DNA of 32,102 nucleotides from Anaerolineae bacterium CG2_30_57_67. Lineage in GTDB: Bacteria; Chloroflexota; Anaerolineae; Anaerolineales; Villigracilaceae. How positions within the stretch are numbered: position 1 is the stretch's first letter; each line of letters opens with the position of its first letter. Of this stretch, positions 1 through 32,102 are shown piece by piece. The notes under the pieces are model-generated. The model did not search any database. It was not told where the DNA came from and worked only from the letters and a program-made list of their open reading frames with translations. The stretch covers positions 1 through 32,102 of the forward strand of contig MNXJ01000030.1 of assembly GCA_001872455.1 (NCBI GenBank), in the 5' to 3' direction. The translations under genes and the position numbers were made by a program.

Positions 1-15
1 CAGGCTCAAAAAGGA

Positions 16-83
16 GAGCGCTGTCCCAAATAAGTAACTCCGGTTAAGGAGACCCACGAAGGGGTTTTGCGGGCTCAGCGCTC
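16..83. other. Foldable element, possible structured RNA or leader (unidentified)
   Basis: Seen: an 8-bp perfect closing stem, GAGCGCTG (16-23) with CAGCGCTC (76-83), extended by CCC (25-27) with GGG (71-73) and AAA (28-30) with TTT. It encloses two small hairpins, CTCC/GGAG (38-41/48-51) and CCC/GGG (53-55/61-63), giving a three-way-junction shape. On the minus strand a TATAAT box (90-95) lies so that transcription would start near base 83, the outer edge of the stem, and CCTTTTT follows the right arm in that direction. No known riboswitch, tRNA, 6S or hammerhead core was recognised. It could be the leader of a gene beyond the left edge. Confidence 0.35.
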
Positions 84-179
84 GATAAAATTATACAACG
101 TCTGTCAACGTTTCGCGCGGGGGTGCGAAGGCGGTGGTTTGTGTTGTTAAAAAGTGGTCTGGCAATGGTTCACTTGCGC

Positions 180-185
180 TATAAT
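180..185 (+). promoter_or_regulatory. -10 box upstream of the ABC binding-protein gene
   Basis: A perfect TATAAT lies about 100 bases before the annotated start of the ABC binding protein. No good -35 hexamer is present at 16-18 bp. In other genes of this window the same box sits 6-7 bases before the start codon, which would put a start near base 192, but a run of nine C occupies that place. Confidence 0.35.
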
Positions 186-288
186 TCAAGCCCCCCCCCA
201 TTCAAAGGCGAACAAACCGGCTCCCCAAGCCCATTGTTCGTCTTTTATTTTTCACTTTCTCCCCTGCCATTGACTTCCCACTACATCT

Positions 289-1854
289 GTGTGTGGCACG
301 CTGATTGTCGGTTCGCCGCAAGAACCCGGCACGCTCAACCCACTGCTGGCCTCGGCTTCCATCGAAGACGCCATTTCCTCGCTCAGCATCGAAGGGTTGG
401 TGCAGGTCAATGAAAAGGGCGAGTACCAGGCCGTGCTGGCCGAGGCGCTGCCGACTGTTTCGGCGGACGGGCTGGTGGTGACGTACAAATTACTGCCGGG
501 CGTCAAGTTCTCGGACGGCAGCGATTTCACCTGTGCGGATGTCAAATTCACGCTCGACGCCACGCTTTCCGACCTTTCGCAGGCCAGCACCAGTGGCTAC
601 GGCGATATCGACTCGCTGGAGTGCCCGGACGATTTGACCGTGGTGGCGACATTTGCCCAGGCCTATGCGCCCTACCTGCGCCTGTTTTCGTACATTCTGC
701 CTGACACCGCGGGCGAAATTGCCGCGCTGGATACCTGGGAATACAATCGCCAGCCAATTGGCACCGGGCCGTTTATGGTACAGGAGTGGGCCGCGGGCGA
801 CGCCATCACGCTGGTTCGCAACCCGAATTACCGTGTGGCTGGACAGCCCTACCTCGACAGCGTCATCATCAAAATTTTGCCTTCGCGCGAAGTTGGGATG
901 CAATTGCTGGGCACCGGTGAAATTGGCGCCCTGTGGGACCTGACCGAAGCCGATTTTGGCGCACTGGCGCAGATGAAAGAACAGGGCGTGGCCTACGTTG
1001 CGGCGGTTACCGGTGAAAATGAGTTACTGGTGCTGAATTTTGCCGACCCAGCCGTGGACGCGCCCGCTGACCCGGCCAGCGCTCCGCACCCGATTTTGAG
1101 CGACCTGGCCGTGCGTCAGGCCTTGCAAATGGGCATTGACAAGCAGAAAATTGTGGATGCGCTGCTCTCCGGCAATGTCCGTGTTGGGACGACGGTTCTG
1201 CCCACCGGCGAATTCGCCTGTCAGCAGCCGGCCAGCGTCTTCGACGCCGAACAGGCCAAAGACCTGTTAGAATCAGCGGGCTGGCTGCCCGGGGCGGATG
1301 GCATCCGCGAGAAGGACGGCAAACGCCTCAGCCTGAAAATCGCCACCACCACCGGCAATCAACTGCGCGAACAGACCGAGCAGGTGCTGGTGGAAATGAT
1401 GAGAAATATCGGCGTTGAGTTTGTGATTGACAACGTGCCTTCCGATGTGCTCTTTGCCGGTTGGGACAGCGCCGGAATGCGCAAACATGGCGCTTTTGAT
1501 GTGTTGCTCTACACCACCGGCCCCGGCATTGACCCAGATAGCCACCTCTTCGGCAATTATCACAGCGCGCGCATCCCGACCGCCGAAAACGAGGGGACCG
1601 GCAACAATTACAGCCGCTACATCAACGCTGAGGTGGACGCCGCAATTGACGCCGCCGCTGGAATTACAGACGTTGCTCAGCGCAAGGAACTGTATTGCAA
1701 AGTGGCGGCGCAAATCAACAGCGATATTCCGCGCATTTACCTGTACGAGCGCCTGCTCATCACCGGCTACCGCACCAACATTCAGAATTTTGTCGTCTCT
1801 CCCGGCGCAAGCGATTTCGCTTGGGGCGCGCAAAACTGGTGGCTGAAACCGTAA
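289..1854 (+). CDS. Peptide-type ABC transporter substrate-binding protein (SBP_bac_5), 5' end uncertain
   Basis: Extracytoplasmic binding protein of the DppA/OppA cluster, expected to deliver peptides or a similar solute to the two permeases downstream. The 521-residue frame shows the family landmarks: an N-terminal VGSPQEPGTLNPLL strand, the PIGTGPF motif near residue 157, an AVRQAL...GIDK helix region and a C-terminal IPRIYLYE segment. The only in-frame start is GTG at 289, directly after an in-frame stop (271-273), so residue 2 is a cysteine and no signal peptide precedes it. Mature binding proteins of this kind normally begin at such a lipobox cysteine, so the signal peptide appears to lie out of frame upstream (see findings). 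The family call is firm; ligand and true start are not known. Confidence 0.85.
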   Translation: MCGTLIVGSPQEPGTLNPLLASASIEDAISSLSIEGLVQVNEKGEYQAVLAEALPTVSADGLVVTYKLLPGVKFSDGSDFTCADVKFTLDATLSDLSQASTSGYGDIDSLECPDDLTVVATFAQAYAPYLRLFSYILPDTAGEIAALDTWEYNRQPIGTGPFMVQEWAAGDAITLVRNPNYRVAGQPYLDSVIIKILPSREVGMQLLGTGEIGALWDLTEADFGALAQMKEQGVAYVAAVTGENELLVLNFADPAVDAPADPASAPHPILSDLAVRQALQMGIDKQKIVDALLSGNVRVGTTVLPTGEFACQQPASVFDAEQAKDLLESAGWLPGADGIREKDGKRLSLKIATTTGNQLREQTEQVLVEMMRNIGVEFVIDNVPSDVLFAGWDSAGMRKHGAFDVLLYTTGPGIDPDSHLFGNYHSARIPTAENEGTGNNYSRYINAEVDAAIDAAAGITDVAQRKELYCKVAAQINSDIPRIYLYERLLITGYRTNIQNFVVSPGASDFAWGAQNWWLKP

Positions 1855-1868
1855 AATTGGATTGCAAA

Positions 1869-1904
1869 ATGCAGGATGATGGATGAAAATTCATCATCCT
1901 GCAT
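1869..1904 (+). promoter_or_regulatory. Perfect 13-bp hairpin between binding protein and permease
   Basis: ATGCAGGATGATG (1869-1881) and CATCATCCTGCAT (1892-1904) pair perfectly around a 10-base loop. There is no T-run after it. In binding-protein operons such intercistronic stems often protect the upstream message or attenuate read-through to the permeases; that role here is inference. The stem lies before the preferred permease start at 1927 and argues against starting that gene at 1876. Confidence 0.6.
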
Positions 1905-1926
1905 CCCTTTCCTCATTATTCTCCCA

Positions 1927-2898
1927 ATGGCAACCTATCTCCTGCGCCGTTCCCTGCAAGCCCTGCTGACGTTGTTCGCCATTAGCATCATTCTCTTTGG
2001 GCTGATTTCCTCCGCCCCAGGGGGAATCATGTCGGCCTACGCCGAAAATACCGACATGACGCCGCAAGACATCGCCCGCCTGCGCGCCAAATATGGGCTG
2101 GATGACCCCATTCCACTGCGCTACGCCAAATGGCTGGGCAACACCCTGCGCGGCGACTGGGGCAATTCTTTCGTCTCCAAACGCCCGGCCCTGGACGAAA
2201 TCGCCGACCGCCTGCCCAACACCATGCTGTTGATGGGCGTCATGCTGGTTGTCACCCTGCTGATTGCGGTTCCGCTCGGCATCCTTTCGGCCATCAAGCA
2301 ATACACCTGGTTCGACCATGTTTCCACCACCCTAGCTTTCGCCGGACAGTCACTGCCGGTTTTCTGGTTTGGACTTTTACTGATCATCATTTTTTCCGTC
2401 ACCCTGCGTGGCGGCGATGGTAAACCGCTGCTGCCGGGTTCTGGCATGTACACGCTCGGCGCGCCATTTTCGCTGCTTGACCGCGTCAAACATCTCATTT
2501 TGCCGGTTGCCATGCTGGCTTTTGTGTCCGCGGCGGGCTACATGCGCTACCTGCGCTCGGCCATGCTGGATGTCATCCACGAGGATTACGTCCGCACGGC
2601 GCGCGCCAAAGGTCTGCGGGAGCGCGCCGTCATTTGCAAACACGCCCTGCGCAACGCCCTGATTCCGCTGGTGACGCTGGTCGGGCTGGATTTGCCCTCG
2701 CTCTTTGGCGGCGCACTCTTCACCGAAACCATCTTCGCCTGGCCGGGAATTGGCCGCCTGTACTTCAACGCCGCGCTCAAAACCGATTACCCGGTCGTGA
2801 TGGCCGTCCTGGTCATTTATTCCGGCCTGATTATTCTTTCTAGCCTGCTGGTGGATGTGCTGTACGCCGCGCTTGACCCGCGCATCCGCCTGGCCTGA
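1927..2898 (+). CDS. ABC transporter permease, DppB/OppB type
   Basis: Inner-membrane permease subunit of the peptide/nickel ABC family. From the ATG at 1927 it is 323 residues, typical for DppB. Its start MATYLLRRSLQALLTLFAIS is a basic residue patch plus first membrane helix, as in the family. An upstream ATG at 1876 would add 17 residues encoded inside a hairpin and is less likely. Seen: a DWGNSF motif in the periplasmic loop, several hydrophobic helices, and the cytoplasmic EAA loop with RTARAKGL and LRNALIPLVT, followed by ETIFAWPGIGRL. It follows the binding protein and precedes the second permease by 15 bases, so it forms an operon. No ATP-binding subunit is in this window; the ATPases must be encoded elsewhere or shared. 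Confidence 0.93.
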   Translation: MATYLLRRSLQALLTLFAISIILFGLISSAPGGIMSAYAENTDMTPQDIARLRAKYGLDDPIPLRYAKWLGNTLRGDWGNSFVSKRPALDEIADRLPNTMLLMGVMLVVTLLIAVPLGILSAIKQYTWFDHVSTTLAFAGQSLPVFWFGLLLIIIFSVTLRGGDGKPLLPGSGMYTLGAPFSLLDRVKHLILPVAMLAFVSAAGYMRYLRSAMLDVIHEDYVRTARAKGLRERAVICKHALRNALIPLVTLVGLDLPSLFGGALFTETIFAWPGIGRLYFNAALKTDYPVVMAVLVIYSGLIILSSLLVDVLYAALDPRIRLA

Positions 2899-2913
2899 TT
2901 CTCATTTCAGCCC

Positions 2914-3834
2914 ATGATTATCAACCTACTGCAAGCCGAATCATCCTCCGCGCCGCAAGAATCACTCTCCGGCTTCTTCTGGCGGCGCTTCCGCAAACAC
3001 GGCATGGCGCTGACGGGCAGCATCATTGCGCTCATCATCGTTTTGCTGGTCACTTTTGCGCCCTTTTTTACGCCCTACACGCCCTATCAGCAAGATTTGC
3101 TCAACCGCTTTCAGCCGCCCTCCGCCGAACATTGGATGGGCACCGACGACCTGGGGCGCGACATGTGGACGCGCGTCTTGTACGGCGGGCGCATCTCGCT
3201 CAGCGTTGGCCTGCTGGCGATGGGCGTTTCAATTATTTTTGGCTCGTTGATTGGCCTGGTCAGCGGCTATTACGGCGGCTGGGTGGATAGCATTCTGATG
3301 TGCATCACCGAGATTTTTCTATCCATTCCGCGCCTGTTTGTTCTGCTGGCGATGGGCATGATACTGCGCACGCTCAACCTGCCGAATATGTCAGCCGGTT
3401 CCTTTGTGCCGCTCTCAATTGTCATCGGCGCACTCTCCTGGATGGGAACCGCCCGCCTGGTACGCGCCTCCACCCTCGAACTGCGTGACCGCGAATTCGT
3501 GCAGGCTGCCCGCGCCCTGGGCGCCAGCGACGCGCGCGCTCTGCTCCAGCATATTTTTCCCAATGTCGCCAGCCCAATTATCGTCTCGGCTACGCTGGGG
3601 CTGGCGGGCGCCATCATCAGCGAAAGCGGCCTTTCGTACCTCGGCTTTGGCGTGCAACTGCCCACTCCCACCTGGGGCAACATGCTCTCCAATACCCAAA
3701 ATCAGATGACCACCGCCCCCTGGACGGCCATCTTCCCCGGGCTGATGATTTTCATCGTTGTCATCGCCATCAACTACCTTGGCGACGGCCTGCGCGACGC
3801 CCTCGACCCGCGCCACATTACAGAAAAAAAATGA
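2914..3834 (+). CDS. ABC transporter permease, DppC/OppC type
   Basis: Second permease subunit of the same importer, 306 residues. It has the DppC layout: a cytoplasmic N-terminus with FFWRRFRKHG, a first membrane helix, the HWMGTDDLGRDMWTRVLYGG motif near residues 71-90 that marks DppC proteins, further helices, and the EAA loop FVQAARALGASDARALLQHI followed by NVASPI. The C-terminus ends with GDGLRDALDPR, also typical. Its stop overlaps the start of the cyanophycinase-like gene by 4 bases (ATGA), so the two are probably translationally coupled. Substrate cannot be told from the permease sequence; the coupled S51 protein hints at peptides. Confidence 0.94.
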   Translation: MIINLLQAESSSAPQESLSGFFWRRFRKHGMALTGSIIALIIVLLVTFAPFFTPYTPYQQDLLNRFQPPSAEHWMGTDDLGRDMWTRVLYGGRISLSVGLLAMGVSIIFGSLIGLVSGYYGGWVDSILMCITEIFLSIPRLFVLLAMGMILRTLNLPNMSAGSFVPLSIVIGALSWMGTARLVRASTLELRDREFVQAARALGASDARALLQHIFPNVASPIIVSATLGLAGAIISESGLSYLGFGVQLPTPTWGNMLSNTQNQMTTAPWTAIFPGLMIFIVVIAINYLGDGLRDALDPRHITEKK

Positions 3835-5858
3835 AATTTCGCGCGCTCCTTCTCCTGCTTGCCTCGTTGTGTCTCGCCGCTTTTTTGCGCGTGCCCACGC
3901 CCGGCCTGCTGATTCCGATGGGCGGCGGCTACAGTGACGTATACGCCGGATTTTCCGCCGCCGCCGTCGCCAACGCCAAAAACAATCAGGTCAACCTGCT
4001 CGTCCTGCCCGGCCCCTACGCCAGCGACGCCATCAGCATTACCGATGCCGAACGCGCCACCAACCTCAAAGATGCGGAAGAACGCCGCTACCAGATTGAA
4101 GAAGCCTGCAAACGGGCGGCTACGCCGCCGCTCACCTGCCGGGCGATTCTCGCGCCGCTCTTCACCCGCGCCGACGCGGAAAACCCCGCCACCCTCAGCC
4201 TGCTGACCGATGACCTGGCCGCCGTCTTCATCCTCGGCGGCGACCAAACCGTCGCCATGCTGGCGCTCGCCGGCACCCCCGCCGAAACCCGCCTGATGGA
4301 ACTCTACCAAAACGGTGTCATCTTTGCCGGAACCAGCGCCGGGGGCGGAATGCAATCCGCCGCGATGATGGCCGGATACAACCCCAACTACGCCGCCGAC
4401 AACGCCCTGACCTTCGGCGCCGCTGACGTGTGGCACAGCCCCGAAAAACACGGCCTGCCCTTCGGCCTGCAAACCGCCATTCTCGACCAGCATTTTCATC
4501 AGCGCGGACGGCTGGGCCGCCTGCTGAACGCCATTCTTCAGCCCGACGCGCCGCATGTTGGCGTCGGCGTGGACGCCTACACCGGCGTTCTGGCGCAAAA
4601 CGAAACCCTGCGCGGCGTCTTCGGTCTGTACACCGTCACCATTCTGGACGCGGAAACCTACCACGCCGCGGACGGTGTGCAGTATGTTCAGGCCGAAGCA
4701 GGCCGCCCGCCGCTACTCTCGACGCGCAATATTCTCGTCAGCCTGCTCTCGCCCGGCGATTTTTCCTACGACCTGATCGCGCGCGCCGCCTCGTTGGCGC
4801 TTCCCGCCCCCAGCCTGGAACGCCGCTTCGAGGCGCTGCGCCTGCCCGAGGGCGCGGGCGCGCTGCTGCTCGCCGGAGATTTGTTCACCTCGCTGACTTC
4901 TTCCAATCCGATACTGACGGCTTTTTCTGGCTATACAAAAGATAAAAATGAACACTGGGCCATCATTGCCATCGGCTACCCGTCCGAAGCCTCCGCCCGG
5001 CGCGTCATCGAAACCTACCAGACCAACATCGCGCCCGAAAAAACCGTCACCGTCCTCATCGTCCCGGCCAATGACGGCGCGCCCGTCACCCTGCCCGCCG
5101 GGCTGACCGGCATTGTGCTGATTGGCAAAGACCAGTCGAAGGCCAACATCGCCGCCCTGGAGCCGATTCGGCAGGCCTGGCTGGCCGGTACACCGATTTT
5201 GGCCGATAACGCCGCCGCGCCGCTCTTGGGCGCGTTCTATTCCGCGCATGGGCCGACCTCCAAAGACGCGGAGGAAGCCGAACTGGCGACGCAAAAATCG
5301 TTCTGGCAGGGAAAAACCGACATCCGGCCCGGCCTGGCGCTGGTCAATCTCACGCTGGAGCCGCAATTGCTGGCCGATAACCGCTTTGGCCGCTGGTTTT
5401 CGCTGGCTTACAATCACCCCGATTTGCTGGCGATTGGGCTGAACCGCGACACCGCGCTCGAAATCACAGCCAGCGGCGCGCGCGTGTTGGGCGTCAACGA
5501 CATTTTAACGCTAGATTTCCGTTCCGCCGCGCTGGCGCTGGGGACGAACAACGGTTTCGTGGTTGCCAACGGCCTGCTGGATGTTTTCGCCCCCGGCGAG
5601 CAGGTTGCACCCGCTACTGCCGACGTAAACACCGCCTTCACGCCCGCGCCCACGCCAATGCTGTCCGCCCCGACCGCCACGCTCCCGGCGACCATTCTGC
5701 CAACCGCCAGCGCCCTGCCATCTGTGAGCACAGTTTTTCCCACACCAGTAACAACACCCGCGGCTGAATCTGCGCCATCTACCCCTTGGGGGCTCATTTT
5801 TGGGCTTGGGTTGATTCTTGCGGCAGGACTGGCGGCTAAATTTTTCAAACAACAGTAG
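3831..5858 (+). CDS. Membrane-anchored cyanophycinase-like protein (peptidase S51 family), tandem active and inactive domains
   Basis: 675 residues. An N-terminal hydrophobic segment (residues 4-18) acts as signal or anchor. The first S51-like domain (about 27-290) has ILGGDQ with Asp138, the nucleophile motif GTSAGG with Ser169, and LDQHF (Asp219-Phe222) followed by RGRLGRL, all as in cyanophycinase. A second domain (about 345-590) repeats the order in decayed form: LIGKDQ, ADNAAA where the serine should be (Ala461), EPQL in place of DQHF, and NRFGRW. A Thr/Pro-rich linker (about 600-650) leads to a C-terminal membrane helix and a KFFKQQ tail. S51 enzymes are serine peptidases that cut cyanophycin or Asp-containing peptides; here it would act outside the membrane. 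Overlap with the permease gene suggests products are imported. The exact substrate is inferred. Confidence 0.85.
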   Translation: MKFRALLLLLASLCLAAFLRVPTPGLLIPMGGGYSDVYAGFSAAAVANAKNNQVNLLVLPGPYASDAISITDAERATNLKDAEERRYQIEEACKRAATPPLTCRAILAPLFTRADAENPATLSLLTDDLAAVFILGGDQTVAMLALAGTPAETRLMELYQNGVIFAGTSAGGGMQSAAMMAGYNPNYAADNALTFGAADVWHSPEKHGLPFGLQTAILDQHFHQRGRLGRLLNAILQPDAPHVGVGVDAYTGVLAQNETLRGVFGLYTVTILDAETYHAADGVQYVQAEAGRPPLLSTRNILVSLLSPGDFSYDLIARAASLALPAPSLERRFEALRLPEGAGALLLAGDLFTSLTSSNPILTAFSGYTKDKNEHWAIIAIGYPSEASARRVIETYQTNIAPEKTVTVLIVPANDGAPVTLPAGLTGIVLIGKDQSKANIAALEPIRQAWLAGTPILADNAAAPLLGAFYSAHGPTSKDAEEAELATQKSFWQGKTDIRPGLALVNLTLEPQLLADNRFGRWFSLAYNHPDLLAIGLNRDTALEITASGARVLGVNDILTLDFRSAALALGTNNGFVVANGLLDVFAPGEQVAPATADVNTAFTPAPTPMLSAPTATLPATILPTASALPSVSTVFPTPVTTPAAESAPSTPWGLIFGLGLILAAGLAAKFFKQQ

Positions 5859-5870
5859 TAAACACAGCAT

Positions 5871-5904
5871 AAGTTTTTGGCTTGCACAAACAAGTCAAAA
5901 ACTT
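5871..5904 (+). terminator. Stem-loop after the ABC/S51 operon
   Basis: AAGTTTTTGGCTTG (5871-5884) pairs with CAAGTCAAAAACTT (5891-5904), 14 bp with one G-U, around a 6-base loop. It begins 12 bases after the S51 stop codon. No T-run follows, so it is a weak intrinsic terminator or a 3'-end stabiliser. Confidence 0.45.
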
Positions 5905-6017
5905 GCATCAGGGAACGGAACAGCCTGGCGCATAATAAATTTTCAACGAGATAAACCTCACGTTACGGGACTATTTTCACGCCAATAATCCATTTTCGTG
6001 ATAAAGTTAGCATAATT

Positions 6018-7412
6018 ATGGTGCTCAATTTCAATTTTTTCTCGCTCGCGCTCTTTATTTCATCTGCAATTTCGGCCTGGGTTGCGATAGTTGCCTACCA
6101 GCGCCGCGCTTTTCAGGGAGCAACCACGCTGATGAGCATCATGGCCGCGCTCAGCTGGTGGTCACTTGCTTATGGCGCTGAAAATTTGGGCAACACTGCC
6201 GCCTGGCACATCGTTTGGGCCAGCATTGGATACATAGGCATTACAACCATTCCACTGCTCTGGTTGATTTTTTCCCTGCAATATACCAACAACAAACATC
6301 CCATCATTGCCAAAATAATCTCCGGGCTATGGCTTTTCCCACTATTGACCATCATCATGGTATGGACAAATCCATGGCATCAACTCATGTGGTCTAAAAT
6401 AAGTTTGCAATCTCTCTACGGGCTTACCATCCAAAGCGTTGAACACGGCCCTTACTTTTGGGTACACGCCATACTTTCTTATGGGTTAATTCTGACTGGC
6501 ACGGCTGTTTTCACGCGTCATGTGCTTAATGCGCCAGATGCCTACCGCGCCCAGGCAGCAACCATGTTATTGGCAGTATTTTTTTTACTGACAAGCAATG
6601 GCATGTATATTTTTGGGCTACTTCCCTTCAAAGGGCTGGACGTTACTCCGTTCACCTTCACTATCGCAAGTTTAATTTTGGCTTGGGGACTGTTTAGACA
6701 AAACTTGCTTGATTTAATGCCCGTTGCCACAGAAACGATTTTAAATAACATGGGAGATGGCCTTCTGGTTACCGAAGCCAATAATCGCATTATTTACGTC
6801 AACCAATCCTTTGAGAATTTAGCCGGCCTGACAAATGGCACATCTAGCGGACATTTCGTTCAAGAAATACTTTCCACCTGGCCGGATATTTTCCACCCCT
6901 ATCGTCACAAAACCACTACCGAAATTAAATTACCCATGGGCGAGAGAACATTATTGTTAGAAATACAAATTTCGCCTATTATCCAGTCAGACGAGGCCAA
7001 GGGATGTATCTACGTTTTCCGCAACATTGCCGAGCGAGAGAATGTCGAAGCGCGCATTGACCGCCAAACTGTCAATAATCAAACCAGCCGACGCATTCCC
7101 ATTTATTTGCTCATTGATGCCGCTGATGGGAAAATTACTGATGTCAACAACGCATTTATTTTTCATACTGGCTATACCCGCGAAGAAACCATCGGACGAA
7201 CCTTGCTACAAATGGGCTTATGGGATCCGGAAACACGCACAAGCATCACACGCATCCTGCGCGAAAATAACAACCTGGAAGATACCATAATTTATCTCAA
7301 CACCAAAGGCGCTTCTCCAACAGCATGGAAGTTGTCCATTACAAAAACTCGAATAGACTCACAAGAGTTTTTCATCTGGTGTGCCAAACCATTTGTGCCA
7401 GAACATTCCTGA
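6018..7412 (+). CDS. Orphan sensor protein: 7TM histidine-kinase N-terminal domain plus two PAS domains
   Basis: 464 residues. Residues 1-230 hold seven hydrophobic helices in the pattern of the HisKA_7TM sensor region found at the start of some histidine kinases, including the LLWLIFSLQYT segment and NPWHQLMW loop. A PAS domain follows (about 238-340; MGDGLLVTEANNRIIYVNQSF contained) and a second PAS (about 350-460; DVNNAFIFHTGYTREE region). The protein then stops: no HisKA, HATPase, GGDEF or other output domain is present, and an intrinsic terminator begins at the stop codon, so this is not an obvious frameshift. It may act through a partner or be a decayed kinase. AT content is higher than in the neighbouring genes. 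Start at ATG 6018 is the first in frame before the first helix. Confidence 0.8.
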   Translation: MVLNFNFFSLALFISSAISAWVAIVAYQRRAFQGATTLMSIMAALSWWSLAYGAENLGNTAAWHIVWASIGYIGITTIPLLWLIFSLQYTNNKHPIIAKIISGLWLFPLLTIIMVWTNPWHQLMWSKISLQSLYGLTIQSVEHGPYFWVHAILSYGLILTGTAVFTRHVLNAPDAYRAQAATMLLAVFFLLTSNGMYIFGLLPFKGLDVTPFTFTIASLILAWGLFRQNLLDLMPVATETILNNMGDGLLVTEANNRIIYVNQSFENLAGLTNGTSSGHFVQEILSTWPDIFHPYRHKTTTEIKLPMGERTLLLEIQISPIIQSDEAKGCIYVFRNIAERENVEARIDRQTVNNQTSRRIPIYLLIDAADGKITDVNNAFIFHTGYTREETIGRTLLQMGLWDPETRTSITRILRENNNLEDTIIYLNTKGASPTAWKLSITKTRIDSQEFFIWCAKPFVPEHS

Positions 7413-7443
7413 AAAAGCCGGAGGCAGATGCCTCCGGCTTTTT
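7412..7443 (+). terminator. Intrinsic terminator after the 7TM-PAS-PAS gene
   Basis: AAAAAGCCGGAGGC (7412-7425), loop AGAT, then GCCTCCGGCTTTTT (7430-7443). It has a perfect GC-rich stem ending in five T, with the A-run of the left arm making it usable on both strands. It overlaps the stop codon of the preceding gene and insulates the next promoter. Confidence 0.92.
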
Positions 7444-7455
7444 GTTTCACGGCTA

Positions 7456-7464
7456 TGCTAAAAT
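7456..7464 (+). promoter_or_regulatory. Extended -10 box of the 3D-domain gene (leaderless type)
   Basis: TGCTAAAAT, a TGn-extended -10 hexamer (TAAAAT at 7459-7464), ends 6 bases before the ATG at 7471. Transcription would begin at or next to the A of the start codon. No Shine-Dalgarno sequence fits. Confidence 0.6.
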
Positions 7465-7470
7465 ACCGCC

Positions 7471-8661
7471 ATGCGACGCGCCTTGTTTCTCTTGTTCCTG
7501 CTGACCTCCTGCCAGGCCCAAACCCACCCATCTGTTTATTTATGGGATGGCGCAACGCTGTATACCCTGCAGACGGATGTGGCCACCCCGGCGCAACTGG
7601 CCGCCCAAATCAGCGCGCCGCTGAATCAGGCTGACCACGTCCTGCTCAACGGGAAACTCATCCCGGCTGAAATGGTTTTACCGGCTGGCAGTTTTACCCT
7701 GCAAATTGAGCGCGCCGTCGCCTTTCGGCTGGTGACGCCTGACGGCGAAAAAAGCCTGCTTTCCGCCGCGCTCACGCTTGGACAAGCGCTGCACGAAAGC
7801 GGATATACGTTTTACGCCCAGGATTTTCTCGTCCCGCCCGCATCCACCCCGCTGACGGATGGGCTGACGGCAGAACTACGCCCATCACGTCTGCTGACTA
7901 TTCGCCTCAGCGGGCAAACCGTCACCATCCGCTCGGCGGCGCAAACTGTCGGGCAGGCGCTGGCCGAAGCCGGGGCGCCGCTGCTTGGGCTTGACTCCAG
8001 CCTGCCAGCCGAGTCTGCGCCGCTGCCCGCCAACGGAGAGATTCAACTCATCCGTCAGACAGAAACGCTCTCCCTAACGTTAAAATCCATTCCCTTCCAA
8101 AATCAATACACCGATAGCGCCGACCTGCCGCTGGGCGTCGAAGATATTCTTTCGCCAGGCACACCTGGCGTGGCTTTGCGCGCCACCCGCATCCGCTTGG
8201 TCAACGGCGTCGAGACCACCCGCACCGAAGCGCCAGAAAAGGTCATTCTGCCGCCGCAAGACCGCATCACCGGACGCGGCACACAAATTCGTCTGCAAAC
8301 GCTCACCGCGCCGGGCGGCCCGCTTCAGTACTGGCGCGCCATTTCGATGTACGCCACGTCCTACTCACCCTGTCGTTCCGGCGTGCCGGGGCGCTGCTTC
8401 AACAGCACCGCCAGCGGCCTGCCGGTTCAACGCGGCGTAGTGGCATTCAGCCGCGCCTGGTATAGCCAACTGGCAGGCGCACAGGTTTACGTCCCTGGCT
8501 ATGGGCTCGCCGTCGTTGCAGATGTAGGCGGCGGTTTCCCAGATGGCCGCGCCTGGATTGACCTGGGTTACAGTGACGCCGATTGGCAGAATTGGGGCGG
8601 TTGGGTAACCGTATATTTTCTTGCGCCCGCCCCGGCCAGCGTACCCTATTTCTTGGAATAA
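7471..8661 (+). CDS. YabE-like lipoprotein: DUF348/G5 region and C-terminal 3D domain
   Basis: 396 residues. It starts MRRALFLLFLLTSCQAQ, a lipoprotein signal with lipobox LTSC (Cys14). Two or three ubiquitin-like DUF348 repeats follow (about 30-190; the LGQALHESGY and VGQALAEAGAPL segments mark them), then a G5-like stretch (about 190-275, with VRLVNGVETTRTEAPE-type features). The C-terminal 3D domain (about 285-390) starts at MYATSYSPC and keeps two of the three aspartates (VVADVGGG and WIDLGYSD); the first is replaced in the VAFSRAW segment. YabE/Rpf-like proteins of this layout remodel peptidoglycan. In Bacillus yabE also lies near ksgA (rsmA), the gene that follows here after 10 bases. 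The catalytic role is inferred. Confidence 0.85.
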   Translation: MRRALFLLFLLTSCQAQTHPSVYLWDGATLYTLQTDVATPAQLAAQISAPLNQADHVLLNGKLIPAEMVLPAGSFTLQIERAVAFRLVTPDGEKSLLSAALTLGQALHESGYTFYAQDFLVPPASTPLTDGLTAELRPSRLLTIRLSGQTVTIRSAAQTVGQALAEAGAPLLGLDSSLPAESAPLPANGEIQLIRQTETLSLTLKSIPFQNQYTDSADLPLGVEDILSPGTPGVALRATRIRLVNGVETTRTEAPEKVILPPQDRITGRGTQIRLQTLTAPGGPLQYWRAISMYATSYSPCRSGVPGRCFNSTASGLPVQRGVVAFSRAWYSQLAGAQVYVPGYGLAVVADVGGGFPDGRAWIDLGYSDADWQNWGGWVTVYFLAPAPASVPYFLE

Positions 8662-8671
8662 GAGATGTGCG

Positions 8672-9502
8672 ATGAATACTTTCGACCCGCCCAACATTGG
8701 CAAATTGATGCAAGATTACGACCTGAAAGCGCATAAATCGCTGGGGCAGAACTTCTTGCGCGACCCGGAAATTCTCGCCCAAATTGTCGCCGCGGCGGAA
8801 GTAACCCGCACTGAACACGCGCTGGAAATTGGGCCTGGCCTGGGAAGCTTGACGGTTCTCCTGGCGCAAGCTGCCAAAACAGTGACTGCGGTGGAGTTGG
8901 ACGAGCGGCTTTTCCCGGCGCTGAAGCGGGTGCTGGCGTCCTTCGACAATGTGCGGCTGGTGCATGGCGATATTCTCAACCTTTCGGCGGCAGAATTGGG
9001 GCTGAAAGAAGGCTATCTAGTGGTGGCAAATGTGCCTTACTACATCACTTCGGCCATTTTCCGTCACTTGCTGGAGACGACTCCGCGCCCGCGCCGCATC
9101 GTGCTGACCGTGCAAAAAGAAGTTGCCGAGCGGGTTTGCGCCGCGCCCGGCGACTTGAGTCTGCTGGCGTTGAGCGTGCAAGTCTATGGAACGCCGTGCA
9201 TCATGGCACAAATTCCCGCTGGAGCGTTTTACCCACCGCCCAAGGTGGATTCCGCTGTGCTGCGGGTGGATATTGCTCCGCAACCGATGATTGCCGCGCC
9301 ACTGCTGGAGCGTTTCTTCCGCCTCAGCAAAGCTGGCTTCAGTCAGAAACGCAAAACCCTGCGGAATAGTTTGTCCGCAGGGTTGAGAATCGCGCCGCAA
9401 GCCGCCGCCGCGCTGTTGGAAAAAGCAGAGATTAACCCAATGCGCCGCGCAGAGACGCTGACTCTGGCTGAGTGGGCAACACTAACTGCGCAAGACGATT
9501 AG
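8672..9502 (+). CDS. rsmA: 16S rRNA (adenine(1518)-N(6)/adenine(1519)-N(6))-dimethyltransferase
   Basis: 276 residues, the usual size for RsmA/KsgA, which dimethylates two adjacent adenines in the 3' hairpin of 16S rRNA using S-adenosylmethionine. Seen: the N-terminal KSLGQNFLRD motif, the SAM-binding ALEIGPGLGSLT loop, an acidic VELDERL strand, and the catalytic motif ANVPYYI (an NxPY variant with Val). The C-terminal helical part contains AGFSQKRKTLRNSL, also diagnostic. The start at ATG 8672 was chosen over an earlier start at 8621, since that would overlap the previous gene and add residues absent from the family. The gene converges with a glycosyltransferase gene and overlaps it by 4 bases. 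Confidence 0.96.
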   Translation: MNTFDPPNIGKLMQDYDLKAHKSLGQNFLRDPEILAQIVAAAEVTRTEHALEIGPGLGSLTVLLAQAAKTVTAVELDERLFPALKRVLASFDNVRLVHGDILNLSAAELGLKEGYLVVANVPYYITSAIFRHLLETTPRPRRIVLTVQKEVAERVCAAPGDLSLLALSVQVYGTPCIMAQIPAGAFYPPPKVDSAVLRVDIAPQPMIAAPLLERFFRLSKAGFSQKRKTLRNSLSAGLRIAPQAAAALLEKAEINPMRRAETLTLAEWATLTAQDD

Positions 9503-10248
9503 GCTTTTCGCGCCGCCGCGCCGCGCGCGCGCAGGTCGCGGTAATTCCATTTCACCTGCCAGATGCGGACGGCGGCTTCTATCTGAATTTTGAGCGACAT
9601 TTTGGATTTTCCCCAGCGCCGGTCGGCAAAATAGATGGGAATTTGCGCGAAGCGGTAGCGCAGACACCAGGCCATGTAGGCCATCTCCACCAAAAAAATG
9701 TAGCCGTTGGCGTCAATCCGCTCCAGCGGCATGGCGCGCAAAACCTCGGCGCGCCACAGGCGGTAGCCAGTGGTTACGTCGCGCAAGTCAAAGCCAAGGA
9801 TGGCACGCGCGTAAAAATTACCAAAAGCGGAAAGTGCCTTGCGCCATGCGGGCCAGCGCTCGTCTACACTGCCGCCGGGGACGTAGCGCGAACCGAGCGC
9901 GACATCCTCGCCCGATTCAATGGCCGCAACCATTTCGACCAAACGCGCCGGGTCGTGTGAGAAATCAGCGTCCATTTGACCAACAATTTGTGCGCCCGCC
10001 GCCATCACCGTTTGAAAGGCATCCAGGTACGCGCTTCGCAGTCCCATCTTTGCGCTACGATGAATCACGCTCATGTGGCCGGGGTGCTGCGCGGCCAATT
10101 TATCAGCCAACTCGCCAGTGCCATCCGGGCTGTTATCGTCTACCACGCACAGATTCAAATCGGCGAGGGCAAGCGCAAAAAAAGCGGAAACCAGCCGGGG
10201 CAGGTTTTCCGCTTCATTGTACGTGGGAGTGATGACTGTGACCTTCAA
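9499..10248 (-). CDS. Dolichol/polyprenyl-phosphate mannosyltransferase-like glycosyltransferase (GT2)
   Basis: 249 residues, DPM1-like GT2 enzyme that would move a sugar from a nucleotide donor to a polyprenyl-phosphate carrier at the inner face of the membrane. Seen: VITPTYNEAENL at the N-terminus, VVDDNSPDGTGEL, the metal-binding QMDADFSHDP (DxD type), GSRYVPGG, and DVTTGYRLWRAEVL near residue 170. There is no C-terminal membrane helix, so it belongs to the short, soluble DPM form. The start is a TTG at 10248, 8 bases after the response-regulator stop, with GGGAAGG just before it. Being the last gene of the roadblock/V4R/regulator operon is unusual for a glycosyltransferase. The sugar and acceptor are not known. 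Confidence 0.88.
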   Translation of the reverse strand: MKVTVITPTYNEAENLPRLVSAFFALALADLNLCVVDDNSPDGTGELADKLAAQHPGHMSVIHRSAKMGLRSAYLDAFQTVMAAGAQIVGQMDADFSHDPARLVEMVAAIESGEDVALGSRYVPGGSVDERWPAWRKALSAFGNFYARAILGFDLRDVTTGYRLWRAEVLRAMPLERIDANGYIFLVEMAYMAWCLRYRFAQIPIYFADRRWGKSKMSLKIQIEAAVRIWQVKWNYRDLRARGAAARKA

Positions 10249-10256
10249 ACCTTCCC

Positions 10257-11111
10257 TTACTTGCGCCGCTGGAGCAACTCCGCCTTCAATGCGGCAACAT
10301 CAGATGGACGCGGCTCGCCAGGATTGAGGCGCGCAGAGCGCACTACCAAGTGATTTTTGGCCGACATGACCTGATCGCGGTCTTTGATGGGGTAGAAGTA
10401 ATCCAGTGATTGCTCCAGCCGGGTACGAATGCGTTCTTCGATTGGCTGAACGTTCTCCGGTTCCACAATCAAGGCAAAATCAGTCGGGGAAATATGGCCG
10501 AGAAAGTCATTAGTTCCGGCAACATCACGCATTGCGTTCTGAATCATCAAGCTGACAGCGCGCATGACATCGTCAGAAGCAACAAAACCGTAATGCTCAC
10601 GGAACACATCCAGCCCATCCAGCGAGACAAGTAAAATGGCCTGGCTGTTACGCTGAACCGCTTCTACCAAACGCTCATCCACCAGCTGACCTTCCGGCAA
10701 GCCGGTCACCGGGTTGGTGATGGTATCCTGGCTGGCACGGCGTAAGGCATTGCGAACCCGCAAACGCAACTCCTGCACGTCAAAGGGCTTGGTGATGTAA
10801 TCATCCGCTCCCAGCTCAAGGCCGTGCAAACGGTCGGCGCGGTCGCGCTTTTCGGTCAGAAAAATGATAGGAATATTGTTGGTTTTGCGGTCAGAGCGCA
10901 GACGGCGGGCGACTTCGTAGCCGTCAATATCCGGCAGGCGGATATCAAGGATAATCAGATCAGGGCGGGCAGTTGTTGCCGCGCGAACGCCATCTTCGCC
11001 CCAGTTAACAGTGAAGACTTCGTAGCTTTGAACGCGGAAATAGGCGTTGAGCATATCCGCCACGTCTAAGTCATCTTCGACAATCAGGATTTTTGGTTTG
11101 ACCTCGGGCAC
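10257..11111 (-). CDS. Response regulator with receiver domain and degenerate GGDEF domain
   Basis: 284 residues from a GTG at 11111, which has GCGAGGA correctly spaced before it. An upstream ATG at 11213 lies inside the preceding gene and is rejected. The receiver domain (about 5-120) has the acidic pair in ILIVEDD, phospho-acceptor Asp56 in ILDIRLPDIDG, and the conserved lysine in DDYITKPF. The C-terminal half (about 130-260) has the GGDEF fold, beginning NPVTGLPEGQLV and with LVSLDGLDVF, but the active-site loop reads GHISPTDF where GGDEF or GGDDF is expected. It should therefore not make cyclic di-GMP; it may bind GTP or a partner. The gene lies 10 bases after the V4R gene. Confidence 0.88.
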   Translation of the reverse strand: MPEVKPKILIVEDDLDVADMLNAYFRVQSYEVFTVNWGEDGVRAATTARPDLIILDIRLPDIDGYEVARRLRSDRKTNNIPIIFLTEKRDRADRLHGLELGADDYITKPFDVQELRLRVRNALRRASQDTITNPVTGLPEGQLVDERLVEAVQRNSQAILLVSLDGLDVFREHYGFVASDDVMRAVSLMIQNAMRDVAGTNDFLGHISPTDFALIVEPENVQPIEERIRTRLEQSLDYFYPIKDRDQVMSAKNHLVVRSARLNPGEPRPSDVAALKAELLQRRK

Positions 11112-11121
11112 AGCGTCCTCG

Positions 11122-11757
11122 CTAGGCAATCGGTTCTTTCTGGATGATAAATTCACAAACATCATCGCCCAAGCCAATACACTTGGACTCATTGACACGA
11201 AATTCGTTGCCACCGGAAACCCATTTCAGGCCTTCCTGAAGCAAGCCAACTGCCACGAAGCAAACAGGTTTGTCTACCCCGCTGCGGCCCCAACAAACCG
11301 GGCATTTGTGAATGGTGTAAACGAATTCGTTTTCGCGTTCTTCCACCGTGCTTAACTGGTCAGAAACCTGGCTAAAAATTTTTGCCATGGCCGGGATGCC
11401 GATGCGCATTTTTGCCTGTAACGGCAAAACCTTGAAGGCCAAGTCGCCCGCACCAGCCAGCGCGCCAAAGTTGCGCAATGCATCAGCAAAGGTGGCGCGC
11501 CCGGCGCGCAAGGCCAAACCGCGTCCGCCACGCGGGCCGTACATTTCTTCCAAAGCAATATTGATAGATGAAATATCGGCAAAATCGAATTGTTTTTCAA
11601 GGTTATCGGGCGGGTAATTATCAATGGTCGCGCTCAACCCGGCCATATTGAGAATGGCGTTCAGACCATTCTTGCCCATAACCTCTTCAAGCGCTTTAAT
11701 CATAATCAGACCAAATTTATTTGGGTAGTACAGTCCGGCTTTTTGAATGGGGCTCAT
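11122..11757 (-). CDS. V4R-domain protein (4-vinyl reductase-like, small-molecule-binding)
   Basis: 211 residues from ATG 11757, with GGAG about 7 bases upstream; an earlier start at 11844 would overlap the roadblock gene. The C-terminal part (about 130-208) is a V4R domain with a run of cysteines, HKCPVCWGR, KPVC, ESKC and DDVCEF, and GGNEFRVNESKCIGLGD in between. V4R domains occur in XylR/DmpR regulators, BchJ and TRAPP-like folds, and bind small hydrophobic ligands or metal. The N-terminal 120 residues are helical with a GPRGGRGLALRAGRATF segment that recurs in related bacterial V4R proteins. It sits 13 bases after the roadblock gene and 10 before the response regulator, so a joint signalling role is likely. 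The ligand is not known. Confidence 0.82.
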   Translation of the reverse strand: MSPIQKAGLYYPNKFGLIMIKALEEVMGKNGLNAILNMAGLSATIDNYPPDNLEKQFDFADISSINIALEEMYGPRGGRGLALRAGRATFADALRNFGALAGAGDLAFKVLPLQAKMRIGIPAMAKIFSQVSDQLSTVEERENEFVYTIHKCPVCWGRSGVDKPVCFVAVGLLQEGLKWVSGGNEFRVNESKCIGLGDDVCEFIIQKEPIA

Positions 11758-11770
11758 ATTGGTCTCCGCC

Positions 11771-12142
11771 TTAGATAAGTTTTTCCAGGTCTTCAGTAGC
11801 CCGACGCATATCGAGGAAGATGAGGCCGAGCTTGGCCTGTTCACGCGCCAGCGCAGTAAGTACGGCTTCCTCGCCGACAGACATCAGGACAACGAAGCCC
11901 TTTTCGCCTTTGATATAGACTTGCTCCAGCGAACCGCGTCCCAGTTCACTGGCAATGCGCTCGCCAAGCGAAAGCATTGCTGCCGACATGGCTGAAACGC
12001 GGTCTTCCTCGACGCCTTGCGGAAGAGCAGAAGCAATACTCAGCCCATCCACACTAACAATTGCGGATGCTTCGATATCTGGCGATGAGGCCTGCAACTG
12101 ACGCAGGCGGTCTACCATTTGTTGAGTGCGAGATTTAGACAA
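11771..12142 (-). CDS. Roadblock/LC7 domain protein (MglB-like)
   Basis: 123 residues. The start is taken as TTG at 12142 because GGGAGGG (12148-12154) stands 5 bases before it; the ATG at 12172 would place that ribosome-binding site inside the gene. The protein is a single roadblock/LC7 domain: IEASAIVSVDGLSIASALP (about 25-43), then an SAAMLSLGERIASELGRG helix and a GEKGFVVLMSVGEEAVLTAL strand pair. Such proteins dimerise and often regulate small GTPases, as MglB does for MglA, but no GTPase gene is nearby. It is the first gene of the four-gene minus-strand operon with V4R, response regulator and glycosyltransferase, and has its own promoter. Confidence 0.87.
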   Translation of the reverse strand: MSKSRTQQMVDRLRQLQASSPDIEASAIVSVDGLSIASALPQGVEEDRVSAMSAAMLSLGERIASELGRGSLEQVYIKGEKGFVVLMSVGEEAVLTALAREQAKLGLIFLDMRRATEDLEKLI

Positions 12143-12187
12143 AACAACCCTCCCAAAAAAGATTAATTTCATGCTTGTAACGCATGA

Positions 12188-12215
12188 AATGTAGAATAAC
12201 GATTTAGGGTGTCAA
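12188..12215 (-). promoter_or_regulatory. Promoter of the roadblock-V4R-regulator-GT2 operon
   Basis: On the minus strand a perfect -35 TTGACA (12210-12215) and a -10 TACATT (12188-12193) are separated by 16 bp. Transcription would begin near 12181, giving a leader of about 40 bases with a GGGAGGG ribosome-binding site before the TTG start. Confidence 0.6.
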
Positions 12216-12295
12216 GTGAAATTGATGCAATAATTATAGCACGAGACTTGCAAAGAATTTGCACTTTCGCGTATGAAAATGCTGTTTTGTTCGGC

Positions 12296-12301
12296 TATAA
12301 T
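12296..12301 (+). promoter_or_regulatory. -10 box of the L,D-transpeptidase gene (leaderless type)
   Basis: A perfect TATAAT ends 7 bases before the ATG at 12309. No -35 hexamer stands out. The position predicts an mRNA that begins at the start codon, and no Shine-Dalgarno sequence is present. Confidence 0.6.
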
Positions 12302-12308
12302 CTTGGGC

Positions 12309-13484
12309 ATGAAGAAAAGCCTGAATAATCTTTTTTACTGGAACGCCTTGAGCGCCATCGTTATCACCAGCCTTTTACCCGCCCCGGCGCTGGCGCAGGA
12401 AATAAATACACCAGAGTCGGATGCTGGAGCAGTTGTCTGCACGCCCGGGGTGTACGCCCCCGACCCTGGTGAGTGCCTGCCGCTGGGGCCTTCTCAGACG
12501 CTGAATGAAATGGCCGCTTTGGGCATGGTTTACCCGCTGGAACCGTTTCCCGGCATCCACCCATCCGATGCGCTCAACTATGTTCCTTATCAGTATTTCA
12601 AAATGACCGAGCCGTTTACTAACACTTACCCCAGCCTGGAAGCGGCCATTGACAAAACCAGCGCCATCCGCCAGATAGGGCCGGGAAAATTAATTTACAT
12701 CACCTACACCCGTGCGGAAGAAACCCAACGCGGAGTCTATTTTCATCTTCCCTCTGGCGAGTGGATGCCGGGCGCCGGGACACGCGTTTCTGTGCCAATT
12801 TTTCAGGGGTTTGAGTTTCACACGACACCGCGCAACGCTTTTGGCTGGGTACTGGACGAAGCCAAAGTACGTCTTTACCCAGATTTTGGCGGCGAAAATC
12901 CGATTATGCAGACGCTCTCACGGTATAACGTCGTGCAAATTTACAAGATAATGCAGGTGGAAGGCACAGAATGGTTACTGATTGGTCCCAATCAGTGGGT
13001 GGAAGGCCGCCAGGTGGGGGTTGTCTCCCCTAACACCACGCCGCCTGCAGGCGTCAGCAGTGACCGCTGGATTGACGTGAATCTGGTTGAGCAGACTATG
13101 GCGGTTTACGACCATCACCACATGGTCTATGCCACGCTGATTGCCAGCGGGCTTGACCCATTTTTTACGCGCCCGGGAACTTTTCAAATTTACAAGAAAA
13201 AAGAAAGTGAACACATGACCGGCGCTTTCGAGGCCGACCGCTTGGATTATTACGATCTGGAAGATGTGCCTTACACCATGTATTTCGACAAGGCGCGCGC
13301 CATCCACGGCGCGTACTGGCGAGCAATGTTTGGTTACCCACAGTCGCATGGGTGCGTCAATATGTCGGTGGGCGATTCGGCCTGGCTGTTCCAGTGGGCG
13401 CACGAAGGTGATTGGGTATACGTGCATGACCCCAGCGGCGCAACACCGACTGACCCGGCTTTCTACGGCGACGGTGGGGCGTAG
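12309..13484 (+). CDS. Secreted L,D-transpeptidase (YkuD domain)
   Basis: 391 residues. The ATG at 12309 gives a clear Sec signal peptide: MKKSLNN, a hydrophobic core, and cleavage after PAPALA. An ATG at 12273 is rejected because the -10 box would lie inside the gene. The central part (about 110-240) has SH3-like strands with VKVRLY- and NQWVEGRQVG-type wall-binding features. The YkuD catalytic domain (about 250-375) starts with RWIDVNLVEQTMAVY and ends with the HG...SHGC signature: IHGAYWRAMF and SHGC, nucleophile Cys349. Such enzymes make 3-3 cross-links or attach proteins in peptidoglycan using the m-Dap-containing stem. It converges on wecB with a gap of 22 bases. Confidence 0.92.
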   Translation: MKKSLNNLFYWNALSAIVITSLLPAPALAQEINTPESDAGAVVCTPGVYAPDPGECLPLGPSQTLNEMAALGMVYPLEPFPGIHPSDALNYVPYQYFKMTEPFTNTYPSLEAAIDKTSAIRQIGPGKLIYITYTRAEETQRGVYFHLPSGEWMPGAGTRVSVPIFQGFEFHTTPRNAFGWVLDEAKVRLYPDFGGENPIMQTLSRYNVVQIYKIMQVEGTEWLLIGPNQWVEGRQVGVVSPNTTPPAGVSSDRWIDVNLVEQTMAVYDHHHMVYATLIASGLDPFFTRPGTFQIYKKKESEHMTGAFEADRLDYYDLEDVPYTMYFDKARAIHGAYWRAMFGYPQSHGCVNMSVGDSAWLFQWAHEGDWVYVHDPSGATPTDPAFYGDGGA

Positions 13485-13506
13485 AGATTTAAGTGTGGTA
13501 CACCTA

Positions 13507-14634
13507 CTACGCAAGCGCCTGAATAATTTTTTCGGCGGCGTGACCATCGCCATAGGGATTGGCAACGTGAGCCATTTTGGCGTGTTCGGTGGGAGAATCC
13601 AGCAGAAGAAGCGCAGTCTCTTCGATTTTCTGCGCGTCTGATCCGACCAGGCGTACCGTTCCAGCCTGCACACCTTCGGGGCGTTCGGTGACTTCGCGCA
13701 AGACGAGGACGGGAACTCCGAGGCCGGGGGCTTCTTCCTGCAATCCGCCCGAATCGGTTAGAACAAGATGAGCGCGTTTTAGCACATTAACCAGCGGCAG
13801 ATAGTCAAGTGGGGCAATCAGGTGGATGTTGGGTTGACCAGAGAGCAGGCGATAGGCAGGTTCCTGCACGTTGGGGTTGAGATGCACCGGATAGATAAAA
13901 TGCGTCTGGCCGCCGCGACGTTTTGCCAGGGAGAGAATGGCGTGGAAAATTGATTCTAGCGGCGCGCCGAAGTTTTCACGGCGGTGAGCGGTGACGAGGA
14001 CGACTTGCTCCCCGGCGGCTTCGATGGCGGGTAAATCCAGCCCCAGCGGAAGCAGGCTGGCGGTGTCGAAGGGCTGGCGCGCCGCCCAGTGCAGCGCATC
14101 TATGACGGTGTTGCCGGTGACAAGAATATTTTCGGTGGCGACAGATTCGCGCAACAGGTTCTGACGCGCCCATTCGGTGGGAGCAAAATGCAGGTCGGCC
14201 ATTACCCCGGCCAGGCGGCGATTGATTTCTTCGGGGAAGGGCGCAAATTTATCGCCGGTGCGCAAGCCCGCTTCGATGTGCCCAAAGGAAATTTTGTGGT
14301 AATACGCCATCAGTGCGGCGGCCATCACGGTGGTTGTATCTCCCTGCGCGAGAATCCAATCAGGGCGGGTATCGCGCAGAATAGGGTCAAGACCTTCAAG
14401 CGCAGCGGCGGTGAGTTGGGGCAGGCCCTGATTGGGGCGCATCAAGTTCAGGTCGTAATCGGGCGTGATTTGAAAGAGTTCCAGCACTTGATCGAGCATT
14501 TGGCGATGCTGGGCAGTGACGCAGACGACGGACTGAAAACGCGAGTCAGCCTTAAGCAGGCGGATGACGGGAGCTATTTTGATGGCTTCAGGGCGGGTAC
14601 CGAAAATGGAGAGAATTTTCTTAATGTGAGGCAT
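13507..14634 (-). CDS. wecB: UDP-N-acetylglucosamine 2-epimerase (non-hydrolysing)
   Basis: 375 residues, the normal length for WecB/MnaA. It interconverts UDP-GlcNAc and UDP-ManNAc in the cytoplasm, feeding ManNAc into cell-wall or surface polysaccharides. Seen: FGTRPEAIKIAPV at the N-terminus, QGDTTTVMAAAL, HIEAGLRTGD and FPEEINRRL, GNTVIDAL, TAHRRENFG, and the C-terminal UDP-binding DSGGLQEEAPGLG and REVTERPEG. These are all family hallmarks, with no visible gaps. No ManNAc dehydrogenase (wecC) or transferase lies next to it. No strong Shine-Dalgarno sequence is seen; the ATG at 14634 matches the family start. Confidence 0.96.
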   Translation of the reverse strand: MPHIKKILSIFGTRPEAIKIAPVIRLLKADSRFQSVVCVTAQHRQMLDQVLELFQITPDYDLNLMRPNQGLPQLTAAALEGLDPILRDTRPDWILAQGDTTTVMAAALMAYYHKISFGHIEAGLRTGDKFAPFPEEINRRLAGVMADLHFAPTEWARQNLLRESVATENILVTGNTVIDALHWAARQPFDTASLLPLGLDLPAIEAAGEQVVLVTAHRRENFGAPLESIFHAILSLAKRRGGQTHFIYPVHLNPNVQEPAYRLLSGQPNIHLIAPLDYLPLVNVLKRAHLVLTDSGGLQEEAPGLGVPVLVLREVTERPEGVQAGTVRLVGSDAQKIEETALLLLDSPTEHAKMAHVANPYGDGHAAEKIIQALA

Positions 14635-14712
14635 GGGGTTTTAGGTTGTGGTTTCAGGCTTTATGGTTACGTTGAAGCAGTTTGTTACGCCCGCCATGAG
14701 GTACAGTGTGCA

Positions 14713-15432
14713 CTACCTGACCCGAATGTAAATACGTTTATTGATAGCGCCCTTCGATTTGTAATCTGCCACGCTGATTTTGCCGACTTCGGCAGTATTC
14801 TGAACATGCGTGCCGCCATCGGCCTGTAAATCCAGTCCGACAATTTCCACCGTGCGGATTTCGGCGATGCCTTCGGGAAGCAGGTTGATTTTGGTGCGAA
14901 TCAGGTCGGGGATTTGGAAGGCTTGTTCACGCGGCAGGATGTTGACACGCACCTGGCGCGCGGCGACCACTTCGCGGTTAATGGCGGCTTCAATTTCGGC
15001 CACCAGTTCGGCGCGCAGGTTGGCAAATTCAAAATCCATACGGCCTTCCAATGGCTCCATATTGCCGCCAGTGACCTGCGCCCCGTAATCGCGGAAGACG
15101 CATCCGCAGAGAATGTGCATGGCGGTGTGCGTCCGCATCAGCGCGTGACGGCGCTGCCAGTCGATCGTCCCGCTGACGGGAGCGCCGACCGCCGGCAACG
15201 GTGACTCGCCGCCGAGGAAGTGCAGCACATCGCCGCCCTGTTTTTTGACCTGCGTCACCGGAAAAACAACGTCGCTGACGGTTAATTCACCAAAATCGCA
15301 GGGCTGGCCGCCCCCGCCCGGATAAAACGCCGACCGGTCGAGAATCACCGCGCGGGCGGCTTCGTCCACCGCCGTCACAACCGCGTCAAATTGTTTCAAA
15401 TAAGCGTCGGTCTGGTAGAGCAGTGCAGTCAT
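14713..15432 (-). CDS. Alanyl-tRNA editing protein, AlaX type
   Basis: 239 residues, a free-standing editing domain related to the C-terminal half of alanyl-tRNA synthetase; it removes wrongly attached serine or glycine from tRNA-Ala. Seen: an N-terminal beta-barrel part (about 1-90) with FYPGGGGQP, then the zinc-site motif HTAMH (His102, His106) and a second metal motif reading ADGGTH (Asp205, His209). In many AlaX proteins the last motif begins with cysteine (CGGTH); here Asp replaces it, a variant I believe also occurs in other free-standing members. The gene's start overlaps the stop of the lysine-dehydrogenase-like gene by 4 bases (ATGA), so both are made together, though the functional link is unclear. 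Confidence 0.9.
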   Translation of the reverse strand: MTALLYQTDAYLKQFDAVVTAVDEAARAVILDRSAFYPGGGGQPCDFGELTVSDVVFPVTQVKKQGGDVLHFLGGESPLPAVGAPVSGTIDWQRRHALMRTHTAMHILCGCVFRDYGAQVTGGNMEPLEGRMDFEFANLRAELVAEIEAAINREVVAARQVRVNILPREQAFQIPDLIRTKINLLPEGIAEIRTVEIVGLDLQADGGTHVQNTAEVGKISVADYKSKGAINKRIYIRVR

Positions 15433-16631
15433 AGCAAAACCTTCTTTCGCTTGCCGCCATTCTCATGATAGACGGGTTTGGTTTTGACCGTCCACTGAAT
15501 GCCGCGTTTGGTCAATTCATCCATAATGCGGGCGGCGGAGACGGTTTCCATGCGGTGCGCGCCGGGGCCAACTTCGCCGCGCGCCTGAAAGCCCATCATC
15601 AGGGCGCAGTGCCAGCCGGTGAGGCGTTCCATGCTGGTAAAACCAGTTTCCGGGTCGTAGCGATCCACCAGGTCGAGAGTCACGCGCAGGTCGCGCTCAC
15701 CTTTGCGGCCATAAGCCACCGCGCGCATGACGCAAATATCTTCCACCTTTTCGGCGGTGATTTTTCCTTGCAGCAGTTTGTGGTAAAAGTTGCGCGGCAC
15801 AATGCTGACCCCGTCCAGGTCCACGGCTTCTTCCGAGAAAAGCCCCAGGCGTTTGTAGGCTTCAAAGGTCTGGAAATGCCCCGGGTAGCGCAAAACCTTG
15901 TTTTCGTAGGTTTTTAATTTCCCCAAATGCGTATCGGCGCTGGTGGACATACTGCCCGAAATGACAAAGGCTTCCAATTCGCCCAGCGCGGGGATGTAGA
16001 TATTTTCCAACTCCGTGAAGGAGGGCACCAGCGTTAATTTTCCGTCGCGAATGAAGGTCGCTTCGTGGTCGTATTCATTGGTCAGGCCGTTGAGATGAAA
16101 CGTGCACAGATAACTCCAGGGCGGGGTTGGCTTTTGGGGCAGGCCCGCGTCGTAGAGATAGACTTCACGCGGGTCGTCCAACTGTTCCATGACGTACACG
16201 CCCATATTGTTGATTAGTCCCGGCCCCATACCGCAGTCGGGCAACAGGCTGACACCGGCGGCTTTGGCAGCCTCGTCCAAATCGAGCTGCTGCCAGACCA
16301 CGTCGGTATTGCCGCCCATGTCGCACAGGCTGACTGCGGCGGCAATGCAGGCCCGGCTGATGGCGAGGTTGTGGTAGTAAGTGACCGCGCTCAGGGCCAC
16401 GTCGGCGCCTTGTAAAACGGCGGCCAGCCCCGCTGGGTCGGAGGCGTCCAGAAAAACGCCCTGCGCCACCTCGCGCCCAATCAGGCGGTTAATTCTTGCG
16501 GCGGAGGCTTTCGCCTTTTCCTTTTCCATATCCCCCAAAAGAATGCTTTCGGCCTCGCCAAAGCGGGCCAGGTCGTAGGCTGCGGCAGTTCCCTGCCGCC
16601 CCGCACCGATGATAACGTAGCGATAAGTCAT
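15429..16631 (-). CDS. Saccharopine dehydrogenase family protein, L-lysine 6-dehydrogenase-like
   Basis: 400 residues from ATG 16631, chosen because GGAGG lies 7 bases before it; an ATG at 16658 has no such site. The N-terminal Rossmann domain begins VIIGAGRQGTAAAYDL, with acidic LLGDME after the second strand. The SLCDMGGNTDV segment and DCGMGPGLINNMGV follow, then a catalytic-domain stretch with PTPPWSYLCTFHLNGL and KTYENKVLRYPGH. The order and spacing match bacterial L-lysine 6-dehydrogenase as I recall it, which oxidises lysine to allysine with NAD. Related enzymes act on saccharopine or carboxynorspermidine, so the substrate is a family-level guess. It is co-transcribed with AlaX downstream. 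Confidence 0.8.
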   Translation of the reverse strand: MTYRYVIIGAGRQGTAAAYDLARFGEAESILLGDMEKEKAKASAARINRLIGREVAQGVFLDASDPAGLAAVLQGADVALSAVTYYHNLAISRACIAAAVSLCDMGGNTDVVWQQLDLDEAAKAAGVSLLPDCGMGPGLINNMGVYVMEQLDDPREVYLYDAGLPQKPTPPWSYLCTFHLNGLTNEYDHEATFIRDGKLTLVPSFTELENIYIPALGELEAFVISGSMSTSADTHLGKLKTYENKVLRYPGHFQTFEAYKRLGLFSEEAVDLDGVSIVPRNFYHKLLQGKITAEKVEDICVMRAVAYGRKGERDLRVTLDLVDRYDPETGFTSMERLTGWHCALMMGFQARGEVGPGAHRMETVSAARIMDELTKRGIQWTVKTKPVYHENGGKRKKVLL

Positions 16632-16707
16632 AATGGTTCCTCCGTGGCAAGTGTACATGAGAAAAGCGGCGCGGGCAAGTTGCAGTTTCAGTTGGAGAAA
16701 AATTGGC

Positions 16708-16713
16708 TATACT
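16708..16713 (+). promoter_or_regulatory. -10 box of the small membrane protein gene (leaderless type)
   Basis: TATACT ends exactly 6 bases before the ATG at 16720. Only a poor -35 (TTTCAG, 16686-16691, 16-bp spacer) is seen. A TTGGAG at 16692-16697 is too near to serve as -35 and too far to serve as a ribosome-binding site. Confidence 0.5.
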
Positions 16714-16719
16714 TAAGCC

Positions 16720-17142
16720 ATGGAAAAAGCCGAGACCGAAGCGTGGATTATTGAACAACTGGCAAAAAACGCGCCCGAAAGCGACATCGTACTGCGCCTG
16801 ACGCAAAAAGCCGGTCTCTACTGGCCCGACGCCGAAGCGCTGGTGCGCGAAGTGGCCGCCCGCAACGCTGTAAAAATTGAGCGCAAACAAATGCCGCTGC
16901 TGGTGACTCTGGCGCTGCTCATCTTCTCCAGCGGCATTGGGCTGATTGTGTATGGCATGAGCCCGTTTCTGATGATGTTTACCGGCGAGCGCGCCATGCC
17001 GCTCAATGGCGCTACGCTGATGATGGCGCTGTTCCAGCTCGGAGCACAATTCTTCTGGCCGACAATTACCGGCGCAGGCATGGTTTTTGGCAGCCTGATT
17101 GGGATGCGGCGCGTCTGGTCAAATTTTTTAAACGATTTATAA
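16720..17142 (+). CDS. Small membrane protein of unknown function
   Basis: 140 residues, not recognised. Residues 1-58 form a soluble, charged helical head (MEKAETEAWIIEQL; LTQKAGLYWPDAEALVREV). Two membrane helices follow: about 59-82 (LLVTLALLIFSSGIGLIVYG) and about 110-130 (ITGAGMVFGSLIGM), joined by a loop with FTGERAMPLNG. The head may be a small helical protein-binding domain. The gene stands alone between divergent and convergent neighbours, with its own -10 box. Coding is supported by GC-rich third positions and a clean ATG. No function is proposed. Confidence 0.7.
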   Translation: MEKAETEAWIIEQLAKNAPESDIVLRLTQKAGLYWPDAEALVREVAARNAVKIERKQMPLLVTLALLIFSSGIGLIVYGMSPFLMMFTGERAMPLNGATLMMALFQLGAQFFWPTITGAGMVFGSLIGMRRVWSNFLNDL

Positions 17143-17217
17143 CCGGAAAATTTTTGGTCAGGAAAGCGGTGCCGCAATAATTTCTCGTCAATCTTCACCC
17201 CATCATGGCTGGGTGGG

Positions 17218-19974
17218 CTAACGATTTCTTCGTTCCCTGCTTGCCCACCAGCCCCAGCCGCCAAGACCGCCCAGTGTTTGACCAAGCAAAATGGCCTGTA
17301 AAAAGGCGGGCAGGCCGCGTCCGTTTAGCCAGGTTTCTGCGCCGGGAAAATCTAAAATGAGGTAATTGTAGGCCAATAGGCCGCCAATGAAAACCAACAG
17401 CCCAAGGCGAATGCCCCAGCGCGGCGAAAGAATCTGCGCGAAGGCCCAGCCTGCCAGAATTGCTCCGGCCAGCAGCATTAAAGTCAGGGCAAACCAGCCG
17501 GTTAGAGATGGGTAGCCGGCATTGCTGACGAGGGCGTTGATGGTGGCTTGCGGCGTGGGCGTAACTATCGCGGTGGGTGATGGAATCTCGGTTTGCGCTG
17601 GGGTAGGGGTGACGATGACAATGGTAGAACCTTCGTTGGTGACATCCAACCGAATGACATCTGAAACGTTGGCAGGTTCACTGCTGGCGCGGATTTCCAG
17701 GCCGCCAGGCTCGGTCAGCCGAAAGGTGGCGCGCGCCACGCCCTGAACGGTGACGGCTTCGATGGGTTGTACCAGGCCGCTTTCGCCCTGAGAAAGGGTG
17801 AAGCGCACCACGGTTCCATCGGGAACGGTGTGGTTGTTGTGGTCAAGAATGACGCCGGTGCGGACAGCCAGGCTATCGCCAACGCTGGTGGTGGGCTGGG
17901 GCGTGGGTTCGAGCGTCTTGTCATTGGGTAAACTTACGGTGGGCAGGTCGAGCGCCAGCGAGATGACTTGCTTTGCGCTGGGTGACGTGGCGGTAATCAG
18001 GTCGTAACCGGTGCCTGGAATGGAAACGGGCGGTGCGCCTACCGGGCTGACTTCCTGAAAAAGCAGGCGGGCGGCAAAATCAACGAAGGGCGCAGAAGCG
18101 CTGTACATGCCGTAGTAGGCGGTGAGGTTGGCAATGTCGGTGGCATCAAGCGTATAGGGGGCGCCGAAAGAGAAAAGCACGATACGTTTGTTGAGCAGCA
18201 GGTTCTGTTTTTCGTTGAGAAAGCGGCGCAGGGTTTGGGCTTGCGGGTGGCCTGCGTTTAAATCGATGGCCGAAATAACAACCCAATCGGCTCGGCTCAG
18301 GCTGTTGAGTAGGTCGGGGGTAGTGAGCAGGTCGTCGAGAAAAAGTGTCAGGTCGTCAAAGGAAAAGGAAGAGAGATGGCTGGCGAGTACCAACCTGCCG
18401 GCATTGGGACCATACAACCCCAAAACCGCCTTTTGCAGGGCGTCGCCGTTTAGCGTCGTTTGTTTATCGCAGGCGAGGCATTGTTGCACCTGACGGGTGT
18501 CGGTGAGAAAAAGAATGTTTTCGCTTGTGATGGGCGGGTCTGGCAAGACGGTTGCCAGGTCGGCCTGGGTCGGGCTGATGAGTGTGGCAGATTGGCGCGC
18601 AATTGAAAAGACAACTTCGCTGTTGTCTGGCGCAGGAACGGCGGCAGGCGTTACGGCCTGGAGTGAGAATGTAGGGTAGAGCCGGTATTTGAGCGTCAGA
18701 ATGCGCAAAACAGATTCGTCTACGCGGGCGGCAAAGGCCGGGTCTTCGTTGTATTTTTGGGTGAAGTATTCCAGCGTTCGTAAAATGCTATTGTAAATAT
18801 CGGGCGCGTCGCTGGAGAGCAGGTTGCCAGTGTAGAGCAGGTCGTTGCCTGCCAGAAAGGCGTCGCGCGCCACTAATCGCGCCGAGAAATTTTTGCTGCC
18901 GGGGTCGTAAAAGCGTTTGACGGCGGTGGTTCCCAAGTCATCGCTGACCATTAGCCCGCCATTTTGTCGCCAGGTAGTTAGTTCGGACAGCCCTAAAATC
19001 AGCCCCAGGGCCTGCTGGTCGAAACTGACCGGGCGGGTGGTGGCGCGGATGTTGCCCTGAAAGCCCTGATAGCGGATGTGTGAGACGAGCAGCCCATCGG
19101 CGCTGGCATCCGTTGATTTTGCGTTGCCGGTGACGGCGAAGAAAGGCGCCAGTTCGACTTGCTTTAACTCTTCGAGCGAGCGCCGCACGGTGGAAATTTC
19201 CTGTTCAGATGGGCGGTCTGCCCCGCCGCTGCCGGGGAAATGTTTGGCAATGACTGCCATGCGGTTTTCACTGCCGCTATGCAGGCCGCGCAGAGTGGCG
19301 CTTGCCATCTGGCTGACCCAGTAGGGATCGCCGCCGAAGACGCGCGTCCCCAGGTCGGCGCTGAGGGCTGGGTTGGGGTTGGCGAGTACATCCAGCGAAA
19401 GGCCCAGGTACAAATTGATGCCCAACGCAGAAAGTTCACGCCCCATCACCTGCCCGGCTTGTTCGGCCAGCGCAGGATTCCAGGTTGCGCCAATTGCCAT
19501 TTGCCCGGGAATGGGCGTCAGACTGCTGAGAATTTGGTCGTTGGGAAACCCGCCGCCTTCCTGCGAAAGCCCAATCAGCAGGGGAATGTAGGTGTGCGGC
19601 GTTTCGGGTGAAGCCGGCGCAAACGCGGCGTTCCACTCAGCCTGTTGCAGGGATGTAATCAACTGCGTGGCGGCTTCAACAACGTTCGGGTCGGTGTGAA
19701 AATTATCGTTGGCGGCGGTCAAAACGACGCCGCCAACATGATGATTAACAATCAGGTCATAGATGGATGCTGTGGCTGAAGTATCAACCCCCTGAAACGT
19801 GACCAGAAACAACTGACCGACGCGCTCTTTGGGGGTCAGCCGGGCGAGAAGTTGTTGCGCTTGTGCGCCAGGATCAATTCCTTGCGCCTGCGCCTGGAAA
19901 GTCGGCGCGGAAATTGGAATGAGCAACGCCAGTAAAATAATACAGCGAAAGACGACATTGAAAATGTGTTTCAC
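17218..19974 (-). CDS. Membrane-anchored GH3-like protein (beta-N-acetylhexosaminidase family), acid/base motif lost
   Basis: 918 residues from a GTG at 19974 that overlaps the upstream gene's stop (GTGA). The first residues give a Sec signal, with cleavage expected after QAQA. A GH3 barrel (about 35-400) shows the NagZ-like KHFPG motif (Lys244-Gly248) but continues SGGADRPS, so the His-Asp acid/base of NagZ (HG.T..DSH) is missing; the nucleophile motif VSDDLG (Asp345, Asp346) is kept. A second domain (about 450-690) follows, then an Ig-like region (about 700-790, with VPDGTVVRFTLSQGESG) and a Thr/Pro linker. Three hydrophobic segments end the protein (about 815-905). It could bind rather than cut cell-wall glycans, or use an altered mechanism. 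Confidence 0.82.
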   Translation of the reverse strand: MKHIFNVVFRCIILLALLIPISAPTFQAQAQGIDPGAQAQQLLARLTPKERVGQLFLVTFQGVDTSATASIYDLIVNHHVGGVVLTAANDNFHTDPNVVEAATQLITSLQQAEWNAAFAPASPETPHTYIPLLIGLSQEGGGFPNDQILSSLTPIPGQMAIGATWNPALAEQAGQVMGRELSALGINLYLGLSLDVLANPNPALSADLGTRVFGGDPYWVSQMASATLRGLHSGSENRMAVIAKHFPGSGGADRPSEQEISTVRRSLEELKQVELAPFFAVTGNAKSTDASADGLLVSHIRYQGFQGNIRATTRPVSFDQQALGLILGLSELTTWRQNGGLMVSDDLGTTAVKRFYDPGSKNFSARLVARDAFLAGNDLLYTGNLLSSDAPDIYNSILRTLEYFTQKYNEDPAFAARVDESVLRILTLKYRLYPTFSLQAVTPAAVPAPDNSEVVFSIARQSATLISPTQADLATVLPDPPITSENILFLTDTRQVQQCLACDKQTTLNGDALQKAVLGLYGPNAGRLVLASHLSSFSFDDLTLFLDDLLTTPDLLNSLSRADWVVISAIDLNAGHPQAQTLRRFLNEKQNLLLNKRIVLFSFGAPYTLDATDIANLTAYYGMYSASAPFVDFAARLLFQEVSPVGAPPVSIPGTGYDLITATSPSAKQVISLALDLPTVSLPNDKTLEPTPQPTTSVGDSLAVRTGVILDHNNHTVPDGTVVRFTLSQGESGLVQPIEAVTVQGVARATFRLTEPGGLEIRASSEPANVSDVIRLDVTNEGSTIVIVTPTPAQTEIPSPTAIVTPTPQATINALVSNAGYPSLTGWFALTLMLLAGAILAGWAFAQILSPRWGIRLGLLVFIGGLLAYNYLILDFPGAETWLNGRGLPAFLQAILLGQTLGGLGGWGWWASRERRNR

Positions 19975-20717
19975 AGGTTTTTTAACGCGTCGCGGGCGAT
20001 GAGCGGATTGTCGGTAAAAATGCCATCCACGCCCATTTTCCATAGGCGGCGCAGCGTTTCCGGTTCATTGACCGTCCAAACATGCACACGCCGGCTTTTT
20101 TGGTGCGATTTTTGCACCGTTTCGGGGCGCACATCGCCATCGAAAGGGTGGTCAGCTTGCAGGGTCAGTAAATCTCCCCAAGCGCGCTGCCACCAGCCGG
20201 CGACGCCGGGCAAGGCCAACTGTCCGCGCGGCACGTCGGGAGTCAGCGCTGCGGCGCGCATCAGGTTATGCGGAAAAAATGACGAGTACATGACCGATTC
20301 TTGCAGGCTATATTTTTTGACCAGTTGCGCCACGCCGGGGACAAGATTATCGAGGCCGGTGGCGTAATTGGTTAATTCGATGTTCATGAAGATTTTACCG
20401 CCCAGCGCCTGAAAAACTTCTTCGAGCGTGGGGATTGTCTCGCCCCGGAAGGAGTCTCCAAACCACGCCCCGGCATCAATCTGTTTCAGTTGTGCGAGTG
20501 TGTGCTGGCTGAGAGTGCCTGCGCCGGTGGTGGTGCGCTCCAGCGTCGGGTCGTGATGGATGACGACGACTCCATCGGCGCTGAGTTTGACATCGAATTC
20601 GATGGCGGGCGCGCCCTGCTCAAGCGCCAGTTTAAAGGAGGCCAGCGTGTTCTCCGGGGCGTGCGCTGAAGCGCCGCGGTGGGCAAAGAAGTAGGGCGGA
20701 GTTAGTTGGGCAAACAT
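19971..20717 (-). CDS. Glycerophosphodiester phosphodiesterase
   Basis: 248 residues, typical of the short cytoplasmic GDPD/UgpQ form, which splits glycerophosphodiesters from phospholipid turnover into glycerol-3-phosphate and an alcohol. Seen: the catalytic AHRGASAHAPENT (His and Arg near residue 13), the metal site IEFDVKLSADG (Glu-Asp), the second catalytic histidine in IHHDPTLERTT, and near the end VWTVNEPETL and GVDGIFTDNP, all family hallmarks. No signal peptide is seen. The ATG at 20717 comes 6 bases after the AAA-ATPase stop, and its own stop overlaps the GH3-like gene start by 4 bases, so the three genes form one operon. Confidence 0.94.
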   Translation of the reverse strand: MFAQLTPPYFFAHRGASAHAPENTLASFKLALEQGAPAIEFDVKLSADGVVVIHHDPTLERTTTGAGTLSQHTLAQLKQIDAGAWFGDSFRGETIPTLEEVFQALGGKIFMNIELTNYATGLDNLVPGVAQLVKKYSLQESVMYSSFFPHNLMRAAALTPDVPRGQLALPGVAGWWQRAWGDLLTLQADHPFDGDVRPETVQKSHQKSRRVHVWTVNEPETLRRLWKMGVDGIFTDNPLIARDALKNL

Positions 20718-20723
20718 GCCGGG

Positions 20724-22058
20724 TTACAATTCTACAAAGTAAGATTTGGCGGCGCGGTCAATTAATTCGCGGTTCATTTCGGGTTCGATGTTGTTGTAGC
20801 GGGCAATGTCAATGATTTGGTCGCACAAGTCGCGCGGGTGTGAAGCGCGCAGTTTGCGGTTGCGTTTGATGTACCATTCCTGCAGCAAGTAGGCCAGCGC
20901 CTGGTCGTTATATTTTACGTTTTTGCTCTGCGCCACGCGCCGGAAAATTTCACGGTATTCTTCAAAGGTTGGGTCGCCAATTTCAATTTTATGGCGCAGA
21001 CGGCGCAAAAAGGCCTCGTCCACCAAATCTTTGGGCGGCAGGTTGGTGGAAAAAACCACCAGCGTATCGAAAGGCACTTCCAGCTTGCGACCGGTGTGCA
21101 GGGTCAAAAAATCCACCCGGTTTTCGAGCGGCACAATCCAGCGGTTGAGCAGGTCGCGCGGGCGCACTTGCTGACGGCCAAAGTCATCAATCAACAAAAT
21201 ACCGCCGTTGGCCTTGACCTGAAAAGGCGCTTCGTAATATTTGTGTACATCGTTGAAAACCAAATCCAGCCCGGCCAGAGTCAGTTCGCCGCCGACCACG
21301 ATGAAGGGACGTTTGATGTAAACCCAGCGAGGGTCGCGTCTCGAGCCGGAACGCAGCGAGCCGGTGCCAGACGCGGTGGCGTCTTCATCCGGCGCGCGCT
21401 GGTGATTGACGCTGTCGTAAAGCTTGATGACCTGCCCATCCACATACAGCGCAAAGGGGATAAACATATTTTGTTGCAGAATAAGGCTGCCAAAAGCGCG
21501 GGCGACGCTGGTTTTGCCGTTGCCGGGCGGCCCGTAGAGAAAAATGGACGTGCCAGAGTTAAGCGCCGGGCCGAGCCGCTCGAAGGTGGTGCTGGAAAGT
21601 ACCAATTGCGAGAGCAGGCGGCGCATTACGCTGACGGTAACCGGGGTGCGCTGACGGCTTTGACGGCGAATGGCCTGATTGTAGACTTCAATCGGCACCG
21701 GGGCCGGCCCGGCGTACTGACTGCGCTCCAGCGCCTCGCGGGCGTGTTCGACACCCAGACCGGTGATGGCGTATTGGTACGAGCCTTCGCCCAGCCCCAT
21801 TGAAGATGATTTGACTTCCACCAGCTTTTCACGCTTGAGGGCTTCCAAAATCAGATCAGTGACGCCTGCAAATGGCAGGGCAATTTCCTCGGCTACTTTG
21901 AAACCAGAAAGATAGCCCTGAAAATAGAGAATTTTGAGCGCCAGGTCTTGTAACCAAAGGGGGGAAAGGCCAGTATCGTCCAGTTTTGTGAGCGGAGGCG
22001 GCAAAAAAGCGGGGCCGGATGCACTGGATGGGACGGATGGGCGTGAGGGAAAGGTCAT
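20724..22058 (-). CDS. AAA-type ATPase of unknown role
   Basis: 444 residues. The N-terminal 130 residues contain a winged-helix-like part (LKILYFQGYLSGFKVAEEI; ALKREKLVEV) that may bind partner proteins. The ATPase core (about 150-380) has Walker A GPPGNGKTS (Lys182), a long insertion with a Ser/Gly/Arg-rich loop (about 220-240), Walker B ILLIDDFGRQQ, a sensor-like VVFSTNL, and an arginine-rich EAFLRRLRHKIEIG that supplies the arginine finger. The Walker B reads DD rather than the usual DE. A C-terminal helical lid ends FVEL. The ATG at 22058 has GGCAGGA before it. It begins the operon with the diesterase and GH3-like genes; what it remodels is not known. Confidence 0.82.
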   Translation of the reverse strand: MTFPSRPSVPSSASGPAFLPPPLTKLDDTGLSPLWLQDLALKILYFQGYLSGFKVAEEIALPFAGVTDLILEALKREKLVEVKSSSMGLGEGSYQYAITGLGVEHAREALERSQYAGPAPVPIEVYNQAIRRQSRQRTPVTVSVMRRLLSQLVLSSTTFERLGPALNSGTSIFLYGPPGNGKTSVARAFGSLILQQNMFIPFALYVDGQVIKLYDSVNHQRAPDEDATASGTGSLRSGSRRDPRWVYIKRPFIVVGGELTLAGLDLVFNDVHKYYEAPFQVKANGGILLIDDFGRQQVRPRDLLNRWIVPLENRVDFLTLHTGRKLEVPFDTLVVFSTNLPPKDLVDEAFLRRLRHKIEIGDPTFEEYREIFRRVAQSKNVKYNDQALAYLLQEWYIKRNRKLRASHPRDLCDQIIDIARYNNIEPEMNRELIDRAAKSYFVEL

Positions 22059-22105
22059 GTTTTCCTGCCTTTTAATAAAAATGAAAGATGAAACAAAGCC
22101 CTGAA

Positions 22106-22111
22106 ATTATA
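22106..22111 (-). promoter_or_regulatory. -10 box upstream of the AAA-ATPase operon
   Basis: On the minus strand TATAAT lies about 48 bases before the ATG at 22058; transcription would start near 22099 and leave a leader of about 40 bases that contains GGCAGGA. No convincing -35 is visible. It would separate this operon from the kinase/regulator pair upstream. Confidence 0.45.
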
Positions 22112-22157
22112 GCACGGCCATCATGGTCGGCTGGTTTACAAATGAGCAATTGGCGGG

Positions 22158-23213
22158 CTACAAATTTCCTGCGCTTGCTTTAGCGGTGGCCGCCGAGCGG
22201 GTATGCACATCCATTTTTGAAAAAATGGCCTTCAAGTGTCGTTTGACGGTGTTGGGCGTGATGACCAGTTTTTCTGCAATTTCCTTATTGGTCAGTCCCT
22301 GCGCCAACAGGTTGAACACTTCGCTTTCGCGCCCGGTGAGCGTGTTGATCTTGTTGTCAGAAGTCTGTGCGCCGCGTGTTTCTTCTACGATGCGGCGAAA
22401 CGTGGCACGGTTGAAAGTCTGTTTTTCGAGGTAGGCAAAAATGGAATATTTGGAATAAATAGCCTGAATTTCTTCGGCGTTGGCGATGCCGCTGACCACA
22501 ATCGTTGGAATGCCGGCGGTGTAGTTGCTGGCAAGCAGAGGGTAGCTCTGCGGTTCCGGGCTGGCGGATATTTTTTCTGGATGACTGTTGAGTTTTCCTT
22601 GCAGTGACAGGTCAATCACTGCCAGTGAGAATTTTTCACGGCGCAGGGCGGCCAGCGCCTCGCCAAAGCTAGCGCAGGCGCGCACGGCAAACTCGGCTTC
22701 CCCCAGCAATTCTTCCAGAATGCTGCGCCAGCCCGCGTCGTCTTCTACAACCAGGGCGCGCTTCAGCGCTTTTGTGGCAGATACTTGATTCTTGCGCGCG
22801 CTGGCCGCTGTCAGACGTGGCGGGCTGGCGAGAATGTGGTGGATGGTTTCGCGGAACCGTTGACGCTGAAAGCTTTCTTTGCGCAGGAAGGTTACTGCGC
22901 CGTAATCGGTCAGGGCGGCGACGGCCACTTCGACGGTGGCAAAGCCTGTCAGCAGGATGGCCTGGCAATTGGGGTCAAGCTGGTGCACCGCCTCGAGCGC
23001 GCGCAGGCCGTCGGTGTTGTTGTGGTCGTTGGGCGCGAGCGAAAGGTCAATTACGGCCAGCCGGTGCGGCTGCGCTCTCAGGCTGATGATGGCATTTTCC
23101 AGCGTGGCGGTAGTTTCCACGGTCAGACCGCAATCGGTGAGCAACTCACTCAAAATCTGTTGCCACGAAGCGTCATCATCTACCACCAGGGCGCGGAGGA
23201 TGATGTTGGTCAT
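22158..23213 (-). CDS. Response regulator with two receiver domains and a LuxR-type DNA-binding domain
   Basis: 351 residues. Receiver 1 (about 5-125) has VVDDD, phospho-acceptor Asp56 in VIDLSL and lysine in FLRKESF. Receiver 2 (about 145-270) has VVEDD, Asp201 in another VIDLSL, and lysine in YLEKQTF; a loop of about 20 residues rich in Ser/Pro is inserted after Asp201. The C-terminus (about 285-345) is a LuxR/NarL helix-turn-helix with LTGRESEVFNLLAQG and NKEIAEKLVITPNTVKRHL. Both receivers keep their phosphorylation residues. Its ATG overlaps the kinase gene's stop by 4 bases, making the kinase the likely partner. Target genes are unknown; the ATPase operon just downstream is a candidate. 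Confidence 0.93.
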   Translation of the reverse strand: MTNIILRALVVDDDASWQQILSELLTDCGLTVETTATLENAIISLRAQPHRLAVIDLSLAPNDHNNTDGLRALEAVHQLDPNCQAILLTGFATVEVAVAALTDYGAVTFLRKESFQRQRFRETIHHILASPPRLTAASARKNQVSATKALKRALVVEDDAGWRSILEELLGEAEFAVRACASFGEALAALRREKFSLAVIDLSLQGKLNSHPEKISASPEPQSYPLLASNYTAGIPTIVVSGIANAEEIQAIYSKYSIFAYLEKQTFNRATFRRIVEETRGAQTSDNKINTLTGRESEVFNLLAQGLTNKEIAEKLVITPNTVKRHLKAIFSKMDVHTRSAATAKASAGNL

Positions 23214-25480
23214 GGTTGTCGCTGCGCTTCTGGCAGGCGCAGATAAAAGGTGCTCCCTTGTTTACCGTTGCTTTCCACGATGACCGAGCCGCCCAGGCGC
23301 GTCATCAGCGTTTTTACCCACCACAGGCCAAATCCCAACTTGCCGGGGCGCGCGCCGTTTCGTCCCGAAAAATCGAGTTCAAAAATCTGGTCATGCAGCG
23401 CGGGCGAAATGCCGGGGCCGCTATCACGGACACTGATTTTTACCCAGCCGGGCTCGGCTGCGCCAGAGATGACGATGACGCCGTTGTTGTTCATTGCGTC
23501 AAGCGCATTTTCAATCAGGTTTTTGAAGACAAGCTGCAGGCTTTGCTCGCCTGCCAGTACAGCGGGCAATGTTTCCAACCCGCTGATTTTAATTTTCGTT
23601 TCGACGGGCAGCGCTATCGCGCGGATGGCAACGGTGACGCAGGCCGCTACGTTGACTTGTTCCAGGCGAATGGGGCGCAAGTGCGAGAGATTTTCCTGCA
23701 CGATTTGCATGGCGGCCATGGCGCTGAACTCGATTTCAGCCAGGTTGCGTGTCAGATAGGGGTCGTTTTCCAGCAGGGCGTGGTATTTTTCTTGAATGGC
23801 TTGCACCCGCACTGGAATGGTGCCGACCTTGTTATTCATATTGTGCAATAAATTTGCCGAAATATCTCCTACCGCCGCAAAGGTTTCAGCCATCCAATGC
23901 TGTTGTTGTGAGGCGCGCAGGGCCACTTGCCGTGCTTCGTTCTGCACTGCCAGCGCGGCATAATTTGCCAGGCAGGTTAGCACTTTTTCATCCCATTCCG
24001 ATTCCGCGAAGCGTCCGGCGCTTTCATCGGCGCTGAAGACGCTGAATGCGCCCAGCGCCTGGCCGTCTTCACCGCGTAACAAGGGAACGACCAGCGCTGG
24101 AATTTGTTTGAGCGGCCTTGCATTTTTATGAAGTTTTGGCGTGGGCGCCGGATTGACGCTATCGGCGGTGATGGTTTTTTTTAGCAGGATGGCTTGTTCG
24201 GCCAGAGCGGATAAAAATGCCAGCCTGTCAGTGTGACGGGTGTCACCGGCTGCGGCGGCCAGCGTCAGAGTGTTGGTCTCCGTCAGCAGCCAGATGGCGC
24301 TGGATGGCGCGTTGAGTAAATCGCTGGCAACTGCGCTGAGATGGATGAGAACTTGCTGGCAGGGTTGTGCCAGCAGGCGTTGCGCCACATCCTGTAAAGC
24401 ATCCAGCAGACGGATTTCTTGAATGGCGGTAATGGCGTGTGTTGCCAGCGATTGCAGCATGTGGCTGTCATCTTCACTGAAACCGCCCAGCGTTGGGCTT
24501 TCCAGGTTGAGAACACCCTCCAGCCTGCCGCTGGCGTTGATGAGCGGGACGGCCAATTCTGAGAGCATTTCCAGACGCACATCCAGCGGGTAGTAGATTT
24601 TCGACCAGGGTTCCTGACGCAAATCGGCAATCAGCAAGGGCTGGCGGCTGCGCGCCACGTAGGCCATGATGCTGTTGCCTGCCAGGGGTAGTTTTTCCAC
24701 CAGCGGGCGGTTGGGGTACTGTCCGCTGACCGCGCGCGTGACCAGATATTGGCCGCTTTTATCTAGCAGCCGAAAAATGCCATACTGCGCGTTGGTCATT
24801 TCAAGCGCCAGCCGCAGGATGGCCTCCAGCGTCTCCTCCAGCCGCAAGCGTGAAGAGATCAGCAATCCCGCGCGGCGCAGACGAGTGAGCTCATCCTCTT
24901 TGTGCGCCAGGTCGCGCTGAATTTGTGCCAGGTGGCGGGCGTGGTAAATTGCCATGGCCGCCTGGTTGACGAAATTATCCAGCAACAGTTCTTCTAGTGG
25001 GCTAAATTTGCGCTCCTCGTGCAGATAAATATACAAAACGCCAACAACTTGTTCGGTGACAATCAGCGGGAAACAGGCTACGGCCTTCACGCCCAGCGCG
25101 ACATGGTGCGGATGAATGTCTACATCCGATTCTTGATAGGAAAGGATGCGTTTTCTGCGCTGGATGGCGCGCGCTCCGATTCCGCCTGGGCGCGGGGCGT
25201 CGTTTGGGGCGCTTTCGCGCGGGCGGCGGGCGGCCTGCGCTGGTTCGGCAGAGACGCGTGAACTGGTTTCAGGGGAGCCGGTGATCTGGTCGCAGGTATA
25301 AATTACAGCGGAAGAACCCGGCACGACGCGTATGGCGCTTTTGGCGACCAGCCGCAAACTGGAGTTAATATCGCCGACCCCGCTGGAGCCAATGTGATTG
25401 ATGGCATTGCTGATGTGGTTCAGGCTCGCCAACGCTTCCAACAGGCGCGGGTCGGTGGTGGAAACAGGTTTTATTTTCAT
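23210..25480 (-). CDS. GAF-domain sensor histidine kinase
   Basis: 756 residues from ATG 25480; an earlier ATG at 25549 lies in an intergenic repeat and is rejected. No membrane helix is seen, so it is probably cytoplasmic. Three GAF-like domains run from about 35 to 520: the first has an Ala/Pro/Arg-rich insertion (about 75-110), the second contains TRAVSGQYPNRPL, the third VVPLLRGEDGQALG. The dimerisation helix carries His546 in LLHNMNNKVG, an H-box variant. The ATPase has the N-box FKNLIENALDAM, VRDSGPGI and GKLGFGLWWVKTL. GAF domains bind small ligands or haem, so soluble signals or redox state are likely inputs. It overlaps and probably phosphorylates the two-receiver regulator. Confidence 0.9.
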   Translation of the reverse strand: MKIKPVSTTDPRLLEALASLNHISNAINHIGSSGVGDINSSLRLVAKSAIRVVPGSSAVIYTCDQITGSPETSSRVSAEPAQAARRPRESAPNDAPRPGGIGARAIQRRKRILSYQESDVDIHPHHVALGVKAVACFPLIVTEQVVGVLYIYLHEERKFSPLEELLLDNFVNQAAMAIYHARHLAQIQRDLAHKEDELTRLRRAGLLISSRLRLEETLEAILRLALEMTNAQYGIFRLLDKSGQYLVTRAVSGQYPNRPLVEKLPLAGNSIMAYVARSRQPLLIADLRQEPWSKIYYPLDVRLEMLSELAVPLINASGRLEGVLNLESPTLGGFSEDDSHMLQSLATHAITAIQEIRLLDALQDVAQRLLAQPCQQVLIHLSAVASDLLNAPSSAIWLLTETNTLTLAAAAGDTRHTDRLAFLSALAEQAILLKKTITADSVNPAPTPKLHKNARPLKQIPALVVPLLRGEDGQALGAFSVFSADESAGRFAESEWDEKVLTCLANYAALAVQNEARQVALRASQQQHWMAETFAAVGDISANLLHNMNNKVGTIPVRVQAIQEKYHALLENDPYLTRNLAEIEFSAMAAMQIVQENLSHLRPIRLEQVNVAACVTVAIRAIALPVETKIKISGLETLPAVLAGEQSLQLVFKNLIENALDAMNNNGVIVISGAAEPGWVKISVRDSGPGISPALHDQIFELDFSGRNGARPGKLGFGLWWVKTLMTRLGGSVIVESNGKQGSTFYLRLPEAQRQP

Positions 25481-25499
25481 ATTTTGCCTGATTGTAATA

Positions 25500-25630
25500 T
25501 GACTCTGCTGCAAAAACTTGTGAAACACGAAGGTCTTGAAGGAACACAAAGGAAAACCTTTTCATCTTTTAACCTTCGTGTACTTTGTGCCCTTTGTGGT
25601 TAAGAGCCTTTTTGCAGTGAAGTCTAATAT
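25500..25630. repeat. Intergenic palindromic repeat, MITE-like
   Basis: This fills much of the 222-bp gap between divergent genes. Outer arms CTGCAAAAA (25508-25516) and TTTTTGCAG (25609-25617) pair perfectly and extend imperfectly to GACT/AGTC. Inside, CACGAAGGT (25526-25534) pairs with ACCTTCGTG (25572-25580), and CACAAAGG (25545-25552) with CCTTTGTG (25591-25598). There is no gene in it. Similar CTTCGTG/CTTTGTGG-rich spacers occur in many environmental bacterial genomes as dispersed repeats, from memory. Confidence 0.55.
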
Positions 25631-25702
25631 GGGTCGGGTAGAATGGTGTCGAAATGAAAAATTTCTGCGGTAAACTTGCTTCGATTTTTCAAGGAGATTA
25701 TT

Positions 25703-26614
25703 ATGCGCACACGATTACTATCCATTTTGGCTGGTTTGATGGGCTTGCTTCTGATAATTTATTTTTACCCAGTACCGCATCCGCCGTTTGAGCAGATTTA
25801 TCAGCAGGTGGAGCCGCAGACCGTTCAGGCGTTGCTTCAGTTTCGTCAATCGCATCCCATAAAAAGTATTCAATCACACGGAAAAAATTGGGAATATTTT
25901 GTCAGCGGGCAAGGCGAAAACACCATCGTTTTCTTGCATGGCATGACCGGCTCAGCAGATATCTGGTGGCGGGTGATTTCTGCGCTGGAGACGAAATACC
26001 GCATTGTAGCCGTGACTTATCCGGCGGCGGATTCGCTGTCTGATATGCAGTCCGGCTTGCTGGCAATTCTCGATGCGGAGGGTGTGCAGCAATTCAACCT
26101 GGTTGGTACCTCGCTGGGAGGTTACTTTGCGCAATATCTGACTGCCCAAATGCCTGAACGTATTGAGCACGCCGTTTTTGCCAACACGTTTCCACCCAAT
26201 GATTTAATTGCTGAAAATAACAAAACCATTGGCGCGGTCTTGCCATTCTTGCCCGAATGGCTGGTGATGAGTGTCTTTCGTGACAGCTTTTCCACCAGTA
26301 TTTACCCTGCTTCGGGCGACGACGAATTGACGCTTGCCATGCTTAACGAAATTGGCTATGGCCGTGTGAGTAAGGCTCAAGTTGTTGCCCGCTATCGTTG
26401 TGTGATTGAGAAATTTTCTGCTGTGCCGCCGGTTATGCCGGTGATGCTTTTCGAAACATCAAATGACCCCCTGGTAGAAGCAGTCTTGCGTGAGCAGCTC
26501 AAGATGACTTACCCCAATGCAGAAGTGCATACGCTGGGCACTGTGGGCCATTTTCCTTACATCAATCATCCTGATGTTTACGTCAGCTTATTGAGTAGCT
26601 TCTTCGAGAAATGA
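25703..26614 (+). CDS. Membrane-anchored alpha/beta hydrolase
   Basis: 303 residues from ATG 25703, with AAGGAG (25691-25696) 6 bases upstream, the best ribosome-binding site on the plus strand here. An upstream in-frame ATG at 25676 would start before that site. The N-terminus (about 5-22, LLSILAGLMGLLLIIYFY) is a membrane anchor or uncleaved signal. The alpha/beta hydrolase fold follows: oxyanion region FLHGMTGSADIWW, nucleophile elbow GTSLGG (Ser137), acid residue in ETSNDPLVEA and the catalytic histidine in TVGHFPYINHP. Substrate is not known; esterase, lipase or hydrolase of small lipids or esters would all fit. A strong hairpin closes the gene. Confidence 0.88.
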   Translation: MRTRLLSILAGLMGLLLIIYFYPVPHPPFEQIYQQVEPQTVQALLQFRQSHPIKSIQSHGKNWEYFVSGQGENTIVFLHGMTGSADIWWRVISALETKYRIVAVTYPAADSLSDMQSGLLAILDAEGVQQFNLVGTSLGGYFAQYLTAQMPERIEHAVFANTFPPNDLIAENNKTIGAVLPFLPEWLVMSVFRDSFSTSIYPASGDDELTLAMLNEIGYGRVSKAQVVARYRCVIEKFSAVPPVMPVMLFETSNDPLVEAVLREQLKMTYPNAEVHTLGTVGHFPYINHPDVYVSLLSSFFEK

Positions 26615-26621
26615 CCTTTGC

Positions 26622-26667
26622 GCAGAACAAGAAACGCTCCCCGTTTGGGGAGCGTTTCTTGTTCTGC
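26622..26667 (+). terminator. Perfect 21-bp hairpin after the hydrolase gene
   Basis: The arms 26622-26642 and 26647-26667 are exact inverse complements around a GTTT loop; the stem core is CGCTCCCC/GGGGAGCG. There is no long T-run after it, but its place 8 bases after the stop codon and its strength fit a terminator or 3'-end block between convergent genes. Confidence 0.75.
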
Positions 26668-26711
26668 ATGTTGCTTGCCCTGATGTTTTCGGGTGACTGA
26701 GCGTGTTACGC

Positions 26712-26801
26712 GCTAGTACCGGAACTTTCCGATTTTGTAGGGTAAAAACGGCTGAATTGCGCCGTTTTTACCCTACATCTTGATAAAGTTCCGGCGCTAG
26801 C
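26712..26801. repeat. Nested palindrome at the glnA 3' end
   Basis: The outer arms 26712-26728 and 26785-26801 match at 15 of 17 positions (GCTAG, then CCGGAACTTT). The inner arms GTAGGGTAAAAACGGC (26737-26752) and its exact complement (26761-26776) enclose an 8-base loop. The right outer arm runs over the glnA stop codon. It could act as a glnA terminator, or be a small mobile palindromic repeat. The stretch between the two genes (26615-26796) holds only this and the preceding hairpin. Confidence 0.65.
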
Positions 26802-28209
26802 AGTCGAAGTACAGCGTAAATTCGTAGGGGGTTGGCCGCATCCGAATCGGGTCAAGCTCATTTTTGCGTTTATATTCGATGTAGGCTTCGAGCAAGTCCG
26901 GGGTGAAAACATCACCTTTGAGTAAGAATTCGTGGTCGGCTTCGAGCGCATTGAGGACGTCAGCCAGTGAGCCGGGAACCTGTTTGATGAGCTTGGCTTC
27001 CTCAGCGGGCAGTTCATACAAATCTTTATCGTGCGGTTCGCCCGGGTCAATCCGATTTTGAATGCCGTCAAGCCCGGCCATCAATATCGCCGCAAAACAC
27101 AGGTACGGATTGCTGGAAGCGTCGGGCGCGCGAAATTCGACGCGCTTGGCCTTGACGCTTTTCGTGACCGGAATGCGGCAAATGGCTGAACGATTGCGCT
27201 GTGAATAGGCCAAGTTCACTGGCGCCTCGTAGCCTGGCACCAGTCGCCGGAAGGAATTGGTGGTTGGCGAAGTCAACGCCAGCAGGGCGGGCGCGTGTTT
27301 GAGAATGCCGCCGATGTAGTATTTGGCCGTATCCGATAGCCCGGCGTAGCCGGCAGCGTCGTAGAAGACGTTGGTGCCCGCTTTCCACAGTGATGAATGG
27401 ACGTGCATGCCCGATCCATTATCGCCGAAGAGCGGCTTGGGCATAAAGGTCACGGTTTTCCCATTTTGGCGGGCGACATTTTTGGCGATGTATTTGTAGA
27501 GCAATAAATTATCTGCCATGCGTGTTAGCGTGGTGAAACGCATGCCCAACTCCACCTGCCCGGCGCTGGCAACTTCATGGTGGTGAATTTCCATTTCCAC
27601 CCCGGCCTCTTCGAGCGCCATTACGATTTTCGAGCGCACGTCCTGCAGCGTATCCGTGGGCGGCACGGGGAAGTAACCGCGTTTGGGCGAAATCTGCCCG
27701 CCGAAATTCTGTTTATCGGCGCGTCCGCTATTCCACCAGCCTTCTTCACTGTCAATGTAATAAAAAGATTCGTAGGTGTTATTTGAATAGCGAATGTTAT
27801 CGAAAATGAAAAATTCGGCTTCCGGCCCCATAAACACAGTATCAGCGATGCCAGTTTTCTTCAGGTAGGCTTCTGCTTTGCGGGCGACATAGCGCGGGTC
27901 GCGGGCATACGGTTGCAGTGTAATCGGGTCGAGTACGTCACAAGTGATGACCAGTGTTGGAATGTTGGCAACCGGGTCAACAAAGGCTGTTTCCGGGTCG
28001 GGCATCAGCAACATATCTGATTCGTGAATTTCCTGAAAGCCGCGAATGGACGAGCCGTCAAATGGAATTCCATCGGCAAAGAAATCATCGTCAAAGCGAT
28101 GTACCGGAATGGTAAAGTGCTGCCATTGTCCCGGCAGGTCGGTGAAACGAATATCCACCATTTTTACATTTTTTGCCAGTGCGAGTGCTTCTTTTGCGGT
28201 TTTAGCCAT
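26797..28209 (-). CDS. glnA: Glutamine synthetase, type I
   Basis: 470 residues, the length of bacterial GSI. It makes glutamine from glutamate, ammonia and ATP as a dodecamer. Seen: [19 protein letters not shown] near the start, [10 protein letters not shown], the metal-binding [20 protein letters not shown], the [12 protein letters not shown] signature, and NRSAICRIP with RVEFRAPD. The adenylylation loop reads [10 protein letters not shown], with Tyr398 matching E. coli Tyr397 (numbered without Met), so the enzyme should be shut off by adenylylation. The gene coding for that enzyme (glnE) lies divergently upstream, which fits. The ATG at 28209 has AAGGAG 7 bases before it. Third-position GC is slightly lower than in neighbouring genes. 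Confidence 0.98.
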
Positions 28210-28241
28210 CGTTATTCTCCTTAGGTTGTTTTTTTGTAATT

Positions 28242-28253
28242 GTTCAGGTGAAC
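28242..28253. promoter_or_regulatory. Small inverted repeat in the glnA leader, possible operator
   Basis: GTTCA-GG-TGAAC is a perfect 5+5 inverted repeat 33 bases before the glnA start, and CCTGAAC recurs inverted at 28276-28282. It may be a regulator site or, in RNA, a leader hairpin. There is no match I can name. Confidence 0.3.
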
Positions 28254-28313
28254 GACTTTTTGCTTGCGCCGCGCGCCTGAACGGTTACGAGAACCATTAT
28301 TTTTGACGGGCGG

Positions 28314-28319
28314 ATTATA
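28314..28319 (-). promoter_or_regulatory. -10 box of glnA
   Basis: TATAAT on the minus strand, 105 bases before the glnA start; transcription would begin near 28307 and give a leader of about 98 bases. No good -35 is seen at 16-18 bp, which may mean activator dependence. Confidence 0.45.
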
Positions 28320-28363
28320 CGGAGTTTTGCATTGGCTCGTCTAGTACCCAAATGGAGCATATT

Positions 28364-28391
28364 TTGAACACCAGAGTTGACCAGTTATAAT
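28364..28391 (+). promoter_or_regulatory. Promoter of glnE (leaderless type)
   Basis: TTGAAC (28364-28369), a 16-bp spacer and a perfect TATAAT (28386-28391) that ends 6 bases before the ATG at 28398. This is the best two-part promoter on the plus strand and predicts an mRNA beginning at the start codon. Confidence 0.65.
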
Positions 28392-28397
28392 TCGTCT

Positions 28398-31300
28398 ATG
28401 CAATTCACCGACCTATCTGTTTTCAGTGACCCCCTTGCCGCATCCATCGGATTAAATCGTCTGGCTGAACGTTGTCCGAAGGGCGTTGAAAGCATTTTTA
28501 CGCCTTTGCAGGCGGCTCTTTGCGCCGCCGCTGCCCCGAATCGTTCTCTGATTAATTTTGAACGCTTTGCCGAAAACTATGGCCCCGATTTGTTCCCTGT
28601 TCTGTGCGCCAATCCGCGCGTCATCGAAATTCTAGTTACGCTTTTCTCTACCAGCCAGTTCCTGACCGAAATTTTACTGCGCAGCCCCCAAGCGCTTGCC
28701 ATTTTGCTTGACCGCCAGGTTTTGACACAGCGAAAAACCATTGAGCAATTTCAGTCAGAATCGGAAGCGTTCGCGTCATCCAACCCGTTGAGCGCCCTTC
28801 ATCGCTACCAGCACGCAGAACTGCTCCGCATTGGCGCTTGTGATTTTCTCGGCCTGTATGACCTTTCCGCTGTTGTTTCGCAGCTTTCGCGTTTGGCGGT
28901 AGGGCTTATTCGCGCCAGCTTGCGCCGCGCCGCGCGTCAGACCGGCATTTCGCCAGATGGCTTTGTCGTCCTTGCCATGGGAAAACTTGGCGGGCGTGAA
29001 CTCAATTACAGCTCTGATATTGATTTGCTCTTCCTCGCCAGAGATGATTTGACGAATTACCTGCCCCTGGCGCAAAGGCTGATTGAACTCCTTTCTGCCG
29101 CCACCGCTGAAGGTTTTCTCTATCGTGTAGACATGCGCTTGCGCCCCTGGGGCAAAGATGGCCCGCTGGTTCCCACCCTTTTGGGTTATATGCGGTATCT
29201 TGAGAAAAATGCCCGCCTGTGGGAAAAACAATCTCTGCTCAAAATTCGCCCCATTGCGGGGGACCTGGCTTTGGGGGAGCGTCTGCGCGAGTTGATTCAA
29301 CCGCATCTTTTCAATACTCCTGCCGAAGAATTGCGCGCGGGCGTGTTTGCCATGAAAAATCGCACCGAAAAATTTCTCAAAGACAAGGGGCGCGAATGGG
29401 GTGAAGTTAAATTGGGCGTTGGTTCGATCCGTGATGTCGAATTTGTCGTCCAATATCTGCAACTGGCAAACGTCAGCCGTTACCCACAAATTCGCACCCG
29501 CGCTACGCTGAAGGGTTTGCGCCTGCTTCGCGCCGCCGGGCTGCTCACCATCGTCGAAACGCGCATTCTCACCGATGGGTACATTTTTCTCCGCACCATC
29601 GAACATCACCTGCAGATGATGGAATATCGCCAGACCGATACCCTGCCAACCGAACCTGCCGCGATTGCTTTTTTGGCGCGCCGCCTCGGATTTGATTCTG
29701 GCGAAAAATTCATTGAGCGCTACCAGGAACATTGCCACGCCATCCGCGCCATTTATTTGCGCCAGATGGGCACTGAATCCGTCTCTGATGAGCCGTCGCC
29801 CGTCGTTGCCCGTCACCTTGCTCGCATGGACGTCTCCTATGCTGAAACTTTTTCGCTGCAAGAAATTCAACGTCATGCCGGGTTGGCCCAAAAATTGACT
29901 GAAAAAATTCCGGCAGTGGTTGAAGCGCTGGCTGTGGCAGCCGATACCTGGCGCGTCACCATCGTGGGCTATGACTACCCCGGCGAACTCTCCATTCTCT
30001 GCGGCCTGTTTTTTGTCTACGGATTTGATATTTTGGCTGGCGACGTTTTTACCTATGAACCCGCTGATTCCGCGCACCTCGCCGACATGCGCCAAAAAAT
30101 TGTAGATATTTTCACCGTTAAATCGGTTTTTTTTGAACCTCCCGGCGCGGCGCTGTGGCAAACCTACACGGATGATCTATTTGCGCTTCTTGGCCTTTTC
30201 CGCGCCGGGCAGCGCCGTGAGGCTCGTGGGCAGCTTGCCCGACGGGTGGGCGCCGCTTTTCAATCTGTTCCCGGCAAGATAGCCCCACTCTATCCCATAG
30301 ACATCGAAATAGACAACCACGCCTCCGAGCGCTACACCGTTTTACGCATTGATGCTCCCGACACCATTGGTTTTCTGTATGAATTTACCAATGCCCTGGC
30401 CATGACGCGCACCAATATCGTTCGCGTCATGGTTAGCTCTGCTGGCAATCGTGTTCACGATGTTCTCTACGTCACCAACGCCGACGGAAACAAAATTGTA
30501 GATACTCAAAAGCAACGCGAATTGCGCGCCGCCGTCGTGCTTATCAAACACTTTACCCACCTCCTGCCCAATTCACCCAATCCCGAAGCCGCCCTGCTCC
30601 ACTTCCGTGAATTTCTCGCGCAACTGTTTCAGCGCCCCAACTGGCCGGATGAACTTGCCTCCATCGAACGCTCTGACGTTTTACGCGCTTTGGCGAGAGT
30701 GCTTGGCGTGAGTGACTTTTTGTGGGATGATTTTTTGCGGATGCAATATGCCAATCTTTTCCCCGTTGTCCGTGATGTAGATGCCCTTGCCTCCCAAAAG
30801 TCGCGCCCACGCCTCGAAGCAGATTTGGCGACTGCGTTGCAAACCTGCTCCCTCGGCGAAATTACCTTTTCGGATTGGCGCGCCGCCCTCAATGCGTTCA
30901 AAGACCGCGAACTCTTTCGTACGGATATGCGTCATATTCTGGGATTGACCGCCGAGTTTTGGGATTTCGCCGCTGAACTCACTGACCTAGCCGAAGCCAT
31001 CGTCTCGGCTGCTTTTCAGCGTTGCGCGCTGGAACTGGTCGCCTCGCACCCTCAAACGGAATTGTCCTCCGGGATGGCTGTCTTTGCTCTCGGAAAATGT
31101 GGCGGGCGCGAGTTGGGGTTTGCCTCCGATATCGAATTGATGTTTGTCTACGCGGACAGCGGCCACCCGTCTACCGATGTTTGTGAAAAGCTGGTGCAAA
31201 ATATTCTAGCCACCATTCAGTCGCGCCAGGAGGGCATTTTTCAACTTGACTTGCAATTGCGTCCTTATGGCAAAGCCGGCAGTCTATCTGTCTCGCTGGA

Positions 31301-31898
31301 TAGTTTTCGCCGCTACTACGCGCCAGAAGGTCCAGCCTGGGCTTATGAACGCCAGGCGCTGGTTAAACTACGTCCCGTCGCGGGCGATTTGGCTTTCGTC
31401 GCTCAGGTTTGTGATTTGCGCGACCAATACGTTTATCAGCCGGGTGCGTTTGATGTGACCGCCATGCGTGCCATGCGTGAACGTCAGGTGCGTCACCTTG
31501 TGCGCGGGGGAACCTTCAACGCCAAATACAGCCCTGGCGGGCTGGTGGATGTTGAATATCTGATTCAGGGGTTGCAAATCAATCACGGCTGGCAGTTGCC
31601 TGCCGCCCGCGCTCCCAATTCGCGCGCCGCCATGTCTGCGCTTCACGCCGCTGGCCTTCTCTCTGAAGATGATTACATTCGTCTTCGCAAAGCGCACACC
31701 TTTCTACACTGGTTGATTGACTCGCTTCGGGTGGTGCGCGGTAATTCTAAAGACATCACTGTGCCCCCTTACGCCAGCGACGAGTTTTTCTTTCTCGCGC
31801 GCCGCTTGCGCTACGAGAGCGATATTGACCGTCTGCGCGACGACCTTTCGCGCTATTCGCATGATGTGCAAGAAATTAATCGTCGCTTGCTGGCTTGA
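28398..31898 (+). CDS. glnE: Glutamine synthetase adenylyltransferase/adenylyl-removing enzyme with inserted ACT domains
   Basis: 1166 residues, clearly longer than E. coli GlnE (about 946). It adds or removes AMP on the glutamine-synthetase tyrosine. The N-terminal module has GKLGGRELNYSSDIDLLF (Asp207, Asp209), DMRLRPWGKDGPL and SIRDVEFVVQYLQL. The C-terminal module has GKCGGRELGFASDIELMF (Asp911, Glu913), DLQLRPYGKAGSL and GGLVDVEYLIQGLQI; its metal motif is DxE, not DxD. Between them lie two segments that look like ACT domains of GlnD: about 516-580 (WRVTIVGYDYPGELSIL; IVDIFTVK) and about 644-715 (YTVLRIDAPDTIGFLYEF). ACT domains of GlnD sense glutamine. The ATG at 28398 was chosen from the promoter; an ATG at 28377 lies ahead of the -10 box. 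Confidence 0.93.
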   Translation: MQFTDLSVFSDPLAASIGLNRLAERCPKGVESIFTPLQAALCAAAAPNRSLINFERFAENYGPDLFPVLCANPRVIEILVTLFSTSQFLTEILLRSPQALAILLDRQVLTQRKTIEQFQSESEAFASSNPLSALHRYQHAELLRIGACDFLGLYDLSAVVSQLSRLAVGLIRASLRRAARQTGISPDGFVVLAMGKLGGRELNYSSDIDLLFLARDDLTNYLPLAQRLIELLSAATAEGFLYRVDMRLRPWGKDGPLVPTLLGYMRYLEKNARLWEKQSLLKIRPIAGDLALGERLRELIQPHLFNTPAEELRAGVFAMKNRTEKFLKDKGREWGEVKLGVGSIRDVEFVVQYLQLANVSRYPQIRTRATLKGLRLLRAAGLLTIVETRILTDGYIFLRTIEHHLQMMEYRQTDTLPTEPAAIAFLARRLGFDSGEKFIERYQEHCHAIRAIYLRQMGTESVSDEPSPVVARHLARMDVSYAETFSLQEIQRHAGLAQKLTEKIPAVVEALAVAADTWRVTIVGYDYPGELSILCGLFFVYGFDILAGDVFTYEPADSAHLADMRQKIVDIFTVKSVFFEPPGAALWQTYTDDLFALLGLFRAGQRREARGQLARRVGAAFQSVPGKIAPLYPIDIEIDNHASERYTVLRIDAPDTIGFLYEFTNALAMTRTNIVRVMVSSAGNRVHDVLYVTNADGNKIVDTQKQRELRAAVVLIKHFTHLLPNSPNPEAALLHFREFLAQLFQRPNWPDELASIERSDVLRALARVLGVSDFLWDDFLRMQYANLFPVVRDVDALASQKSRPRLEADLATALQTCSLGEITFSDWRAALNAFKDRELFRTDMRHILGLTAEFWDFAAELTDLAEAIVSAAFQRCALELVASHPQTELSSGMAVFALGKCGGRELGFASDIELMFVYADSGHPSTDVCEKLVQNILATIQSRQEGIFQLDLQLRPYGKAGSLSVSLDSFRRYYAPEGPAWAYERQALVKLRPVAGDLAFVAQVCDLRDQYVYQPGAFDVTAMRAMRERQVRHLVRGGTFNAKYSPGGLVDVEYLIQGLQINHGWQLPAARAPNSRAAMSALHAAGLLSEDDYIRLRKAHTFLHWLIDSLRVVRGNSKDITVPPYASDEFFFLARRLRYESDIDRLRDDLSRYSHDVQEINRRLLA

Positions 31899-31928
31899 TG
31901 TGGTAACTGATGTTACGCGATACACCGT

Positions 31929-31950
31929 AGCACGACATTTATGTCGTGCT
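31929..31950. repeat. 10-bp perfect hairpin after glnE
   Basis: AGCACGACAT and ATGTCGTGCT are exact inverse complements separated by TT. It is followed by GGC TGAC GCC and AATTTTT, which together look terminator-like. It is the first of several stems in the last 200 bases, where no gene is visible. Confidence 0.6.
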
Positions 31951-31970
31951 GAAATTTGGCTGACGCCAAT

Positions 31971-32098
31971 TTTTAGAGTCTATCCAAAAAACGGGGCAGG
32001 TGGGGCAAGTCTCCGACTTGCGCCACAGTTGGCTGCCCATTTTGCCAATCTTTTGGACGGGTTCTTATCTGTTCAGCGCCTATCAAACGGCTCTAAAA
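31971..32098. repeat. Large nested imperfect palindrome at the right edge
   Basis: Arms in order from outside: TTTTAGAG (31971-31978) with CTCTAAAA (32091-32098); TCCAAAA (31983-31989) with TTTTGGA (32051-32057); GGGCAG (31994-31999) with CTGCCC (32033-32038); and 32000-32011 with 32015-32026, 11 of 12 paired around TCC. The nesting of four arm pairs is unlikely by chance and suggests a miniature mobile repeat or structured RNA. It may continue past the window. Confidence 0.55.
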
Positions 32099-32102
32099 TT
32101 TC

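Follow-up and report, generated by a model that had tools for sequence, protein, structure and literature searches.

GS adenylylation by a two-cycle cascade is textbook metabolic signalling, and in E. coli the state of PII is set by GlnD. The window analysed here, a 32,102-nucleotide stretch of DNA from Anaerolineae bacterium CG2_30_57_67, carries a long glnE gene, and the question is whether the same control may be exerted by GlnE itself. The original prediction, made from the letters of the DNA, had described a 1166-residue enzyme with about 220 residues more than E. coli GlnE, had placed two GlnD-like ACT stretches in the extra part, and had suggested that the protein may read glutamine directly, without the GlnD/PII relay.

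Modules and catalytic sites of the window's GlnE

The glnE gene (28398..31898, forward strand) is an unbroken frame coding for 1166 aa and thus exceeds E. coli K-12 GlnE, which has 946 aa as counted from its coordinates, by the predicted 220 residues. Pfam recognised two GlnE and two GlnD_UR_UTase stretches in the protein, which as a whole passed the NCBIfam GlnE equivalog with 498.2 bits (cut-off 487), and it shares with E. coli GlnE the two modules composed of a nucleotidyltransferase and UR_UTase helices. The N-terminal module (residues 1-457; 28398..29768, forward strand; Pfam) contains Asp207, Asp209 and Asp245 and is by homology the putative deadenylylase (AR). It is followed by a helical linker (residues 466-505; 29793..29912, forward strand) that aligns with the GlnD segment joining HD to ACT, and by ACT domain 1 (residues about 506-640; 29913..30317, forward strand), which was delimited by structure prediction and whose β1-α1 loop, DYPGEL, includes Asp526 and Gly529. 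ACT domain 2 (residues about 646-725; 30333..30572, forward strand) is supported by both PF24931 and the predicted structure, and its β1-α1 loop, DAPDTIGFLYEF, includes Asp655 and Gly658. The C-terminal module (residues 726-1166; 30573..31895, forward strand), by homology the putative adenylyltransferase (AT), comprises a helical arm, a nucleotidyltransferase with Asp911, Glu913 and Asp951, and UR_UTase helices. The insert is flanked by the first UR_UTase helical domain (324-452) on its N-terminal side and by the second nucleotidyltransferase on its C-terminal side.

We compared catalytic residues in an alignment of 100 rows with few duplicates (102 of 106 sequences are distinct, including six that lack the AR module). 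The triads D-D-D (AR) and D-E-D (AT) were present in every readable row (95-98 of the 100), and Asp207, Asp209 and Asp245 were D in all 95, 95 and 96 readable rows, respectively; judged by these residues, the catalytic sites of both modules are intact in the window's GlnE. The AT motif reads DxE in 27/27 ACT-type and 3/3 AR-less AT modules, whereas all 21 ordinary AT modules have DxD, which marks the AT-site Glu, at the level of the alignment, as a signature of the ACT-type clade.

The stretch of residues about 466-725 corresponds to the GlnD tail, made up of the linker and two ACT domains. Six NCBIfam GlnD models matched at E < 1e-4 (values for the whole protein) with the insert as their best stretch, and four of them cover most of it; NF003467 places residues 455-714 on GlnD 677-920 (1.7e-32) and TIGR01693 places residues 466-712 on model positions 616-844 (2.1e-28). 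Since the TIGR01693 matches jump from 113-321 to 616-844, skipping about 322-615, the HD domain of GlnD is passed over, and no HD domain for uridylyl removal was found in the window's GlnE by this match. PF24931, an ACT-like domain, scored above its cut-off at 636-711 (32.8 bits vs 27), and PF01842 (ACT) below (21.8 bits vs 27). When predicted alone from 48 aligned sequences, the insert folded into two β-α-β-β-α units with a mean pLDDT of 90.7. The full-length model reached a mean pLDDT of 83.2 with a pTM of only 0.52, which is too low to fix how the modules are placed relative to each other. The GlnD models and the confident fold bear out the two ACT stretches of the original prediction, and the pair is, in its sequence, real and GlnD-derived.

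The predicted insert also resembles other tandem-ACT proteins in fold (VIA-align Z 7.1-10.5), including ones regulated by amino acids; these proteins are aspartate kinase (Z 10.5), threonine deaminase (Z 8.9), large glutamate dehydrogenase (Z 8.7), the isoleucine-bound regulatory domain of threonine dehydratase (Z 8.2) and arginine-bound CASTOR1 (Z 7.1, within the range below 8 that the tool calls common), but the catalytic parts of these proteins are unrelated to those of ACT-type GlnE. Foldseek returned five matches at E <= 0.001, all to large glutamate dehydrogenase, and sequence matches to the insert profile in the PDB did not exceed chance level (best E 0.21). ACT domains bind many amino acids, and the closest solved structures, by their titles, bind isoleucine, arginine or lysine/threonine-type effectors. 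It is conceivable from this, if improbable, that the pair senses another amino acid or metabolite, for instance a different nitrogen end product, and that GS feedback comes from that signal; in an unrooted tree of the ACT region the GlnE branch separated cleanly from 16 GlnDs (100/100), so specificity may differ. Glutamine is nevertheless favoured by the insert's relatives among curated families, which are GlnD models, by the substrate GlnA, which makes glutamine, and by the response of GlnE to glutamine elsewhere (PMC6490700).

The ACT loop glycines were kept in nearly all rows (Gly529 in 99/100, Gly658 in 96/100), with Val replacing Gly529 in locus L198. A divergent ACT-type subset (L192, L246, L247 and L248) carries Met in place of Gly658. 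In PGDH the equivalent glycine is the place where Ser binds (PMC3173338). Being widespread among ACT domains, this glycine is no guide to which amino acid is bound.

Genomic context and distribution of ACT-type GlnE

Divergently from glnE, the window encodes a 470-aa GlnA (26797..28209, reverse strand; Pfam), in which Tyr398 lies within KDLYELP. The substrate of GlnE thus adjoins it with its target Tyr in place, another trait shared with the GlnE family, and the predicted neighbour with an intact Tyr398 was recovered. Among the best 80 loci introduced below, glnA was found in the flank at 39, many loci being short, and Tyr398 was kept at all 36 readable ones. The intergenic region (28210..28397) contains the conserved motif TACCCAAATGGAGCA at 28345-28359. 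More generally, the motif TACCCAAAYGGRK, in some loci as the palindrome TACCCAAACGGGTA, occurs upstream of glnA (e.g. window 28345-28359, L050:4455, L051:4524, L055:4560 and L098:4383), and the pattern was found at 38 loci out of 254, several of which overlap. In L029, copies at 1363 and 3252 flank frames with PII and a 418-aa neighbour. TACCCAAAYGGRK is a candidate nitrogen-regulator site. Elsewhere in the window, two frames of 675 and 444 aa (3831-5858, forward strand, and 20724-22058, reverse strand) had no Pfam match at E <= 1e-5.

Scanned with the insert profile, named genomes gave 186 matches, the best 80 of which we analysed. The AT module followed the insert in the same frame at 80/80 of these loci and the AR module preceded it at 78/80, the contig end falling within the insert in the remaining two, so that their frames begin there; with such counts the order is more than chance. 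The window's source is a draft genome of 87 contigs, from which two genes might have been fused by assembly or gene calling; the probability of such an artefact is negligible, and the same module order in the 78 independent loci, which include the complete or isolate genomes of Leptolinea sp. HRD-7 (L068) and Anaerolinea thermolimosa IMO-1 (L119), refutes it. As the genomes are labelled, 72 of the best 80 loci belong to Chloroflexota and eight to others, namely Planctomycetota, Acidobacteriota including Thermoanaerobaculia, and one labelled Nitrospinota.

Because these loci were selected through the insert, they are silent on the frequency of ordinary GlnE, for which we used the Pfam GlnE domain instead. 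In Chloroflexota, 12 of 400 sampled genomes had a match: eight genes with two modules, three ACT-ACT-AT genes without AR and one contig-end fragment. All eight two-module genes carried the insert. In Planctomycetota, a match was found in 58 of 149 genomes, with two matches within one gene in 53; the gap between them was long (1366-1516 bases) in eight and ordinary (814-991) in 45. Profiles confirmed the insert in seven of the long-gap genes and, for the eighth, in locus L114; three further genes were AR-less. The insert profile matched neither the 20 ordinary Planctomycetota genes that were read (of 45) nor E. coli GlnE, so the insert is not common to all ordinary GlnE proteins. Acidobacteriota yielded a match in 82 of 297 genomes, at least 12 of them with a gap of ~1.5 kb, and the profile confirmed the insert in all four of those that were read (L121 and L246-L248). 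One of these, L121:2233-8193, encodes an ACT-type GlnE of 1986 aa whose ~840 N-terminal residues have no Pfam match at E <= 0.01.

In a module tree of 114 rows built with a quick method, 26 of the 27 ACT-type AR modules grouped in one starred branch; the 27th, L192, fell outside on a long branch of its own. The ACT-type AT modules, 27 in number, all joined three AR-less ones in another branch. These trees are unrooted or quick-method and contain L192 and L215 as long branches, so that gain and loss of the ACT pair are not separable by them. The insert is the mark of one GlnE clade, seen in Chloroflexota, Planctomycetota and Acidobacteriota, and is not unique to the window.

ACT-ACT-AT proteins without the deadenylylase module were seen in three Chloroflexota and three Planctomycetota genomes (L215:3499-6132, L216:3656-5670, L217:3680-6277, L252:2112-5486, L253:1055-4189 and L254:2212-4509). 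No GlnA was found in the examined flanks of these six loci. They are possibly one-way adenylyltransferases, or act on another substrate.

GlnD and PII in genomes with ACT-type GlnE

The window's genome, a draft with 98.4% completeness, yielded no GlnD outside glnE, the UR_UTase domain being found in glnE only, and no frame in it reached the cut-off of the PII family. Its one PII-like frame scored 21.8 bits against a cut-off of 25 and was rejected as GlnB; it also lacks what we take to be the usual T-loop sequence. Among 61 relatives, the window's genome included, the gene was present in 12, with a contig-end GlnE fragment in a 13th; GlnD was above cut-off in none of the 61, and PII exceeded 80 bits in five, two of which (G014 and G058) are among the 12 with ACT-type GlnE. 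We further chose 50 genomes from the 80 loci, 42 labelled Chloroflexota and eight others. Chloroflexota with ACT-type GlnE had GlnD in 0/42 and PII (E <= 1e-8) in 9/42, and GlnD (above cut-off) together with PII was present in 8/8 tested genomes of the other phyla. In the sample of 400 Chloroflexota genomes, scored with two GlnD candidates per genome, GlnD passed its cut-off in one, and three had a GlnD-like protein that lacks the N-terminal part; the 12 genomes with GlnE include none of these four. GlnD-like proteins that match only 360-849 of the model and lack the nucleotidyltransferase were seen in three Chloroflexota genomes of one genus (L189, L190, L191 and L227:2473-4656), and in the L227 protein Pfam found ACT alone. 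Since the genomes are drafts or representatives, single absences are weak; the overall pattern is not.

The idea that the insert is tied to loss of GlnD everywhere was rejected, as GlnD and PII are kept in the eight tested non-Chloroflexota genomes, and for the same reason the ACT sensor is not always a replacement for the relay. These eight genomes also fit a different and rather unlikely account, namely that the ACT pair is a ligand-free structural or dimerisation module and that control of GlnE falls to PII in genomes that have it, to a glutamine response of its own as in E. coli, or to expression. The model retains the helical arm in front of the AT module, so a PII-binding region may remain, and a loop glycine is lost in some members. 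This account is at odds with the near-invariance of both ACT loop glycines and aspartates across three phyla, and in most genomes of the window's lineage PII is absent and could not take over.

We also compared constraint on the ACT region. ACT identity was 0.54 in Chloroflexota (1099 pairs) vs 0.42 in Planctomycetota (12 pairs), at equal catalytic identity (0.55-0.60). When L193 and L198 were left out the ACT value was 0.48 and the gap between phyla shrank, and among the three genomes in which GlnD and PII were seen it was 0.51 on one pair, with the gap nearly gone. As the gap shrinks in this way, we give the comparison little weight. It fits, weakly, a heavier sensor burden where GlnD is absent; support for a clear relaxation of the ACT region in the presence of GlnD was weak, and we set that idea aside.

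A proposed one-protein switch for glutamine synthetase

Collectively, our data suggest, at a probability of roughly 60%, that the protein is a bifunctional GS adenylyltransferase/deadenylylase of its own GlnE clade, whose GlnD-type tandem ACT between the modules most likely binds glutamine and sets the balance of adenylylation and deadenylylation. Glutamine would bind the ACT pair at the loops around Gly529 and Gly658, and ligand binding would move the two catalytic modules; at high glutamine the C-terminal module would adenylylate GlnA at Tyr398, and at low glutamine the N-terminal module would deadenylylate it. We infer the ligand, the direction of switching and the activity. GlnD senses glutamine, probably via its ACT domains (PMC3173338), and has one glutamine site (PMC4285133); in ACT-type GlnE a sensor of this kind is placed between the two modules. 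In the window's lineage, GS control would be a one-cycle switch in one protein, without uridylyltransferase and mostly without PII. Because the ACT pair is real, GlnD is missing, no PII exceeds its cut-off and Tyr398 is kept, the window's genome is best read as one in which amino-acid input reaches GlnE directly, with no GlnD/PII relay. The original prediction is thus supported in part, and for the window's lineage the interpretation is plausible; it is not supported as a general rule, given GlnD and PII in 8/8 genomes of other phyla and PII in 9/42 Chloroflexota.

E. coli GlnE differs in having no insert-profile match and in receiving its signal from PII and PII-UMP, which set the switch between its activities (PMC12409994); ACT-type GlnE also departs from it in the AT site, with DxE in place of DxD. 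In Proteobacteria, glutamine stimulates adenylylation by GlnE without ACT domains (PMC6490700), and direct reading of glutamine by GlnE is for that reason not in itself new. With GlnD, ACT-type GlnE shares the N-terminal nucleotidyltransferase and UR_UTase helices followed by the linker and two ACT domains. It differs in lacking HD (model positions about 320-560), in having a second nucleotidyltransferase, in carrying the tandem ACT internally rather than C-terminally, and in that its ACT region and modules branch apart from those of GlnD. We tentatively consider, as a doubtful yet possible scenario, that ACT-type GlnE is a self-contained glutamine switch of sensor, writer and eraser, a one-cycle form of the UTase/PII/ATase cascade. 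As GlnD without HD is collinear with residues 1-725, ACT-type GlnE may also descend from the common stock of the two-protein cascade instead of having acquired a GlnD tail late; on this view the AR-less ACT-AT proteins are one-way forms.

In the open-licence papers searched, we found no earlier description of GlnE proteins that carry a GlnD-type sensor internally or of an ACT-bearing GlnE architecture, although domain databases may already contain it. The finding bears on nitrogen control in Chloroflexota, which is little described in these papers, and with ACT-type GlnE the origin of the cascade becomes open to experiment. Its ACT domains may do the work for which E. coli employs separate sensor proteins and, if this is true, a widespread GlnE clade, in genomes that lack GlnD and mostly PII too, would show that the same control of GS can run as a single protein.
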